Shown here in pieces: positions 1 to 64,000 of a stretch of DNA of 64,000 nt. Each line of letters opens with the position of its first letter. Within the stretch, counting starts at the first letter, position 1. This DNA is from a virus: positions 1 to 64,000 of the IMG/VR virus record IMGVR_UViG_3300042197_004553; one strand, written 5' to 3'. The notes below the pieces were generated by a model. It saw only the letters and a list, made by a program, of their open reading frames with translations, was not told the origin of the DNA and searched no databases. The position numbers and the translations under genes are program-made.

Positions 1-611
1 GCCATCATGACGGCTGCTTCAAACCGCTGCTGAATCCGGCCCTGTTCCTGCGCGTACAACTCGGGGTTGAACGTCATCAGGTACTGCGGCGGCTCAACAG
101 GAGGATACTCCCAGCGGACGGAGAACACGCCTTCCAGCGTTTCGGGATAATCGCTGGCGTTATACAAGTCGCCCAGTTTTTCCCGCGCGGCCGTTTTGAG
201 CGTCTCGTACTCTAACTGGAGATTCGCGGCAGCCGCAGCCAACTGCTCTTTATACTCGGTCATTTTGCTCTCGAACGCCGCGATGTCCGACTGCTTGATG
301 AGCCGGACGCCTTCCTGCGGGTAGGGGAGCGTCATGCTGCGCCAATATCCGGCTGCTTGGCTTTTAAGCGCCGTCAGGGTCTTGTACGTCGTGTTCTTGG
401 TGTCGATCAGTTTCTTGGACGCCGACACAAGGTCGGTGGCCGCGTGAAACGTATCGGCAGCCTGTTTGGTCTGGGCGTCAGAGAGTTTTCTCCGCGTACC
501 CAGCCATGAAAATGACAACTTAACCGCACCCATCGTCTGGCGCAGTTCATTCGCTGTCTCGACAACGCCGGTGTTATCTGTGGCGATCGTGTTCTCTGTT
601 TCTGTTTCCAT
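1..611 (-). CDS. Partial alpha-helical protein, DUF3150-like (C-terminus outside window)
   Basis: The reading frame opens with ATG at 611 (METETENTIATDN...) and runs off the left edge without a stop, so only the first 203 residues are seen. They are mostly helical and charged, with Lys/Glu/Ala-rich stretches around residues 50-90 and 110-150 that look like coiled coil, then a Pro-rich segment (EYPPVEPPQY). Size and character resemble the DUF3150-type proteins that accompany MoxR ATPase/VWA pairs in phages and plasmids, and such a pair lies at 57.6-59.8 kb here. That link is an inference from overall character, not from a motif. It starts 8 nt after the zinc-ribbon gene at 619-831, so it is probably the last member of that operon seen here. 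Confidence 0.72.
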   Translation of the reverse strand, partial: METETENTIATDNTGVVETANELRQTMGAVKLSFSWLGTRRKLSDAQTKQAADTFHAATDLVSASKKLIDTKNTTYKTLTALKSQAAGYWRSMTLPYPQEGVRLIKQSDIAAFESKMTEYKEQLAAAAANLQLEYETLKTAAREKLGDLYNASDYPETLEGVFSVRWEYPPVEPPQYLMTFNPELYAQEQGRIQQRFEAAVMM

Positions 612-618
612 AGTTTCC

Positions 619-831
619 TTAGTTGAGTTTGGTCCGTTGTCGCGGCGTGAGGTTTTCGTGCGGCGGCTTGTAGGACTGACCCGGGTCAACAATGCGGCCG
701 CATGACAACTCTAAATAACAATCTTTACACTTTGGTTGTCCGTCAAACATCCATACGGGAGCGCCCGGAGGCGCTTCACTTTCGTCAATAATGTCGCCGC
801 ACGACGTGCATGCCGTTTTTTTGGTTGCCAT
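619..831 (-). CDS. Small zinc-ribbon protein (70 aa)
   Basis: This encodes 70 residues, MATKKTACTSCGDIIDESE..., with two Cys pairs (CTSC near residues 8-11 and CKDC near 35-38). The spacing fits a single four-Cys zinc ribbon. A third cysteine lies in LSCGRI. The tail is basic and polar (PRQRTKLN). Such ribbons usually bind nucleic acid or a protein partner, and no enzyme domain is present. The gene is spaced tightly to the gene on its left, with a 124-nt gap containing a hairpin on its right. No specific family is recognised. Confidence 0.8.
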   Translation of the reverse strand: MATKKTACTSCGDIIDESEAPPGAPVWMFDGQPKCKDCYLELSCGRIVDPGQSYKPPHENLTPRQRTKLN

Positions 832-866
832 GTTCGCTGCCTGCTCTACCGTGGCCTGTCAAGTAG

Positions 867-893
867 ATTGACTGCCGCCATGTGGCAGTCAAT
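867..893 (-). terminator. 10-bp perfect hairpin, terminator- or operator-like
   Basis: An inverted repeat (ATTGACTGCC, 7-nt spacer, GGCAGTCAAT) forms a perfect 10-bp stem in the gap between the genes at 619-831 and 956-1240. Neither strand has a U-run after it, so intrinsic termination would be weak. A regulatory protein site or mRNA-stabilising hairpin is as likely. Confidence 0.45.
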
Positions 894-895
894 TT

Positions 896-928
896 CGCTC
901 TTCACCCGCTCTTCACCCGGTCTTCACT
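896..928. repeat. Three tandem 11-bp repeats (CGCTCTTCACC)
   Basis: Two exact copies of CGCTCTTCACC (896-906, 907-917) are followed by a third with two changes (918-928). They lie next to the hairpin at 867-893 in the same intergenic gap. The 11-bp period is close to one helical turn, which would suit repeated binding on one face of the DNA. The function is unknown. Confidence 0.7.
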
Positions 929-955
929 GCGTAGTGAGCCGTATTGCGGTGAAAA

Positions 956-1240
956 TCAGCCACCAAGGCCGAGTCTGCGCATGCGCTCGTCCCAGTCGGC
1001 GTACTCGCCTTCCCGGCGCGCTTTTCGACCCAGTTTGGCGACGCCGGCTTCGATAGCCTGCGGCGTCAGCGGGTCATCGGTAATGTCGATTACCTGATCG
1101 TCAGGAATGACCTCAATCAAATCCTGAAACGCCTCCCACTGGTCAGCCTTGATGCGCACAAGCGTGACCGTGGACAGCCCGTTTGGGAAAACAATGAGCA
1201 TTTCTCGGTCGATGTCGATAAGTTGTTCAATAGCGTTCAT
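956..1240 (-). CDS. Hypothetical acidic protein (94 aa)
   Basis: The 94-residue product MNAIEQLIDIDREMLIVFPNG... contains short beta-like stretches (MLIVFPNG, VTLVRIKADQW) and an acidic middle (EVIPDDQVIDITDD), followed by a basic end. Its ATG shares one base with the stop of the Ycf46-like AAA gene (TGATG), so it is probably translationally coupled to it. No known domain is recognised. The position suggests an accessory to the AAA cassette. Confidence 0.8.
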   Translation of the reverse strand: MNAIEQLIDIDREMLIVFPNGLSTVTLVRIKADQWEAFQDLIEVIPDDQVIDITDDPLTPQAIEAGVAKLGRKARREGEYADWDERMRRLGLGG

Positions 1241-1788
1241 CAGTTCTCCGACGGTGCGGCTGAAATCTTACGACGGCTTCCTCCCGCGGGAGCCGCCGCG
1301 CGAGGTTTTCCCACGCGTGCGTACAACCCCGGATTGTCAGCCGACAGGCACCGACCAGCCGCCCAGTTCCGCAGGTGCTCGATCTGCTCGGCGGACGTCA
1401 CCGCCACCGGCACGACGTTTTGCGCCGCCTCGGCCAGCGTGATGTCCAGCAGTGCCGCCAGACGGCAGCACGACTTGATCTCGGCACCAGTCCAGTTGGT
1501 GTCGTCGGGCCGTTCTTGCGCCTTGTCGACGCCGAAGTGGTTGAGATAGATGTCCCAGATACGCTGCCGCTGTTCGTCCGCCGGCAGGTCTACGAAGAAC
1601 ACGCCGTCGAAACGCTCGGCACGGGCGAACGGCGCCGGCAACTGGCTGGCGTCGTTACAAGTACCGATAAAGAACACGTCCGACGTGTGGTCATTGAGCC
1701 ACGTCAGGAGCGTACCGAACAGCCGGGCAGAAACGCCGCTATCGGTCTGTCCGGACGAGCCGACGCCAGCCAGACCCTTTTCAATTTC
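1240..1788 (-). CDS. Ycf46-like AAA+ ATPase, exon 2 (C-terminal part)
   Basis: This is the second exon of the split AAA+ gene and joins 2598-3545. It begins EIEKGLAG, which supplies the catalytic glutamate of Walker B directly after the LFVD that ends exon 1. Sensor 1 follows as FFIGTCND, then the arginine-finger region FARAERFDG and the small C-terminal helical domain. The spliced protein is 498 aa, the normal Ycf46 length. An ATG-like GTG exists inside this exon at 1677, but starting there would lose Walker B and is unlikely to give an active ATPase. The stop overlaps the next start in TGATG. Splicing is inferred from frame, motif continuity and intron structure, and has not been shown experimentally. 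Confidence 0.88.
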   Translation of the reverse strand, partial: EIEKGLAGVGSSGQTDSGVSARLFGTLLTWLNDHTSDVFFIGTCNDASQLPAPFARAERFDGVFFVDLPADEQRQRIWDIYLNHFGVDKAQERPDDTNWTGAEIKSCCRLAALLDITLAEAAQNVVPVAVTSAEQIEHLRNWAAGRCLSADNPGLYARVGKPRAAAPAGGSRRKISAAPSEN

Positions 1789-2597
1789 CGTTATTGTTGC
1801 GAATTAGCCGTTTCCGCTAATTCTCCTACACTTTCATGCAGGACCAGACTATGTCATCTTGTAGCGCCGCACGTTGCAACGGTTACACAAACCTTTTGCC
1901 GCATGTGGTGACGTCGTTAAGCCGCAGGAAATACACGCGGTGTATCGCGTGCGCCACCGACCCGACTTTAATAATTTTGGTGTGGCGTATTTTGCTGTGC
2001 GGGCTGCTTGCATTTCTGTTTTGTGCTCTAACAAATGACAGCGTCTGCAAACAGTTTCAAGATTGTCTAAAGCGTTGTTCGGGTTTTTATTTCCGCGCCC
2101 TAAACGATCTTTGTGGTGTACGACCAGTTTTTTCGTTTTGCCGCAACGAGAACACTGTTGTTCGTCACGGGCAAGTACCGCTGTGCGTTTACCGTCAAAA
2201 TGCCGCCGTTCGCGGTTAATTTTGTATTGCGGTAAAATTTCAGCGCGATATTGTTCGTACCATTGTTTTTTGGCGTTCGCTATTCTTTGACGATTTTTGT
2301 CGTCATTGCGGTAGCGATCCAAATAACAGACTTTGCACAGTCCTTTTGCCATATGTAGCCGATCAGTTCGACCACATGATTGGCAGCAAGGATACTTTTT
2401 TGACCACATCTCAAAACTCTGCTACAAGGCCCCCATTTCGAACCCACTTGGGTCCTACGATCTTTCGATCTAGTCGTTGAACCTTCCAAGTATATGGCTA
2501 CTTGGCTTGGCTGCAAGTTGCCCGGCTTACGCTGAGGGGTTTCTTGCAATTAAAGGGCTTTTCACTGATTTGTCGCCAAATCAGGGGACTGAATTCA
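1789..2597 (-). ncRNA. Group I intron (809 nt) inside the AAA+ ATPase gene
   Basis: The intron interrupts the Walker B codons between GAT (Asp) and GAA (Glu). Canonical elements are visible on the minus strand. P1 is formed by exon GGAU and intron UG pairing with CAGUCC, with the expected U-G wobble exactly at the 5' splice site (after 2598). The P and Q strands share a complementary GCAAG/CUUGC (about 2534-2551 and 2504-2523). R is GTTCAACGACTAGA at 2469-2482. S is AAGATGACATAGTC at 1847-1860, where TAGTC pairs with GACTA of R to make P7. A P9-type hairpin (GAATTAGC/GCTAATTC) lies at 1801-1823, and the intron ends in G at 1789. The HNH reading frame fills the P8 region. Excision restores an uninterrupted frame. 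Confidence 0.9.
1849..2409 (-). CDS. Intron-encoded HNH homing endonuclease
   Basis: The 186-aa protein has an HNH core near residues 86-128: CSRC, then VVHHKD, then NNALDNLETVCRRCHLLEH, giving the His-Asn-His metal site plus structural Cys pairs. It is flanked by two related zinc-finger modules, residues 9-34 (CQSCG...AKGLCKVC...RYR) and about 158-183 (CISCG...AAKGLCNRC...RRYK), which look like an internal duplication and probably bind DNA. It would cut intron-less alleles of the AAA gene to spread the intron. Its stop codon TAG lies within the P7/S strand of the intron, so the end of the protein and the ribozyme core share sequence. No strong SD is seen. The base composition is more AT-rich than the neighbours. 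Confidence 0.93.
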   Translation of the reverse strand: MWSKKYPCCQSCGRTDRLHMAKGLCKVCYLDRYRNDDKNRQRIANAKKQWYEQYRAEILPQYKINRERRHFDGKRTAVLARDEQQCSRCGKTKKLVVHHKDRLGRGNKNPNNALDNLETVCRRCHLLEHKTEMQAARTAKYATPKLLKSGRWRTRYTACISCGLTTSPHAAKGLCNRCNVRRYKMT

Positions 2598-3545
2598 ATC
2601 CACAAAGAGCACACACGGAGCCATGGCGTCAATCTGCTTGAGCGCGCGTCGCATGTTGCCCTCGGACTCGCCGACGAACTTACCCATCAGACTGCCGAAG
2701 TCGAGCATGACCGTGGGCCGGCCGACCTCGTTGCCCAGCGCCTTGGCGAACTGGGACTTGCCGCAGCCCGGAGGCGACAGCAGAAGCACGCCCTTGGGTC
2801 GCTTGTCCACGTTCTTTTCGCCCTGCCGACGCATGGCGCGCAGGCAGAATTGCTTGAGGTTCTCAAGACCGCCAAGGTGCTTGAAATCTGCATCGCCGCG
2901 GTAGAGCGACAGCGTGCCGCTTTTTTCCAGCGTCTGAGCCTTGATGCCCCAGATCGTGTCGGCTTCCAACTTGTTGTTGCGGACCAAGGACAGCGCGAAC
3001 GCGTTCTCGGCCTCCTGCCGGGTCAGACCGCGGGCGGCTTCGACGACGCTGGTGACTTGGTCGTCGGTTGGCTTTTCAAACGCCGAGCCCTCGCCGAACA
3101 GGTCGTTGCAGATCGACTTGAGTTGCTCCTCGTCGGGCAACTCGTGATGAACGACGGTGAAGAGTTTTTCGACCTCGGGCTGGAGCGCCACCGTCGGCGA
3201 AATGACAACAAAATACTTGCCTTCACCTTTGCCCTGCACGACGCGGTTGGCCAGCGCTTGCACGACCTCGGGGTTGGGCAGATAGCGATGGAAATTCTTG
3301 AGCACGAGAATCTGCGTCTCGTGCGTCTTGGGCGCGTTATCCAGCGCCCGGATGGCCTGCAGCGGTCCCGGCGCCGGCGTGCCGCTGTACATCTGGCGGT
3401 CGATGTCCCAGACGTCGCAGCCCCACTTGCGCTCCTCGGCCAACTTGCGCAACGTATCCACCGCGTCGTCGCACTCCAGCGACTCGATCCAAATACCAGA
3501 AAAGCCCGCACAGACCAGTTCTTCGATTTCTTTCTTGAGCGACAT
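2598..3545 (-). CDS. Ycf46-like AAA+ ATPase, exon 1 (N-terminal part)
   Basis: Exon 1 codes for residues 1-316, with ATG at 3545. The N-terminal domain (MSLKKEIEELVCAGFSGIWIES...) matches the Ycf46 type that precedes the AAA module. Walker A is SPPGCGKS at 257-264, where Ser replaces the usual first Gly. The strand before it reads KGVLLLS, and the exon ends in CVLFVD, the first half of Walker B. Unspliced, translation would meet TGA one codon later, leaving an ATPase without its catalytic Glu, sensor 1 or arginine finger. It sits 2 nt from the DUF2997 gene and just beyond the DUF1257 gene, the same neighbourhood as in cellular genomes. The protein's target is unknown. Confidence 0.92.
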
Positions 3546-3547
3546 AG

Positions 3548-3739
3548 TTAGTTCTGCAGTTCCGTGGTTTGTTCGTTTGACGCCGCATAATACTCACCGG
3601 TCAGCGTTTCACCGGTCTTGGCCCCCAGCGCCTGCTCCAGCGCTCGGGAGGCTTCTTGGCACGAACTGCCGGTGAAGCCCGTGGTCTCGATCTTGGTTTC
3701 GCCCGTCGGCGACACGACTACCTGAATGATCTTGCTCAT
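3548..3739 (-). CDS. DUF2997 family protein (63 aa)
   Basis: The sequence MSKIIQVVVSPTGETKIETTGFTGSSCQ... with the GFTGSSC...A...LE.ALG pattern is the signature of DUF2997, a family of about 60-70 aa usually encoded beside DUF1257 (Ycf35-like) and a Ycf46-like ATPase. All three are consecutive here and in the same order. The biochemical role of the family is not established. The gaps to both neighbours are 2-3 nt, indicating one operon. The length is typical. Confidence 0.88.
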   Translation of the reverse strand: MSKIIQVVVSPTGETKIETTGFTGSSCQEASRALEQALGAKTGETLTGEYYAASNEQTTELQN

Positions 3740-3742
3740 GTA

Positions 3743-4108
3743 TTAAGCCTCCACCGTGATGTTAAGTTTGATCGAACCGTCCGGCAGCGTTTCCTCGTAC
3801 ACCGAGTAGCCGCCCTTCTGGGCCTCGTAGATCGCCTTTTCGACAGCGTAGGCCTGCAAGAACTTGTCGAGTTCCTTCTGCTCGCCCCAGTGGCCGTTGT
3901 AATTGTCGTAGGCCGCAGCGCCGGTTTCGACATTGAATACGGCTGGGTACTGCCAGCCCGGGAGTTTGACGGCCAACCCATCGGCCGACTGGTTGCTGAA
4001 AAGGACATGGTGGCCGGCGACGGGCTGTTCCAAGCCCAACCGCTTGCAGGCCGCGGAAATTGCATTAGCGTCACGAACTTCGGTTTTGATTTGAACGATG
4101 TGGGACAT
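3743..4108 (-). CDS. DUF1257 (Ycf35-like) protein
   Basis: The 121-aa product begins MSHIVQIKTEVRDANAISAACKRLGLE, the characteristic DUF1257/Ycf35 opening, followed by HVLFSNQSADGLAVKLPGW and a C-terminal basic-hydrophobic segment (YSVYEETLPDGSIKLNITVEA). The family is found in plastids, cyanobacteria and other bacteria, and its function is unknown. Together with DUF2997 and the AAA+ protein it probably forms one functional unit, with the two small proteins as partners or substrates of the ATPase (inference). It is 3 nt from each neighbour. Confidence 0.88.
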   Translation of the reverse strand: MSHIVQIKTEVRDANAISAACKRLGLEQPVAGHHVLFSNQSADGLAVKLPGWQYPAVFNVETGAAAYDNYNGHWGEQKELDKFLQAYAVEKAIYEAQKGGYSVYEETLPDGSIKLNITVEA

Positions 4109-4110
4109 GG

Positions 4111-4407
4111 TCAGTCCTTGGTTTCGGAAAGTGCTGAAACGATAGTGTCTTCAAATAGTTCTTGCGTCAAAATATTTCGATGCGCAAAACGACCCAGCAC
4201 GTATTCGGCCGTTTGTTTGCCGTGTCGGGCCTTAAATTGTTCGACACCGCGGTCTGTGGTCAGCCGGTAGTCGAGGATATCTGAAATTGCGACGATTTCG
4301 GGAATGGCGATGACGTCGTTATATCGTTCAAGAACGGAGACGATCGCGTCGATGGCTTCTAGTTCTCGTTCTTTGGCGGCGGTGTAGTCTGCGTCGGAGT
4401 ACGGCAT
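4111..4407 (-). CDS. Hypothetical alpha-helical protein (98 aa)
   Basis: It begins MPYSDADYTAAKERELEAIDAI and is helical throughout. The ATG at 4407 shares its A with the stop of the upstream gene (TGATG), which is why it is preferred over the GTG two codons upstream. It ends 3 nt before the DUF1257 gene, so it belongs to the same operon. No known domain is recognised. Segments such as TAEYVLGRFAHRNILTQELF could be a small helical bundle. Confidence 0.78.
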   Translation of the reverse strand: MPYSDADYTAAKERELEAIDAIVSVLERYNDVIAIPEIVAISDILDYRLTTDRGVEQFKARHGKQTAEYVLGRFAHRNILTQELFEDTIVSALSETKD

Positions 4408-4709
4408 CAGCACACCACGACAACTTCGTCTTCGGTTTCAATCCACACGCGCGCACCGCAAGACAGCGGTTTTAGCGGAGAATAAACCACGCTGGACGGC
4501 CCGTTAATCGCGAGTGTGCGCGCCTTGTATGCGCGAGACCGCCACTGCACGGTGATAACCGGCGCCATTTCGTTCGGGTTTTTCTTGTTGGCCCGAATGC
4601 GCTGCTGGTCAATGTGAATACGTTTAATCGTGCCCGCAGCCATTGTAATGACTGTGCCGGGCGGATTTTCTTGTTCGGTAATCGTACAGCGAGTCAGTGT
4701 TTGACTCAT
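4407..4709 (-). CDS. Hypothetical beta-rich protein (100 aa)
   Basis: ATG at 4709 is chosen because GAGGTG stands 3-8 nt upstream; a GTG two codons earlier would overlap that site. The protein MSQTLTRCTITEQ... alternates short beta strands with basic loops (IKRIHIDQQRIRANKKN, ITVQWRSRAYKARTLAI) and ends in an acidic-hydrophobic strand (EDEVVVVC). It resembles a small SH3-like or OB-like barrel by pattern only. It is coupled to the next gene by TGATG. Confidence 0.75.
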   Translation of the reverse strand: MSQTLTRCTITEQENPPGTVITMAAGTIKRIHIDQQRIRANKKNPNEMAPVITVQWRSRAYKARTLAINGPSSVVYSPLKPLSCGARVWIETEDEVVVVC

Positions 4710-4823
4710 GGGCACCTCGGGGCGCGCAGCAGGCGCGCGAAAGAAGTCGCCTAGGCCCGCCGGGGCCGGTCGTCCGGTCTAGCAGCCAGCGACCGGCCCC
4801 GTAGTGGCGGGAGGCTAGGCGGA

Positions 4824-5705
4824 TCAGCCGCCGAACGTCTGCGACAACTGCGACGCTGCGGTCAGAATGCGCTCGGCGTTCTTGAACGAACCGCCGCACG
4901 CTTCCACAAACGACTCGGCTGCCTGCAACTGCGCCATCGGCACCTTGAATCCGCCATTGCCGGTCGGGCGGGCCTTGGGCGCGACACGCGGCGCCGTTGC
5001 GGTTTCAACTTCTCGCCGGTGAGGCTTTCGCGCCGCGACCCGCGACGGGGCGGCATCGGCGGTGACGGCCGCGGCCGGCTTTCGACTGCGGGTCTTTCCG
5101 CCAAGTCCCGCTTTCTTCAACAGTTGGCTGACCTGCGCCGGGCTGACAGCAATCTTGCGCTTGGCGAGCGCCTCGACGATGTCCTTGCCTCGCAGCGACG
5201 CGCCACTGGCTTCGCGCTTTGAGATTTCATTCCGGATGTGATCAGACAGACTCACCTTAGTATCGGCCATAGAACGCTTACCTCTTGTTGCTGAAACCTT
5301 TTTGGTTTCGACCTCTTCCTGTTCTTCGTCGTCAGCCACAGCGGTGACGACCTCTTCTTCGACAACACTTTCGGACTCAGCCTCGATGTCGCCGTCTTCT
5401 GCGTCATAGTCCGGCTCTTCGTCGGCAGACTCTTTTTCGTCTGGCTCGGAATTGTCGGCGGCGTCTGACACATCAGCGCCCACTTCTGCCTCGACAGCGT
5501 GCAGTTCTTCGTCATCGACGTCTGCGTCGGCTAACTCGGCATCAACATCAATATCAGCATCTTCCATGATGTCATCGTCGTCGGTCATCTTCCCTGTAAC
5601 CTTTTCTTCTTTGGTGGTCTTCGGGGTTGGGGCTGCGTTCGGCAGCGGCTTTCCCCACAGGCTGGCGGGACTGATAAGCCCGCCAATCCCGATTTTCTTA
5701 CCCAT
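4824..5705 (-). CDS. Acidic protein with basic C-terminal tail (293 aa)
   Basis: The start at 5705 (MGKKIGIGGLISP) has GGGAG immediately upstream, whereas the frame remains open 20 codons further without an SD. Residues about 30-130 are very acidic (DDDDIMEDADIDVDAELADADVDDEE and similar). A folded-looking segment follows (VSLSDHIRNEISKREASGASLRGKDIVEALAKRKIAVSPAQVSQLLKKAG) that resembles a small winged-helix or SAP-like DNA-binding unit, then an Arg/Pro/Ala-rich linker and a helical end. A phage DNA-binding or regulatory protein is plausible. No family is recognised. Confidence 0.75.
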   Translation of the reverse strand: MGKKIGIGGLISPASLWGKPLPNAAPTPKTTKEEKVTGKMTDDDDIMEDADIDVDAELADADVDDEELHAVEAEVGADVSDAADNSEPDEKESADEEPDYDAEDGDIEAESESVVEEEVVTAVADDEEQEEVETKKVSATRGKRSMADTKVSLSDHIRNEISKREASGASLRGKDIVEALAKRKIAVSPAQVSQLLKKAGLGGKTRSRKPAAAVTADAAPSRVAARKPHRREVETATAPRVAPKARPTGNGGFKVPMAQLQAAESFVEACGGSFKNAERILTAASQLSQTFGG

Positions 5706-5740
5706 ATACTCCCTTTCTTTGCCGCAGAAGCGCGGTCTAA

Positions 5741-5760
5741 TTTCACGATATGTCGTGAAA
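5741..5760. promoter_or_regulatory. 20-bp palindrome, candidate operator
   Basis: TTTCACGA, a TATG spacer and TCGTGAAA form a perfect 8-bp inverted repeat about 36 nt upstream of the start codon at 5705. A possible minus-strand promoter overlaps it (TTGCTT, 16 nt, TATCGT), so a dimeric repressor bound here could block it. The position and symmetry are read directly; the regulatory role is inferred. Confidence 0.5.
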
Positions 5761-5823
5761 ACCAAAAAGCAAGACCCGCCATAAAAATATGCGGCGGCAG
5801 CAGAATACTCGCTGGTTTAGCGG

Positions 5824-6318
5824 TTATTCGCTTTTCTTTTCAAGAATGGCTTTGCGCAGTTTTTCGAGTTGATCCGCTGCGTTGCTGTCTCGAAAATCGA
5901 CGGCGTACACGCCCTCGGCTACGGGCTCGATCGCAATCTCTGTGTTGGATTGCGCGCTTGTCGGTTGCGTGGCGATCGGCGGTGCGGAGCACCCGGGCCC
6001 CCGCAGCCACGCGTCGTTCAAGTGCGGCCACTTTTCGAGCGAGTGGATGGCGCCAAGCAAGTTCCACGCAGCGTGCGCCAAGTGTTCTTCGCTGCGGTCG
6101 CCGCCTAAGAAGTTGTAGATATGCGTGATTGCGTGATTCAAAAGATCAGCAACCGGCATTCCTTGCTCCCAATTGAAGTAGCCAAATTTTTCTGCGCCCT
6201 CGGCATACGTTTGCGCCAGCGCGCGCAAACCAATTGGCGAGATCAGGTCGTAGCGGGCTGTCTCGCAATCGGCACTGCGGACGGCTCCGGTATCGTATTC
6301 ACGGCGTTCCTGCGTCAT
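5824..6318 (-). CDS. DUF5664 / MazG-like dNTP pyrophosphohydrolase
   Basis: The N-terminal 100 residues match the phage dATP/dGTP diphosphohydrolase-type domain (DUF5664): CETARYDLISPIGLRALAQTYAEGAEKFGYFNWEQG, then LLNHAITHIYNFLGGDRSEEHLAHAAWNLLGAIHSLEKW. The Glu in YAEGAEKFG and the E/H/D residues of the second block are the expected metal-binding positions. It would hydrolyse selected deoxynucleoside triphosphates in the cytoplasm, adjusting nucleotide pools during replication. The last 65 residues are unrelated and poorly conserved in character. ATG at 6318 overlaps the preceding gene by 20 nt. Confidence 0.86.
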   Translation of the reverse strand: MTQERREYDTGAVRSADCETARYDLISPIGLRALAQTYAEGAEKFGYFNWEQGMPVADLLNHAITHIYNFLGGDRSEEHLAHAAWNLLGAIHSLEKWPHLNDAWLRGPGCSAPPIATQPTSAQSNTEIAIEPVAEGVYAVDFRDSNAADQLEKLRKAILEKKSE

Positions 6319-6610
6319 GTTTTTCTTCCGGCTGAAAAGCGAAATAGAGTCGCGGCGAGTCGATAAAAGCCACGGTGCCGCGTTGGCCGTTTGCTTTCTT
6401 GATTACGTGCACACACGGCGGGTCGAAGTGCGAAACCTCAAACTGGTCAAGGAGTTCGTCGTTGGTCCAGACAGGGTCGTGCAAGCGTTCTAGCGCCGTT
6501 TTGGCCTCGGCTTGCCCCATGTGCGAGTACTGAGCCGCCAGCATTTTGATCACGCTGTTTTGCGTGGCGCGGACGGTCACGTCTGTCAGCGTAGCGTCGG
6601 TGTTACCCAT
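6299..6610 (-). CDS. Hypothetical protein (103 aa)
   Basis: The start at 6610 (MGNTDATLTDVTVRATQNSVIKML) overlaps the end of the upstream gene by 8 nt (ATGGGTAA), which supports coupling and argues against the longer upstream frame. The protein has an N-terminal helix and a C-terminal beta segment (HVIKKANGQRGTVAFIDSPRLYFAFQPEEKHD). No known domain is recognised. Confidence 0.78.
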   Translation of the reverse strand: MGNTDATLTDVTVRATQNSVIKMLAAQYSHMGQAEAKTALERLHDPVWTNDELLDQFEVSHFDPPCVHVIKKANGQRGTVAFIDSPRLYFAFQPEEKHDAGTP

Positions 6611-7010
6611 TCGGAGTGTTGGTGTCGATTTGTTGTTTAATGGTGTCAAGTTGCGCCGAGTAATCTTTGATCTGCTCGGCAAGTTGTGCCGCATAGTTGT
6701 CGAATACACGAATTTGCGCAACGAGGTCGCGCTGCAGTTCGACGTTGAACGCCGCCAACCGACTCAGCAACCGCAGTACGCTGGCCATATAGGGCGCTTG
6801 AGGGTCGCGCAGCCGCAGCAGTCCCGGCGGCGTGCCTTCTGGATTGTGGTTCCAAATTGGCACGATTGCGAGGCCGTGCAGTTCGGGGATCAGTTCGAGT
6901 GTTTTGACACAAAAATCTTCTGCGAGCCGATAGAGTTCGGCGTCACACGGCAGGCGCTCGGAGGCGATTGCTGGAGTTGTGTCATTGGGATTGGTTGTCG
7001 GCGTGTCCAT
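6603..7010 (-). CDS. Hypothetical helical protein (135 aa)
   Basis: The start at 7010 (MDTPTTNPNDTTPA) is supported by GGAGAC 5 nt upstream. After a disordered Thr/Pro-rich leader, the protein is largely alpha-helical, with a long C-terminal coiled-coil-like segment (about residues 85-130). It is flanked by the DUF1360-like membrane protein gene and a small hypothetical gene, and overlaps both. The function is unknown. Confidence 0.78.
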   Translation of the reverse strand: MDTPTTNPNDTTPAIASERLPCDAELYRLAEDFCVKTLELIPELHGLAIVPIWNHNPEGTPPGLLRLRDPQAPYMASVLRLLSRLAAFNVELQRDLVAQIRVFDNYAAQLAEQIKDYSAQLDTIKQQIDTNTPNG

Positions 7011-7374
7011 GCTCGTCTCCAAAAAGAATGATTGGCGGATCGTACTTTAGCGGGGCCGGCAATAGCCCGTCGATAAGATTGCCGATGCGCGTAGCGGCAA
7101 GGCTGTACACAACCACGCGCACGAGTGCGGCTATCGTACCGCCGGCTCCATCACCCGCCAAGAGGAGCAGGGAAAGATAGAGCGGAACGTGGTAACTCTT
7201 GCAGAATGGGCACATAACCAGTTCCCATAGCCGCCCTTTCGGCGAGTCTGGGGGTGTCGTGTCCTGCCACGCTTGCACGTAGGCCCGCGCCGTTTCAAAA
7301 ATAGACCCTTTGTGCCAGACTTCAATAATCGCCCCAGAGGCGAAAATGACAGCAAAAAGATCGAGTGCGCTCAT
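6982..7374 (-). CDS. DUF1360-like small membrane protein
   Basis: The 130-aa product has an N-terminal hydrophobic segment (LDLFAVIFASGAIIEV) and two more (PLYLSLLLLAGDGAGGTIAALV, VVVYSLAATRIGNLIDGLL) around a CPFCKSYHVP motif. That layout resembles DUF1360/YngL-type membrane proteins (CPYC...W). It is probably located in the host inner membrane. ATG at 7374 overlaps the upstream stop by 4 nt (ATGA). The C-terminus overlaps the next gene by 29 nt. Confidence 0.72.
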   Translation of the reverse strand: MSALDLFAVIFASGAIIEVWHKGSIFETARAYVQAWQDTTPPDSPKGRLWELVMCPFCKSYHVPLYLSLLLLAGDGAGGTIAALVRVVVYSLAATRIGNLIDGLLPAPLKYDPPIILFGDEHGHADNQSQ

Positions 7375-7556
7375 CGGCGTTTCTTTGGTGCCTCGCCACG
7401 TTTAATCGAGTTGGTCGCGACCAGCATGAAATAGATCATGAAGCCCGCGGTCAAAAAATAGGACTGCCCGGTAGCAAACAGACTGATTACCGAAGCAAAA
7501 AGAATGAGTCCCGCTAATTGCGCGAATGTGGTGTTGATGTCGTTTGTTTTTGACAT
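7371..7556 (-). CDS. Small two-helix membrane protein (61 aa)
   Basis: It starts at 7556 (MSKTNDINTTFAQLAG) with ATG overlapping the upstream stop in TAATG. Two hydrophobic segments (LAGLILFASVISLFATG and YFLTAGFMIYFMLVATNSI) are followed by a basic tail (KRGEAPKKRR), which suggests a hairpin membrane protein with the tail in the cytoplasm. A membrane-active phage function is possible, but there is no lysis-cassette neighbour to support holin activity. Confidence 0.75.
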   Translation of the reverse strand: MSKTNDINTTFAQLAGLILFASVISLFATGQSYFLTAGFMIYFMLVATNSIKRGEAPKKRR

Positions 7557-7783
7557 TATTGGCAATCGCCACACGTGCCGTTAGGCCATGGTTGCGTGTT
7601 TCCTCCGTCTACATATTTTCTGTTGTACAGGTATTGCGGGAGCGGCAACGGCGACTCCAGCGTCAGGTGGTTGACTGGGTTGTCCGGCAAATACACTTGG
7701 GGGCCCGGACCCCGCAGGGTAGGCTGGTATTGCGGTAACCGCCGCTCTTGATATAACTTGGCGCTTCTTCCAATGTTGGGCAT
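7556..7783 (-). CDS. Hypothetical Pro-rich protein (75 aa)
   Basis: It starts MPNIGRSAKLYQERRLPQYQPTL at 7783, with AAAGGAG about 8 nt upstream. It is Pro, Leu and Tyr rich (PLPLPQYLYNRKY) and ends in CGDCQ. No fold or family is recognised. It is probably transcribed from the TATACT promoter candidate at 7819-7824 and coupled to the following membrane protein gene. Confidence 0.72.
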   Translation of the reverse strand: MPNIGRSAKLYQERRLPQYQPTLRGPGPQVYLPDNPVNHLTLESPLPLPQYLYNRKYVDGGNTQPWPNGTCGDCQ

Positions 7784-7804
7784 AGTGTGGGCTCCTTTAA
7801 AGAC

Positions 7805-7830
7805 GGCGCATACTGTGCAGTATACACGCC
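7805..7830 (-). promoter_or_regulatory. Inverted repeat overlapping a TATACT -10 box
   Basis: GGCG-CATACTG-TG-CAGTATACA-CGCC forms an imperfect inverted repeat. On the minus strand its left arm contains GTGTATACT (TATACT at 7819-7824), 36 nt upstream of the start at 7783. The same TATACT with a similar flank occurs upstream of three structural genes. A promoter with an embedded operator or hairpin is the simplest reading. Confidence 0.45.
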
Positions 7831-7844
7831 GCTTTTAAGTAGGC

Positions 7845-8021
7845 CTACCGCTTTGTGAAAAGCGCGCTGAATACCCGACCGAGCACCCAGAACGTGATGC
7901 GGCACAACTCGCAGACCGACGTAAACGCGATGTTGAGCATCATGTTTATGCTGTCTTCGAGCCACTGCAGTTCTGGTTTCTCGTCGTGGCGTAACCGCGA
8001 CGGCCTGTTATAGTTACGCAT
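7845..8021 (-). CDS. Possible small membrane protein (58 aa), head-to-head with terL
   Basis: ATG at 8021 begins MRNYNRPSRLRHDEKPELQWLEDSI and is followed by a hydrophobic stretch with two cysteines (MMLNIAFTSVCELCRITFWVLGRVFSALFTKR). The start codon abuts the terL start within CATATG. No SD is visible, so the call rests on the uninterrupted frame and the membrane-protein-like composition. Confidence 0.42.
   Translation of the reverse strand: MRNYNRPSRLRHDEKPELQWLEDSINMMLNIAFTSVCELCRITFWVLGRVFSALFTKR
8009..8014 (+). promoter_or_regulatory. Candidate -10 box for terL (TATAGT)
   Basis: TATAGT ends 7 nt before the terL ATG at 8022, so a transcript starting at the usual distance would be leaderless. 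There is no SD in this stretch, consistent with that idea. The -35 region is not recognisable. Weak evidence. Confidence 0.3.
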
Positions 8022-9950
8022 ATGGCACCCAATATCCCGCAGGCTGAGCCCGCGAATCACGAAGCAGCGCTGGAGGTACCGAACGTCGGTATTCGCTCGC
8101 TGCTGGAAGACTTGATGTCAATTGACATCAAAGATCAAAAGTCTGTGCAAGCACGCATGGGCGTGTTAGGTGCTCTTGCCAAACAGTCTGTATTTCCTTC
8201 GTTGGAGCCGTTGCTGCCGATGGTGTTGAACCTCAACGGCAAGCCATACACGCTCCACAATCACTACACTTTTTCTCCATTATTTCGTTGCCTGACGCCG
8301 AAAAATCAGGTGTGGTGCACAGGCCGACAGGTCTCGAAATCGACCAGTCTGGCGGCGCATGGTGTAGTGGTGGCGAACTCGATTCCGTTTTTTAAGACAT
8401 TGTTTATTACGCCGCTATACGAGCAGATTCGACGGTTTTCAAATAACTACGTGCGGCCGTTCATCGACCAGTCGCCGGTTAAGTCGTTGTGGTCGGGTAC
8501 AACGACAGAAAATTCGGTGTTGCAGCGTTCGTTCAAAAACAACTCAATGATGTTGTTCTCTTTTGCGTTGTTGGATGCTGATCGCGTGCGTGGCGTTTCG
8601 GCCGACCGCGTTTGCATAGACGAAGTTCAGGACATGGACCCTGATCATGTACCCATCATTCAAGAAACGATGTCGTACAGTAAATGGGGTACCATGTATT
8701 TCACGGGGACGCCAAAAACTTTCGACAATTTAATTTACGGTTTATACAAGCGGTCATCGCAGGCGGAGTGGTTTATTCCTTGCCACGCATGCGGACATTG
8801 GAACATCCCGGCGTTGGAATACGACCTCGACGCCATGATCGGCCCGTACAACGAGCACATCAGCGAAAAGTATCCCGGCACCGTGTGCGCGAAGTGCCGT
8901 AAACCAGTCAGCCCGCGGCATGGCCGCTGGGTACATCGCTATCCGGAACGGCGGTGGCAGTTCGCCGGCTATCACGTGCCGCAGATTATTCTGCCGCTGC
9001 ACTTCTCCGACGCTGAAAAATGGGCGACGCTGTTAATGAAGCGGGAAGGTTTTGGCAACATGACTCAAGCCCAGTTCTACAACGAGGTCATGGGCGAAAG
9101 TATCGATACGGGCCAGAAACTTGTCAGCGAGACTGAATTAAAGGGCGCCTGTATCTTGCCGTGGGAAAACAAGAAAGAACCCGAGCCCGCCAGTTATGCA
9201 AATTTGCAAAAGTACAAAAACCGCATCTTGGCGATCGACTGGGGCGGTGGCGGCGAAGAAGGCGTCAGTTTTACGGCGATCGCGGTGCTGGGCTTTTCGT
9301 CAGAAGGAACGATCGACGTGTTGTGGGGCAAGCGCCTCCTCATCGGCGGCGACCATCTGCAGGAAGCGATCGAGTGCATGAAATGGTGTAATCGGTTTCA
9401 GTGCGATCTGGTGGCCCACGACTACACCGGCGCCGGCACGGTTCGTGAAACCGTCATGGTGCAGGCCGGATTTAACCTCGACCGCGTCATGGCCATGCGG
9501 TTGGTGCGGTCGGCGGCGCAGGACTTGATCGTGTTCAAACCGGCGACCGAGATCAATCACCGCCAGCACTACAGCCTCGACAAAACACGCTCGCTGCTCT
9601 ACACGTGTCAGGCGATCAAGATGAAGCAGGTGCGGTTCTTTCAATACGATTGGTCGTCGCAGGACGCCCCGGGATTAGTTGCCGATTTCTTGGCGCTCGT
9701 CGAGAACAAGGCTGAATCGCGCCTCGGCGGCGATATTTACACCATTACCCGCAACACGTTGTTGAGCGACGACTTTGCGCAGGCCGTGAATCTTGGCGCC
9801 GCGGGCTTGTGGCACGTCAATCAAGCGTGGCCGAACTTTGCCCGACTGGCAGGTATTGCGCAGATCACAGAGCGACAAGCGGCTTCTCAGCAGCCTGTCG
9901 ATGACTGGGCTGACGACGCGATCGGCGGTCAGTATTTCGGCGGGTATTGA
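8022..9950 (+). CDS. terL: Terminase large subunit
   Basis: This is the ATP-driven DNA-packaging motor and headful nuclease. Of 642 residues, a variant Walker A lies at about 101-108 (GRQVSKST) and Walker B with the catalytic acid at about 197-205 (VCIDEVQDMD). The TGTP motif is near 228-231 and a zinc-binding CHAC...CAKC insertion is at 254-292. The RNase H-like nuclease domain starts around 402 with AIDWGG (Asp406), then VAHDYTGAG (Asp467) and a last acidic pair (LLSDDFAQ). The length is normal. It is one of three plus-strand genes, begins directly beside a minus-strand start codon, and overlaps the convergent DUF4314 gene by 22 nt. No small subunit gene is recognised nearby. Confidence 0.96.
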   Translation: MAPNIPQAEPANHEAALEVPNVGIRSLLEDLMSIDIKDQKSVQARMGVLGALAKQSVFPSLEPLLPMVLNLNGKPYTLHNHYTFSPLFRCLTPKNQVWCTGRQVSKSTSLAAHGVVVANSIPFFKTLFITPLYEQIRRFSNNYVRPFIDQSPVKSLWSGTTTENSVLQRSFKNNSMMLFSFALLDADRVRGVSADRVCIDEVQDMDPDHVPIIQETMSYSKWGTMYFTGTPKTFDNLIYGLYKRSSQAEWFIPCHACGHWNIPALEYDLDAMIGPYNEHISEKYPGTVCAKCRKPVSPRHGRWVHRYPERRWQFAGYHVPQIILPLHFSDAEKWATLLMKREGFGNMTQAQFYNEVMGESIDTGQKLVSETELKGACILPWENKKEPEPASYANLQKYKNRILAIDWGGGGEEGVSFTAIAVLGFSSEGTIDVLWGKRLLIGGDHLQEAIECMKWCNRFQCDLVAHDYTGAGTVRETVMVQAGFNLDRVMAMRLVRSAAQDLIVFKPATEINHRQHYSLDKTRSLLYTCQAIKMKQVRFFQYDWSSQDAPGLVADFLALVENKAESRLGGDIYTITRNTLLSDDFAQAVNLGAAGLWHVNQAWPNFARLAGIAQITERQAASQQPVDDWADDAIGGQYFGGY

Positions 9951-10171
9951 GCCGCGGTCACGATTTCCAGATGATCAGGCGGGCAGACGCAACTCAGTGT
10001 GCGACCGTTGTCCCACTCGACGTGCACCTGTGAAAACTTGTCGTGACCCCAGTCTAGATGCGTCACGTCTTGAACGACGCCTTCAGTGCCCGTCGGGATC
10101 GGGTCTGGGTCATTCGGCATGTACACAAGCCGAACGCGGTCGCCTTTTTTACCGTGAAACGCCATACGCAT
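9929..10171 (-). CDS. DUF4314 protein (80 aa)
   Basis: The start at 10171 (MRMAFHGKKGDRVRLVYMPNDPDPIPTGTEG) overlaps the previous stop in TAATG. GDRVRLVYMPNDPDPIPTGTEGVV...VEWDNGRTLS is the DUF4314 signature, a small SH3-like beta barrel common in phages and mobile elements with unknown function. The C-terminus runs 22 nt into the end of terL on the opposite strand. Confidence 0.88.
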   Translation of the reverse strand: MRMAFHGKKGDRVRLVYMPNDPDPIPTGTEGVVQDVTHLDWGHDKFSQVHVEWDNGRTLSCVCPPDHLEIVTAAQYPPKY

Positions 10172-10527
10172 TAGTATAGCCTCCAGCAGTAATCCCGGAG
10201 GCGGCTCTTTAATTGCGTCAGTTCGCGGATCGGGCATTCCTCGATGAGGCGCACGACTTTTAGCGCTTGGTCGTGCATTTCCTCGGCGGGCACGGCGCAG
10301 TCCATGCTGTGGGCGTACAGGTCCCAGCCTTCGCCGGTTCGCGGGACGGCCGGGCCTTTTCCTTGCACGGCCGCGTCAACCAGCCGCTGAAAGACGCCGT
10401 CGGGCTCGCTATCTCTTGCGCCGTAGTCTCGGTGTTTGCTGCATAGTTCTTCGAACGCCTTGATCTCGGCGAATATGGCGTCAATCCGTGACTTCTGGGT
10501 GTCGTTTTGTGGTTTTGTTTCAACCAT
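10171..10527 (-). CDS. Hypothetical helical protein (118 aa)
   Basis: It begins MVETKPQNDTQKSRIDAIFAEIKAFEELCSKHRDYG at 10527, where ATGGTTGA overlaps the upstream stop by 8 nt. It is predominantly helical, charged, and ends in a basic segment (LTQLKSRLRDYCWRLY). No family is recognised. It belongs to the short operon downstream of tRNA-Thr. Confidence 0.78.
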   Translation of the reverse strand: MVETKPQNDTQKSRIDAIFAEIKAFEELCSKHRDYGARDSEPDGVFQRLVDAAVQGKGPAVPRTGEGWDLYAHSMDCAVPAEEMHDQALKVVRLIEECPIRELTQLKSRLRDYCWRLY

Positions 10528-10840
10528 GGTTTGCGTGCAGTCGCGCGGAGGCGACCGCGGCGTCGTAGGCGCCCTTGGCGAGAATACGCTCACGCACCGC
10601 GTTGCGCTGCCGCTCTAAGTACTGCTGGTACTCTTCGTCGGTGTTTACGAGCGCTTCGGCGGACGAGAACGAATGGGCCTTGCCGGTCAACGGGTTGTCG
10701 CCGGAGTGCATGATGCGACCAACGGCGGCCATTTTGACGTTAATACGGGCATCTTCAATCGCCTGCTCAGCCGACACGGCGTCGGCCAGCCGCAGCGCGG
10801 CGGCTTCGATACCAGTCACAAGATTCTCAGTCTGGGTCAT
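10520..10840 (-). CDS. Hypothetical alpha-helical protein (106 aa)
   Basis: MTQTENLVTGIEAAALRLADAV... is Ala/Glu-rich and almost entirely helical, with a central loop (GDNPLTGKAHSFSSAEAL) and a second helix (EYQQYLERQRNAVRERILAKGAYDAAVA). The GKAHSFSSAEALV stretch recurs in phage proteins of unknown role. The start overlaps the upstream gene by 14 nt. An SD-like AGG lies upstream. Confidence 0.8.
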   Translation of the reverse strand: MTQTENLVTGIEAAALRLADAVSAEQAIEDARINVKMAAVGRIMHSGDNPLTGKAHSFSSAEALVNTDEEYQQYLERQRNAVRERILAKGAYDAAVASARLHANHG

Positions 10841-11051
10841 AGTTACTCAGGTCCTTTTTGGTTTGGATTTCTTTCAGCGTAGGGATTCTTTTCGGATGCT
10901 TTTCCGGGTGGCAAAGCCTGCAAGAGGTTTTGTTGCATCCGTTGTGTGATTTACGGTAGCGGCCATGCGTGCCGTATTCGTAGCCATAGAGTTGCCGGGC
11001 TTCGTCTCGCCGGCGGTCAATAATGTGCTTTTCTTCGTGATACCGTTTCAT
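10827..11051 (-). CDS. Basic Cys/His protein (74 aa)
   Basis: It starts MKRYHEEKHIIDRRRDEARQLYGYEYGTHGRYRKSHNGCNKTSCRLCHPEKHPKR. The C-x4-C-x2-C-H cluster with nearby histidines suggests a small zinc finger, and the strongly basic charge suggests nucleic-acid binding. It is the first gene after the tRNA, 19 nt downstream. No family is recognised. Confidence 0.78.
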   Translation of the reverse strand: MKRYHEEKHIIDRRRDEARQLYGYEYGTHGRYRKSHNGCNKTSCRLCHPEKHPKRIPTLKEIQTKKDLSNYDPD

Positions 11052-11070
11052 GCAACACCTCGTAAATAAA

Positions 11071-11141
11071 AGCCCCCAGAAGGAGTCAAACCCTCATCCG
11101 CTGATTACAAATCAGCCGCATTATCATTATGCTATGGGGGC
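11071..11141 (-). tRNA. tRNA-Thr (anticodon TGT)
   Basis: The minus strand folds into a full cloverleaf. A 7-bp acceptor stem pairs GCCCCCA with TGGGGGC, the D arm is GCAT/ATGC, and the anticodon stem is GCTGA/TCAGC with loop TTTGTAA (anticodon TGT, reading ACA). The T arm is GAGGG/CCTTC with loop TTTGACT, slightly unlike the usual TTCRANY. CCA is not encoded. It would supplement decoding of ACA, a codon less favoured in GC-rich hosts. It lies between two protein genes with short gaps, so it is probably processed from a longer transcript. Confidence 0.92.
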
Positions 11142-11156
11142 AATTATTAACGGCTA

Positions 11157-12617
11157 TTAGACCCGTGCCGGGGCGGCGCGCTTCCAAAGCGGATGCGCAA
11201 CGGCATCCGATTGCCGCAAAACGCACTTCTCTTCAATCTTTGTTCCGAGAATCGGCAACGTCTTCTTTGTCTTGACGTTCTTTGCCGCCTCGCGGAAATC
11301 AGCGGCGTACTGCTCTAACAATTCTATATCAACAGCCACGTTATTGCGAAGGCACTGGCTGACGTACACTTTGATGCCGTTCAGCGCCTTTTCAATCTCT
11401 GTGATACTCAGATAAAGACCGCGCGTGTTGATTTGCGTTATGGCGTTAGCCTTGTCGTTCGGACCAAGGTAGCGGCTGTCCAGCAATTCCTTTATCGCGG
11501 TGACGAGATTAGGAATCGCGGCCACCAACACGATAGACACGGTAGAAACGTCTGCGTACTCGTAGGCAGCGGCCGCCGCCGGGGGCGTTTCAACAGGCGT
11601 TTCAACCGCGGCGGCTTTTCCAGCACGCAGTTCCGCGATCTCCTGTTCCATGTGCGCCATCTTAGCCAATACAGCGGCCAACTGCGACGAATCGAGGTTA
11701 GACGGGCTGGGCGGCGGTTCAGGTTGCCGTTTGTGGTCCTTCAACATTGGACTGCGCTTCTGTGTGGTCGTGGGTCGTTCGTCTTTGAAGTCGCCGTCGA
11801 CAGCGACGTCTAATCCAAGTGCGGTCAATCTAATGCCGTGGGCTTTCATCTTGGTTTTACTGTACGGGTTCCGCCGTTCTGAAAAATTTTTAATAAGGCC
11901 GTGCTGCTTCAAAAAGTCGCGGCACCGCGTGTAGTTGTGCCAACCGAAATTGAGTTTTTGCGCGCTAATTGGCGTTTTGTCGCCGTCAGGGGTGTCGAAA
12001 TGAAACGCGCACATCGCGCCCAGCAGATCGGCGGGCGTGCCGGTGGTGCTGCCCCACGTTTCACTGTGATTTCTGACGGTAGCAATCAGTCGCCGCACGT
12101 TGTCTTTATTGTTCGCCGCTGGCGTGGTGTTTTGTTCTGGCATGCGGGGGAATTCCTCTTGGGTAATGGCCGCAACGGTCTCGACAAGCACGGCCGGCAC
12201 GGTAGAAATTTCTTTTTGTTTCGGCGTGATCAGGCCGAATTCAGTCAATAACGCCGCAAGCATGTTGTCGCTCATGGCGGAATGTTTTGCGAGATTTTCT
12301 TCGTCTGTCAAATATTCAATTGCCGGCCGTGTCAGTCCGAACGCGCTGCGCTTGTCTACCGCTTTCGGGCGCGCAAGGCGATCATCGGACCAATCGTCGA
12401 TGACCTCAAACAGTACGCGTTTGGCTTTAAGCGCGCGAAGCGCCGTAACAACAAATGCGTATGCGTTCTTTTTTTCCTTCTCTTTGCGGCGGTGCAGCGC
12501 TTTACAGACTTGGTTTGTAATTTCTTGCGCGTGCAATGTGTTGTCGTTTCCGCGGGCCATGTCTTCGACAAAAACGCGCAGCACAGCGAAAAGGATTTTT
12601 TGTGTTTCTTTAGTCAT
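11157..12617 (-). CDS. Hypothetical 486-aa protein with winged-helix-like segments
   Basis: Two blocks look like winged-helix units: residues about 1-110 (MTKETQKILFAVLRVFVEDMA...ITNQVCKAL) and about 170-270 (PADLLGAMCAFHF...FGWHNYTRCRDFLKQHGLIKNF...GIRLTALGLDV). A coiled coil (SSQLAAVLAKMAHMEQEIAELRAG, about 315-340), a Pro/Ala linker and a helical C-terminal domain follow. This layout suggests a DNA-binding regulatory or replication-associated protein. No family is recognised. It overlaps the upstream gene by 8 nt. Confidence 0.8.
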   Translation of the reverse strand: MTKETQKILFAVLRVFVEDMARGNDNTLHAQEITNQVCKALHRRKEKEKKNAYAFVVTALRALKAKRVLFEVIDDWSDDRLARPKAVDKRSAFGLTRPAIEYLTDEENLAKHSAMSDNMLAALLTEFGLITPKQKEISTVPAVLVETVAAITQEEFPRMPEQNTTPAANNKDNVRRLIATVRNHSETWGSTTGTPADLLGAMCAFHFDTPDGDKTPISAQKLNFGWHNYTRCRDFLKQHGLIKNFSERRNPYSKTKMKAHGIRLTALGLDVAVDGDFKDERPTTTQKRSPMLKDHKRQPEPPPSPSNLDSSQLAAVLAKMAHMEQEIAELRAGKAAAVETPVETPPAAAAAYEYADVSTVSIVLVAAIPNLVTAIKELLDSRYLGPNDKANAITQINTRGLYLSITEIEKALNGIKVYVSQCLRNNVAVDIELLEQYAADFREAAKNVKTKKTLPILGTKIEEKCVLRQSDAVAHPLWKRAAPARV

Positions 12618-12852
12618 TCTTTGGCTCCTCGCGTGTTTGCTTCATATATCGAATGTGTTCGACTACCCTGTCGAAACAATTTTCGCACATCAATGTGGTG
12701 TGACTTTCGCCGTCTTTGCTGCTGCAATAACCCCATGTTGCGCTGAGTTCGGCGTACTCAAAATCGTTTAACTGTGTTTTACAACTCGTGCCGCAGATAT
12801 CGCAGAGAACGTCGGTCAGCGCTGTTGTAGGGATTATTTCGTATTTTTTCAT
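12610..12852 (-). CDS. Small Cys-rich protein (80 aa)
   Basis: MKKYEIIPTTALTDVLCDICGTSCKTQ...YCSSKDGESHTTLMCENCFDRVVEHIRY carries CDIC and CENC pairs about 38 residues apart plus extra Cys/His, consistent with a zinc ribbon. Similar small proteins are found in bacteria and phages without an assigned role. Its start overlaps the end of the upstream gene by 4 nt (ATGA). Confidence 0.8.
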   Translation of the reverse strand: MKKYEIIPTTALTDVLCDICGTSCKTQLNDFEYAELSATWGYCSSKDGESHTTLMCENCFDRVVEHIRYMKQTREEPKND

Positions 12853-13316
12853 GCTACGGCTTCCTCAATCTGTACAGGCCAGCAATAGGGAAGATAGATG
12901 GGATCGTCCCAGCCGAACTGGGAATAGTGCCTCAAGTCTTTGCGCAACAGGCTGCTGCGGTGCGACGCGTGTACGTCTTCGCGGCCGAACCACGCTGGGT
13001 ATCGGTTTGCGCCAATTGTCGGGCGAAGGCGGTTATAGGCCGCCACGAACTCAGGTTCAAGGTTGTCCTGAAAGCCCCGGCCACGCCATTCCCGACACAT
13101 GACGATGCTGTAAACCAGCAGCGCAACCTCGTGGCCGGTCCACATGAGGACCGCGGGGTGGTGGCGCCAGCCCCGTTTGCCGGGCACATGCGCGCCGACG
13201 CTCACGCCAAGACACAGCAAAATCTGCTTGCACTCGACGCGTTGTTTTCCCAACCGCTTGTTATCAAGGCACTTTGCCGAACCCTTAAAACTTGGGAGTG
13301 GCAAAAAGGTTTGCAT
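12849..13316 (-). CDS. MSMEG_6728/TIGR02328-type pyrimidine dimer glycosylase-like protein
   Basis: The 155-aa sequence matches the MSMEG_6728-type family, often annotated as pyrimidine dimer DNA glycosylase. Matching segments are MQTFLPLPSFKGSAKCLDNKRLGKQRVE, then GWRHHPAVLMWTGHEVALLVYSIVMCREWRGRGF, and SHRSSLLRKDLRHYSQFGW...LPYCWP near the end. The family is related in name and proposed fold to T4-type endonuclease V, and the activity is mostly inferred. A role in repairing UV damage in phage DNA is plausible. The start overlaps the upstream stop in TAATG. Confidence 0.88.
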   Translation of the reverse strand: MQTFLPLPSFKGSAKCLDNKRLGKQRVECKQILLCLGVSVGAHVPGKRGWRHHPAVLMWTGHEVALLVYSIVMCREWRGRGFQDNLEPEFVAAYNRLRPTIGANRYPAWFGREDVHASHRSSLLRKDLRHYSQFGWDDPIYLPYCWPVQIEEAVA

Positions 13317-13678
13317 TATTCGTCGTCGAAATCCTCGTCGTCATCAAAGTCTTCTTCATAACTCGGGTCGTCGTCGTCCCAGCCGTCTTCGTCATCATCA
13401 TTTTCGTTTTCGTCGTCATCCCAGCCGTCCTCGTCGTCTTCGTCTTCGTCTTCGTCTTCGTCGTCTTCGGCTTCGTCGTCGTCAACAAACCAGTGGGGTT
13501 TTTGCTCTGGTTCAAAGTCGGAGTCGTCGTCATCGTCGTCATCGTCTTCATCCTCAACAAATTGCCATTCTTCTTCAATGAAGTCGTCGTCAAAGTCATT
13601 GCGGCCCACCAGCATGGGAGCCCATATGACCGCGGCGCCTCTGGCCGGATGATAACAGTACGACTCGTGACGCGACAT
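13316..13678 (-). CDS. Extremely acidic Asp/Glu protein (120 aa)
   Basis: Residues 28-120 are mostly Asp and Glu (runs such as EDEDDDDDDDDSDFE and DDDEAEDDEDEDEDEDDEDGWDD) with a few Trp/Phe. The first 27 residues are ordinary (MSRHESYCYHPARGAAVIWAPMLVGRN). The gene is coupled to the repair-like gene (TAATG) and follows the primase-like gene by 2 nt. Similar polyacidic phage proteins can mimic DNA or bind basic proteins, and such a role here is inference. The opposite strand is also open because of GAC/GAA repetition, but it lacks start signals. Confidence 0.85.
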   Translation of the reverse strand: MSRHESYCYHPARGAAVIWAPMLVGRNDFDDDFIEEEWQFVEDEDDDDDDDDSDFEPEQKPHWFVDDDEAEDDEDEDEDEDDEDGWDDDENENDDDEDGWDDDDPSYEEDFDDDEDFDDE

Positions 13679-13680
13679 GG

Positions 13681-16299
13681 CTATCCGATCTCTTTGTGTT
13701 GCGCAATTTTGTGTGCCGACAAAAATTTTTCAAACCACGCTGCGCGCACAACAACGCCGGGTTTGTTGAACTCGATGCGTTCTTCAATGTACACATTGTC
13801 TTGCTGCAACAGGTCGACAACTGCCGACCAGTTGGGTGCTGGACTGTGCACCATATAAAAATAACGCTCGATAGCCCGACGATTCAACCATATTTGGTCT
13901 TTTTTGCGGACAAAGTAGTTTCCCGACTGTTCTCGGCGCCGGTGCTGCGGCAAAATGTCTATTTTCCCGGTCGAAACGGCCGCGCTGATTTCCTGCATTA
14001 TTTCGCTATGCGCGCAACCCGGAGGCCGCAGCAAAGTGTTTGCGTGAGGTAGATTGAACGTTGCGCCGTAGACAGTCCGCAGCCATGTGTGTAGGTCTGT
14101 CAGTACGGCGCCGATGAGGTGCGCGGGTGTGCGGAACATGGTCGTTTTTGTCTGTAGTACGTGCTGGATGTACGCCGGTACAACGTCGCGCAGCAGCGTC
14201 GCATCGAAGTTTGTCGCGGCTGGATGCGCCAAAATCCGTGTCCAGCCATAACTGGTCAGCGAGGCGTTGGCGGCGGATCGGCCGCAAATCACAAGCGCTC
14301 TGTTAAAAAACCGGGGGGCGCAAGCGGCAATAGCGTCGTCGTTAAACAACCCGCGGCAAACGATCGGCCATGTAATTGCGTCGGTGAGTTTGTTGAGCCG
14401 CGCGTACACGCTTGAGTGGCTTTTTGTCGCGGCGAACGACACCGTGGCGCAATACAGCGCGTCGGCAATGCGCGTTAAAACGATTTCGTTGCCGGTATCA
14501 ACGCACACTGCCTCGTAGTCTTTTTGGAGCATCGGCGCGACGAGGTTGGACACCACGGCGGCCGTCAGCCCCCACACGACAGAATTTTCGTGGGCATCGG
14601 TTAGCAGGTTGCGCAGCGGCAGCGTCGCCACCGGCGTAGGTTCGGGGAAATCTTTGGACTGCGGTGTTTTGCGGATATACGCCGCGCGGCGGACGTCGCC
14701 GGTGTTTGTCAGTTCGTATTCCGCAAATCGAAACGTATTTGTGTTCTCGTCCCAGCCGCAGAGCGACGACACGGCCGTTACTTTGGGTGGATGCAGTTGC
14801 ATGGCCAGCATGGCGCTGTTGGCGTTCCACAACCGGCTGAAGATAACCATGATGTCGTGCGGCGCGAGCACCGTGCGGACGTACCCGAACAGGCCCAGTC
14901 GTTCGACAACGCTAGACGCCTCTTCAAATTCGTACTCCTTGCTGCCGACCCGCACCACGCCGCGGTAGACGCTTTTTCCGTTGCTAAATTGCAGTACTTC
15001 GGTGATTTTGGGCTGCACATTGCAAATTTTGCGCCCTGTGTGGGTCCACCAGCCGTGGTCGCGCTCGACAACGACGGCTTCACGCACGCACCGCGTCGGC
15101 GCCGCCCGCGCGAGTTTTATTGACGTCAAAACCCGCTCCCGGAACTCTTGCGAAAACTGGTCCGGGTATTTGTTGAAGAACGTGTGCAGTTTGTCGTGCG
15201 GCACGGTCAGCCGCTTGGCGAAATTTTCTGCGGCTATTTCGGGGGCGCCGACGAGCGCCGGCGCCAGCGCATCCTGCCATGTTTTGGCACCAGCCCGAAT
15301 GGCGGCGATGTCGACCATAGGCGGCTTGTGGCGAATAGCCGCGGTGGACACATAGCCTTTTGCCCGGCAGGCTCGGCTGATGAGTTCTGGCGACAGGGCC
15401 ACACTGTGGAACACGCGGGTGGCCGGCGGCATGCCGCCCAGCACAGCCCCAAAACTTTCGGCTTCGGGGCCGCTGTAACTGGCCATGACAGGCAGCGGCG
15501 TCGAGTGTTTAAGCAGGTGCTGGCACTGCGTCTTCAGCGCCCAGAGCGGACTGTCTGAGATAATTTGCGTGGTTTTCAGCACTGGATGCTCGGGAGCCAG
15601 CGCGGTATTGAGTAAAAAATACCCGGCTTCGGGCAGCCGGTTTCGCGCGTTTGTCAGCGGAATGAACGATTGCCGCGCAGTATTAAACTCGCCGTACTGG
15701 CGGACAAGGAAACCCGAGAGTCGGCCGGGAAGGTCGTAAAACGGAAAAACAATACTGGGTTCGCCGTCTGCGATGCGACGCGGTTTTTGCCGTCCGGCGG
15801 CTTCGTACATTTTGTTAATTTGGTCTTGGTGCGCCACGCCGACCAGCCCGTAGTGCTCGCGGACTTCGTGCCGCAGGCCCAGTTCGCGCAGGCAGCAGGC
15901 GACGACGTCGCTGTTGTGGTTCCAAATTTGCGCCCGGGCGTCTGCCCAGAACGCGTCAGCGGCGTCGTGGCAGCGGATACGGCGTTCGTAATCGCCCAGT
16001 ACGCGGTTGGCGTCGTTTTCGTTAAGCAACCCCCGATCGGCGAATTTCGTAAAAGCTTCCAGCAGGCTTATATTCCAGAAATAGGCCGCAAACGTTATGA
16101 TATCTCCATGGACGGAACAGGCATCGCATGACAGCCACGGGCCGTCGGTCAGGACATCGTCAAATATCCGCAACGCTTTTTGCTGGCATTTCGGACAAAC
16201 CACTGTGGCGGGAAAATCGTGAGTTTCCGGGGCGACACCCACTGCCGACAGGGCCGCTAGAATATTGTGTCGGCGCACTAAACAGACAGGGAATCCCAT
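13681..16299 (-). CDS. Primase-like protein with CHC2-type zinc finger (872 aa)
   Basis: The N-terminus has a DnaG-like zinc-binding domain: CPKC near residue 35 and CDACSVHGDIITFAAYFWN near 57, where HGD and the following helix match the CHC2 pattern. A segment PSIVFPFYDLPGRLSGFLVRQYG (about 185-207) resembles the start of the DnaG RNA-polymerase core, and the following region (TTQIISDSPLWALKTQ...LPVMASYSG) could be a degenerate Toprim. The C-terminal 450 residues have no visible Walker A, so helicase activity is not supported. It probably primes replication or is a derived form. The ATG at 16299 overlaps the start of the divergent gene at 16298 and has no clear SD. Confidence 0.82.
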   Translation of the reverse strand: MGFPVCLVRRHNILAALSAVGVAPETHDFPATVVCPKCQQKALRIFDDVLTDGPWLSCDACSVHGDIITFAAYFWNISLLEAFTKFADRGLLNENDANRVLGDYERRIRCHDAADAFWADARAQIWNHNSDVVACCLRELGLRHEVREHYGLVGVAHQDQINKMYEAAGRQKPRRIADGEPSIVFPFYDLPGRLSGFLVRQYGEFNTARQSFIPLTNARNRLPEAGYFLLNTALAPEHPVLKTTQIISDSPLWALKTQCQHLLKHSTPLPVMASYSGPEAESFGAVLGGMPPATRVFHSVALSPELISRACRAKGYVSTAAIRHKPPMVDIAAIRAGAKTWQDALAPALVGAPEIAAENFAKRLTVPHDKLHTFFNKYPDQFSQEFRERVLTSIKLARAAPTRCVREAVVVERDHGWWTHTGRKICNVQPKITEVLQFSNGKSVYRGVVRVGSKEYEFEEASSVVERLGLFGYVRTVLAPHDIMVIFSRLWNANSAMLAMQLHPPKVTAVSSLCGWDENTNTFRFAEYELTNTGDVRRAAYIRKTPQSKDFPEPTPVATLPLRNLLTDAHENSVVWGLTAAVVSNLVAPMLQKDYEAVCVDTGNEIVLTRIADALYCATVSFAATKSHSSVYARLNKLTDAITWPIVCRGLFNDDAIAACAPRFFNRALVICGRSAANASLTSYGWTRILAHPAATNFDATLLRDVVPAYIQHVLQTKTTMFRTPAHLIGAVLTDLHTWLRTVYGATFNLPHANTLLRPPGCAHSEIMQEISAAVSTGKIDILPQHRRREQSGNYFVRKKDQIWLNRRAIERYFYMVHSPAPNWSAVVDLLQQDNVYIEERIEFNKPGVVVRAAWFEKFLSAHKIAQHKEIG

Positions 16300-17467
16300 G
16301 ACAACACCGTTTGATCACACGCAGGACGTCAGTGGCCGTGAAACCCACCGTTTAATCACGTTGTTTTCTGCGCCCGATTTTGTAAAAGCTGCCTCGCACG
16401 AGCGCACGCACGGTGACGGAACCCTGCCGCGGCACATGTACGCCGATATGTACCATAAACTGTATCCATGTCATTCGGCGCCTGCAACATGGCTATCGGC
16501 GCTCTTCTTTGCCGACAAGCGGGCGGAGTTTGACGCCAAACGGGCTGCCGAAATTCAAGAACGTCTTCACGCCTCGGCCCGCTTTTTCGGTATTTTAGGG
16601 GCCGTGCAGGAGATGGAAGAAAAAACGGCTCAGGCCAGCGCTGCCGATGTAAACAATTTGGCGGACGCCGATTTTGCCATTGTGTGGGAAAGCGCAGCCG
16701 GAAAAGAACGGCACTGGCCACTGCGGAACGCGGTGGAAGTAAAATTTGCAGCCGCCGGATTTGCCCAGTGGCGCGACGAGTTTGTCTTCAGTGACCGGCA
16801 GAAGATTGCCGAGCGCATTCTGGAAAAGGCCGCCCATTACGGCGCCGACATTGGCGAGCAGGAGCATATGCTGGCTCTGACAGCCGGCCAAGGCGTCTGC
16901 GCGGCGAAGGTGGCCGGCGAGATGCTCCGTGCCCGCGCGACGCTGGTGGCCCGAACCAACGAGCCGGCCGCGGTGGAGATGCGCAAGTTAGCCGCGATTG
17001 TGGAGAGCAACCCAGAACAGGCCCGGACGCAAGACGTCCGGATTAAGATTGCGGCCGCCGTAGACGAGTTTGACCGGGCAAATCATCTCAACCGGTTGTA
17101 CGACGCGGGCGGGCTGGAGCGCCCCGAAGAAGTGCTTTTTGCCGTCACGGAAAAGGCTGCCCGCGATTTCATGAGCCAGAACGTGGAAACAACCACAGGA
17201 AATGTGTACGCCTTGGAAGACCTTGAGAAACTGGCCGTCGATGACGTGCGCAGTTGGCTCGGTGACGATTTTGCGGATGCGGTCACGGCGGGCGGCGTGT
17301 ACCTCGATCGGGACAAGTTAGCGGCGATTGTGCCGACATTGGATCGCGGAATGGCGGCGGCCCTCGATCGGCTGATGCAGGAGAGCAAGATGGCGGCCGT
17401 CGTGCAGACGAAAGCGGCCGAGTCGCTGCTGCCGTTAGAAAAACTTTTCGCTCTTGCGGCTGAATAG
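16298..17467 (+). CDS. Hypothetical 389-aa protein, divergent from primase-like gene
   Basis: The start at 16298 (MTTPFDHTQDVSGRETHRLITLF) has AGGGA 6 nt upstream. The longer frame from 16265 lacks an SD. The protein is largely helical and Ala-rich with a conserved-looking front (PDFVKAASHERTHGDGTLPRHMYADMYHKLYPCHSAPATWLSALFFADKR). No domain is recognised. It is a single-gene plus-strand transcription unit closed by a strong terminator at 17529-17558. Its ATG shares bases with the primase-like start codon (CATG). Confidence 0.82.
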   Translation: MTTPFDHTQDVSGRETHRLITLFSAPDFVKAASHERTHGDGTLPRHMYADMYHKLYPCHSAPATWLSALFFADKRAEFDAKRAAEIQERLHASARFFGILGAVQEMEEKTAQASAADVNNLADADFAIVWESAAGKERHWPLRNAVEVKFAAAGFAQWRDEFVFSDRQKIAERILEKAAHYGADIGEQEHMLALTAGQGVCAAKVAGEMLRARATLVARTNEPAAVEMRKLAAIVESNPEQARTQDVRIKIAAAVDEFDRANHLNRLYDAGGLERPEEVLFAVTEKAARDFMSQNVETTTGNVYALEDLEKLAVDDVRSWLGDDFADAVTAGGVYLDRDKLAAIVPTLDRGMAAALDRLMQESKMAAVVQTKAAESLLPLEKLFALAAE

Positions 17468-17528
17468 TTGATTCGGTATAGTCCGCGGCTCAAGGATGAT
17501 TTACGGCGAACCAAGGAGCGGCTCGCAG

Positions 17529-17558
17529 CACCCGGCAGGAGGCCGGGTGTTTTTTTTT
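17529..17558 (+). terminator. Rho-independent terminator
   Basis: CACCCGGC, loop AGGAG and GCCGGGTG form an 8-bp GC-rich stem followed directly by nine T residues on the plus strand. It ends the transcript of the 389-aa gene 62 nt after its stop and protects the convergent CsrA operon. Confidence 0.92.
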
Positions 17559-17590
17559 CTTTCCGGTCGCTTTTTTGCGGACGATTTTTG

Positions 17591-17860
17591 TCAAAAAGGT
17601 GACTGAATTTCGTCACGCTTGTTGATCGGTTTTTGCGGCTCGGCGCCAAAGACGCGGGCCAATACGCGCCGCATAAAATTGGGTCCGGGCGTCGAAGGGA
17701 TTGCGGCTGGGTCGATATTTTGCGAGGAGAGGCCGCCAGCGGGGTTTTCCGGGCTTTTTTGGCTCTCCAGGTATTCCATCCAGGCTTCGTATTCCTGCCG
17801 CTCGTAATACGATTCTGTGGGGATATAGGGGTCTTCAGGTAGCCGGTCGTTCCAGCCCAT
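17591..17860 (-). CDS. Hypothetical protein downstream of CsrA (89 aa)
   Basis: It begins MGWNDRLPEDPYIPTESYYERQEYEAWMEYLESQ, acidic and Tyr-rich, and ends in a basic segment (FMRRVLARVFGAEPQKPINKRDE). The start overlaps the csrA end by 26 nt. No domain is recognised. It is the last gene of the leftward operon that faces the plus-strand terminator. Confidence 0.75.
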   Translation of the reverse strand: MGWNDRLPEDPYIPTESYYERQEYEAWMEYLESQKSPENPAGGLSSQNIDPAAIPSTPGPNFMRRVLARVFGAEPQKPINKRDEIQSPF

Positions 17861-18038
17861 GGGGTTTTTTCTCTGGTTGTGTTAACAGTTCGCGGCGCAT
17901 GACCGACACGTCTGGGGCTGCAGTGACTCCCAGCCTGACTTTGTCGCCCACGATGTCCACGACTTTAATCGTGATTACGCGGCCGTCAGGAATTGTGATG
18001 ACAATATCTTCGTTTTTCTTTCTCGACAGGACTAACAC
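17835..18038 (-). CDS. csrA: Phage-encoded CsrA/RsmA translational regulator
   Basis: Starting at GTG 18038, the protein reads MLVLSRKKNEDIVITIPDGRVITIKVVDIVGDKVRLGVTAAPDVSVMRRELL, which follows the CsrA fold strand by strand. It includes the N-terminal LVLSRK RNA-binding edge and the Arg of the VHREEV-equivalent (VMRREL). At 67 aa it is of normal size with a short Pro/Lys tail. CsrA dimers bind GGA motifs in mRNA leaders and repress translation. In a phage it could redirect host or late phage gene expression. AAAGG lies 8 nt upstream of the GTG. The longer open frame upstream is read-through, not part of the protein. Confidence 0.92.
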   Translation of the reverse strand: MLVLSRKKNEDIVITIPDGRVITIKVVDIVGDKVRLGVTAAPDVSVMRRELLTQPEKKPHGLERPAT

Positions 18039-18048
18039 AGGTGGCCTT

Positions 18049-18717
18049 TCAGCCGGCAGCGGTGTCGAGCATTTTTGCGATTTGTTCCGCAGAGCCGTTT
18101 TTGAGGTTGAGCGCCCGTAATTGGGCCGCCAGTAGTTTGGTTTGGAGCCGGATAGATGTTTCGATGTCCTGCCGTTTGCCCTCTTCCAGATCATAGACAG
18201 CATTGAACATCTCGGGATCATCGGAAAAGTCTTGGATGGACGGGGAGACCCGGGCTTGCCGCAGGGCGATCCGCAGGATATCGGGCGGATTCACTAGGCC
18301 CTCAGAATCCAATACGGCGCCGATATAGGCCCGTATTTCATCGCTGAAGGGCTCTGGATCGTCGTCCTCGGGCGGATAGATCAAAAGGGCCTCTGTGATA
18401 CCCCAAGCCACCTCTTCGGCGTCAGCGGGGTCCCACATGTCCGGACGGTAGGTATCGCCGGACAGGATATTGCACAGGTTCACGAAATCCGGCAGGCTCC
18501 TGTAGAACCGGTCGGTCGTGAGTATCTGAATCGCCGCCATGAGTTTGTCGAGGGACAGTTGGGGCAATTCGACGTCGAACTCCTCTTCAATTTCCAGCGC
18601 GATCGTGGTCGGGTCCCATGTCAGGGCTTCCGTCCCAAACCGGTCCAGAAACATGGTCAGGAGAACCGACCCGAACGTTTCCCGGCTCTTCCACGCTTCC
18701 TGCACGATGTTTGGCAT
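18049..18717 (-). CDS. Hypothetical protein (222 aa)
   Basis: The sequence MPNIVQEAWKSRETFGSVLLTMFLDRFGTEALTWDPTTIALEIEEEF is acidic and helical, with a Pro/Asp loop (PPEDDDPEPFSDEI) and a helical C-terminus (ETSIRLQTKLLAAQLRALNL). GGAG is positioned 8 nt before the ATG. It overlaps the upstream gene by 131 nt in another frame, and csrA follows 10 nt after its stop. The front resembles packaging- or neck-associated phage proteins of unknown function, without a firm match. Confidence 0.8.
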   Translation of the reverse strand: MPNIVQEAWKSRETFGSVLLTMFLDRFGTEALTWDPTTIALEIEEEFDVELPQLSLDKLMAAIQILTTDRFYRSLPDFVNLCNILSGDTYRPDMWDPADAEEVAWGITEALLIYPPEDDDPEPFSDEIRAYIGAVLDSEGLVNPPDILRIALRQARVSPSIQDFSDDPEMFNAVYDLEEGKRQDIETSIRLQTKLLAAQLRALNLKNGSAEQIAKMLDTAAG

Positions 18718-19192
18718 GTAATCCGCTCCGTTTCTCGATATGCCGTCTGCCCCGTCGGTATAACTCGTTTAAATTGTACCCGATTGTCTCCATGGCCGGA
18801 TGGGGGAGTTCGGTGACCCATTCGCCCTGCTGGAGGTCGAGAAAGCCGGTCATACGGGTCCACGTGCAGAACTGGCTGTCGACGAAAACGAACTGATTAA
18901 GTTGACTAAACAGTTGGGGGCCGGCGGATTCCAGCGTCGGCCAGAATTCCGCCAATAAGACGTTCCGCTGTTCGGGCTTTAAAAACGGCAGGCGCTCAAC
19001 AAGGTCCGCGGTGAGCAGAAATAGGACCGCGGCGTCGGACAGCAGGATGGTTTCATCAGGGACCGGCTGGCGCAGAATACCTGAGAAAAGCGCGCGGATT
19101 TGCAACTTGCTCAACCGTATAAGCCCTGTTACCATGCCCAGAGTCAGGTGTGGTACGGCTTTTTCTTTAGCGGAGGATTCAATGGTTTCCAT
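18587..19192 (-). CDS. Hypothetical protein (201 aa), head-to-head with 19182-19457
   Basis: ATG at 19192 begins METIESSAKEKAVPHLTLGMVTGLIRLSKLQIRAL, with AAAGG about 9 nt upstream. The first 155 residues look folded (hydrophobic, helical). The last 45 (HAKHRAGSVEEPGNVRVGSPDHVSGPV...) are low in complexity and coincide with the overlapping start of the next gene, so they may be a tail with little function. The frame upstream of 19192 remains open but lies opposite a well-supported plus-strand gene. Confidence 0.75.
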   Translation of the reverse strand: METIESSAKEKAVPHLTLGMVTGLIRLSKLQIRALFSGILRQPVPDETILLSDAAVLFLLTADLVERLPFLKPEQRNVLLAEFWPTLESAGPQLFSQLNQFVFVDSQFCTWTRMTGFLDLQQGEWVTELPHPAMETIGYNLNELYRRGRRHIEKRSGLHAKHRAGSVEEPGNVRVGSPDHVSGPVWDGSPDMGPDHDRAGN

Positions 19193-19457
19193 TCTCGATG
19201 ACCTTTCCAAGGTGACGACCGGCCGGGCTGAGTTCGTGGTGGCGTCTGAGAGTATCGAAGATTTGCTGGCGGCGTCTACGGCGAGTCTCGTGTTGCAGAA
19301 GGCCGCCGAACTGGGCTTTAATCGTCCGGGCGTCTCAACGTCGGGTGGGCCGTATCCGGTCGACGCTGACGGCAAGACCGACGATGAACTGCTCTTGGGC
19401 CGTCGTGGGCCGGTGACGGGCTACCGGCGCGACTTCATCGTGCTGGCGTCGATATAG
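19182..19457 (+). CDS. Hypothetical protein (91 aa), plus strand
   Basis: GCGGAGG 6 nt before ATG 19182 is a strong SD and decides this start within a longer open frame. The protein is MVSILDDLSKVTTGRAEFVVASESIEDLLAASTASLVLQKAAELGFNRPGVSTSGGPYPVDADGKTDDELLLGRRGPVTGYRRDFIV, half helical and half Gly/Pro-rich. No domain is recognised. It shares 11 bp with the divergent start at 19192 and overlaps the convergent gene at 19421 by 37 nt. Confidence 0.72.
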   Translation: MVSILDDLSKVTTGRAEFVVASESIEDLLAASTASLVLQKAAELGFNRPGVSTSGGPYPVDADGKTDDELLLGRRGPVTGYRRDFIVLASI

Positions 19458-19927
19458 CCCTCGTCCGGGCCGAATGTTTCAAGGTGAGCCAAGCGCGCGG
19501 CATAAAACTCCGCCACGTGCTTGGCCACTTTTTTGAACCGGGCAAGCATCTGCGGCACGACCTGCTCGTTGAAGGCTTTTACGATCACTTTGCGCAGGTC
19601 GGCAATGGCGTCGGGGGTATATTTCGCCGCGGCACACTTTTCAGCCGCGGCCCGAACAGCCGGGTCTTGGTCCAGCACGACTTGGACGAATTTGGCGTTC
19701 ACGAAATTGATGTCAAAACCGTACTGGTCGCGCAGGGCGTTCTCTTCTTCTATCTGGAAGATCGACGCGCCGGGCCAAACGTCGGTTTTGGTAGACGTTT
19801 CTGCCGGATAGCGCAATTTGTCGAGCGACCAGCCAAAGGCCGCGGCGTCGTCGTTGGGCTCCGGCATGACATACGGCGGTTTCTTGCCCTCGGGCTTCTT
19901 GTCGAGTGTTCGTTTGAGTTTGGCCAT
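19421..19927 (-). CDS. Hypothetical protein (168 aa)
   Basis: The likely start is 19927 (MAKLKRTLDKKPEGKKPPYVMPEPNDDAAAFGWSLDKLRYPAE), although no SD is evident and the frame is open a further 27 codons. The basic disordered N-terminus is followed by a helical body (AVRAAAEKCAAAKYTPDAIADLRKVIVKAFNEQVVPQMLARFKKV). The function is unknown. The C-terminus overlaps the convergent plus-strand gene. Confidence 0.75.
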   Translation of the reverse strand: MAKLKRTLDKKPEGKKPPYVMPEPNDDAAAFGWSLDKLRYPAETSTKTDVWPGASIFQIEEENALRDQYGFDINFVNAKFVQVVLDQDPAVRAAAEKCAAAKYTPDAIADLRKVIVKAFNEQVVPQMLARFKKVAKHVAEFYAARLAHLETFGPDEGYIDASTMKSRR

Positions 19928-20059
19928 AAATGCTTGATATCTAAGGAAAAGGGGAAAGGACAAGGCCACCCGTTCACGGCCACCCAGCCGGAACGACAGC
20001 ACAAGCACCGGATAGGTGCAGGTGTGTGTTCCGGCTGAGTAGCCGTTGAACGTTTTATG

Positions 20060-20434
20060 TTACGCCAGACTCGCGCTGGTCGCGAGGTGGGCGTCCCGCA
20101 GGGCGATTTGCTCCGCGAAGGGGTTGCTGGGGCGCAGCGCCGAGAGGAGAGACTCGGTGGTCTCCTCGTCGCCCCGCTCCAGCGCCGCCATGTACTCGTG
20201 GAACTGTATCGCCACGAGCCCCCGCCAATTGTCGGCGACTCTGGAGAGAATCTCTTTCTTCCAGTAGTTCACCCGGGCCCACTTGTCCTTGGGGTGCGCG
20301 GCCATCGCGTCTGCTTCTACTTCGCTGATCACGTAGTCGAAAAACTTGATGGCGTGCTCGGCCACGGGGACCGACACGGTGTCACGGTGAATCCGGCCAA
20401 CAATCGCGGACTTGGTGTTCTCGACAGTCGACAT
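20060..20434 (-). CDS. Hypothetical protein (124 aa)
   Basis: MSTVENTKSAIVGRIHRDTVSVPVAEHAIKFFDYVISEVEADAMAAH... is helical and has GAGG 7 nt upstream of its ATG. It carries a WKKEILSRVADNWRGLVAIQFHEYMAALERGDEETTESLLSAL segment. No domain is recognised. Gaps of about 90-130 nt on both sides separate it from the fibre block, so it may have its own promoter. Confidence 0.78.
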   Translation of the reverse strand: MSTVENTKSAIVGRIHRDTVSVPVAEHAIKFFDYVISEVEADAMAAHPKDKWARVNYWKKEILSRVADNWRGLVAIQFHEYMAALERGDEETTESLLSALRPSNPFAEQIALRDAHLATSASLA

Positions 20435-20522
20435 GGCAAACCTCGTAGGGTTAAAGGACGCACCGCCAACACCATGTTGGGGTACACCTTATATGCCGCG
20501 TTTTTGTCGAGAATTTAGGCGG

Positions 20523-20822
20523 CTAAAAAGTCGCCGAGAGTGTCTGCCCGCTGCTGTTGGTGTAGACGATCTTGATCTGCTGCGTATTGAGCAGTTGCTT
20601 AATTTCTGTCTGCTTTTCACCGCTGAGTGCGACAAGGCAGGCTTTGATCTTGGCCAACTCTTCGCGCTGTTTGGCGACGCGCTTGCGCGCGCAAGACCCG
20701 CAGCCTCCCGCGCCGCCGGCGAAGAGATTCTTTTTGTTGGCAAAACAGGGGATCGCCTGCGCGTCGGGATTACCGAGCAATGACAGAATCGTACTGTCTT
20801 CCAAAACTACTTGCTGCAGCAT
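20523..20822 (-). CDS. Hypothetical Cys-containing protein (99 aa)
   Basis: It starts MLQQVVLEDSTILSLLGNPDAQAIPCFANKKNLFAGGAGGCGSCARKRVAKQREELAKIKACLVALSGEKQTEIKQLL, with GGAGG 6 nt before the ATG. The GGCGSCARKR loop followed by a basic helix recalls small phage proteins in fibre regions. It is probably a minor structural or assembly protein given its neighbours. The role is unproven. Confidence 0.8.
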   Translation of the reverse strand: MLQQVVLEDSTILSLLGNPDAQAIPCFANKKNLFAGGAGGCGSCARKRVAKQREELAKIKACLVALSGEKQTEIKQLLNTQQIKIVYTNSSGQTLSATF

Positions 20823-20842
20823 TTGTGCCTCCGTGCTGTTAA

Positions 20843-21667
20843 TTATGCGGGGCCTGTCGGGCCTGTTGGGCCGGTGGGACCTGTCGGTCCGGTGGGGCCT
20901 GTCGGGCCTGTCGGGGGCGTACCGATCCAGACATCGCCACCAGGGAGCAACTCTGCCGTGATGTCCAGCGTGTTCTTCAGAATCTGTACGTCTTCCAGCA
21001 CGCTGTTAATAAATTCCCGCGTCTCCTCGCGTGAGCGCAGTAAAACGTCAACGTAGTTCATCCGGAACCACGCCGGCCGGGAGTTTTCGATTGGCGCGTC
21101 TTCGGGATACTCTTCCAGGTCTACCGACGAGCACACGTGATCAAACGCCGCGACTTGCTCCATGCTGCCCGGTTTTAACGGCAGCATCTGGTAGGCAAAA
21201 ACTTTAGTCGGCATCTGGTTTGCCGCGGTCGCCTCAATTCTGACGCGAATACCGTCGATGTCGTTGTAGTACTGCCGGCTGACGGCCCACTCGATATGAA
21301 TGTTTCTTGGTGTGGCCTGTAATTTTGGCGCCACAATGATGTCGCGGGAGAAAAAGGTGATCGACAGCGGCTCGGCAAACCACTCTGCGCCTGCGGGGTA
21401 AAGCAGCCGGGCGCGCACGAGCAATGACCCCGGCGCGGTAGCTTTTAAATATCCGATAGCGGCGCCTGTTGCATCCGTGAGGTCAGGCTGCGCGAGAATT
21501 ACGTCGGGCCGGTCATCGACGACAAATTCAACACGCCGGCCGGTGAGCGGGGCGTTGGTCGTGTCCCGCAAACGTACTTTGATGGCGGCGGTGTCTTTTC
21601 CGTTCGCGACGACAAACGGACGGTTGCCGTGCAGCAGCCGAGAATGGGTGGGGCTAAAGTCAGCCAT
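20843..21667 (-). CDS. Big_1/invasin-like virion protein with collagen-like tail (274 aa)
   Basis: Residues about 15-95 form a bacterial Ig-like (Big_1) domain: VVANGKDTAAIKVRLRDTTNAPLTGRRVEFVVDD...TDATGAAIGYLKATAPGSLLVRARL. A second beta domain and a helical segment (REETREFINSVLEDVQILKNTLDITAELL) follow. The last 25 residues are GPT repeats, a short collagen-like trimer stem. It is probably an adhesin or fibre component of the virion. The collagen DNA is nearly identical to parts of the large fibre gene at 22078-25491. Confidence 0.85.
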   Translation of the reverse strand: MADFSPTHSRLLHGNRPFVVANGKDTAAIKVRLRDTTNAPLTGRRVEFVVDDRPDVILAQPDLTDATGAAIGYLKATAPGSLLVRARLLYPAGAEWFAEPLSITFFSRDIIVAPKLQATPRNIHIEWAVSRQYYNDIDGIRVRIEATAANQMPTKVFAYQMLPLKPGSMEQVAAFDHVCSSVDLEEYPEDAPIENSRPAWFRMNYVDVLLRSREETREFINSVLEDVQILKNTLDITAELLPGGDVWIGTPPTGPTGPTGPTGPTGPTGPTGPA

Positions 21668-21671
21668 GGAA

Positions 21672-22064
21672 TTAACCTGTTTCGTTCAAGGTAGTATCGA
21701 CAAAAATATCGTACGGCTGATTATAGACGATTGTTACCGCCAGATGGTCGACGGCCTCATCCGCACCTTTTTTGGCGACCGCGCGAATAAATTTGCGAAT
21801 CAGCGTGTGGTCGGTTCGCGTTGCGCCGGCGAGCATGTCGAGCAATTTCGTGATACAGGGTCGCATCCATTCTGAAGAAACTCGGCATGAACAACCTTTT
21901 TTTTTAGTTTCTGTTTTATAGTGTTCGCGGCAATGTTCGAAATCAGTTTGGAGCCCAACCAGTTCTGGTACGTGCGTAAAAAAGTCCGGGGCGAAGACAT
22001 GTCGGGCCAGCGTGTCGGCGCCCATGGAAAACCGCCCGGTAATTGATCTAGGCTGTCGCCGCAT
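21672..22064 (-). CDS. Hypothetical fibre-region protein (130 aa)
   Basis: MRRQPRSITGRFSMGADTLARHVFAPDFFTHVPELVGLQTDFEHCREHY... is helical with several Cys (KKKGCSCRVSSEWMRPC) and ends in a beta-rich stretch (DHLAVTIVYNQPYDIFVDTTL). A start at the internal MGADT is possible. It lies between two collagen-bearing structural genes with gaps of 4 and 13 nt. An assembly factor or minor fibre protein is likely from position alone. Confidence 0.72.
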   Translation of the reverse strand: MRRQPRSITGRFSMGADTLARHVFAPDFFTHVPELVGLQTDFEHCREHYKTETKKKGCSCRVSSEWMRPCITKLLDMLAGATRTDHTLIRKFIRAVAKKGADEAVDHLAVTIVYNQPYDIFVDTTLNETG

Positions 22065-22077
22065 ACATCATCCCGAA

Positions 22078-25500
<3,423 letters not shown>

Positions 25501-26469
25501 CTACCCGCAATTGCCGGCAATGGCGTTTGTGGCTAGTTCCACGATGACGCTGTGCGTGAGTGGGTCGGTAGTGATATTTACACCCGTGCCGCCGACAAAA
25601 ATCACGTTCGGGCCGCTCACGCCGTTGATGGTGGCGACAAGTTCGTCACACGCCGGTCCGCCGCTAAAGAATTTGCTGCGCACTTCCGGCGTGGTTTCCG
25701 TCGCGCCGAACAATACGGGTTTCGGCTCGTCGGGATAGAGCGGAACCTCGCTGCCATTAGCGCACAGGGCCGCGTCAGCTTGCTCGCCGCTATTCCGGCC
25801 TGCCGTAAAACTGAGTTCGTTGGCAGCCGGGCGCTGGCGAATGATGGCGTTGTAGCCCTCTTTGAACCGGATGTCGCCGCTGAGGCAACGCTTATTGACG
25901 ATGACGCGCCGCGGAGGGTCGGCGTCCGGTGTGCAACTGGAACGGCTTTCCGCCCGGGAAAGGTTGCCGACTGTGATCGCCCGAAGATAGCCGCGGGTCA
26001 AACTTTGCACGCGCGCCGGTTCGAGCACGAAGACCGTCGCCGAACACGCGAGTGTGCCGACGCCGGGCAGGGCGGCGCGGAGGTCATCCATCGGCCCGGT
26101 TACTACAAACCCGCTCCACGCCGGTTCTGTCGCGCAACTGTTGCCGTCTTTGACATACGGCGGGGCTTCAACGTGTTCGACGAGCCACTCGTCTGCGCCA
26201 ACCGGGCGACGAAACACAAGCGGCGCGGAGGCGCCGGGCGCGTCGGTCCGCAATTCAAATTCAAAGGCGTCGCCGGTCGTGCCGGAGACACGGCGGACGG
26301 CGTGCAACCACACAGTATGCGTTTTGGCGTCAAATTCGCTGTCGAGGCCCATGATGACGCCCGCGTCTACGATCGCCGAGTACGGCACGGCGCTGGTGGC
26401 CTGGGCCGGCGTAAACACGAATGGGTACGCGCGGTACTCGTTGTCGTTGTAAAATCCGGGGCGCGGCAT
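25501..26469 (-). CDS. Cysteine-containing virion protein, YPF/INGV family member 1
   Basis: The 322-aa product MPRPGFYNDNEYRAYPFVFTP... is the first (in coordinates) of five neighbouring genes. All share an early YP motif after an Asn/Arg-rich start, a beta-rich body, and near the end an ING-V segment (here VATINGVSGPNVIFVGGTGVNITTD). The ING-V-x-G-N-I unit is common in phage fibres. Cysteines are frequent (NKRCLSGDIRF, CTPDADPP). Probably a baseplate- or fibre-attached adhesin subunit. Confidence 0.82.
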   Translation of the reverse strand: MPRPGFYNDNEYRAYPFVFTPAQATSAVPYSAIVDAGVIMGLDSEFDAKTHTVWLHAVRRVSGTTGDAFEFELRTDAPGASAPLVFRRPVGADEWLVEHVEAPPYVKDGNSCATEPAWSGFVVTGPMDDLRAALPGVGTLACSATVFVLEPARVQSLTRGYLRAITVGNLSRAESRSSCTPDADPPRRVIVNKRCLSGDIRFKEGYNAIIRQRPAANELSFTAGRNSGEQADAALCANGSEVPLYPDEPKPVLFGATETTPEVRSKFFSGGPACDELVATINGVSGPNVIFVGGTGVNITTDPLTHSVIVELATNAIAGNCG

Positions 26470-26471
26470 AG

Positions 26472-27257
26472 TTACACTACTTTTCTTCCAACAGCGTCAA
26501 AAAAGATTATGCCGTCACGCTGAGTGATCCGCAAAACAGTGTCATCGACCTCGTGCCCGGTTGCCGTGATTGTAAAATTGCCGTACGCATCAGGTGGGCA
26601 GCCGTTGATCGTGCGCACGAAGTTTTTGGGTTGAAAACGGTCGAACGGAGTGCAAACAAATCGCTGGAACAGGGGCACGCCGACCACGTCAACGCGAATG
26701 ACGTTCGCGCCCTGGACCACACCTTCGTGCCGCAAGACCACGCCGCCATCGCCGATGAGCCACACGTCGTCTGTGATTAACTGCCCGTCAAACTGCAACG
26801 CCCGCACGCCCGGTTCGTTGGCGGGAATAATCGCGGTCGCTACAAACGTCGTAGCGGCGGGCGGAAACGCGTAGGTTCCGACAGACCACCCGGCAAACGT
26901 GGTGAGCCGATCAGCCGTGCTGACAAGGACGCCGGCTGGCCGCCCCAACATGTCTTGCACGTCCAGTGCGCCCGTCTGCGGGGCCTGCACCGGATTCGGA
27001 ACAAACGACGTGGTCGCGACGACCGTGCCGGTTTCATCACTGAAATTCAGGGTCACCAACCGCGTCGCCACCGTCACCGACGAAATGTAAATTTGCGCCC
27101 CGCCATTGATAACAAAAAACGAGGCGTCGATAAACGTGTCACGCAGGATGCGCGTGACGCCGTCGGTCGCCACGAGCGTTGCGGTGTCGACGAACGGATA
27201 GCGCGAGTCGCCCTGCTCGTCGCGAAAGTCAGGAAAGAGAATACGGGTGCCGCTCAT
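26472..27257 (-). CDS. Virion protein, YPF/INGV family member 2
   Basis: It opens MSGTRILFPDFRDEQGDSRYPFVDTATLVATDGVTRILRDTFIDASFFV and has near its end RTINGCPPDAYGNFTITATGHEVDDTVLRITQRDG. The YPF front and ING-PD-GN end mark it as a paralogue of its neighbours. It is all-beta in character. The ATG overlaps the upstream stop by 4 nt, so the five genes are translated as a block. Confidence 0.82.
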   Translation of the reverse strand: MSGTRILFPDFRDEQGDSRYPFVDTATLVATDGVTRILRDTFIDASFFVINGGAQIYISSVTVATRLVTLNFSDETGTVVATTSFVPNPVQAPQTGALDVQDMLGRPAGVLVSTADRLTTFAGWSVGTYAFPPAATTFVATAIIPANEPGVRALQFDGQLITDDVWLIGDGGVVLRHEGVVQGANVIRVDVVGVPLFQRFVCTPFDRFQPKNFVRTINGCPPDAYGNFTITATGHEVDDTVLRITQRDGIIFFDAVGRKVV

Positions 27258-28804
27258 TGGATTGTAAACTCGATAAAGTTGGTCGGCGACGCGTTGGTGG
27301 CGATTCCGGCACGGCCGTCAGCGAGATCAAATACGCTGATGGCAGTTTGGACGCACACCACGGCCGTGTCCGTGTCGCCGGCGTAGAGCGTAGCAACAAG
27401 TGTCGTCGTGCCGTCGGTGTTCGGCTCCGCGCGGGCGGTGAGGCGGTGGTAGCGGGCTGCGGGCGCCGCGACGGCAATCTGGTTTTCTTTGACGAGCAGG
27501 TCGCCTGTGTGGCGGTAGACCATCACCGCGGCGGCGTCGGCGTCGTAGAGCACCAGCACGTATTTCGTTTTTTGTTTTCCGTCTTCGCGCGCGGTGACGT
27601 GATTTAATACGATGCCAGCGTTTTGGCGGAAACCGCCCGCTTCAAAACCAAACGCGGCGCCCACCGTATGCCCGATCGTCCAATCGCTCGGGCAGGGCTC
27701 GAACAGCGCAAGATTCATTCCTGTCCGGCTTTGCGCGCAATACGCTGGCTGGTCCGCATACTGGCCGGCGCTGAAGACGCCGGACCGTATTTCAAACCGG
27801 CGCGACGCATCAGGCGGGAACGTGACGCGGACAGGCAGTGTCGGATATGCCCGCATCGGTTGTGGCGCCGGAGTCGGCGGCGTTATCGGCCAGCAGAATT
27901 CGCTTTCGCCGTCAGTGTTTGGGCAGCAGATGTCCTGCCGTCGCTTTTCTCCGGGAGGCGTCTGGGCGCAGGCGTCCGCGAGTCCGCGGGGCGTTGTAAT
28001 GTCCACGCCGCCGCAGTCGACAAATGGTCGGACCGTCAGGCCGCCCGGAACGACGATGTTGATGTTGCCCGTCAAACAGTCGGGGGCGACGCCGTTAATC
28101 GTCTCGATCGGTGTCTTATTGCAGGTGCCGCTTTCCGGGCGCTGGCCGCACGGCCCGAGAAAATACGAATAGGCATTAAAATCGGCCGTCGGCGCCGCGC
28201 AGGCCAGCACGATGGCTTTCACTGGCGCGGTGTTTGTCGTGTCGGTTTCTGGATCGTATTTGGGCAACGCATAACTTTCATAATACGTCGCGGTCAACGG
28301 CGTATCGGCGACGATGTTGATAACGCCGGTCAGCGCGTCGGCGAGTCCCAGTTTGCCGATTGTTGGAATCGGCAGCGGGTCGTACGCGCGGGCATTTCGC
28401 TGTCCGATAAATGATTGCCGCGGTGTGCTGTATTTGCCGGAAAAGGTGGTATCAACGCCCGGGCCGAAAACCACCCACCCACTGACACCCGGCTGCAAGG
28501 CGCGGACAGCGTAGTTTACACCTGGATCAACGGGCTTAAGCAGTGTCACGGCGGCAATGGTCGTCGGACCTGTCGCGTCTAGTGTGCTTGCAACGCCGAA
28601 CACCAGCGTAACCAGCGTCTCGGAGACCGTGACGCCTTGCACGTAGGCATAGACGCCCAGCGTTTGCGGAAAACGCAGATGGCAGTCGACAAGAATGTCG
28701 TCGCGGAGCGTGCTGCCGGTATTGTCTTCACCGGTTGCACGTTCGTCGATTGGGTAGCGCCGCGTGGCCTGCAGATTGTACCAATTTTGATTACGAACAG
28801 GCAT
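27254..28804 (-). CDS. Virion protein, YPF/INGV family member 3 (516 aa)
   Basis: The start at 28804 (MPVRNQNWYNLQATRRYPIDERATGEDNTGS) matches the family front. The longer frame adds only a Pro run with no SD. It includes ETINGVAPDCLTGNINIVVPGGLTV in the middle and then a lectin- or concanavalin-like C-terminal half (RFEIRSGVFSAGQYAD...AAFGFEAGGFRQNAGIVLNHVTARED...YVLVLYDADAAAVMVY), which the other paralogues lack. It probably binds a surface ligand. Confidence 0.82.
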   Translation of the reverse strand: MPVRNQNWYNLQATRRYPIDERATGEDNTGSTLRDDILVDCHLRFPQTLGVYAYVQGVTVSETLVTLVFGVASTLDATGPTTIAAVTLLKPVDPGVNYAVRALQPGVSGWVVFGPGVDTTFSGKYSTPRQSFIGQRNARAYDPLPIPTIGKLGLADALTGVINIVADTPLTATYYESYALPKYDPETDTTNTAPVKAIVLACAAPTADFNAYSYFLGPCGQRPESGTCNKTPIETINGVAPDCLTGNINIVVPGGLTVRPFVDCGGVDITTPRGLADACAQTPPGEKRRQDICCPNTDGESEFCWPITPPTPAPQPMRAYPTLPVRVTFPPDASRRFEIRSGVFSAGQYADQPAYCAQSRTGMNLALFEPCPSDWTIGHTVGAAFGFEAGGFRQNAGIVLNHVTAREDGKQKTKYVLVLYDADAAAVMVYRHTGDLLVKENQIAVAAPAARYHRLTARAEPNTDGTTTLVATLYAGDTDTAVVCVQTAISVFDLADGRAGIATNASPTNFIEFTIQ

Positions 28805-28811
28805 GCGGCAC

Positions 28812-30431
28812 TCAGCAGTCGAGGATTTGGGTGGCGCTGGCGGAGGCGGGGGCGGCGGTGGCGTCACAGCCGGCTAAAATCGGTCCGCCTGTTTTTGTGC
28901 CGCGCAGTGTTCCTGTGATTGTAAAAGGTTGCTGCGGGCAAAAACACAGGCGAATGCGGGCATATGCCGACTGACCAGCCTGTACACGCCCGAGCGCGAC
29001 CGAAAAAATCGGCCAGCCCCCGGTAATATTTAATTCTTCGCTCTGGTTGTCGCTGACGATCTGAGAATAATCCAAAAACACGCGACCGCTGCCGCCGCTG
29101 GGTGTGGTGGTAAATTCTGTCGTCAAAATGACGTTTTCAGCGCAGGTTTCGCAGTGATTGCAGTACATGAGCACAACGTCGACGCAGGGGCATGGCTGCT
29201 GTGCGATAAACAGCCGCAATGGGCGCTGGTACCGACATTCCCGTTGAGCGTTCCAGCGCGCGATATTCTGCTCGTGCACGGCTTTGACAGCGGCAACCCG
29301 GTCGCCGATCGCGCGATACCGCTCTGCGACGACGTTTAGATATTTCGCTATGTCGACATAATCAACGCAGGCGCAGCACGGGCCGCAATCAGCGCCGAAA
29401 GCGATTTGATTGGCGGTCTGCGTCGGTTGTCCGTTGACATACAGCGCCGGCCGGCGGGTATACAGGCAGCCGTCGGCGTTCATAAAAATATTGCCGTTTT
29501 TGTCCGGACGTACGCCGTTGATGCTTTTAATCTCTTCGCCCGCTGCGTCGTCACAGATCGCGACTAGAATGTCGTCTCCGGGCGGGCAGACATTGGTTGG
29601 ACGATTCTCGGCGCAGTCTGGCGTGGGCGCCGCACATAGACCGAACTGCCCGCGACCGGAACCGGCGGCGGCTGACAACGCAATTTCGGTAACGCGGCGA
29701 CCGGCTTCCGCCGGCGTCAGCCCGAATCCGGGATTGATATCAAACCGGGTGGCGAGGTCGTTGACCGCGCCGATTTGCAGTTCGGTGTTAAAGCCGTTGA
29801 CAAATGTAACTTTATTTTGAAACCACGGTGTCACACAGTTGCCGTTTTGAACGCGCATCGCCAGCACGCGCTTTGGAATTTTTTCAATCGCGCGCTCGTC
29901 GAGGATGGCGGCGCGCGGACAAAACGAGACCGGCCGCATCGGAACAGGATCGTTGTTGGTGTGCACGTCTTTGTATGTCACCGCGCGACACACCGCCGCA
30001 TTGGGTTTGGTCGTTTTCGCCCATTCGTACACGGTGTAATGCTCGCCCCACTCTGTAGCGACAAAGTCGTCTGCAGCCGTGCTGTCAAAAACAACCCGAT
30101 TGGCGGCGTCAATGACAACTAAATCGGCCGCATGGGTGGGCGCCGGAATGGCGACACCGGGCAGCGGCGCGGCGCCGTACGCAAACGCCGGTCCGGTCCC
30201 GAAACCATACAGCCAATACACGCGCAACGGATGCGCGACCCGCGGCACGTTTTGGTAATAACCCGGATCGTCATACGACAAGTAAAAATCAGCAAAGAGG
30301 TTTTCAACGTCGCCGACTGCTTCGGTAGGGGCGCTCCCGCCCGGGGCTACAAACGGATAATCCAGACCGCTCTGCGGCTGCACGACGCCGATTCCGCGCC
30401 CGGCGTGTGGGTCTGTGGATTGCCCCGGCAT
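28812..30431 (-). CDS. Virion protein, YPF/INGV family member 4 (539 aa)
   Basis: The start at 30431 (MPGQSTDPHAGRGIGVVQPQSGLDYPFVAPGG) follows GAGGTG. It contains KSINGVRPDKNGNIFMNADGCLY, the clearest ING-V-PD-GN-I unit, then a very Cys-rich block (DCGPCCACVDYVDI...CPCVDVVLMYCNHCETCAEN) and a helical segment (VAERYRAIGDRVAAVKAVHEQNIARW). It is probably a fibre or adhesin subunit. The Cys clusters suggest metal binding or disulfides after release from the cell. Confidence 0.82.
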   Translation of the reverse strand: MPGQSTDPHAGRGIGVVQPQSGLDYPFVAPGGSAPTEAVGDVENLFADFYLSYDDPGYYQNVPRVAHPLRVYWLYGFGTGPAFAYGAAPLPGVAIPAPTHAADLVVIDAANRVVFDSTAADDFVATEWGEHYTVYEWAKTTKPNAAVCRAVTYKDVHTNNDPVPMRPVSFCPRAAILDERAIEKIPKRVLAMRVQNGNCVTPWFQNKVTFVNGFNTELQIGAVNDLATRFDINPGFGLTPAEAGRRVTEIALSAAAGSGRGQFGLCAAPTPDCAENRPTNVCPPGDDILVAICDDAAGEEIKSINGVRPDKNGNIFMNADGCLYTRRPALYVNGQPTQTANQIAFGADCGPCCACVDYVDIAKYLNVVAERYRAIGDRVAAVKAVHEQNIARWNAQRECRYQRPLRLFIAQQPCPCVDVVLMYCNHCETCAENVILTTEFTTTPSGGSGRVFLDYSQIVSDNQSEELNITGGWPIFSVALGRVQAGQSAYARIRLCFCPQQPFTITGTLRGTKTGGPILAGCDATAAPASASATQILDC

Positions 30432-30439
30432 GGCGCACC

Positions 30440-31381
30440 TCAACTCTCGCAGCCAAGGTCGTTCAGTCGGCTGCCCAACACCACCAGGGACATTTGCGTG
30501 ACTTCAGCGTTCAGGCGGCTGACAAAATTTTGCAACGTGGTCACGCCGTCACCGAAACGGTCGATTTGCGTGGCGAGTTCGTCGAGTTCGGCGCAGCCGC
30601 AGCAGGGCTGTGCGCAGGTATCGCTAAACGACAGGCTATTTACGCCGGGCGTTACTTCGAGGCACTCGTTGGCCACGAGCGTAAACGTGCCGTTGTCGCT
30701 GCACACGCCGTTGATGCACCGGATACACTCGCCGTCCGCCGGCGTCGGGCACACGCAGTCCGCGTTCAGATTTGCGCCAGAAATGGCGTCAAAAATAATT
30801 TTGGTGTCGTCCGCCGTATACGCTACGCTCAGCCGCACATTCGTGCCGGCGACGAGTGTGACGTCGCCATAGATGTATGGGCTCGATTGCAGGTTGTTGG
30901 TTACACGCAAGCGCGAGACGCCACGAATTGCCGGCCGAATAACGTCGGGCTCCAGCGCCGTTGCCGCGTACTCAAACGTGTAAAACCCGGGCGCCACCGC
31001 GTCGATTTCGGCCAAACTGCCGAGCACAAGATGGCCGATAGTGTCGTCATAGTCGCCGATGCCGCCCAAGGCGTAAGACTGATTGGCGGTAAAAGCCGCC
31101 CGAGCGATATTTGCGCCGGCTACGTCGGTTACACTGTCGTCGCTGTTGAGATACCCGACGACCACGCTAAAACCGGTCGGGCTAATCAGGATATTTCGGA
31201 TGAAAAACCGGTCTGCCGTCACGTTGGCGGCGGCACTGATTGGCAGATACATCGAAACAATAAAACTGTCGGGCAGCCTGCAGGTGCCGCTTTCGTCAAG
31301 TTTTGTGGCCCAGTTCGTCAGCGGGTACGAACGCTGGGAGTTGTGGTTGAGCCACTGCAGGTTCCAGTGTCCGATTGGCAT
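30440..31381 (-). CDS. Virion protein, YPF/INGV family member 5 (313 aa)
   Basis: It begins MPIGHWNLQWLNHNSQRSYPLTNWATKLDESGTCRLPDSFIVSMYLPI and has RCINGVCSDNGTFTLVANECLEVTPG, then CAQPCCGCAELDELATQIDRFGDGVTTLQNFVSRL. The YP front, the ING-V unit, the CCGC cluster and the closing coiled coil match family member 4 most closely. It is the first of the five to be translated in the leftward operon. Confidence 0.82.
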   Translation of the reverse strand: MPIGHWNLQWLNHNSQRSYPLTNWATKLDESGTCRLPDSFIVSMYLPISAAANVTADRFFIRNILISPTGFSVVVGYLNSDDSVTDVAGANIARAAFTANQSYALGGIGDYDDTIGHLVLGSLAEIDAVAPGFYTFEYAATALEPDVIRPAIRGVSRLRVTNNLQSSPYIYGDVTLVAGTNVRLSVAYTADDTKIIFDAISGANLNADCVCPTPADGECIRCINGVCSDNGTFTLVANECLEVTPGVNSLSFSDTCAQPCCGCAELDELATQIDRFGDGVTTLQNFVSRLNAEVTQMSLVVLGSRLNDLGCES

Positions 31382-31395
31382 GGCGGCTCACCTGT

Positions 31396-33552
31396 TTATT
31401 CCGTAGCGCTTTGTACGATACCCGCAATCCGCAACACACCCACGTCGTTATCGTATGCGTCGCCCGGCGTGAGTTGCCGCTCGATGGTGACAAGCACTGT
31501 ATCGCCGGCTTGTACGGCAAACTCTGCGCTGTCACACTCGGCAACCGTGTCGATTGGCAACTGTTTGGCGGATGACGAAAAATCTAAACTGGTATCAACG
31601 GTCGGGAGTTGCAGGGCTCCCGAGAAAGGCCGCGGCAGGCGGCGATACGACATGTACAACTCGGGCAGTTGCGAGTTGGTCAGTGGCGTACCGAAGCGAC
31701 CGAACAAACGCACGCGGATTTTCATTTTGAGATTCTGATCGACGTTGGCCTCCGGCACGTTTAGCCGGACGCGCAACAACGAATTCTGCCCGGCCGGAAA
31801 TCCCAGGTACGGGATGTCCATATACAGCCGTTCGACCGTGTCGCTCAGCCGGATGATTTGCGGCGCGAGTTCCCGCTCCACCAGATCGTCGGTGTAGTCC
31901 ACCCGGAGTAACCCCTGATGAATGGGCACGGGGTTTTCTGTGGTGATGCCGAGGGCGGTTTTTTCGGCCGACGTCAGCAGCCGACCGGACACCAGTTTGT
32001 AGGTGCCCGTGCCTGCGGCTGTCGTCGCGACTGGCGTCCCCGCCAGTGTTGTGGCGATTTTAAACGTATTCGCCGTCAGGTCTTTGGCGGCGATAAAATA
32101 CTCCGCATTGGCTGTGAGCCCGGCGGGGAGAACGCTCGCGGCGTCCGGGACGAGGCGGACCTTGGCACCTGGGCCGAACCCGTGCCCTGTGGCGGTAAAC
32201 ACAGTTTCTACGCCGTGGGCGATTGTGACTGCTCGCGGCGTGTTTCGACTGCCGCGGATGGCTAGATACGTCGGCGTCGTGGTGACCACTCCTTCGGCCG
32301 CCCAACCGACGACCAATTGGTGGCGATTGGCGACGCTTTTCACCACCTGCCCGCCAATGCCTTCTTGTTTTGCTGTCTGTAAATCGAGATTAAGTTTCAA
32401 ATCGCCGGTGGTCGCCGGCAAATCGTCGCAGTTTGTGACGGCAACGGGAGCCGTGATTGTTTCGCCATTGACGATGTCTTCGTCCGGCGCCAGACTCGTT
32501 ACGACACTGCGGTTGTTTCCCAACAGCATCCGCAGGAACACGACAGACAGCCGCATGGCTTCTCCGCGCGGGCACTCCGATCCGGGACTAGTCGGGTCGA
32601 CCCACGTTGGCGAGTAAGTCGCCGGCCACGGGACGTCGTTGGCGCAGTCGCTCATCCACCAAATGCCGTTGACGTCGCAGACCACCAATCCCGAGCGCCC
32701 GAGTGGCACCTCTGTGGCGCCGAGGAGGTTTGCGCCTTTGTCCCACAGCACGGATACGGACTGAATCGGGATCGGCGGCCAGACATTGGCCAGTGCCGCG
32801 TGTTTTTGAATGTTGTATCCGAACACCGCGCCAGCCGGTGCTTTCCCGTTAAACACGGCGTGGCTGGCCGGCAGCCAACCCTGCAGTTCCGCGTTGGGAT
32901 TGGTGACGATGCGGCGCGGTTGCGGGTCGGTGGTGAGCGTGTTCGTGCCGGCGGGCTGCGCGACGAGGTCGAAACGATAATGTGTGTGCTCTTCGACATA
33001 GTCGCGGGCTTGCGGCATGACGAGGACGCGCAACTGGTCAGAACAGTTGTCGCGAGAGCCCTGCACGTGACAGACCACGACGGTAACCGGTGGCTTTTGC
33101 TTGGAGAGTTTTCCAGGCTCCACGGCTGACAAGTAATATTTACCCGGCGTCACCGTTTCCCCGATTGATTGTGTTAACTCCGGAAAAGTGACCAGACCCC
33201 GCAGCACAATGTCGGCACGGTCGGCGGCCTTTTTCTTGTAGCACATGCCGACGCAGTCCGAGGACGGCTGGACGCTAAAAATCTGCGTGGTGTCGTCTAG
33301 CGTGACGGCGACCATCGCTGGTTCGTAGCGGCTGGCGGCCCAGTTCCAGTACACCGGCTGCCCCGGTTGCACGTCCGGAGACACGGTGGCGTCAACTTCG
33401 AAAAGCGCGCGGCCCAGTTCGGCCGCGTCCAGCCGATCTTTTAAGTACTCGGTACGCTCTTCAAGCGTGCGGTCGGGGCGGCCGACGACGCCAGCCTGCA
33501 CAGGTTCGCCTGTGGCGACGTGTTTGATGTTGTACGGCCAGTTTCCGGACAT
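31396..33552 (-). CDS. Virion structural protein, probably fibre/baseplate (718 aa)
   Basis: MSGNWPYNIKHVATGEPVQAGVVGRPDRTLEERTEYLKDRLDAAELGRALFEVDATVSPDVQPGQPVYWNW resembles the N-terminal attachment region of phage baseplate or fibre proteins. The body is beta-rich with a hydrophobic core pattern (TAVFTATGHGFGPGAKVRLVPDAASVLPAGLTANAEYFIAAKDL), a DUF-type domain frequent in structural proteins. It lies between baseplate and adhesin genes. It may connect the YPF-family adhesins to the baseplate (inference). Confidence 0.78.
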   Translation of the reverse strand: MSGNWPYNIKHVATGEPVQAGVVGRPDRTLEERTEYLKDRLDAAELGRALFEVDATVSPDVQPGQPVYWNWAASRYEPAMVAVTLDDTTQIFSVQPSSDCVGMCYKKKAADRADIVLRGLVTFPELTQSIGETVTPGKYYLSAVEPGKLSKQKPPVTVVVCHVQGSRDNCSDQLRVLVMPQARDYVEEHTHYRFDLVAQPAGTNTLTTDPQPRRIVTNPNAELQGWLPASHAVFNGKAPAGAVFGYNIQKHAALANVWPPIPIQSVSVLWDKGANLLGATEVPLGRSGLVVCDVNGIWWMSDCANDVPWPATYSPTWVDPTSPGSECPRGEAMRLSVVFLRMLLGNNRSVVTSLAPDEDIVNGETITAPVAVTNCDDLPATTGDLKLNLDLQTAKQEGIGGQVVKSVANRHQLVVGWAAEGVVTTTPTYLAIRGSRNTPRAVTIAHGVETVFTATGHGFGPGAKVRLVPDAASVLPAGLTANAEYFIAAKDLTANTFKIATTLAGTPVATTAAGTGTYKLVSGRLLTSAEKTALGITTENPVPIHQGLLRVDYTDDLVERELAPQIIRLSDTVERLYMDIPYLGFPAGQNSLLRVRLNVPEANVDQNLKMKIRVRLFGRFGTPLTNSQLPELYMSYRRLPRPFSGALQLPTVDTSLDFSSSAKQLPIDTVAECDSAEFAVQAGDTVLVTIERQLTPGDAYDNDVGVLRIAGIVQSATE

Positions 33553-33574
33553 CCTTGTCCTCCGGCGTTAATGA

Positions 33575-34210
33575 CTACTCGAACGCAATCGACCACGTCA
33601 GCCCAATTTGCGATGACGCTTCTTTAGTAACCTGATTCGCGGGCTGAAACATCGTCCGCGCAAAAATGACGTCTTTTGTGCGGTCGCTAAAAGTTGGAGC
33701 AGCAACGAGCGCGGCGGCAAACACCTTGCTTGACCCGCCGGCGCCATTGTGGCTGAACGGCTTGCCGTGAACTCCTGTCGTGCCCGCTGTTTGTGCGAAA
33801 AACGTCAGTTTGTTGAGTTGCTGCTCCGTGGGCAAATTGGCTTCGAATCCGGTCGATACGCCGCCGGTCGGTTCCAGAATCAACGGAATGCGTAAAAAGT
33901 CGCGGGCGCCGGATGTGGCTAAATTGTTGTAATAACTGATTCCAATATCGCGCCCAAACGACCCGACCGCGATCGGCACTTCTGGGTCGGTCTGATTTTC
34001 AAACTCGATGTACAACGCGGAAATGGCGTAATTCGGCCGGTCAGGACTGGGGCGGTAGCCGATCTGGCGGGCGGCGATATATCCCCATGAATACTGAATC
34101 TGATTGGGCTGAGACCCAAGCAGCGTCTGGGCGCCGGACAGTCCGTCAATTCGCCATAGCGTGATCTGGCCGTGGACGCCGCTGCTGCCGTAAACATTGT
34201 CGTTTGTCAT
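33575..34210 (-). CDS. Tail-region structural protein (211 aa)
   Basis: MTNDNVYGSSGVHGQITLWRIDGLSGAQTLLGSQPNQIQYSWGYIAARQIGYRPSP... is all-beta by pattern. It sits 7 nt after the preceding baseplate gene's stop and upstream of the fibre proteins. No family is assigned. By position it is a baseplate or fibre-connector protein. Confidence 0.78.
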   Translation of the reverse strand: MTNDNVYGSSGVHGQITLWRIDGLSGAQTLLGSQPNQIQYSWGYIAARQIGYRPSPDRPNYAISALYIEFENQTDPEVPIAVGSFGRDIGISYYNNLATSGARDFLRIPLILEPTGGVSTGFEANLPTEQQLNKLTFFAQTAGTTGVHGKPFSHNGAGGSSKVFAAALVAAPTFSDRTKDVIFARTMFQPANQVTKEASSQIGLTWSIAFE

Positions 34211-34217
34211 GGGTTCC

Positions 34218-36074
34218 TCATTGACACGTGCCGGACAATTTTGTCAGGACGGCGCCCTCATCGGTGACATAGGCCGGGGTAACAGTATCGCTCTGCGGCT
34301 CTAACCCCGTAAATTGCTGGAATGTTTCGGTAATGACTTGTGCAGACTTTATTTTGTCGTCGGCAAGGTGGAGTTCGAACACCACAATCATGGCCGTTTG
34401 TGGCGGCAAAATCTGGCGCAAGTGCCGTATATTGTACAATCCCAACCGATTTTGTCCCAGCGCGGCCGCGTCTATTTTGACAACAAAAACATTGTTGCGC
34501 AGCACGTTTTCAATCAAAAACCGCATGGGATTAATTGTGGCGGGCAGGTGGTGTGCTGTTGGCTCGCCGCTCGGGTTTTGTCGTCGGTCAAGGAGATGCG
34601 CCAGCGTGCCCAGTTTTTTTACAACAGGCAACCGTGTAATCTCTGTATACGCCCCGCTGCCGTCCGGCCGTACAAGCCATTCGTAATATTTTTGATCATC
34701 CACAGTCACGTACACGCGACCCGCCAATCCCGGAGTTGGCAGGGCGGCAAGCGTTGGATAGGCCAGGGGATCAGCAAAACACGGGACGGCTGCCACGCTC
34801 GCGGCGGCTACGCCCCGATTGTGAAGTTCGTCAAAAAACCGCGCCGCGTCGTTTGGAAATCCGCCAAGAGGAAAACTGACAAACGTATATCCAGAGCCGT
34901 GCGCCGTATCGACGTGGAGCGGTAGTTCTCGGTTTTCAAAAACCAGATCGCCGTAAAAACAAGTGGCAAGAAATCCGGCGTCGAGCGCCAATGCCGCAAG
35001 TGGTTGCGGCGGTGGCGGGCAGCGCTGGGTGTCGTCCAGCACGATGTCGTCTTGATTTTCTGCCGCCACCGTATCGTACGTGTTGGTCACCAAAAATCTG
35101 GTGATGTCGGGGCGGACCACGGCGGCGTCGGCGGCGTATGTGTTGCCGACAAAAAATTCATTGATCTCAAACCCGCGCACTAGTTGCGCCCCGCCGCCGA
35201 CCGTGTCGCCAACCCGTACGGCGGGCGTCGCCGTGTCGGCGAACTTGTACACGTTTTTGTCGGTCGCGATTAGGAGGCCGTCATTCCCATATTCGACGAC
35301 TTCGACTGTTTCTTGCGGCTCAATGACGAGCGGAATTCCGCAGATTGCAGAAAAGGCAATGTCTAAGTTTTGGGCGGACATACCGCCGTCAAGGAGACCG
35401 CTAAAAATGGTATTGACGAGTGTCTTGTAGTTTTCGCTTGTCCGCAACCGGAGCCCGACCGCATACGCGAATTGGTCAAAAACATATTCGTAGTCAAATT
35501 CTCCGTAAAACCCCCACAGCAAAAGTTCTTCGTCCGCCGCGCTGGCCGTTCCGCCCGCCCGCTTCAAAAAGCCAGGATTGTCGAACGGGTTTTGTGTAAA
35601 CACCAGGGCGTTGCGCCGGACGTCGATCAAGAAATCAACCGCGCCCGCGAGCGCGACCGTGGGAAATGTGATTTTGTTAAAAATATGACTGAGTCCGCGT
35701 AATTTTGCCGGCAATGGAAATGAATACAGTTGCGACTGCGCTACGCCGTCAAAAACCAGTTGCCCATCAAACTGCCCGGTGTTTTCATTAAACAGCACCA
35801 CGTTCGTGAGCGCCGTGTTTAATTCGCTGCGCCGCAATACAATCGGCACCAGGAGTTCTTTGTGGAACAGCGGTACGTCGTAGCGACTTAGCGCCGCCAC
35901 TGTCTCCAGCAACGTGCGGTGCGTTTGGGCTAACGTGTAGGCCGTCGCGCCGGCATACGACGTCAGTTGGTCAGCCGCGGTGTACGTGCGCGACCAGAAC
36001 GTGCCCAGCAACGACAGCAAAATCCTGCTGCGGTCAAGGTCTGATCCGGGATAGACGTATTCAGTTTTTGCCAT
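34218..36074 (-). CDS. Baseplate protein, probably wedge component (618 aa)
   Basis: It begins MAKTEYVYPGSDLDRSRILLSLLGTFWSRTYTAADQLTSYAGATAYTLAQTHRTLLETVAALSRYDVPLFHKELLVPIVLRRSELNTAL and directly follows the gp6/J-like gene by 2 nt. That position is where many myoviruses encode the second large wedge protein (T4 gp7- or gpI-type). The helical start and mixed body fit this, but no specific motif proves it. Confidence 0.75.
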   Translation of the reverse strand: MAKTEYVYPGSDLDRSRILLSLLGTFWSRTYTAADQLTSYAGATAYTLAQTHRTLLETVAALSRYDVPLFHKELLVPIVLRRSELNTALTNVVLFNENTGQFDGQLVFDGVAQSQLYSFPLPAKLRGLSHIFNKITFPTVALAGAVDFLIDVRRNALVFTQNPFDNPGFLKRAGGTASAADEELLLWGFYGEFDYEYVFDQFAYAVGLRLRTSENYKTLVNTIFSGLLDGGMSAQNLDIAFSAICGIPLVIEPQETVEVVEYGNDGLLIATDKNVYKFADTATPAVRVGDTVGGGAQLVRGFEINEFFVGNTYAADAAVVRPDITRFLVTNTYDTVAAENQDDIVLDDTQRCPPPPQPLAALALDAGFLATCFYGDLVFENRELPLHVDTAHGSGYTFVSFPLGGFPNDAARFFDELHNRGVAAASVAAVPCFADPLAYPTLAALPTPGLAGRVYVTVDDQKYYEWLVRPDGSGAYTEITRLPVVKKLGTLAHLLDRRQNPSGEPTAHHLPATINPMRFLIENVLRNNVFVVKIDAAALGQNRLGLYNIRHLRQILPPQTAMIVVFELHLADDKIKSAQVITETFQQFTGLEPQSDTVTPAYVTDEGAVLTKLSGTCQ

Positions 36075-36076
36075 AA

Positions 36077-37735
36077 TCAGCCGGTGAAACCTGCGGAGGT
36101 GTATGAAACCGAAACGTCGTCAGGGCTCACAATAAAGACCGTGGTGCGGCCGGTTGTCAGCCGGCTCGGGTCGTCAGGAATGGTGAGCGTCGTGGCGTCG
36201 CGGAGATAGTGCACCGTGCCGTCAGGCCGGCGAATTCTGCCGAACATGTCAATCTGGCCAAGCGCCTGCCGTCCCGTTAAAAATTTGTGTGCGGCACTGG
36301 CAATGACTGATGCATGCAATTGCCCAGAGAACCCGATTGCGCTCACGGCGTTCGCTACTGCTTTTTGAATAGCGGCAATTGTTTCGGCGGTCAGGGTCTC
36401 GTTGTTCTCGGTCCGCACCTCCAATGAAACTTTTGTAAAACACGGCACGGCCGCTTTAACGAGAAGGTCTGTTGCGCGGGGTCGATTGTTGCGCGACGTC
36501 AGCGTGTCGTGAATGTCGGCGATCAATGGCATCCCCCGTGTTGTGACGGTGTACCTCGCCTTGCTCTGTTGCGGCACCAAATTCGTCGACAACTTGTCAC
36601 TGTCTTCAAACCGCACCACCGCGGTTTGGTAGCGCGTGTATGCGCCCTCGATCGTGTAAAGAATGTCTGGTACGTACGAAATCTGTGACAGATCGACGCC
36701 GCGCTCATCGCTGAGCACGGCATACCCGTTCGTTGTCCGATCTGCTGGGCCGGCAATCCGTGTGATGTCATAGAAACCCGGCGCAACGTCGCGGTCCAGT
36801 ACGACCTGCCAGATGGTTCCGCCGGTGCCGACGCCGATGTAGGTCGCCTCTAACGTGTGATCCAGTTCCTGCGCGGCGGCGGTCGTTTGCAGGTACAAAT
36901 CGACTTTCCCGCCCCCTGAAACCGGAAAGAGGCTGTGTTGGTCGCGCTGTTGTTCTGCGTCGCCGCAACCCAGCACAGAACAGTGCAGCACGTTGACGAA
37001 TGCGGGTTGATTACGGATAAAGGCTTCATAACTTTTGCGGCCGCCGATCGTCTTCGCCGCCAGCCCGGTTGCCAGTGTTTGGAGGTACTCCTCGTTGGTA
37101 CGCGGGTTCCGGCCGCCCGTAAAGTCTCCTGTGGCAAAAATATCGGACACGTTGCTGGGCACGATGTTGGCGCGCAATTTTGTGCCCCGGCGGATATTGC
37201 CAACAATACCGGCCGTTGTCGCCACGAATGGCACACTGACTGTGTACGTCCCGTCGCCGACCGGAATCATGACTTTTTCGCTTGTCGCGTCTTGTACTTT
37301 GGCTTCCTGCCCTGGCGGAAACACGGTAAACGTCTGAGCCGGACGAAATTCCGCGTCACCGGCCGAATAAACATGTGCCGACGAAATTGTGGTGACGACG
37401 TCCAGCAGAAACACAAACGTGACCGAACCGGTAGCCGGCGTGCCAGCCCCGCGGCTGATATTGAAATTGGACAGAACCTGATCGACTAACTCGGATTCGG
37501 CTAGCGCCGGGTTTTGCGTGATCTTCAGCAGACTGTTGCTCTGCCGCACCCGCTCGATGTTTTCTCGGACCGCCGTATTTAAAACGCTGTTAAAATACAG
37601 CACCAGATCGTGAAACACGCCGCGGGTGAGTTCTACGTCCGGATGCGCTTCTTGCATCAGTTGCGCCATAGTCGTCAGCGTCGTGGCGATGCTTTCCGGG
37701 TCTAACTCGCGCAAATTGTCGATTTCAAGCGGCAT
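36077..37735 (-). CDS. Baseplate wedge protein, J/gp6-like (552 aa)
   Basis: The front (IATTLTTMAQLMQEAHPDVELTRGVFHDLVLYFNSVLNTAVRENIERVRQSNSLLKITQNPALAESELVDQVLSNFNISRGAGTPATGSVTF) is characteristic of the baseplate J/gp6/gp47 superfamily. It is followed by the domain containing GIVGNIRRGTKLRA and GGRNPRTNEEYLQTLATGLAAKTIGGRKSYEAFIRN, also typical. It forms the inner wedge ring around the hub and triggers sheath contraction. The adjacent gp25-like gene supports the assignment. Confidence 0.9.
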   Translation of the reverse strand: MPLEIDNLRELDPESIATTLTTMAQLMQEAHPDVELTRGVFHDLVLYFNSVLNTAVRENIERVRQSNSLLKITQNPALAESELVDQVLSNFNISRGAGTPATGSVTFVFLLDVVTTISSAHVYSAGDAEFRPAQTFTVFPPGQEAKVQDATSEKVMIPVGDGTYTVSVPFVATTAGIVGNIRRGTKLRANIVPSNVSDIFATGDFTGGRNPRTNEEYLQTLATGLAAKTIGGRKSYEAFIRNQPAFVNVLHCSVLGCGDAEQQRDQHSLFPVSGGGKVDLYLQTTAAAQELDHTLEATYIGVGTGGTIWQVVLDRDVAPGFYDITRIAGPADRTTNGYAVLSDERGVDLSQISYVPDILYTIEGAYTRYQTAVVRFEDSDKLSTNLVPQQSKARYTVTTRGMPLIADIHDTLTSRNNRPRATDLLVKAAVPCFTKVSLEVRTENNETLTAETIAAIQKAVANAVSAIGFSGQLHASVIASAAHKFLTGRQALGQIDMFGRIRRPDGTVHYLRDATTLTIPDDPSRLTTGRTTVFIVSPDDVSVSYTSAGFTG

Positions 37736-37737
37736 GG

Positions 37738-38247
37738 CTAGTCTCGCGGCAAAATTTCGATCGGAACAACGACGTTACGGGTGTCGCCAGCTAAACTGAC
37801 AATTCTAACACCCAGCGTTAAAAAGACGGCACTCGTTCCGGACTGTTGGGTGACCGCACTGCTTGGCAAGAGGCCGACGTTCAACAACTCTGCTGACGCG
37901 AACCGCTCGTCGTTGGGCGTCGCGTCTGTCTCTTCTAGCGCTAGATTAACCCGGATCACTGCGTCGGCTGCGGAGAACGCGGCGCGCACGTCAATGGGCA
38001 AGCGAAATCGCCCCTGCCGCGCCAGCCGCATAAACTCGCAACCGCGATCAGGGCGGCCAATCATGGTGCCGCGTTCTGTTAAAAACTCCAGCAGCCACCG
38101 TTGGGCGAGTTTTTGGATTCCGGTGGTGATCTGTCCGGATGTAGTCGCGTCAAATAATTCCAATGCGATTTTACGCTCACCCGTCGCCGCGGTGTTTCGC
38201 AGCGCAAGATAGTCGTATGTTCTGCCAACATAATCTGCCAATGCCAT
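37738..38247 (-). CDS. GPW/gp25-like baseplate wedge protein (169 aa)
   Basis: It contains GIQKLAQRWLLEFLTERGTMIGRPDRGCEFM, the gp25/GPW core in which a GxxxF/xRG...C segment docks against gp6. It lies 2 nt upstream of the gp6-like gene, the classical arrangement. The conserved EPR triad of gp25 is not clearly present. It would nucleate sheath polymerisation at the baseplate. Confidence 0.85.
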   Translation of the reverse strand: MALADYVGRTYDYLALRNTAATGERKIALELFDATTSGQITTGIQKLAQRWLLEFLTERGTMIGRPDRGCEFMRLARQGRFRLPIDVRAAFSAADAVIRVNLALEETDATPNDERFASAELLNVGLLPSSAVTQQSGTSAVFLTLGVRIVSLAGDTRNVVVPIEILPRD

Positions 38248-38250
38248 ATG

Positions 38251-38700
38251 TCACCCGCCGTTGTCGATAGCGCTCTGTACGCCGTCTTTCAAAAAACTGA
38301 AGATGCTCCGGCCAAGTTGTCCGTGCCCATCCAGCCGGCCGTGGGCTAGGGCGGCACAGCGGGCAAAACTGGCGTGCCGCGTCCGAAACGCGCGCTCTTC
38401 CACGGCCATAAAATCCGCTTGCCATTTCATTGCCAGTAAGTCGCCGCACGTCCCGCCGAGATTGCCGGGACCCTTGAGCACTTCGTCGGAGTACACGCGA
38501 TTAATTTCGTTGCGGTCCCACGCGTCATTGTGCAACGAGGGGACATCCAGCGGGTCCTGCAGCGTGTCTGGCACGTTCCACGTTCGATACGCCGTGTAGG
38601 TGCGAAAATGATCCGCCGCTTCGCGGGCGTGCTGCTCCAACGACGTAATCCGCGACGAGAACTTTTCATCAATCACGCCAGTGCGTGTGCCGTGCGCCAT
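38251..38700 (-). CDS. Hypothetical baseplate-region protein (149 aa)
   Basis: MAHGTRTGVIDEKFSSRITSLEQHAREAADHFRTYTAYRTWNVPDTLQDPLDVPSLHNDAWDRNEINRVY... is helical with a Trp/Asp-rich middle and a Gly end. It lies between the gp25-like gene (3 nt) and the sigma factor gene (8 nt). No domain is recognised. A baseplate role is suggested only by location. Confidence 0.75.
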   Translation of the reverse strand: MAHGTRTGVIDEKFSSRITSLEQHAREAADHFRTYTAYRTWNVPDTLQDPLDVPSLHNDAWDRNEINRVYSDEVLKGPGNLGGTCGDLLAMKWQADFMAVEERAFRTRHASFARCAALAHGRLDGHGQLGRSIFSFLKDGVQSAIDNGG

Positions 38701-38708
38701 GAATCACC

Positions 38709-39500
38709 TCAAAAGTTATGCGTGTATCGCCGGTCGATCATGTTTTGAATTTTGGCGGCGCGCTGACTGACGGCTCCGGGTGAAATGTTGAGCCGCCGGG
38801 CAATGTCCTGTGTCGTCGTCTGCCGGCGGCCATTTCGGCCCAAGGTTAAATCCATGATGAGTTTGTCGGTTGGCGTCAGATCGCCGTACACGAAATCCAG
38901 CCACGCGTCTGTGCTTTTGGTGTAATTTGGCAGAGTACTGGCGACATCGGTATTAGCTGCCATGCCCGCGGCGACAGGCTGGTGGAACGATCGAATTTTT
39001 TTAATGCGCCGCGTGGACAAGCCGGAGGCGTCGGCGATTTCGTCGTCCGTCGGATCGCGGCTTAGGTCATCTCGCAACTCGTTCTCAATCTGGGCCAGTC
39101 GTTGAAAATCTAACCCAACCTGCTCCGGTAATGAAATGATGTTTTGCTCTTTGGCGGCCAGTCGCCGCAGCCGGTGCATTTGCGACAACAGGTGTGTTTT
39201 TACATTTCCTTTTTGTGGGTCATACGACTGCAGCGCACTTAAAGCCATTAACTTGGCGCGCGTTTTAATGACAGGGCTCGCGTTGGCGCCGACATAACTG
39301 TTCAATGCCGTGTCGATAATCGGCTGCACGGTGCCGAGTATTTTTGTGTTCATCTCCGGCGTGGCGGTTTGTTGCCACTGCGGGTACACCGTGTCGAAGT
39401 CGGCTGAGGCGCCGTGCGTCGTCTGCCCGGAGAACGGTGCCGGCACATCGCCCAGGATCGAGGGCATACCGCGCGGAGCAGAAAATTGAGTTTTTGGCAT
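38709..39500 (-). CDS. Phage RNA polymerase sigma factor (263 aa)
   Basis: Residues about 85-175 match sigma-70 regions 2-3: SALQSYDPQKGNVKTHLLSQMHRLRRLAAKEQNIISLPEQV and LRDDLSRDPTDDEIADASGLSTRRIKKI. Residues about 205-260 form region 4, with the helix-turn-helix TTQDIARRLNISPGAVSQRAAKIQNMI after LTPTDKLIMDLTLG. Region 2 is short and region 1 absent, as in FliA/WhiG-type or gp55-type factors. It would redirect host RNA polymerase to phage (probably late) promoters. A sigma gene in the middle of the baseplate genes is unusual. Confidence 0.9.
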   Translation of the reverse strand: MPKTQFSAPRGMPSILGDVPAPFSGQTTHGASADFDTVYPQWQQTATPEMNTKILGTVQPIIDTALNSYVGANASPVIKTRAKLMALSALQSYDPQKGNVKTHLLSQMHRLRRLAAKEQNIISLPEQVGLDFQRLAQIENELRDDLSRDPTDDEIADASGLSTRRIKKIRSFHQPVAAGMAANTDVASTLPNYTKSTDAWLDFVYGDLTPTDKLIMDLTLGRNGRRQTTTQDIARRLNISPGAVSQRAAKIQNMIDRRYTHNF

Positions 39501-39510
39501 AAAACACGCG

Positions 39511-41283
39511 TTATATCATGAATGTTTCGGGGGCTAAAAATTCTGGCTCGTTGGGCGTCGGAGCGGCCGGCGGTGTGGGTACGCCGGGCGCCGTTTGCCC
39601 AACAACCAACGGACCGCCGTACCACGCGACAGACGGCTTATACAGCGGCGGGTGTGTTTTCGTGAATTCGTCGGTGTTTTGATTCTCCGTCTGGCTGCGG
39701 ATGTTTGCGAGCGTGAACGACGTGCCGGCGACATGTTGCTCACTGTTTATAATGTACGATACCTGCGTGACCGACGCGTACATGGTCATTTTTTCTTGCT
39801 CAATAGCACTGTCTGGCGGCACAATTTTTACAACGCTTCCCGGAGCGATATCGAGCCGGAACTTGCCCGACAGTTCGCCGTACCGTTGGCCCAAAATAGC
39901 CGATTTGTACCAGTGCTCGGCAAAACGGTTGAGCACGTTGCTGCCTTTGATATTTTGTTCTGTGTCGGGCGCACGCAACGGGCCTTCTTGACTGGCGGAG
40001 TCACCTGCCTGCGGCGCTGCGGTCGAGCCGGCGGGCGGCGCAAGCGTTGTGCCCTTTACCCAGAGCGACGCGTACGCCGAATTTGCCAGCCAGATCGGCG
40101 GTTCGCGCACAAGGATGTTGCCGCGAAAGTTTGTGTTTTTTTCTGGGTATTTTCCCCACGGATCACAGTAGTTGATCGCCGACGGCGTGGAACCGCCCAT
40201 GTACAGCCCCGAACTCGACGGCGGCGAATAAAAGATGTTTACCGATTCCAGCAAATGCGCGACGTTTGAGTTAAAATTTGCGTAGTTGTATTCTTCGCCG
40301 TGGATTGTGGTGTAGGGCGTCTGCAACCCAGGAAAAAACGGCACGACGTTGGCAAACTCCACGCCCGGCGATATGGCGAAAAGAAACGACGGGCCGATTT
40401 CGCCGACCAGTTTGCCCCAAAACGTATTGTACCCCATGCCTTCAGTGATCAGACGCGTGAGCCCGTCGTGCGCGGACACCGTGGCGAGCACTTCGTCGAC
40501 GCCTTCCAGATCGAGGCCGAGTGTGCCGGGAATAGGTGCGACGCCCGGCATGCGTTCAAACGCTTTAAGCGCCGCACCGTTGTTTCCGTTTTCGTCTTTG
40601 GCTTTTTCTTCTTCTAAAATTTGATCGTCGTCGCATTGCGTGTTGGGATGTTGAAACCGGGCCACGCGCGTGAAGATTTCTTTAATGACTTTGCCCCACA
40701 AGTCGTCTTCCATGTTTTCTTTAGAAACAATGGGATTTTTTTCTGCCGTGTCGTCGATCATGGGCGCCACGGCGGTGTAGACCCCGCTGCCGCCGGTCAT
40801 CTGGTTCAACGCGTGCCACGAAGCGCACTGCGCCAAATCATGCGGGGCGCCGGGCGCCCAATTGCCGTTGAGCATAGACGAGCAGTTCAGGTCGTCTAGC
40901 CAATGAATCAGGTGAATGGTGTAGGCCGCGTTGTTGTGCGCGCGCTGGTAACCGACGCCAGCATAGTAACCGCGGAAAATAACGTAGGTGCCGTCGCGCA
41001 TGCCGTTGATGATCGGCGCGTCTCGGTGGCCTTGCGTTGATTTAATAGTCAGCGTCACCTCCGCTTCTGCCCGCGGCGTTAACTTGTCCATGTATTTGTG
41101 AATCGTGGCCGGTTCGCCGGTTCGCACCTCCCGCCCCGCCGCCAACGTGAGCGTCGCTGTCGGGATCATGTTCATGCCAAATGTCGCCGAAATCGCCACG
41201 ACGTCGTCGAATACGACACCGTTGATCGTGGCGCGCAGCGTAAACTCAGTACGCACAAACGGTTCTGTCAGGCTGTTTGCCAT
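39511..41283 (-). CDS. Baseplate hub-like protein (590 aa)
   Basis: It starts MANSLTEPFVRTEFTLRATINGVVFDDVVAISATFGMNMIPTATLTLAAGREVRTGEPATIHKYMDKL, a beta layout typical of the gp27/gpD-type hub that opens tail-tube assembly (RATINGV...VTLTIKS...YVIFRGYYAGVGYQRAHNNAAYTIHLIHWLDDL). The late domain (LNRFAEHWYKSAILGQRYGELSGKFRLDIAPGSVVKIVPPDSA) fits as well. It ends in a Pro-rich tail. It lies next to other hub and spike genes. Confidence 0.78.
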   Translation of the reverse strand: MANSLTEPFVRTEFTLRATINGVVFDDVVAISATFGMNMIPTATLTLAAGREVRTGEPATIHKYMDKLTPRAEAEVTLTIKSTQGHRDAPIINGMRDGTYVIFRGYYAGVGYQRAHNNAAYTIHLIHWLDDLNCSSMLNGNWAPGAPHDLAQCASWHALNQMTGGSGVYTAVAPMIDDTAEKNPIVSKENMEDDLWGKVIKEIFTRVARFQHPNTQCDDDQILEEEKAKDENGNNGAALKAFERMPGVAPIPGTLGLDLEGVDEVLATVSAHDGLTRLITEGMGYNTFWGKLVGEIGPSFLFAISPGVEFANVVPFFPGLQTPYTTIHGEEYNYANFNSNVAHLLESVNIFYSPPSSSGLYMGGSTPSAINYCDPWGKYPEKNTNFRGNILVREPPIWLANSAYASLWVKGTTLAPPAGSTAAPQAGDSASQEGPLRAPDTEQNIKGSNVLNRFAEHWYKSAILGQRYGELSGKFRLDIAPGSVVKIVPPDSAIEQEKMTMYASVTQVSYIINSEQHVAGTSFTLANIRSQTENQNTDEFTKTHPPLYKPSVAWYGGPLVVGQTAPGVPTPPAAPTPNEPEFLAPETFMI

Positions 41284-41285
41284 GG

Positions 41286-42251
41286 TTACTTTCGCAGTTC
41301 TTCTGTGCGGTAAATCAGGGCCAGCACCAAACCAGACAAACGATACGCCGGCAGGGGATGATCGAACCAGAGATTTTTAAACGTGCTGTACGGCTCGGCC
41401 GGGGCCGAACCAAAGAGTTCGAGAAAAATCGGCTCACCCAGCATCTCTAGCGACGGAAACGCTGTGGTGATAATCGGCGCCGGGTTGGCTTTTGTTTCGA
41501 CCAGCCACTGCGCTTGGAGTTCTTGGCCTTCCGTGCTGGGCATCCGCATCCCCATGGCCGACGAAAAAAATGAGACGCCAGCGGGCTCCAACAGCAACTG
41601 GCCGCCTGTTTCCGGCGCATAGGACTCGACCACTAAAATACCGTTTTCTTCTGTCAAAATCCGGCTGTAGACCGCCTGTGCTCCGGCGACGTTGACTCGC
41701 AGATTTAACCCGGTTTGCGCCAACGAAAGAACCGGCGGCGCGGCGGCGTCCGTAATTTGGGCGGTTTGAAATCCGGCGCCGCTGCGTTGCCCCAAATGCT
41801 GGACGTCGATGTGCAGCGCGTCTTCCGCCGTGTCAAGCCGTAAGCGGGCAAGATAGGTGTGGGTTGCCCGCCCGATCTCCGGCTGGGCAAACAGGTCTCC
41901 GGCAATCGTGAGTCGTTTGGGTGCGCCGTACGTCTGCGTGATTGAAACGCGCTTGCCGGACGATTCAAAAAATGGTGTCGATGTTTCCGGCCAATAGGTG
42001 ACCCGCGAGTCAAATCGGTAGGCAAACTCGGCCAACTCCGTTTGATGGATATACGCGAGCAGTTCGCGCGCGCGATAGTTTAAAAAGTAATTGTCGGGCG
42101 CCGCACCAAACAGGATGTTGCGCACCGTGAGCAACGCGGGCGGTAGTTTAACCGGATGAAATGCGGCAGGAATGTGTGCGTAACCCGTGTCCGTCGGGTG
42201 CATCCGGCTCCGCGGGTGATTGAGCAGAAGTGTGCGCGCGTGATTAATCAT
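41286..42251 (-). CDS. Tail/baseplate structural protein (321 aa)
   Basis: The start at 42251 (MINHARTLLLNHPRSRMHPTDTGYAHIPAAFHPVKLPPALLTVRNILFGAAPDNYFLNYRARELLAYIHQTELAEF) avoids a long overlap with the upstream gene. It has a helical N-terminus and beta C-terminus. It sits 2 nt before the hub-like gene. No family is recognised; a baseplate location is inferred. Confidence 0.72.
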   Translation of the reverse strand: MINHARTLLLNHPRSRMHPTDTGYAHIPAAFHPVKLPPALLTVRNILFGAAPDNYFLNYRARELLAYIHQTELAEFAYRFDSRVTYWPETSTPFFESSGKRVSITQTYGAPKRLTIAGDLFAQPEIGRATHTYLARLRLDTAEDALHIDVQHLGQRSGAGFQTAQITDAAAPPVLSLAQTGLNLRVNVAGAQAVYSRILTEENGILVVESYAPETGGQLLLEPAGVSFFSSAMGMRMPSTEGQELQAQWLVETKANPAPIITTAFPSLEMLGEPIFLELFGSAPAEPYSTFKNLWFDHPLPAYRLSGLVLALIYRTEELRK

Positions 42252-42273
42252 GTCGGCGACCCATGCGAAGTTA

Positions 42274-42837
42274 TCATGCGGTGGTGGTTGGGTTGTAATT
42301 CGGTATGACACCGCCCGTGGACCTAAATTCGGGTGCGCCAAAGTCTACTGGCGGTTTTTGTTTTTGGGGCAGCACGTCAAAACGCATGGTCCAGTGCCCA
42401 ATCGGGCCCATTTGATTGTCTGCCGCTTCCATACGAATCCCGACTAAAAACCCATAGAACGTAATTTCTTTGTCCGGTGTGGCCAGCGTAATGGTCACGG
42501 CGCGTCCGCCGCGCTGGGCGGCGCGGTTCGCCATGTAATAGTTGTATGGCTCGATAAACCGGGCGCCACGCTTCTCAACCTCAAGGCAGTTTTTAATAAA
42601 ACTAACACCACTGACGCGCAGCGTGCCGACGCGGTCGCCGAATGCGTAAAAATACACAAAATCGTTCACGGTGTGCAGGAATTGATAATTACCGACCATC
42701 TCCAGCGCGACGCCCGTTACGATAAACGACTGCGTGAGCGTCTCCGTGTCGATTGTAATCGTCAAGAAATCGCCCTCGGAACAGCCGGGACGTGTTACCT
42801 GTACCGCACCTGTGCATGGCGTAAAGACTTGTTTCAT
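42274..42837 (-). CDS. Tail/baseplate protein (187 aa)
   Basis: MKQVFTPCTGAVQVTRPGCSEGDFLTITIDTETLTQSFIVTGVALEMVGNYQFLHTVNDFVYFYAFGDRVGTLRVSGVSF is a beta-barrel-like sequence resembling tail-tube-related phage proteins. AAGGAC lies just upstream of the ATG. It is the gene after the tape measure, where tail-tube-fold baseplate proteins commonly lie. Confidence 0.75.
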   Translation of the reverse strand: MKQVFTPCTGAVQVTRPGCSEGDFLTITIDTETLTQSFIVTGVALEMVGNYQFLHTVNDFVYFYAFGDRVGTLRVSGVSFIKNCLEVEKRGARFIEPYNYYMANRAAQRGGRAVTITLATPDKEITFYGFLVGIRMEAADNQMGPIGHWTMRFDVLPQKQKPPVDFGAPEFRSTGGVIPNYNPTTTA

Positions 42838-42849
42838 AGTGTGTCCTTC

Positions 42850-45800
42850 TTATACTCGCACGCCGGGGCGTAGTGGGCGATCTTTGACCACGGGCGCCCC
42901 TCCGGCTTCGGTGGTCAAAGCGCGGTCGCTGGTGGCTTCAAGCATGACGCTCTCCAGGCCGTCCAGCGTCAGTCGGCCGCTGATCTGCAAAGGTTCATTG
43001 CTGCCGCCACCCTTGGCGCCGGTGTCAGCGCCTGCGGTTTGAATTGCGGCGCTGGCGGCCTGGGCCTGCTGCACGCGACCCGCCGTGCCACCACCCCACG
43101 CTTGCGGGTCGGCGAGTTTACTAAGAAACCCGAGTATTCCGCCAGTTTCTTTCGTATCAGCCGGTGCTGCAGCGGTGTCTGGAGAATTGCCACGCACGCT
43201 GTTTGGCGCGAGAGAAGGCGCGGCAGCCTGTTGTGCCGCCGCGGCGGACGACGCGCCCCACGTCGGTGCCTGCGCGGCGGCGCCGGGTTGTAACTGCGGG
43301 TCTAAAAATTGCTCGAACCTGGCTTTGCCCAACTGCGAAGTCTGCGCGTGATGGAGCGCAACCAGCATGTGGGCTTGGAATTGTTTCCGGTACTCCGGCG
43401 TGCCGCGCGTTAGTTGGCCGCTGGCGAGCGATTTTTCGCCGGCGGTAAACGCCGCCTCGGACATCCCCAATTCTTTGAGCAGGTTTTTGCGCCCTTCCGG
43501 CGAGGCGTCCATGACTGCGGCGGTCAGCGCTTCGGCTTTTTTGCCCTTTACGTCGAAGAGCCGCATGGCTGCAGCGGTGCCGGCACTGACGGCGCCCTTG
43601 TCATCTCCGCGAAAGTAGGCTTTATGTATTTTTCCAAGGTCTTCAAGCGTGCCGGCTTGTCCCTCTTTCGCGGTGCCGACGGCGCCCATCGCGGCTGCGC
43701 GCAACTGATCAAACGACTTTTCTTTTGCTTCTAACAACCCGATGTCGGTCGCATGCTGGTATCCAGCGTGAGCGCCTAATTCGGCGATTTGCTGTGCGCG
43801 GGAAAGGTGGTCACCGCCGCCGATGTGCTGCGCATACGCGGCTTTGATGTCGGCGTCCGACATGCCCTGCAGTTTTTTATTCCGGCGTTTCGCCATGTCG
43901 TCGCGACTGACGATTTTGACGTCTTTATCGAATTTGGCGTATTTGCGCAGGTCGGCTTCGCTGGCTTTGTCGATATCTTCCCGGGTAATCGAGGCGTCGC
44001 GGGTCATCTGCGTCAGGGCGTCAAAACCTCCGCCCATTTCTTTGGCGTACCGCTGAAGCATTTCTTTATCCGAAATGACCGGCGCCATGGCTTTCAAGAA
44101 CTCGTTGAAATTAAACTTTTCACCCCTGGTCGCAATGTCCACGAGATAATCCGAGATACGCCCCAGCGGAGTGCCCTCCAAACCGGCACCCGCCACGCGA
44201 CGCCGTTCGGCGACCGCGGCCGACCGGGCGGCTTCAGCCGCACCCGCGGCGTCCCGACCTCGACCGTGGCTCTGCGCAAACGTCGACAGCGTCTCGCCTC
44301 CGGTGCGCATGCCGTGCACCGCACCGGCCTGGGCAATCATTTGATTGAACGTGGAGCGGTTGTTCATGGCTTTCGCCGCGGCTTTCGCGTCCGCCTCGCT
44401 TCCCAGACCTTTTTCGGCGTACAACGTAACCATCTCGGCTTCAATTTGTTTCTGCATGTAATCGACTTGGTCGTCTAAATTCATGCCCGCCGAGTCGAGA
44501 ATCATTTCTGTGACTCGCTGCCCGACGGCGCGCGACGTCGCGGCTTTGGGCGTCAACCCGGCGCCGCGCAGTGACTTCGCGACAGCGCTACTCGTGGTCA
44601 TTGCGTTGATGTCCCGCGCCGCTTCGTACTTTTGCGTCAAAAATCCGAACCCTGCCTGCATTTTTTCTTTCGTACGCGGGTCTAACATCATCGTGCCCAG
44701 TTCGTCAGACCGGCCGCCGGCACTGGCTAAAATCTGTTCTGCCGCGCCCACGCCGCCGGCACCGATCACCTGTCGAATATTGCGCGTGACTTGTTTCCCG
44801 CTAGCGTCGGTAAACGTGTACGTGCCGTCGCCAGTCGGGTTTCGATAGGCTTCAACAGCTTTGACAAGTTCGCTGTTTGCGCCAAACCGTTTGGGATCAG
44901 CATCGACGATGCGCGTGAGCGCGGCCATGCTCAGCGCGTTGCGTGATGCGTCACCGCGTTGCATGAGTTCACCGACGCGCTGCATGGCCGCCGGTTTGTC
45001 CAGCGTGCCAAACACGTTTCCAGAGAATGCGCCGGTGTTTTGCATAGTCTGGACCATGGCCAGCGTTCCGGCGACGTTGCTCATCGTGGTTTGGGGCGAC
45101 AGGCCGAGTTGCTGGCCGCGTGCGCCCATCGTGGCCGACAGCGTCGCCAGTTGTTCTAAGCCAACGCCGCTTTCTTTCGCTAACGTCTGCATCTGCCGCA
45201 ACGTTGTTTCGACGTGTGCCGGTTTCATCGACCCCATAGCGCCCTGTGTCAACTGATCGAGAACAGCGAGTAACGCCGGCATAGGCGCGTTAGGATTGCC
45301 GTTGTCTCCAAAAATCTCGCGAACCGCAGCCACGGCTCCGGTGTATTGTTTAATTGCCGACGCGCTGCGTTTGGCGTCGACGTTTGTGGCCAGCAGGTCA
45401 AAGCCGCCGAGTTGCTCTAACTCACTTGCAGCCTTGGCCCCTGTCGCGCCGGTCGCCGTCTTGTCAATTTCTTTGAACGTGTCTTCCAACGTGGTTCGCG
45501 CATCGCCCCGTCGTGCACGCAAGAACTCGGTTCGCTGTTCGTCTGTGGTAAGTGCTTTATAGTCTGCCGCTTCCTTGTCGCTCCGTTTGGCGAAATCGGC
45601 TTTTAGATACTCATCCGCCAGCCGATTCATCGTCTCGTCGTCACGGGTCGCCGCAGACATCGCCTTGACGCGCTCTGCCGGAGACATAGCCCCAAGGCTT
45701 TGTGGGAGCAGCCCACGCTGAAACATGGTTTCGCCCAGTTGGCCGACTTGGCTGGCCATCAGCCCGTGCATCTCGTGCACCGGGCGCTGTTTAGCCCGCG

Positions 45801-46647
45801 TCTCCAGTTGGCCAATGGTGGCTTCGTGGTCTTTCAACACGCCCGATGCGGCGACGGCTCGATCAAACTTGGTCAGTTCCTGCGCCTGGGCGGCGGCGGT
45901 GGTGGCGGTACCTCCCTGCACATACTTGTTATAAAGGTCGCCCAGTTTTTCCGTATCCATGCCGCGCAATCGGGCGGCCACGTCGGCGTCGGTCACCATA
46001 TGTTTGTTTTGCATGCCGGCTGCGGCCAGCAGGCGGTCACCGCCGCCGGGAGCGCCGCTGCGCGCGCCCACCACCATGTCGGCGACATTGCCGTGCGGTG
46101 CGTACAGTTCTGAAAACATCGCCGCAGAAAAGCCCGACAGCGCGGCGGCGTCCATCCGACCACCGCCAGTCGGATTCGGGCGATAGTAGCCGACTCTATT
46201 GACGACATTACCCAGCGCCGTAGCGTCCCCGCGTGAGCCGTACAGCATGGCTTCCAGATTTTCCGGACCCACAGCCGAGCCCAGCGCGGCTTTCATAAAA
46301 GGATTGTTAATAATGCCGGCCATGTTGGCCGCCTGCTCTCGGTTGAGCGCGCTCGGTGCAGTCGGCGTGATCGCGCTGCGCAAGCCCAGCAGGAGGTTGG
46401 TCACGTCCGGCTGCTGAATACTTGACAGGTTCCGCGTGGCTTGCAGGGTTTGATTCTGATACGCCCGCAGCGCAAACTGGTCCATCGCGTTCTGGGTGGG
46501 CATCATGTGGGGCATAAAATTGCCCGGCCCGGCGAACGCCCCCAGCAACGGCCCGGCGGCCATGGTGATTAAATGCGACAGTTCGGCGTTATTGTTGAAC
46601 GCCATTTGGCCCGGCGAGTAAAAACCGGGATACATCCATTGCGACAT
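42850..46647 (-). CDS. Tape measure protein (1265 aa)
   Basis: It is by far the longest helical protein in the tail module, Ala/Gly/Met/Gln-rich with long amphipathic helices and no enzymatic domain. It begins MSQWMYPGFYSPGQMAFNNNAELSHLITMAAGPLLGAFAGPGNF and ends with a Gly/Ala/Pro-rich stretch. Length times 1.5 Angstrom per residue predicts a tail of roughly 190 nm. It follows the putative tail-assembly chaperone pair, the canonical order. Confidence 0.86.
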   Translation of the reverse strand: MSQWMYPGFYSPGQMAFNNNAELSHLITMAAGPLLGAFAGPGNFMPHMMPTQNAMDQFALRAYQNQTLQATRNLSSIQQPDVTNLLLGLRSAITPTAPSALNREQAANMAGIINNPFMKAALGSAVGPENLEAMLYGSRGDATALGNVVNRVGYYRPNPTGGGRMDAAALSGFSAAMFSELYAPHGNVADMVVGARSGAPGGGDRLLAAAGMQNKHMVTDADVAARLRGMDTEKLGDLYNKYVQGGTATTAAAQAQELTKFDRAVAASGVLKDHEATIGQLETRAKQRPVHEMHGLMASQVGQLGETMFQRGLLPQSLGAMSPAERVKAMSAATRDDETMNRLADEYLKADFAKRSDKEAADYKALTTDEQRTEFLRARRGDARTTLEDTFKEIDKTATGATGAKAASELEQLGGFDLLATNVDAKRSASAIKQYTGAVAAVREIFGDNGNPNAPMPALLAVLDQLTQGAMGSMKPAHVETTLRQMQTLAKESGVGLEQLATLSATMGARGQQLGLSPQTTMSNVAGTLAMVQTMQNTGAFSGNVFGTLDKPAAMQRVGELMQRGDASRNALSMAALTRIVDADPKRFGANSELVKAVEAYRNPTGDGTYTFTDASGKQVTRNIRQVIGAGGVGAAEQILASAGGRSDELGTMMLDPRTKEKMQAGFGFLTQKYEAARDINAMTTSSAVAKSLRGAGLTPKAATSRAVGQRVTEMILDSAGMNLDDQVDYMQKQIEAEMVTLYAEKGLGSEADAKAAAKAMNNRSTFNQMIAQAGAVHGMRTGGETLSTFAQSHGRGRDAAGAAEAARSAAVAERRRVAGAGLEGTPLGRISDYLVDIATRGEKFNFNEFLKAMAPVISDKEMLQRYAKEMGGGFDALTQMTRDASITREDIDKASEADLRKYAKFDKDVKIVSRDDMAKRRNKKLQGMSDADIKAAYAQHIGGGDHLSRAQQIAELGAHAGYQHATDIGLLEAKEKSFDQLRAAAMGAVGTAKEGQAGTLEDLGKIHKAYFRGDDKGAVSAGTAAAMRLFDVKGKKAEALTAAVMDASPEGRKNLLKELGMSEAAFTAGEKSLASGQLTRGTPEYRKQFQAHMLVALHHAQTSQLGKARFEQFLDPQLQPGAAAQAPTWGASSAAAAQQAAAPSLAPNSVRGNSPDTAAAPADTKETGGILGFLSKLADPQAWGGGTAGRVQQAQAASAAIQTAGADTGAKGGGSNEPLQISGRLTLDGLESVMLEATSDRALTTEAGGAPVVKDRPLRPGVRV

Positions 46648-46648
46648 G

Positions 46649-47029
46649 TTATTCCCCGGCGTTTCGACCCCCGCGCCATACCTTAAATCTTTCGATCAGG
46701 TTTTGTGTTTCTGCGTCTATTTTACTGTTTTCAACTCCTGATGCCTGCTTTTCTGTTTCCGCGGGCTGTGCTTCAAGCCACGGAAACAATTCTGTTTGCA
46801 GGGCCGTAAGCGTCTCTCCCGCTGTTTTCTTGACTCCGGCAAAACTTTCTTCCGTTAAACCGCCGTGGGATAAATACGCGCACCAGTGGCGATGCACGCT
46901 TTCCAGCATTTTTTGGTCTTCTTGCCGTCGTACTTCGTCCAATAACAAGCGGTGTTTAATTCGCCATTTTACGTCCGTGGGATCGGCTCGGGAGTAATCG
47001 ATCGCTCCCGAGACAGCAGCCCGCACCAT
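46649..47029 (-). CDS. Putative tail-assembly chaperone, downstream frame (126 aa from first ATG)
   Basis: The frame is open from 47056 (TTG) inside the upstream gene. The first ATG is at 47029 (MVRAAVSGAIDYSRADPTDVKWRIKHRLLLDEVRRQEDQ), with poor SD. It is entirely helical and lies 1 nt before the tape measure. Upstream, five T residues (47055-47059) allow a -1 slip on TTT so that ribosomes reading the 329-aa gene could enter this frame (PSF then LERDRVAAYM). That is the arrangement of lambda G/GT-type chaperones. Confidence 0.72.
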   Translation of the reverse strand: MVRAAVSGAIDYSRADPTDVKWRIKHRLLLDEVRRQEDQKMLESVHRHWCAYLSHGGLTEESFAGVKKTAGETLTALQTELFPWLEAQPAETEKQASGVENSKIDAETQNLIERFKVWRGGRNAGE

Positions 47030-47037
47030 GTAGGCCG

Positions 47038-48027
47038 CTACGCGATCCCGTTCCAAAAACTTGGTTCAAGCGCCATGGCTTCAAGGGCTTCCACAAGGCG
47101 CTGAAATTGTCGGAGGTGCGTTCCGACCAGCCGCCGTGTGACCTCTTGTGCCACTGTTTTGTTCAACAGGTCTAATTGCTTGGGCAGCGCCGTCGCGAGC
47201 GGCTGGTCTGGGTCGTTAACGAACTGCAGCGAATCCAGCGGCGGAATAACGGCCACAATTTTACCGTCCGCTTGCGCAATCGACTCTAGCGAGCACGCAA
47301 GCCGATAATCCATCATCTGCACAAACCATTCGGCTTCGGTCGCCACGCGCTTCTCTTCTTGGTCCAGCACGAGTTGTCGATAAATCAGTTTGCTCTCCTC
47401 GGCCAAAAGGCTGCGGAAAGTCACACTGATTTTGCCGCCAAAAATTTCGTACTTTTTTGAAAACCGTTGGCCGCCCAGTAATGTTGCCAAAAAGTCTTCT
47501 TTATCCTTGTCCGTCGGAACGATTTCAAACTGCTGCCGCATGTCCCAGCCGCAGCGCGGGCAAAATGGCAGCACCCCTGGCGCCGCGGATTCGGCTGGCG
47601 TGGTTGTGGTGTCCGCGACGGGCTCAGGCTCGGGCTTGGCGGCAGGCGTTTCTTCCGCGGGCGCAGCCGGTTCGGCACGGTCGTCGATGATCTCCGGCTC
47701 GGACGCCTGCGCCGTCAACTGGCGATACAGCGCCGCCACGCTGGGGTCCATGTTTTGCGTTTGCGCGTTCATGTCGTCAGCGGCTTTTTTCTTCTTGCCA
47801 AACGCCACCGCCGCTCGCAGGTGCTCGACGATCTGCTCGGCCTGTTCCGGCGCCATCACGTCTCGGTCAATCAAGACATCCGTACGCTTCGACGCGGGCA
47901 ACGTCTCTTTCATTTGCAGCATCATCTGTCCGAGATCGGCCGGAATAGGCTCGCCGGGTTGCCAGCCGAATTGCTCCAACGTTTTCTTGGTGAAGTCTGA
48001 CAGGTGGACATTTTCGACCAATTCCAT
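47038..48027 (-). CDS. Putative tail-assembly chaperone with zinc ribbon (329 aa)
   Basis: It begins MELVENVHLSDFTKKTLEQFGWQPGEPIPADLGQMMLQMKETLP, has a Pro/Glu-rich linker, a CPRC motif (LPFCPRCGWDMRQQFEIVPTDKDKEDFLATLLGGQRFSKKYEIFGGKISVTFRSL), and a helical end (DYRLACSLESI...GTHLRQFQRLVEALEAMALEPSFWNGIA). Location upstream of the tape measure and a slippery T-run near its 3' end suggest a tail-assembly chaperone. Zinc ribbons of this type occur in phage proteins at the same location (inference). Confidence 0.75.
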   Translation of the reverse strand: MELVENVHLSDFTKKTLEQFGWQPGEPIPADLGQMMLQMKETLPASKRTDVLIDRDVMAPEQAEQIVEHLRAAVAFGKKKKAADDMNAQTQNMDPSVAALYRQLTAQASEPEIIDDRAEPAAPAEETPAAKPEPEPVADTTTTPAESAAPGVLPFCPRCGWDMRQQFEIVPTDKDKEDFLATLLGGQRFSKKYEIFGGKISVTFRSLLAEESKLIYRQLVLDQEEKRVATEAEWFVQMMDYRLACSLESIAQADGKIVAVIPPLDSLQFVNDPDQPLATALPKQLDLLNKTVAQEVTRRLVGTHLRQFQRLVEALEAMALEPSFWNGIA

Positions 48028-48038
48028 TCGGTCACCTC

Positions 48039-50933
48039 TTAATTCATTCTCGGGACAATTGGATAGTTTCCATTAATCGGCTTTTCGTCAGGCTGTTTGT
48101 ATTGGGGGCTGCGGTATTCGGCTGCGAGCGAACCCGGCGTTCCGCGCGCTTTGTCGATCAGGCCGCCATCTTGGTACTGCGCAATTCGCGGGTCTTGCTC
48201 TTTGTACGCGGGCTCGTCTTCCAGCCACTTCTTGCCAGGAAACGGATAGGTTTTGTCGCAGATTTTGTTCCGCACAGGACGCTCGGTCCAGCGGTCAGGG
48301 ATATCGCCGCTGAGCCGGGCCATCTGCTGCCACCGGTCTTCGAACAGCAGGAAGTCGGGAATCATGTAGTCCTCGTCCTTGCGGAATGAGAACTCCATAA
48401 TCGTCATTACGCGCTCGTTTCCCGCGCGTTTGGCCGTATACCAGAATTCTTTGAACAACGCCTGATGCGTCTGGTCGGCAATCTGGGGGATGGTCTCGGT
48501 GACGAGGTCTTCGATCAGGTCCATCACCGGGTTGATTTCGCCTTGGCACTTTTCGTCGCACGGCGCTACGAAAATAAACCCTCGATTGGCGATCTCTGTA
48601 AAGATGTGCCCCTTGGTCAGCAAACAACTGCCGCGTGCCAAAATATTTCCGTCTAACAAAATGTCACGGTCGGTGCCGATCGGGCCGCACAACAGCGTAA
48701 ATTTTTCGGAAAACATGTTGGATTTGCGCGTCGTCCAATCCTCGTCACCATCCCGGCTGCCGAAGAAGTGAAACTCGGCGCCCGTCATAAAGTTGTAAAT
48801 AGCCCGTGATTTGGTGAGGATGTCGTTCCGGGCCTGCGCGGCGTCGATGGTGATATTTCCGTCTTCGATCTCGCCGCCACCGGTACGCAAGTAAATGTTT
48901 TTGGCGAGGCCGACGACGTTCGAGAAAGGTGCCCGGGCGACAACTCCGGCAAACTTGACGTCGTCGCCGCACTGTTCGAAATCATATTCGATCGATTTGG
49001 CGCGGCTTTCCAGCAAGATGCCGCCTTCGCGGTCAGACGTCTCGTTGCCCGCGAACACCAGTACGTTGCGCTCGGCTTTGATCCGGACGTTCTTTTCATT
49101 GGACGAGATATCGACGCTTTTGTTGGCTTTGGTAATGACGTCATTACCCGCCCACGCCTGCACATCTCGGCCGCCTTTCAGCCACACGTCGCCTGGGGCT
49201 GTGATGAACACGCAGCCGCCAGTCATTCGAATTTCCCCGCCGTAGCCGTCGCCGATGACCACGCCGCCGTCTTCTAGCAGCGAAATGTACGACTCGGTTT
49301 CGTAATAGTTCTGCGTGCCGTACCGGTGGTCGATATAGAACTGTTTGGGCTGCTCTTCTTTTAAATACATCTGCGAGCCGGCCAGCATGCCAAACGGCGG
49401 CACTTTCTGGTTGGCCTCGGCGTACGAAAGGTCTTGCTGTTCCCACGTCCGGTAATCGTTCTCGTGCCAGAAAAACGCATGCAGCCCTGAGTAGTTGTAA
49501 AGATATCCGTGCAGATCGAGTACGGCGGCAGCCCGTTGCAGGTTGGGGTAAGCGCTTTCGGTCGTGGCGATATCGCCCGTAATAGCGTGATCAGGTCCGG
49601 CGCCGTACTTTCCCGCGGCCTTGTAATTCGTGGTGGCGTCATCGCCGTTATTGATGTCTTCGGGACGTTTGAGGCGTTGCGGCATCGGCAGCAGCAGTCG
49701 CTTGGCGATGTGTACGCCCTTGGCCGACGCCATAAAAATACGGCCGTCCAGCGACTTATTCTCTTCGCTGAGGCCGAAGGCTGGTTCGGCTTCGTGCGCA
49801 GTGTCTTTCTCGCGCCCGCTTTTGCAGTTGTAGGTAAATCCACCGGCGGTCCCGACATCCGAGTCAAACGGCGTCGGGCCCTTGTCGCTCACAATGCCGT
49901 CATACGTCCACTCGGCTTTACCCTGTGGTGGTGCGTGTACAACCTGCCGCATGCCCTGGCCGAGATATCCAAAGAACACCTGCGACCGATGATACGGCTG
50001 CGCGAACTCATGTTTATTTTCCCAGCGCGAATAGTACGGTTTCTCACGAAAGCACTGGTAGCAGGCCGGGTCGTATTCTTCGACAACAGGTTGCCCGGGA
50101 ATGAGCACGCCGACGGCTTCCCACGGATAAGGCGCGTAGCCGGTGGCATCGTTGCACTCCGCCTGATCCATGTACGACTCGCGCTCGCTGCCGGCGGTCC
50201 ACATCTGCAGGTTGTACCCAGCAACGCGGAGTAGCGAATCATGGTAAAAACCGTACACGCCGCAAAACTCGTTGACGGCAGTTTTAAACATGAAATCGTC
50301 GACCGTGACGCCAATTCCTGTGGTTGAAATAGCGCCCCATTCGCCGGCCAACGTCGCGTCATACGGGCGCCACGCGCTGTAGTCGGCCACCGCGCTGCTC
50401 TTGTCCTGCTTGATGTACTTTTTATGGGCGTCGTCAACGCGGTTGCGCGAGCATTGCGAGATGTAATCGTGAAACGCCCGCTGGCCAATATCCAGCGGGT
50501 CGGGCAGCACACCCAGAATGACGGCTTTGTTGTCTTTATCCGGTACCATGACGACCACCCGCGCGCCGGGTTGTATCGTCGTAATTTCTGTCGCCCCCAG
50601 GCATCCTTGGCCGGTTTTACTCAGCGCGGTTGCCAGCATGGGGCAGTGACCGTGATCCAGATGCACGCGGTAGCAATTCGCGATTGCCGTGCCGTCCATG
50701 ACGACGCCGGTCAGCAATCGCCCGGTGTCTTGAAACCCGGTTTTGTAGCCCACTAACGCCTGATTCGGGTCGGCTACGGCTGCGGTGTGCGCACCCCACG
50801 CGGTCGTGGTCGTTCGGCCCGCATACTGCGTCTGGCCCTGCAGCCGCCGGGTGGCGTAACTGGGGTCGTTATAGTACTGCGGTGACGTGGCAGGCGAGGC
50901 CTGCACGGGCCGATTCCCGCCGGGCAAAGACAT
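48039..50933 (-). CDS. gp5/VgrG-like tail spike or baseplate protein (964 aa)
   Basis: Residues about 85-165 carry an OB-fold (LLTGVVMDGTAIANCYRVHLDHGHCPML...PGARVVVMVPDKDNKAVILGVLPDP). The second half has regularly spaced hydrophobic strands (VQAWAGNDVITKANKSVDISSNEKNVRIKAERNVLVFAGNE, GGEIEDGNITIDAAQARNDIL), like the beta-helical needle of gp5/VgrG proteins. No lysozyme domain is visible. It would form the tail tip that pierces the envelope. The gene is separated from the tube gene by a stable hairpin. Confidence 0.82.
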   Translation of the reverse strand: MSLPGGNRPVQASPATSPQYYNDPSYATRRLQGQTQYAGRTTTTAWGAHTAAVADPNQALVGYKTGFQDTGRLLTGVVMDGTAIANCYRVHLDHGHCPMLATALSKTGQGCLGATEITTIQPGARVVVMVPDKDNKAVILGVLPDPLDIGQRAFHDYISQCSRNRVDDAHKKYIKQDKSSAVADYSAWRPYDATLAGEWGAISTTGIGVTVDDFMFKTAVNEFCGVYGFYHDSLLRVAGYNLQMWTAGSERESYMDQAECNDATGYAPYPWEAVGVLIPGQPVVEEYDPACYQCFREKPYYSRWENKHEFAQPYHRSQVFFGYLGQGMRQVVHAPPQGKAEWTYDGIVSDKGPTPFDSDVGTAGGFTYNCKSGREKDTAHEAEPAFGLSEENKSLDGRIFMASAKGVHIAKRLLLPMPQRLKRPEDINNGDDATTNYKAAGKYGAGPDHAITGDIATTESAYPNLQRAAAVLDLHGYLYNYSGLHAFFWHENDYRTWEQQDLSYAEANQKVPPFGMLAGSQMYLKEEQPKQFYIDHRYGTQNYYETESYISLLEDGGVVIGDGYGGEIRMTGGCVFITAPGDVWLKGGRDVQAWAGNDVITKANKSVDISSNEKNVRIKAERNVLVFAGNETSDREGGILLESRAKSIEYDFEQCGDDVKFAGVVARAPFSNVVGLAKNIYLRTGGGEIEDGNITIDAAQARNDILTKSRAIYNFMTGAEFHFFGSRDGDEDWTTRKSNMFSEKFTLLCGPIGTDRDILLDGNILARGSCLLTKGHIFTEIANRGFIFVAPCDEKCQGEINPVMDLIEDLVTETIPQIADQTHQALFKEFWYTAKRAGNERVMTIMEFSFRKDEDYMIPDFLLFEDRWQQMARLSGDIPDRWTERPVRNKICDKTYPFPGKKWLEDEPAYKEQDPRIAQYQDGGLIDKARGTPGSLAAEYRSPQYKQPDEKPINGNYPIVPRMN

Positions 50934-50991
50934 AAATATACCGGTTATAGGTTACGGGCATATTGCCCCGGGTGTTGCCACCCAATACCTT

Positions 50992-51024
50992 AAACGGCGG
51001 CTGCGGGTTACGCAACCGCCGTTT
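50992..51024 (-). terminator. Strong intercistronic hairpin after the tail tube gene
   Basis: AAACGGCGG-C-TGCG pairs with CGCA-A-CCGCCGTTT across a 5-nt loop: 13 bp with one mismatch. The U-run on the minus strand is short (UUU), so it may terminate partially or stabilise the 3' end of the sheath/tube mRNA, which must be translated at high level. The spike gene starts 59 nt further on. Confidence 0.6.
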
Positions 51025-51051
51025 TGGTGTTTAAATCGACGGCGTGTCGAA

Positions 51052-51522
51052 TCAGTTGTATTCGAGGTCGACGAACATGAAGCCCATGTTTTCGGTTACC
51101 ACGATGTCTTGGGCTGTGACCGACGCGCCAATCGTATTCAGCGTCGCCGAGATCATCTTGTACTTCACGCCCTGACCTGTTGCCGCGCACTGCGCTCCGC
51201 CAACTTCTAACTCAAGGTGGTTTTCCTTGGCTTTGCAGATGTCGCCGAACTGGGTGATCATCGACGTAAAATTCTTCGATCCGCCCACCACGCGGCTGAA
51301 CTGCGCCGTCCCCTGTCGCCGGTCGCCGACGTAATACACGGCCGGTGAGCCGATCTCGTACAACATGTTGAGCGACCGCTGGCAGGTGATCTGCGCCTGT
51401 TGCACCAGCGCCCCCACGTCGCCCTTCGCGAGCCCGGGGAAGGTCAGGTACACGTCTTCAGCGCGGATTACGCCCTGCAGCGATTGCGACTTGCCACTAT
51501 AAATAGACTGTCCAGCGGGCAT
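51052..51522 (-). CDS. Tail tube protein (156 aa)
   Basis: MPAGQSIYSGKSQSLQGVIRAEDVYLTFPGLAKGDVGALVQQAQITCQRSLNMLYEIGSPAVYYVGDRRQGTAQFSRVVGGSKNFTSMI matches the gp19-type tube fold (beta barrel with FSRVVG loop). It polymerises in hexameric rings inside the sheath. GGAG lies upstream of the ATG. It follows the sheath gene by 24 nt, the normal order. Confidence 0.9.
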   Translation of the reverse strand: MPAGQSIYSGKSQSLQGVIRAEDVYLTFPGLAKGDVGALVQQAQITCQRSLNMLYEIGSPAVYYVGDRRQGTAQFSRVVGGSKNFTSMITQFGDICKAKENHLELEVGGAQCAATGQGVKYKMISATLNTIGASVTAQDIVVTENMGFMFVDLEYN

Positions 51523-51546
51523 AGTGTTAACTCCTTAAGTTTTCTG

Positions 51547-54500
51547 TCAGACCACTAAGTGCAGTTCGATGTTGTTCAGCGGCGCCGGAACAACAAGGTC
51601 CAACACGATTTCGACTCGGTCACGGAGAAGCGGATGCACGTTCAGTTTCCGGATTTCTCCCGAGATCAGTTGCGAGCCCAATTCCAGCGTGTTGCCGTTG
51701 TTGATCAAGAAGTAGATGATCGACTCAATCTCGAACCGCAGGCGACGGATCATGCCAGCTTGCACGTTGGTCCGGCCGATGTACGGCTTCAGCCGCCGCA
51801 GGAACAAGTACGACATGCTGTCCACGTTCCGGCGGATCATCTCTTCCCGACGATTCAGGTCGAGGTTGTCCGTCGTGAGCGCGTGCCGCGTGTGCGGGGT
51901 GCCGTCGCGGTCTTCCGTGACGATCCACACGCCGGCTTCCGCCATACGATTTAACTGCGTTTCGTTGAAGTACTTGTACGACCGACTGTAGTCGTCGAAA
52001 CCGGCAACTTCAACATTTGTCAGCGGCTGGTGCGGCACCACGCCCGACACAAGCCCGGCAAGCGCCGCCGCCAGATAGTAGCCCGGCTGCAGTGTGCCAG
52101 CCTCGCCCACCTGATCGGGCCACACGCCCACCACGCGCCGATTCGACAGCGAACCGGCCTGCTGCGCAATGTCCTCGGCAACTTCGTTGCGATTCCGGTT
52201 GTGCCAGATTTCAAACCGCTGCGCCTGCGTCACGGCCGCGTCGGCGCCCGTGTACAGAAGCAGCGAATTCTCCGACAGCACCTGATCCACAACGTATTCG
52301 TCGTACTGCTCCTCGCCGAGCGAGTCGACGACGAAGTTGTACCGGACGATATCGCCGGGTTGCACGTTATTGGCAATAAAGTACCCGCTCGAACCCGTCG
52401 GGACCTGCAACCGGGTGTACTGGTTGCCCGTCGCGTTCGGGTCGTCGCCGAGCGTCGCCAGCGTGTCATTTTCAATGACATTGCCGGACACGCCAGCAAT
52501 CGGCGCGCCCTGGCCAACCACCAGTTGCTTGGGCTCTGCCTTGAGGGCGAAGAACCCGGCCTTCCAGTTGTTGGCGATCTCGTTCGATTCGCCGGTGATG
52601 TGCGCAGCCCAGAGATTCTGAACCGAGCGATCAAACGTCAACGGAACGAGGTTATACAGATCGTCGCGACCCTTGAGGCGCTCCAGCACCTCGCCCCAAC
52701 TGTCGAGATCAGGGCCGGTTTCGCGATAATTCTCGGCATGGTATTCAACCGGATGCGCCACGGCGGTGTACTTCACCACGGTGCCGTTGCTGTTAGAGAG
52801 CGCCTTGTACACGCCCCACTTCAGCGGATTATCCGGATGCAACTGGCCCGCAATGTCGTCCAGATCGGCCACCGTGCTAATCGAATTGACCTCATCGGCC
52901 AAATCGGCCAGAAATTCACGATACTCGACGTAGAGGGCGCCAGCGGTGACCGGCAGCGGTTGTTCTACGCCGTCCTCGGTCCACTCGGGGTGGTACGCCG
53001 TGATGCCTTCCTGCACGCAGATTTGCGTGTCCTCGAACCAGTAGTTCGTCAGGTTCGGGGCTTCGGGCCGCGTGCGCGACACCTGAATATCGTCCTTGAT
53101 GAACAACTGCAGGTCTAACGACGTAGCTGCCGCCAGTTCCGACGACAGGTCATCGCGCAGGATTAACTTGCGCACCGGGCCGGCCACACTGGACACCACC
53201 GCGACGTAGAACTTGTCGCCCTTGCGCAGGCCGACGTTTCCAATAGATGCCGTCGCCGTTGCCCCCGTGCCGCCACCGCCCGAAAACGACACCGTCGGAG
53301 CCGACAGGTAGCCGCTGCCCGGGTTAGTGAGCGTGATCGCCGTAACCGCGCCAGAGGCGACCGTGGCCGTCGCCGTCGCCTGGGTGCCGCCAGCCGGCGG
53401 CGCCGACAAGGTTACTGTCGGAGGCGTCGTGTACCCCGTACCGCCGGCGTCCACGGCGACCGACGCCACGGGCGAAACAACCGACAGTTTAACTTTGACA
53501 CCGTTCGTGCCGATTCCGATCGACCCGCCGTTTTGCGTCACTTCCGTCGGGCCAGAGAAATCAAGGCCCTTCACCGTCCGCACGGTGACCTCGGGATAGC
53601 CGTTCGCCGCGGCCGAAATCGCGTCAAACCGGCCACCCTTAGTGACCTCGACAATGTACACGTCATTTTTGCTGCCGGCATACCGGGCAAGAATGTCGCC
53701 GGCGGAGTTGGTGGAGTACGGCGTTGCCGCATCGGAAGCGGCGGTCGCAACGCGAAACGCCTGCCGAACCGACACCACCCACTTCTGCCCGGTCACAAAC
53801 ACGTCCGCCGCCACGCCGTTGTCGTCCGCAGCGTCTTCGCACGCGGTGGTAGACAAAACGTTAAATTTGACGCGCAGCCCGCGTGTGCCAATATTTGTAA
53901 ACTCGTCCATATCCGACGGCACAACGTCATCGACGTCGTCCCGGCCACTCGCGCTCCGGACGCGCAGCCGCGCGGCGGCGCACCCCGATACGCTGCTCTT
54001 CACGACCTGAATCGTGTACTCTTCAGCGACATCGCCGCTGGCCAGCCCGTTGTACAACGAACCGTCCACCGTGGTGAGTTTGACGCAGTTTTCCTTGCCG
54101 GCCACCTGCAGGTAATTGTTGTCGCTGCTCGGGCTGCTGGCGGAGGCGGTGACGGTCGACTGGTTGTTGGCGTCGGCCGAGGCCGGCTTGATCAGCGAGT
54201 TGACGGCATCGCTGGCGAACCCAGTGACTTCCGTCCACAGCGTCTTCTCGTCGCAGGTGTCATTCGTGTTCACGACTGTTCGAACGTAGACCACGTCGCC
54301 CACCTTCACGTCGCGGTCGTTGAACGCGCTGCTCCGAGGATACGCCGACGTGTTGGATTTGAACGAGAGGTTATTCGACTGAATCCAGTTCGACTTGCCG
54401 CTGACGGCGGTGATTGTCGTGGCGGTGTCTTGCAGGTCGTGGTCAAAGTACTTGAGGAGCGCGTTGTCCACGTACAGCTTGCCGTACGACAGGTCAACCA

Positions 54501-54714
54501 CGGACCCGGCCTTCCGGCCCGGCCACGGGTAGCACACGTCGGTCAGCGGATCGTACGCGCCAAGCCCGCTGGCCTGTTTTTCGTCGCGGTCGCTGTAGCG
54601 GTGGAGCACAGCATGCGGACCAGCAACGTGCGCGCGGAGCGGTTCAGTAATCTCCGTCGGGACGATGCTGAACTCTTGGAATACCAGAACCTGTGGCTTA
54701 ATGTAACTCGACAT
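51547..54714 (-). CDS. Tail sheath protein with inserted domains (1055 aa)
   Basis: The C-terminal 130 residues (RREEMIRRNVDSMSYLFLRRLKPYIGRTNVQAGMIRRLRFEIESIIYFLINNG...LNVHPLLRDRVEIVLDLVVPAPLNNIELHLVV) are the conserved sheath core that mediates contraction. The N-terminus (MSSYIKPQVLVFQEFSIVPTEIT) fits too. The protein is longer than most sheaths: residues about 155-540 are beta-rich inserted domains, including a GSGY repeat pair (VDAGGTGYTTPPTVTLSAPPAG and TNPGSGYLSAPTVSFSGGG) likely exposed on the tail. GGAGG lies 8 nt upstream. Confidence 0.93.
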   Translation of the reverse strand: MSSYIKPQVLVFQEFSIVPTEITEPLRAHVAGPHAVLHRYSDRDEKQASGLGAYDPLTDVCYPWPGRKAGSVVDLSYGKLYVDNALLKYFDHDLQDTATTITAVSGKSNWIQSNNLSFKSNTSAYPRSSAFNDRDVKVGDVVYVRTVVNTNDTCDEKTLWTEVTGFASDAVNSLIKPASADANNQSTVTASASSPSSDNNYLQVAGKENCVKLTTVDGSLYNGLASGDVAEEYTIQVVKSSVSGCAAARLRVRSASGRDDVDDVVPSDMDEFTNIGTRGLRVKFNVLSTTACEDAADDNGVAADVFVTGQKWVVSVRQAFRVATAASDAATPYSTNSAGDILARYAGSKNDVYIVEVTKGGRFDAISAAANGYPEVTVRTVKGLDFSGPTEVTQNGGSIGIGTNGVKVKLSVVSPVASVAVDAGGTGYTTPPTVTLSAPPAGGTQATATATVASGAVTAITLTNPGSGYLSAPTVSFSGGGGTGATATASIGNVGLRKGDKFYVAVVSSVAGPVRKLILRDDLSSELAAATSLDLQLFIKDDIQVSRTRPEAPNLTNYWFEDTQICVQEGITAYHPEWTEDGVEQPLPVTAGALYVEYREFLADLADEVNSISTVADLDDIAGQLHPDNPLKWGVYKALSNSNGTVVKYTAVAHPVEYHAENYRETGPDLDSWGEVLERLKGRDDLYNLVPLTFDRSVQNLWAAHITGESNEIANNWKAGFFALKAEPKQLVVGQGAPIAGVSGNVIENDTLATLGDDPNATGNQYTRLQVPTGSSGYFIANNVQPGDIVRYNFVVDSLGEEQYDEYVVDQVLSENSLLLYTGADAAVTQAQRFEIWHNRNRNEVAEDIAQQAGSLSNRRVVGVWPDQVGEAGTLQPGYYLAAALAGLVSGVVPHQPLTNVEVAGFDDYSRSYKYFNETQLNRMAEAGVWIVTEDRDGTPHTRHALTTDNLDLNRREEMIRRNVDSMSYLFLRRLKPYIGRTNVQAGMIRRLRFEIESIIYFLINNGNTLELGSQLISGEIRKLNVHPLLRDRVEIVLDLVVPAPLNNIELHLVV

Positions 54715-54766
54715 GCGAAGGCCTCCGTGCCCCAGTTATTTGTGTGCGGTCAAGTGCTTAGCGAGT

Positions 54767-54772
54767 AGTATA
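54767..54772 (-). promoter_or_regulatory. Candidate promoter (TATACT) upstream of the tail sheath gene
   Basis: GTGTATACT stands 52 nt upstream of the sheath start, with no good -35. The same GTATACT appears upstream of two other structural genes, so it may be a phage-sigma-dependent or extended -10 promoter. Confidence 0.4.
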
Positions 54773-54815
54773 CACAACCACTTCAGCAAGAAAAAAACAC
54801 TTGTAAAAGCAAAAT

Positions 54816-55526
54816 TTACCCTGACAACAAATCTGACGCCTTGAAGACAATCCGCTTAAGTCGCGGAACGAGCGGCTGTGTGGCCCATGTTTCTTGCGCC
54901 ACATACGCTACCGTGACCGGGACGGCATAGCCCTGAGTCACCTCTTGGACTTCTCCAACACCACCCACCTGCGCGACATAGAACTTAAAAAAGTCCATTT
55001 GTTGCCGGATGAGCGGCGAGAAAAGGATTAGAAATTTAACGACCTCCGTAGACAAAAATTCGGCCTCGGCGCCTGCTTGGGACAGGCAAAACAACGTGTG
55101 GCTCCCCTCCCAAAACCCCGAATACGACGTTTCTCCAGTATAAACATTCTCCACGGATTTGTCACCAATAACGCGGCTCGACCATTGCCACTGATTACGT
55201 TTAATAAGCACGGCGGGGCGCTTGTCCGCGGTATTTGGCGCCCAGCGGGTGATGCTCTCCACTAAGATGCCGTCTGGACTGGCGCCGTTGTTTTCTGGCT
55301 GCCAGCCGCCGACTGCAGTAATGTGCCGGCGCACTCGCGGGTCTTCGATATTCTGTGGGTCCGTGAAATGGCCGATCAGTAATTGCCGTAAAAAGCCCGT
55401 CATGACGTGGGGCCGCATGCCGTAGGAACACAGCGCACTGACTTTGGGGACACGGTTCTCCGGTAAAGAATCTTCCGGAAAATCGGGGCCGCCGACGATG
55501 TCGTCTGGATTGGGGCAGTCGGTCAT
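54816..55526 (-). CDS. Neck/tail-completion protein (236 aa)
   Basis: MTDCPNPDDIVGGPDFPEDSLPENRVPKVSALCSYGMRPHVMTGFLRQLLIGHFTDPQNIEDPRVRRHIT... precedes the sheath gene, the usual place of tail-terminator or neck proteins. It has a helical-beta mixed C-terminus (VQEVTQGYAVPVTVAYVAQETW). The ATG overlaps the stop of the 36-aa gene (ATGA). No precise family is given. Confidence 0.78.
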   Translation of the reverse strand: MTDCPNPDDIVGGPDFPEDSLPENRVPKVSALCSYGMRPHVMTGFLRQLLIGHFTDPQNIEDPRVRRHITAVGGWQPENNGASPDGILVESITRWAPNTADKRPAVLIKRNQWQWSSRVIGDKSVENVYTGETSYSGFWEGSHTLFCLSQAGAEAEFLSTEVVKFLILFSPLIRQQMDFFKFYVAQVGGVGEVQEVTQGYAVPVTVAYVAQETWATQPLVPRLKRIVFKASDLLSG

Positions 55527-55633
55527 GGCGTCCCCTGCGGTTTTTTATAGAGGCTGATGGTAGGAATCAGTTTAATTTTGTCGAGACGCAGTGTTACAGG
55601 CGGTGGCGCGGCGGGCGTGACTTTTTGGCTCAT
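55523..55633 (-). CDS. Mini-gene (36 aa) between neck genes
   Basis: ATG at 55633 begins MSQKVTPAAPPPVTLRLDKIK and ends LYKKPQGTP. It overlaps the upstream stop and the downstream start by ATGA at both ends, which strongly supports a translated gene. Pro-rich and basic, it is possibly a small structural peptide. The function is unknown. Confidence 0.72.
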   Translation of the reverse strand: MSQKVTPAAPPPVTLRLDKIKLIPTISLYKKPQGTP

Positions 55634-56874
55634 ATATCCCAAAATCCGTTGTCGTTAGCGGGTTTCACAATGCGCCCAGGCGGTTTGGCCGGCGGCCGAG
55701 CCGGTCCCCCCGCAAACACGACCGGCAGCGGCGCTTCGGGGGCGGTGACTGTCAACGCCCGAATATCTGGCCCAAACTCGCCCGGCTTTTCGTACAGAAT
55801 AACGTACTGCCCAGCATCCAGGCGAACAGATTGCGTCCATCGACCATTGACCCGAGTCGTCGTCTTCCCGACAGCCAAGTTGCGGTTGATCGGTAGGCCG
55901 TGTGCATCAAAATGCGCTTTGGTAAAGATGTAAATATCGGCGCCGGTGATCGGACAGCCGTCGGCCTGCGTATAAATAAGGTTGTCGGCGCCGCCATAAT
56001 CCTGATCGACCACGACGGCCCCGCACCCGACGATTGGCAGTGTCGGGCCTTGTCGCGCCGGGGGTTCACCGCCGATTTCTAGCGCGTAGATCGGATTACT
56101 GAACGGCAACAAGCCCATTTTGACTTGGTAAACCACCGGGACGTTGCGGACTGCGGCCAGCACCTGAATGGTTTCGACCAGCCAGCGCTCGTCCGAGGCG
56201 CCGTTAATCCAAACGTCGCCTTTGTTCAACGCCGGAAACCCGATAACGCGCGCATTCACGTAGGCGTTTTCCCGGGTGGCGCCTTTTACATTGTTGTCAA
56301 TATCTTCTTGAATCAATTGCGGCGACAGGTCCCAACACTGCATGGGCAGGGTCGGGTGGAAGCCGATTTCAAAACCGGTACCGCTGCACACCGGGCAATA
56401 CGAGTCGGTCACCTCTTGGGTGAGCCCGTCGCGGCAGCGTTTGCAGGGTACGCCGTAGCGGAGCGGCTTGGCCAGATACCCGGGCGCCGAAACCAGCCGG
56501 TGCCTCAACTTTTCTTTGCGGATGATCTCGCGCACCAGCAGCCAGTCTCGCTCCGGAAGTTCACCGAAACAGTTGGCGGCCTGCGAAACATAGGTGCCGA
56601 CCGGCGTGGTGAGTTTCACGCGGTAGTGCGTCAGAATATCGTACCCGCCTTCGCGCCACGCGGGGTCGGCGGCAAAGTACGTGTTGGTGACCGGCGACCC
56701 GACGTTTTCCCAGTCAAACGAGTCGCGGACGCCAGAGCGCCCGAACTGCAGTTGAAAGGTGTAGGGCCCGGGGTCGTTAAATAGCCGCTCTAACTGCCAC
56801 CACACGCGGGTTACGCCGCGTACCATGTGGTCAACAGATACCCGGCGGAACGGGAAAATGCGAGATTGGCTCAT
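55630..56874 (-). CDS. Virion/neck protein with zinc-binding insert (414 aa)
   Basis: MSQSRIFPFRRVSVDHMVRGVTRVWWQLERLFNDPGPYTFQLQFGRSGVRDSFDWENVG... carries an Ig-like/beta front. A CKRC...CPVC zinc-knuckle is at about 140-165 (CKRCRDGLTQEVTDSYCPVCSGTGFE), and a second beta domain follows. It is likely a head-to-tail joining or tail-completion protein from location. Transcription probably restarts here, since a strong terminator lies just upstream and TATACT at 56882-56887 ends 7 nt before the ATG without any SD. Confidence 0.8.
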   Translation of the reverse strand: MSQSRIFPFRRVSVDHMVRGVTRVWWQLERLFNDPGPYTFQLQFGRSGVRDSFDWENVGSPVTNTYFAADPAWREGGYDILTHYRVKLTTPVGTYVSQAANCFGELPERDWLLVREIIRKEKLRHRLVSAPGYLAKPLRYGVPCKRCRDGLTQEVTDSYCPVCSGTGFEIGFHPTLPMQCWDLSPQLIQEDIDNNVKGATRENAYVNARVIGFPALNKGDVWINGASDERWLVETIQVLAAVRNVPVVYQVKMGLLPFSNPIYALEIGGEPPARQGPTLPIVGCGAVVVDQDYGGADNLIYTQADGCPITGADIYIFTKAHFDAHGLPINRNLAVGKTTTRVNGRWTQSVRLDAGQYVILYEKPGEFGPDIRALTVTAPEAPLPVVFAGGPARPPAKPPGRIVKPANDNGFWDI

Positions 56875-56881
56875 AAACCAA

Positions 56882-56887
56882 AGTATA
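56882..56887 (-). promoter_or_regulatory. Candidate promoter (TATACT) for the neck/tail operon, possibly leaderless
   Basis: AGGTATACT lies between the terminator at 56904-56948 and the ATG at 56874. Initiation at the usual spacing would begin the mRNA at or next to the ATG. Confidence 0.4.
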
Positions 56888-56903
56888 CCTGACCGCTGAT
56901 AGC

Positions 56904-56948
56904 TAAAAAAAAGGCCGGGGAGAGTTCATGACTCTCTCCCCGGCCTTT
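56904..56948 (-). terminator. Strong rho-independent terminator ending the structured RNA region
   Basis: GGCCGGGGAG pairs with CTCCCCGGCC (10 bp, plus AGT/ACT above a small bulge), followed on the minus strand by eight U residues (56905-56912). It is the most convincing leftward terminator in the window and marks the 3' end of the RNA made from 57.5 kb. Confidence 0.93.
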
Positions 56949-57550
56949 CCCCCAATCACCACCTTGCGGTGGGCACACTGATTCAGGGCTCGTTGTTCTC
57001 CGGTCGAGGCGGCTACACCCACGCCAACAAACGCGATGTTTGGCGGCTGCTTTTGGCAGGAATGGGGCACAACGAGAAAGCGTACCTGTGTGGGGTATGA
57101 AACTCCCGCGTTTTGCGACCAGCGCTTAACGCAAAAGTCACACAGGCGTGACAGTAGTTTTAATGGCGCCAAAGTTTACGACGGACAGGGCCCCACACCC
57201 GACTTGGCTGTCCTTCTACAACTCTGGTCTCACACTGCAAGATAACTACCTGAACCGGCGTTTCACTGGCTGGCGCATATAGGGCCAACCGGACGTCCCA
57301 GAAAGTAGTCAGAGCCCACTAACGGTGGTGTTACCAAATCACCGCGAGGCTGGCGTAACTGACAAAGTCACACCTTTGTGTCCAAGGGCTCTTCCTCGAA
57401 AGCCTTGATTCTGTTCGAACTGCCGCGCCTTTGCGACAATTCGCCGGGAATGCTGACAGAACCGACAGCGTTCCCGGCGTGGCTCCTTCGAGAACCACTC
57501 GTATAAATTAAACCTAGTTAGGGAAACGGCATACGTAGCCTCCTTTCTGG
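56905..57550 (-). ncRNA. Large structured noncoding RNA candidate (about 640 nt)
   Basis: No plausible gene fills this interval. The minus strand folds locally into many hairpins read directly from sequence: 57479-57498 (7 bp); 57442-57479 (14 positions, one mismatch, 10-nt loop); 57421-57438; 57383-57407; 57361-57382; 57268-57290 (7 bp); 57183-57213; and 57137-57152 (5 bp). A terminator with eight U closes the 3' end. The length and density of stems recall giant phage RNAs such as GOLLD and ROOL, though I cannot match a consensus. The 5' end is uncertain; TATACG at 57500-57505 might be a -10 box. It lies between the VWA gene and the neck genes. Confidence 0.62.
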
Positions 57551-57555
57551 CGCCA

Positions 57556-58983
57556 TTACGTAGCGAGGGCGATCTTGAAACCTTTCAGCATGGTCGGCAG
57601 ATTGGTACATCCTTGGACCATGCTGAGTTTTGACAACAATTCCGGGTTCCAATCCGGAATCATGCCCGATTCGACCGTCTCTGGCACCGCGTACTTTCCC
57701 GAAAAGTAGTTGTGCAGCCAGATCGCGCGGGTCACGCTTTTCAGTCCAATCACCTTGCGGTATTGCTCCGTGGCGTCGTGGTCGCCGATGAAGACGACAA
57801 CACGAACCCTATAACAACTCTGTCCGCCACAGACCTGATCGAACAGGCGTTCCACCTGTCCGGGGTCTGTGGCCACTGGCTTTCCGTTAAACCACGGGAT
57901 GTAGTTCTCCGTCGAGTCCACCTCGCCGTTGCTGTGGGGAAACACCAGCACGTCGGAGCCAGAAACTCCGGCGTAGCCCGCCGCGTTAGCAAGATCGCAG
58001 GCTATCTGGGCCTGCGCCTCGCAACTCGGCGATACGTCGGGAAGAAACAGCACGCACGGGCGGCCCGTCATACTGTCTTCCTTGAGAGCGTTGGGCAGCG
58101 GCCGGCGGACAACCATTCGCTGCACCAACTTTCGGGCGCTCAACACGGGGATTGGCGCAAAGTTTTCACCCGCGCTGCCTCCCCGGTCGACGAGCCGATT
58201 AATCAGGTCGGCCACCTGTTGTCGCAGTTTTGGCGGAACCCGTTGCAGCCGCCCATGGGCTCCTGCAATCGTTTTCCGCGCCACAAGAGACGGCGCCGAC
58301 GCCTGCGCCACGCGGTTGTGCGACGCTTTCCGCCGGGCCATCTGGAGATTCCGTTTTGCCGCACTAACCGAAGCACTGCCGGAGGACTGAGGGGCTTGTT
58401 TGGCGCGGGCAAGGGCGTCGCGATACGCCTGTTGCGCGGCCTTAAGCGCCTGCTGCTCGGGACTTGGCTGTGGTTTAGGGGGAACGGGTTGTGGCTGGTT
58501 CGTCTCCTGCCCAGACGCAGGACCGGTCGTCTGCGTTTGGGTCGGCTGCGCGTCGTCCGGCGACTGGGGCTGCGACCCCTGTTGCTGGCCGGCGGGCTGT
58601 GACGAATTGTTACTACTGCCGCCCGGCTGCTGTTGCTGCTGGGACTGGCCCTGACCGCTCCCGCCGCCACCGGAATTCGGCTGTTGCCGTTGCCGATTTT
58701 GTCGTTCGCGGTCCCAATTGATCGCCGACGTGACGGGCACATCAGGCCCGTACCGTCGCGCCCACGTGTCGACTCTGGACTGCACGTCGACGACGCGGCC
58801 GGTGGTAGCCTCGATGTTACCGCGTTTCACCGCGGCCCGCTCGATCGCGTATTCCGGCTCGTTCGCGACATGGCAGGCGACTTTGCTTAGCGTCTTAGGA
58901 TACGCGGAGCCGCCGAAACTCTCGCCGCAATTGCGGCGCGAGACGCTAAGCATTTTCTGCAGTTCTCGCACCGTAAGGGCCAC
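57556..58983 (-). CDS. VWA-domain protein, CobT-like partner of the MoxR ATPase (475 aa)
   Basis: A C-terminal von Willebrand A domain is indicated by the MIDAS motif DVSPS at residues 316-320 (D-x-S-x-S) after the strand CVLFLP. The N-terminal 90 residues are globular, followed by a long Gln/Pro/Ser/Gly-rich linker (about 91-180) and a basic helical segment. The combination with the adjacent AAA+ protein matches the MoxR/VWA (CobS/CobT-like) chaperone pairs, in which the VWA protein brings substrate to the ATPase. In phages the target is unknown. Here the pair is among the structural genes, so a capsid or neck assembly role is plausible. Confidence 0.85.
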   Translation of the reverse strand: MALTVRELQKMLSVSRRNCGESFGGSAYPKTLSKVACHVANEPEYAIERAAVKRGNIEATTGRVVDVQSRVDTWARRYGPDVPVTSAINWDRERQNRQRQQPNSGGGGSGQGQSQQQQQPGGSSNNSSQPAGQQQGSQPQSPDDAQPTQTQTTGPASGQETNQPQPVPPKPQPSPEQQALKAAQQAYRDALARAKQAPQSSGSASVSAAKRNLQMARRKASHNRVAQASAPSLVARKTIAGAHGRLQRVPPKLRQQVADLINRLVDRGGSAGENFAPIPVLSARKLVQRMVVRRPLPNALKEDSMTGRPCVLFLPDVSPSCEAQAQIACDLANAAGYAGVSGSDVLVFPHSNGEVDSTENYIPWFNGKPVATDPGQVERLFDQVCGGQSCYRVRVVVFIGDHDATEQYRKVIGLKSVTRAIWLHNYFSGKYAVPETVESGMIPDWNPELLSKLSMVQGCTNLPTMLKGFKIALAT

Positions 58984-58999
58984 GAGTTTCTCCTTTCTT

Positions 59000-59827
59000 C
59001 TAGTGTTTCCGCTTAAACTCGCCGTACAGCACGGCGCCGGGAGAAGAAATCTCCCGCTCGATCGCTCGGCGGTCCTTCTCGTCCTTGACGAGGAAGGCGT
59101 CGATCAGCGACTCAGTGTCCTCGACTGAGGTCACCAAATCGCGCGCATGCAGGAGTTCGCGCAACTCCTGCAGGCTGGGCTTGCTTTCGCCCTTGGTGCG
59201 GACGGCGTTGGCCATCTTCACCGCGAGCCGGCACGCGCCGCCGGGCGCGCCCGTGTTCTTGCGGAGCACGTCCACCTCGACGTTCTCCGGCAAGAACTCC
59301 ATCGTCACACGAAAGCAGCGGCGCTTTACTGCCTCCGGGATGTCGCCCTCCTCGTTTGCCGTGAGGACAACAAACATCCGCTTGAGGTCCGCTTGATGCA
59401 TGTGGTGCCGCGCATCAGGCACCCGGCCATGCTGGAGAAAGTCCAGAATGAGCGGGTAGAACCGGCTGCCGGCCTTTTCCACCTCGTCCAGCGTCACGAC
59501 GACGTCGTGGTGCTTTGTAGCTTTGACAGCCCGAAGCAACTGTCCGTCCATGTACGCCTCGTCGGCGTGAGTAACGCCGACCGCGACCTTGCCGATGTCC
59601 ACACCCTGATTGACCTCCTCATTGGTCAACCACGGGTGGCAGGGGATGAAGAACTGCTTTGCACCCCTGCCGCGGGCGAAACAGTCGGCAAAGAATGTCT
59701 TGCCCGTGCCGGGCGAGCCGACCAGCAAAACCGCCCGCATCGTCGCCGTGATCAGCGACAGCCAGCGGGCCGCCAGCGACTCACCGCGGCGAGCGTAGTA
59801 ATCGGGCAGCAATGTGTTCGTCGACAT
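59000..59827 (-). CDS. MoxR/CobS-like AAA+ ATPase (275 aa)
   Basis: Walker A GSPGTGKT lies at 37-44, Walker B VVTLDEVE at 109-116, sensor 1 VLTANEEGDI at about 154-163, and the arginine finger AVKRRCFRV at about 166-174. The single AAA module with a short lid is the MoxR/CobS size and layout. Phage homologues are often named cobS, although no cobalamin chemistry is implied. It is followed after 16 nt by the VWA partner gene, forming an operon with two small upstream genes. Confidence 0.93.
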   Translation of the reverse strand: MSTNTLLPDYYARRGESLAARWLSLITATMRAVLLVGSPGTGKTFFADCFARGRGAKQFFIPCHPWLTNEEVNQGVDIGKVAVGVTHADEAYMDGQLLRAVKATKHHDVVVTLDEVEKAGSRFYPLILDFLQHGRVPDARHHMHQADLKRMFVVLTANEEGDIPEAVKRRCFRVTMEFLPENVEVDVLRKNTGAPGGACRLAVKMANAVRTKGESKPSLQELRELLHARDLVTSVEDTESLIDAFLVKDEKDRRAIEREISSPGAVLYGEFKRKH

Positions 59828-59850
59828 GAAACCTCCGCAGGTGTTAATGT

Positions 59851-60258
59851 TTAATTCTCGCTCGGCACCGCGCGGTGCAGAGTGCCGGCTTTCTGGGCCG
59901 CGTACGCCTTGACCTTGGCCTTAGCCGCCTCGGCCGCCGCCTCCTCCTCTCGACGCTCGCGCTCGATGCGCTCGCCATCTTCAAACAAGGCGGTGGCGAC
60001 CGCCTTGAAGTCGATCTCGTCCATGAAGAGTCGGCAGATGTTCTCCACAAACGTCATGCTTGTCATCATGTTGTGGACGGCTTCTTCTTCGCCGTGCTCG
60101 TCCGCAATCTTGACCAGCGCCATGATTTCGTTAAGCACCGTCGCGATAGAAGTGCCGATAATGCCGATCGCCCAGAATGTCATGCCACCGATTGCAGCAG
60201 TCCTGTGCTCTTCGTCCCACTCGGTCTTGCCGAGCGCGACTAATTTCTCTTTGGACAT
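59851..60258 (-). CDS. Helical protein with a hydrophobic segment (135 aa)
   Basis: The start at 60258 (MSKEKLVALGKTEWDEEHRTAAIGGMTFWAIGIIGTSIATVLNEIMALVKIADEHGEEE) overlaps the mini-gene stop in TGATG. Residues about 22-50 are hydrophobic enough for a membrane or buried helix. The C-terminus is a charged coiled coil (ERIERERREEEAAAEAAKAKVKAYAAQKA). It lies between the mini-gene and the MoxR gene and may belong to their complex. No family is recognised. Confidence 0.78.
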   Translation of the reverse strand: MSKEKLVALGKTEWDEEHRTAAIGGMTFWAIGIIGTSIATVLNEIMALVKIADEHGEEEAVHNMMTSMTFVENICRLFMDEIDFKAVATALFEDGERIERERREEEAAAEAAKAKVKAYAAQKAGTLHRAVPSEN

Positions 60259-60338
60259 CAGTACGGGTGCGAAGACCACCCCAGTTCTTCCGCTTTTTTG
60301 CGGAAGTTCTCCAGCGTCTGCTGTGTCGCGTCGTTCAC
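60258..60338 (-). CDS. Mini-gene with GTG start (26 aa)
   Basis: AAAGGAGG, a near-perfect SD, sits 5 nt before GTG 60338. The product is MNDATQQTLENFRKKAEELGWSSHPY, one amphipathic helix. Its stop overlaps the next start (TGATG), so it may act as a translated leader for the MoxR/VWA operon or as a small effector. Confidence 0.7.
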   Translation of the reverse strand: MNDATQQTLENFRKKAEELGWSSHPY

Positions 60339-60566
60339 AAAAACCTCCTTTGCATAAAAGAGCCGGGGCGAAACGCCGCGCCGGCGGGGCCGCACAGATA
60401 AACGGCACCAATGAATATGCCCGTGTTTGCGGCAAAATTTAGACGACAAAACCTTTGCCCAAAAAGTTTTGAGCAGCGGTTTCGTAACACGTGTTCGCGA
60501 ATCGCGAAACGCGAAAGTGTTTGTCGCGTAAAGAGTTACGACGACTGTTCCACGTTCCAGAACGCG
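60339..60566. other. Intergenic gap (228 nt) upstream of the MoxR/VWA operon
   Basis: No gene is supported here. The minus strand shows TTCGCG-type inverted repeats (around 60502-60527, TTCGCGAATCGCGAA) and a GC-rich hairpin near 60364-60380 just before the SD of the mini-gene. It probably holds the terminator of the gene on the right and the promoter of the MoxR/VWA operon, but I cannot assign exact -10/-35 boxes. Confidence 0.5.
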
Positions 60567-61565
60567 CTAGTAGCGAATGCGGATGGCGTCGGTGTAGGCG
60601 CTGTACTTGTAATTCGAACTCACCTCGCCGTAGCAACTTTCGAGGTTAATGCTGGCTTTCGTGGCGCGCACCCACTCCCGATACGCCTGCCACCGCGCCT
60701 GCCCTGCCCGCTCGTAACTGGCTTCTTTGTTCTGGTCGTTGACCGCGACACCGCCAGCCGAATACTCCAATTGGTTGCGGCGAAATTGCTCGGCAACCAT
60801 CATAAATAAATTGGCACAAACGCCTTCAAGCCAGTGATATCGGAACGGAAAATTTTGTGTAGTGTAGGTCGGGCTCAGCGGCGGCGGAATTTCGTTCCAA
60901 TACTGCACCGGTCGGGCGATCGCTAGCGCGATCTCAGCGTCGTCAAACATCAAGTTTTCCAGCAGATAACTCTCCCCCGGCGCCGAATCGCGCAGGTGCA
61001 GTCGGACTTCCGCGATGCTGGGCGGTCCGCCGGGTCCGTTATTGCTCCCGGTATCGAATGTGCTCCGGTTGATGATCAAATAAAACGTGTTAGAAAATAT
61101 CACACAAGGCTGTGCGGCCGCCTCCGCCGGGATATTGACCAGCGCCATTTCCGCGTAGTAAACGCCCGGGACGCCGACCATGGCCTGCGTGAGCGCGGCT
61201 TCTACGGTGCCGTCGGCGGCGGTGACAACCGCTGCGTTGACCTGCGTGACCGGATTCTGGTTCCCCAGCGCAATCTGCTCTTTGAGCCGCAGCACGACTT
61301 TAAACAGTGCGGCGTTATTGCAGCCGGTCAGGCTCACCGGGACGCCGTCCTTGTCGTGCATCTGCCAGCGGATCGTGGCGCACTGGCCCTGCGTAATCGA
61401 GATTGCTCGCATCCGGGACAGGAGCGGCTGCCCGTTCTGCGCCGAAACGGGCGCGCTCAGCACGTTCTGACCCGCGCAGGGGACCGGGTTCAGGACTTGC
61501 GGCGTATTGCTGTTGTCGCAACAGGAGACCAGCGGGTGAGACGTTGGCGTGGCGATGACGGCCAT
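60567..61565 (-). CDS. Virion/neck protein (332 aa)
   Basis: The N-terminal 160 residues look like an Ig-like beta domain (ISITQGQCATIRWQMHDKDGVPVSLTGCNNAALFKVVLRLKEQ...VEAALTQAMVGVPGVYYAEMALVN). The second half is helical (SIAEVRLHLRDSAPGESYLLENLMFDDAEIALAIARPVQYWNEIPPP...WLEGVCANLFMMVAEQFRRNQLEYSAGG), resembling gp6/gp15-type connector proteins that sit under the portal. AAGGAG lies upstream of the ATG. The location after the capsid genes supports a head-completion role. Confidence 0.82.
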   Translation of the reverse strand: MAVIATPTSHPLVSCCDNSNTPQVLNPVPCAGQNVLSAPVSAQNGQPLLSRMRAISITQGQCATIRWQMHDKDGVPVSLTGCNNAALFKVVLRLKEQIALGNQNPVTQVNAAVVTAADGTVEAALTQAMVGVPGVYYAEMALVNIPAEAAAQPCVIFSNTFYLIINRSTFDTGSNNGPGGPPSIAEVRLHLRDSAPGESYLLENLMFDDAEIALAIARPVQYWNEIPPPLSPTYTTQNFPFRYHWLEGVCANLFMMVAEQFRRNQLEYSAGGVAVNDQNKEASYERAGQARWQAYREWVRATKASINLESCYGEVSSNYKYSAYTDAIRIRY

Positions 61566-61586
61566 AAGCGCGGCTCCTTTTTAACC

Positions 61587-61592
61587 AGTATA
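61587..61592 (-). promoter_or_regulatory. Candidate promoter (TATACT) upstream of the neck gene
   Basis: TTGTATACT is 22 nt upstream of ATG 61565 and just downstream of a long hairpin. It is the third structural-gene copy of this motif. The -35 is unclear. Confidence 0.38.
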
Positions 61593-61598
61593 CAAACA

Positions 61599-61631
61599 GA
61601 AAGGGCTGACCGTTAAACGGCCAGCCCTTTC
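61599..61631 (-). terminator. Intercistronic hairpin after the capsid genes
   Basis: GAAAGGGCTG-A-CCG pairs with CGG-C-CAGCCCTTTC with one mismatch and a 5-nt loop. It is symmetric enough to act on either strand; no U-run of four or more follows on the minus strand. It probably limits read-through or stabilises the capsid mRNA. Confidence 0.62.
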
Positions 61632-61655
61632 GCGTTTCAGCACGTCACAGTTGCG

Positions 61656-62078
61656 TCAGGTACCGGCAGGGCCAGTGGCCCCGGTGGCACCCGTGGCGCC
61701 CGTGGCGCCCGTGACACCCGTGGCGCCAGCGCTGACGGCAAAGCCGCCACCGCCCGCACCCTGCCACGACGGATTCGACGTGCCGACTTGGCTCGACGAA
61801 TTCATCGCCAGTTCCTTGGTCACGCTGCCCGTTTCGCTGAGCAGATAGACCGAAGGCGAACGAACAATATCCAACAGATTGTCCGTCAGCGCGCGTTCCA
61901 GCGCCTTGAACTTCCGCTGGCTGCGTTGCGCACCCAGTTTGGTCACAAGGTCGCCCGGAACGGTGTACGTGGCGTTGTCCGCCAGCGTTTTACCGTGCGC
62001 GCCCAGAAATCCAAACGTCATGGTTTTACCCGAGACGTTTTTTACAACAGTGTAAAGATCATCAGAAGTCGTGGGCAT
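61656..62078 (-). CDS. Small head protein with collagen-like tail (140 aa)
   Basis: MPTTSDDLYTVVKNVSGKTMTFGFLGAHGKTLADNATYTVPGDLVTKLGAQRSQRKFKALERALTDNLLDIVRSPSVYLL is a beta/helix domain common in capsid gene clusters (small head or decoration-type). It is followed by a Gly-rich linker and a C-terminal GATGATGATGPAG collagen-like run. The stem suggests it projects as a trimer from the virion surface. Confidence 0.8.
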   Translation of the reverse strand: MPTTSDDLYTVVKNVSGKTMTFGFLGAHGKTLADNATYTVPGDLVTKLGAQRSQRKFKALERALTDNLLDIVRSPSVYLLSETGSVTKELAMNSSSQVGTSNPSWQGAGGGGFAVSAGATGVTGATGATGATGATGPAGT

Positions 62079-62089
62079 ATTTTACTCCG

Positions 62090-62479
62090 TTACTCTGCGG
62101 GTTGCATGGCCGCAGCAGCCGCGGCTTGCAGGGTCAGTACAGCATTCGCAATTTCGGGTTGGTCGGCGGCGAGAGCAGCCACGTGGTTAAACGTGGCCTG
62201 CTTCTCGTTTCCGCCGCCAATCCCTGCAGCCGCGAGCGCCGCATCCAGTTGCTGGTTCACAGCAGCCAGACCCGTATGGCGCGCCGCGGCGGTCTTTTCC
62301 TGTTCCGCCGTATAGAGCACGTGCAACTTCTGCGCAGCAGCCCACATTTCCGCGGCTTCACCTTCGGAACCGGGGACAACCCCCGCTCCAGCCAGTTTTT
62401 CGAAGAAATAGGGGGCGGCCAGTTGCGACACAACGGTGGCGTAAGCCTGTTCTGCCGCTTCTTTAACGGTATCAGCCAT
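62090..62479 (-). CDS. Hypothetical head-region protein (129 aa)
   Basis: MADTVKEAAEQAYATVVSQLAAPYFFEKLAGAGVVPGSEGEAAEMWAAAQKLHVLYTAEQEKTAAARHTGLAAVNQQLDAAL is Ala-rich and helical. It lies 25 nt after the capsid gene and 11 nt before the small head protein. It is probably a minor head or scaffold-related protein by location. No family is recognised. Confidence 0.8.
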   Translation of the reverse strand: MADTVKEAAEQAYATVVSQLAAPYFFEKLAGAGVVPGSEGEAAEMWAAAQKLHVLYTAEQEKTAAARHTGLAAVNQQLDAALAAAGIGGGNEKQATFNHVAALAADQPEIANAVLTLQAAAAAAMQPAE

Positions 62480-62504
62480 TGGTAGTGCTCCTTGTTATTA
62501 CGGC

Positions 62505-63431
62505 TCAGACAAACGTGACCTTGGCGAGACCGTTCGTGTGACCGAACGAGCCGCCTTGCGTGTTGTAGGCAAAGTACTCAAGCATGTAAGCCTCACGACG
62601 GATGTACATCGTGGTGGGCTCCAACTCGTAGTTCTTGCCGATGAACTTCGGCGAGGCGAACATGTACAACACATCGTTCGGCACGAGGTTCCGCTTGATC
62701 GTGACGATCCAGCGGCAGTTGAGGAAGTTGGTCTCCGCCCAACCGTTCTTGATGATCTCCTGCGAGAAGTCACCACCCATCTCGTCGCGACCAAACTTGA
62801 GGAGTTCCTTGATCGTGATGTTATTCACGAGGCAGGTCTCCACTTCGAAGTGGCTCGGAGTCGAGGGCATAACCTTCAGGGCGTCAACAATCGTCTCGCG
62901 CGTGATGCCGCCGCTGATCGTCACGTTCTGGGGCACGCCCGAAAGAACGTTGTTCGTATCAACAGTGCCCACCGCCGCGTCGAGCGCGTTGATGAACTTG
63001 GAGTCTTCCTCGGCCAGCATGTCCTTGATCATGTTGTCCGAAAGCACCTGACGGATGTCGATGACATACGTCCGGAGTTCGTCAACGTCCTTCACAGCGC
63101 GGGGCGACACGATCCGGTCAAACATGACGCGGTAGCGCGGGCCACGGATGTAGAAGTTGATCGGAAGTGTCGCAAACGGGAGCGACACAGCCGCCGGAGA
63201 ATCGGGCTCCTTGTCCACCACCTTGACCGGCTTGTCAGTGTCGACCTGACGATCCAGTTCATCGTTGGTGATGGTCAGCGGCGGCATAATCCGCCGGTAG
63301 AACCCGTCTTCACGCATCTTGGTGCGCGTGAAGTCGTTAACCGCATCGATGGCCTGCTTCTGCATGCCGGGGGTGTCGAGTTGCTCGAAGAGCGTTTCGT
63401 TGAGCAATTGGATTTCTTGCGGAGTGGGCAT
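62505..63431 (-). CDS. Major capsid protein (308 aa)
   Basis: The start at 63431 (MPTPQEIQLLNETLFEQLDTPGMQKQAIDAVNDFTRTKMREDGFYRRIMPPLTITNDELDRQVDTDKPVKVVDKEPDSPA) has GGAGG 8 nt upstream; a start five codons earlier would bury it. The HK97-like signature is present: an N-arm helix, RYRVMFDRIVSPRAVKDVDELRTYVIDIRQVLSDNMIKDMLAEEDSKFINALDAAVG (spine helix), and a C-terminal strand block (NDVLYMFASPKFIGKNYELEPTTMYIRREAYMLEYFAYNTQGG). It forms the icosahedral shell. Confidence 0.9.
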   Translation of the reverse strand: MPTPQEIQLLNETLFEQLDTPGMQKQAIDAVNDFTRTKMREDGFYRRIMPPLTITNDELDRQVDTDKPVKVVDKEPDSPAAVSLPFATLPINFYIRGPRYRVMFDRIVSPRAVKDVDELRTYVIDIRQVLSDNMIKDMLAEEDSKFINALDAAVGTVDTNNVLSGVPQNVTISGGITRETIVDALKVMPSTPSHFEVETCLVNNITIKELLKFGRDEMGGDFSQEIIKNGWAETNFLNCRWIVTIKRNLVPNDVLYMFASPKFIGKNYELEPTTMYIRREAYMLEYFAYNTQGGSFGHTNGLAKVTFV

Positions 63432-63461
63432 TGTAAGAACCTCCATGTTCTATGTAGTGAG

Positions 63462-63980
63462 TTAGGCGGACGCCGCTTGTACGCCATTCCAGTTGGACGC
63501 GCCCGGGAGATAAACGCTCCAGAACGACAGGGCTTGAATCCCGTTGTGATTCGAAACGGCCCCGCTAGACACAACACCGACCACTGGCGTGGTGAACTGA
63601 GTGACGCTGTAGTTCGTCAGACGGCCGTCCGTGCTGGCCGGCGTGCTGGCATCCGCCCGCGTGGCCGACAGCAGGTCGCCCGGCTGATAGGTATTCCCGG
63701 TGACGAATTCCGTCGTCGAAATTTCGTAACCGCCGGTCGCCACCAGCCCGGACATCTTGCCGGTCGGCGCAATCGCCCGGTGCATGAACTTACCGCCGGC
63801 GGTCGTGCCGGGGTTGCTCACGTCAGCGTCGGCGCTGCCGTTGAGCAAAAAGATCGCGGGGCACGTTTTGTGCGCGCCGGGAACGAACTCGCCACTTGTG
63901 TTCAAGTGGACCACTCGGCCCGCCACCACGTCAAAAGAGATGCTGCTCGCCAACTTGGCGCTGTAGTCGAGCGAAGCCAT
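63462..63980 (-). CDS. Capsid decoration/stabilising protein (172 aa)
   Basis: MASLDYSAKLASSISFDVVAGRVVHLNTSGEFVPGAHKTCPAIFLLNGSADADVSNPGTTAGGKFMHRAIAPTGKMSGLVATGGYEISTTEFVTGNTYQPGDLLSATRA is a beta-barrel of the lambda gpD-like decoration type found directly upstream of capsid genes. AAAGGG lies upstream of the ATG. Copies would trimerise on the capsid surface and secure it during packaging. Confidence 0.85.
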   Translation of the reverse strand: MASLDYSAKLASSISFDVVAGRVVHLNTSGEFVPGAHKTCPAIFLLNGSADADVSNPGTTAGGKFMHRAIAPTGKMSGLVATGGYEISTTEFVTGNTYQPGDLLSATRADASTPASTDGRLTNYSVTQFTTPVVGVVSSGAVSNHNGIQALSFWSVYLPGASNWNGVQAASA

Positions 63981-64000
63981 GTCGAACCAGCCCTTTTTAA

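Follow-up and report, generated by a model that had tools for sequence, protein, structure and literature searches.

A large structured RNA with a 5' micro-ORF, linked to a MoxR-VWA operon in one clade of myophages

Gene content of the locus

The window, that is, the whole stretch of 64,000 nucleotides that was analysed, belongs to an uncultured virus record of 79,093 bases. On its minus strand, a MoxR-type AAA+ ATPase gene (59000-59827; Pfam AAA_5, 1.6e-13) precedes the gene of a VWA-like protein with a DxSxS motif (57556-58983), which is followed by a structured RNA of 654 nt (56905-57558, from helix P1 to the end of the U-tract; covarying structure in eight distinct phages) and then by a 414-aa gene (55630-56874). 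The RNA is the 3' element of the MoxR-VWA cargo unit, in which a 194-aa gene, the MoxR AAA+ gene, the VWA gene and the RNA lie in this order between a 332-aa gene and the 414-aa one.

Between the VWA-like and the 414-aa genes, no supportable protein gene was found on the minus strand, in agreement with the preliminary description, which had presented positions 56905-57550 as gene-free and rich in hairpins. The largest minus-strand ORF there (89 aa, 56903-57172) is not conserved, as its matches in the relatives are short and mostly interrupted by stops. A conserved coding frame, named beforehand as the finding that would speak against an RNA, was looked for across the interval and is absent among the relatives; only a micro-ORF of 3-5 codons is kept. 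The region is thus real, but its 5' limit had been set short: the RNA begins at 57558, slightly upstream, where P1 overlaps the VWA stop codon. At the other end, the terminator read earlier as a stem plus eight U holds, being an intrinsic terminator with its U-tract (56905-56945, minus strand), whose stem (56945-56934/56924-56913) covaries.

No Pfam hit was obtained for the VWA protein. Its best viral matches in Foldseek are mostly phage VWFA proteins, and weak (E of 1.9e-3 or worse); the full-length model is poor (pLDDT 57), and the C-terminal model has no significant match in PDB and weak ones to phage VWFA proteins. The putative VWA assignment rests on the DxSxS motif and on these weak fold matches. 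Annotated phage records contained no close relative of MoxR or VWA, no RNA-binding domain was recognised in the MoxR, VWA or 194-aa proteins, and PADLOC assigned no system.

A promoter-like element, CTAAAT..GGCATATT (60414-60442, minus strand), marks the start of the cargo operon; its place is conserved in the relatives, and in some of them a second copy occurs near MoxR. Many relatives have it in front of their cargo site, independently of what is carried there, and it resembles a phage-specific type of promoter. Since no promoter-like element of the types seen at the locus was observed between VWA and the RNA, the RNA probably constitutes the 3' part of the operon or is processed out of that part. 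Another promoter-like element, AGCTATCAGCGGTCAGGTATACT (56882-56904, minus strand), unique in the window, lies after the terminator and before the 414-aa gene, and its position is kept in the RNA-bearing relatives and in several relatives without the RNA. More generally, phages whose cargo differs widely have AGCTATCAGCG with a TATAAT-like box directly behind the cargo terminator; no such element was detected at loci where the 332-aa and 414-aa genes almost adjoin. The intergenic region after the 332-aa gene (60443-60566) contains dense short inverted repeats, for example GTAAGT..ACTTAC and TTCGCAATTCGCGAA, which are shared, in variable number, with L018, L032, L022, L023 and L007.

Several other features of the window were recorded. 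The tail-sheath-like protein (1055 aa, 51547-54714, minus strand) has conserved ends and a middle part, Ig-like or glycine-rich, that is strongly variable among the relatives. A group I intron (1825-2607, minus strand; Rfam, 72.6 bits) contains on the same strand a 186-aa ORF (1849-2409), possibly an intron-encoded endonuclease. The plus-strand ORF at 61788-62315 is probably an artefact; on the minus strand, ORFs of about 134-141 aa fill this stretch, one of them with a collagen-like GATGATGATG tail at its end, and the DNA of the stretch is conserved in the relatives. An apparent second structured region, 61566-62504, proved to be minus-strand coding sequence.

Distribution of the RNA and of the cargo unit

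The search with the 1055-aa sheath-like protein yielded 28 environmental loci on contigs of up to ~205 kb, and searches with MoxR and the 414-aa protein added further relatives. We observed homologues of the RNA at the equivalent locus in seven other distinct phages (L018, L020, L021, L032, L022, L023 and L007), all of them viral metagenome contigs and counted without exact copies; in these, the locus is a gene-free stretch of 570-715 nt. The sample is therefore eight distinct RNA sequences from a single clade. The homologues share the motifs GGRACGUC..GAAACGCC and GGACA(A)AAG, and most of them also UUUCUCGUUGU..ACAACGAGCC. A covariance model of the 3' domain, R1, has a single strong place in each of seven RNA phages (E from 1e-15 to 1e-28). 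In the most divergent homologue, L007, it finds no significant match to the 3' domain, and this RNA was assigned by hand from the core, P1, P2 with the pseudoknot PK, P4 and P10; L023 has no assignable P1, P2 or PK.

The MoxR gene is present in all eight phages with the RNA and in none of the 15 other relatives tested, which also lack the RNA; about a dozen further relatives have no MoxR, VWA or RNA at the locus. The preliminary description had found the place of the RNA beside the MoxR/VWA pair suggestive, and this link is supported, as the RNA and MoxR are present or absent together. On the sheath tree, the joint presence of the RNA and MoxR requires at least two changes, hence gain or loss of the unit as a whole occurred more than once. 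The co-occurrence may, at the same time, reflect mere physical linkage in one cassette.

The cargo site itself is variable: several phages have next to nothing between the 332-aa and 414-aa genes, others carry unrelated small genes there, and MoxR-VWA-RNA occupies the site in eight. The gap at this locus in the relatives without MoxR was considered as a candidate RNA and rejected, since small protein genes are located there. In L014, L025-L028 and L034 the site holds unrelated small genes and no MoxR, which makes it a candidate hot spot for accessory genes. In L020 (at about 6175-6710), a 129-aa ORF is inserted between the RNA terminator and the 414-aa gene; the presence of another gene after the terminator marks the RNA as a unit.

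Outside this group of phages, BLAST of four RNAs of the family (the window, L007, L021 and L022) against phage or plasmid records returned nothing real, and no isolate phage or plasmid record matched. When viral contigs were scanned for the patterns of the 3' domain and of the core motif, only the same contigs and chance coding matches were recovered. The MoxR profile search of viral contigs added one close relative, L046, whose contig ends short of the RNA, and, in other phages that lack a match to the RNA model, distant MoxR genes; in bacterial genomes, the MoxR search gave general AAA+ matches only. The family seems to be confined to one phage clade, the covariance-model test of its spread covering the 3' domain only.

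Conserved secondary structure

Folded as a single sequence, the RNA has a minimum free energy of -276.4 kcal/mol, compared with -231.8 for shuffled sequences (z = -5.9). Among 160 tiles of 600 nt in the window, the tiles over the RNA region rank 8th and 12th, and some coding tiles fold equally well; hence in this genome stability alone is weak evidence.

We therefore turn to the comparison of homologues, in which covariation had been proposed as a check and was found. Fifteen helices could be written for most sequences by alignment and hand inspection, followed by a letter-by-letter check; the helix list was drawn by eye on the same sequences that were tested, which, being related, are not independent of one another. 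The column-shuffle test with RNAalifold does not depend on these hand-made choices: for six sequences, it gave -112.9 versus -28.6 +/- 4.1 for the shuffles (z = -20.7). In alignment A7, which spans P3-P7, 15 pairs are changed on both sides versus 8.6 in shuffles, none of 500 shuffles reaches the score, and sliding the pairing always gives a far lower count than the real one; in alignment A3 (the 3' domain), the counts are 11 versus 5.4, again with 0/500 shuffles. Over the eight sequences, compensatory changes are present in nearly all helices, including P1 and the pseudoknot.

The fold is closed by the long-range helix P1, formed by its 5' strand TAATGGCGCCA (57548-57558), which contains the VWA stop codon, and its 3' strand (57161-57171); all 11 positions of P1 show a compensatory change. 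Hairpin P2 (57443-57478; 57466-57478/57443-57455) has compensatory changes at 13 of 14 positions, and its loop (57462-57456) serves as the 5' strand of PK, pairing with ACAGAAT at 57408-57414; the pseudoknot is fully paired in 7/7 sequences, with compensatory changes at five of the seven positions. Hairpins P3 and P4 follow (57352-57404; P3 from 57404, P4 57374-57366/57360-57352), with the GGACA(A)AAG linker and with their covariation counted in A7; P4, like the terminator stem, shows the paired, compensatory pattern across the relatives. Hairpin P5 (57323-57344) is CGGTG/CACCG in the window, and GGGTG/CACCC is replaced by GGGAC/GTCCC in L023; P5 is poorly aligned in A7. Helices P6 and P7 (57255-57301) form the core, flanking a fixed internal loop GACGU / AAACG: RACGTC and GAAACGCC are kept in 8/8 sequences, and the flanking helices covary. 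Further along the minus strand lie P8 (57227-57220/57176-57169; paired in 6/6 sequences, compensatory at 5/8 positions) with P9 (57213-57208/57188-57183), both within 57169-57227, and P10 (57084-57147; 57147-57139/57092-57084), which encloses a window-specific insertion and is paired in 7/7 sequences with compensatory changes at 7/11 positions. The 3' domain (56950-57076) consists of P11, CUCGUUGU/ACAACGAG, and the hairpins P12 and P13. The self-complementary loops of P12 were considered as kissing loops and rejected, as the palindromes are inconsistent among the sequences.

Four hairpins had been singled out as the clearest in the preliminary description, and all of them can pair. Two are conserved helices, 57442-57455/57466-57479 corresponding to P2 and 57268-57274/57284-57290 to P7. 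Of the other two, 57479-57485/57492-57498 falls in a stretch absent from most relatives, and 57137-57141/57148-57152 competes with the conserved P10 and probably does not belong to the functional fold.

The comparative evidence (RNAalifold z of -20.7 and covariation reached by 0/500 shuffles) is decisive for accepting a functional fold. We conclude, with near certainty, that the minus strand at 57558-56905 encodes a large structured RNA under selection on base pairing in one myophage clade. The rival reading, a degenerate coding region or a fold arisen by chance where GC content is high, might cite the excess of minimum free energy being unexceptional among genome tiles, but is extremely improbable given compensatory changes in nearly all helices, the alignment z-score and the lack of a conserved frame.

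Ribosome-entry element at the 5' end

A feature missed by the preliminary description lies at 57546-57518. The Shine-Dalgarno sequence AAAGGAGG (57539-57546, minus strand), 1 nt 3' of the P1 5' strand, is followed by the micro-ORF ATG CCG TTT CCC TAA (57518-57532, minus strand), encoding MPFP* just inside P1. A Shine-Dalgarno sequence, a start codon and an ORF of 3-5 codons are present in 8/8 RNAs, the peptide being M-x-(F/W)-(P/T)-stop in most: MPFP* in the window, L018, L020 and L022, MNFT* in L021, MFT* in L032, MTWP* in L007 and MHWPR* in L023. By chance, such a pattern appears at 0.0005-0.0075 of shuffled starts, per sequence. In the MPFP group the third positions of the proline codons vary and the peptide is constant, that is, the changes are synonymous. 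We infer from the sequences that the micro-ORF is presumably translated. As P1 in the window holds the VWA stop codon, termination of VWA translation and folding of P1 would momentarily exclude each other.

Comparison with known systems

In Rfam, at the gathering thresholds and at E<=5, the RNA of the window had no match beyond chance ones, most of which involved the terminator hairpin, and the RNAs of the relatives gave none. The search suggested earlier for GOLLD, ROOL, HEARO and OLE in Rfam likewise produced no match, and the covariance models of GOLLD, ROOL and OLE match neither the window RNA nor its relatives. The earlier proposal that a new class of large, structured RNA is present in this phage is supported by the comparative evidence and by the lack of an Rfam match; judged by sequence comparison, the family is one not previously described, without a counterpart in Rfam.

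GOLLD, ROOL and OLE are ornate RNAs of large size and without a known function (PMC12286853). Similarly to GOLLD, the present RNA is a large multi-helix RNA of phages or prophages with no function assigned; however, many GOLLD RNAs exceed 800 nt, versus 654 nt here, and lie near tRNAs, whereas the only tRNA in the window, tRNA-Thr (11071-11141), is 46 kb from the RNA. Unlike GOLLD, the present RNA is tied to MoxR-VWA and carries a micro-ORF. With ROOL it shares a phage origin, large size and a pseudoknot, but there is no sequence or covariance-model similarity, no tRNA island, and a protein operon partner is present. OLE is about 600 nt long and works in a ribonucleoprotein complex, but it comes from Gram-positive bacteria (Bacillota) and shows no similarity. 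By covariance model and context, the RNA is of the same general kind as these three and a member of none of them, and within that kind the micro-ORF and the protein operon set the family apart.

Other candidates were rejected. For HEARO or omega RNA there is no Rfam match, and the neighbouring proteins searched are AAA+, sheath and proteins without assignment, with no IscB/IsrB/TnpB-type nuclease among them. The Rfam model Intron_gpI matches 1825-2607 and not the RNA region; a tmRNA is rejected since neither ARAGORN nor Rfam detects a tRNA-like domain, and the Y RNA / Ro60 system since there is no match to a Y RNA model and no TROVE protein.

Ro60, a TROVE-VWA protein, together with Y RNA is an established pairing of a VWA-containing protein with a structured RNA. 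Here there is no TROVE domain, and the RNA is far larger than Y RNA; the part of PMC7824862 on which we draw notes TROVE in jumbo phages. The same part of that source describes MoxR-vWA pairs of jumbo phages, which resemble the present pair in that the MoxR AAA+ and VWA genes adjoin and the phage is a large myophage, but are described there without a structured RNA.

The micro-ORF, in turn, has a parallel in phage lambda. The bar minigene of lambda is an ORF of a few codons in a phage transcript (works cited in PMC8012679); here the micro-ORF sits in a large conserved RNA fold and has a strong Shine-Dalgarno sequence.

Discussion

The reading that we prefer, tentatively and as one that may well prove wrong, is that the RNA acts in trans with the MoxR-VWA machine after co-transcription and release, while the micro-ORF loads or parks a ribosome. 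The RNA would be transcribed together with the MoxR-VWA operon and freed by termination, perhaps with 5' processing at P1. It would then be a trans-acting partner of the MoxR-VWA machine, as an RNP remodelling factor for infection or virion assembly. A ribosome loaded or parked by the micro-ORF at the RNA 5' end could either keep VWA-terminating ribosomes out of the fold or bring the RNP to ribosomes. For jumbo phages, MoxR-vWA pairs have been proposed as virion-assembly chaperones, according to the part of PMC7824862 considered here. Since the tail genes are kept in phages that lack the cassette, a general role of the RNA in virion assembly across the clade is excluded, and the RNA more likely serves an accessory MoxR-VWA function. 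The proposal of an RNP is weakened by the fact that known MoxR-VWA systems are described without RNA. A stronger version, in which the ~650-nt pseudoknotted RNA is a necessary component of the MoxR-VWA machine, recruits ribosomes and couples translation state, folding and assembly, seems to us rather unlikely.

Several alternatives do without such a partnership. If the RNA formed a homo-oligomer, a cage or scaffold like GOLLD/ROOL, MoxR-VWA would be unneeded and the linkage accidental; its size, many helices, pseudoknot and phage origin do recall these RNAs (PMC12286853), but we consider this somewhat unlikely, given the lack of Rfam similarity, a sole tRNA 46 kb off, the joint presence or absence of the RNA and MoxR, and the fact that no consistent kissing-loop pair was identified. 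Alternatively, the Shine-Dalgarno sequence and the micro-ORF could draw host ribosomes to an RNA that stalls, titrates or tags them, in a lambda-bar-like manner on a structured platform. The micro-ORF with a strong Shine-Dalgarno sequence in 8/8 RNAs, the reported binding of GOLLD to ribosomes in pull-downs (PMC12286853) and the inhibition of translation by phage lambda minigenes, reported in works cited in PMC8012679, are consistent with this. The micro-ORF, however, is a small part of a 654-nt structure, and the P/T before the stop is not invariant (MHWPR in L023), so that targeting of ribosomes as the main role is doubtful.

The RNA could also act in cis, as a leader, trailer or attenuator that controls either how far transcription reads through the terminator into the operon of tail genes or how stable the MoxR-VWA mRNA is. 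A micro-ORF followed by structure and then by a terminator is the layout of an attenuator, and P1 overlaps the VWA stop codon; yet a conserved promoter-like element, which would start transcription anew, stands directly after the terminator even in several phages without the RNA, a conserved body of more than 550 nt separates the micro-ORF from the terminator, and in L020 a gene is inserted between the terminator and the 414-aa gene. On balance, regulation in cis appears improbable.

To our knowledge, few natural RNAs are this large and complex beyond the ribosome, RNase P and self-splicing introns, and we know of no assigned function or identified protein partner for the large phage RNAs GOLLD and ROOL. 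As the present RNA is accompanied by a defined protein operon and has a conserved ribosome-entry element, hypotheses on what large phage RNAs do can be derived from it and tested directly; some MoxR-VWA systems, moreover, may be ribonucleoproteins.
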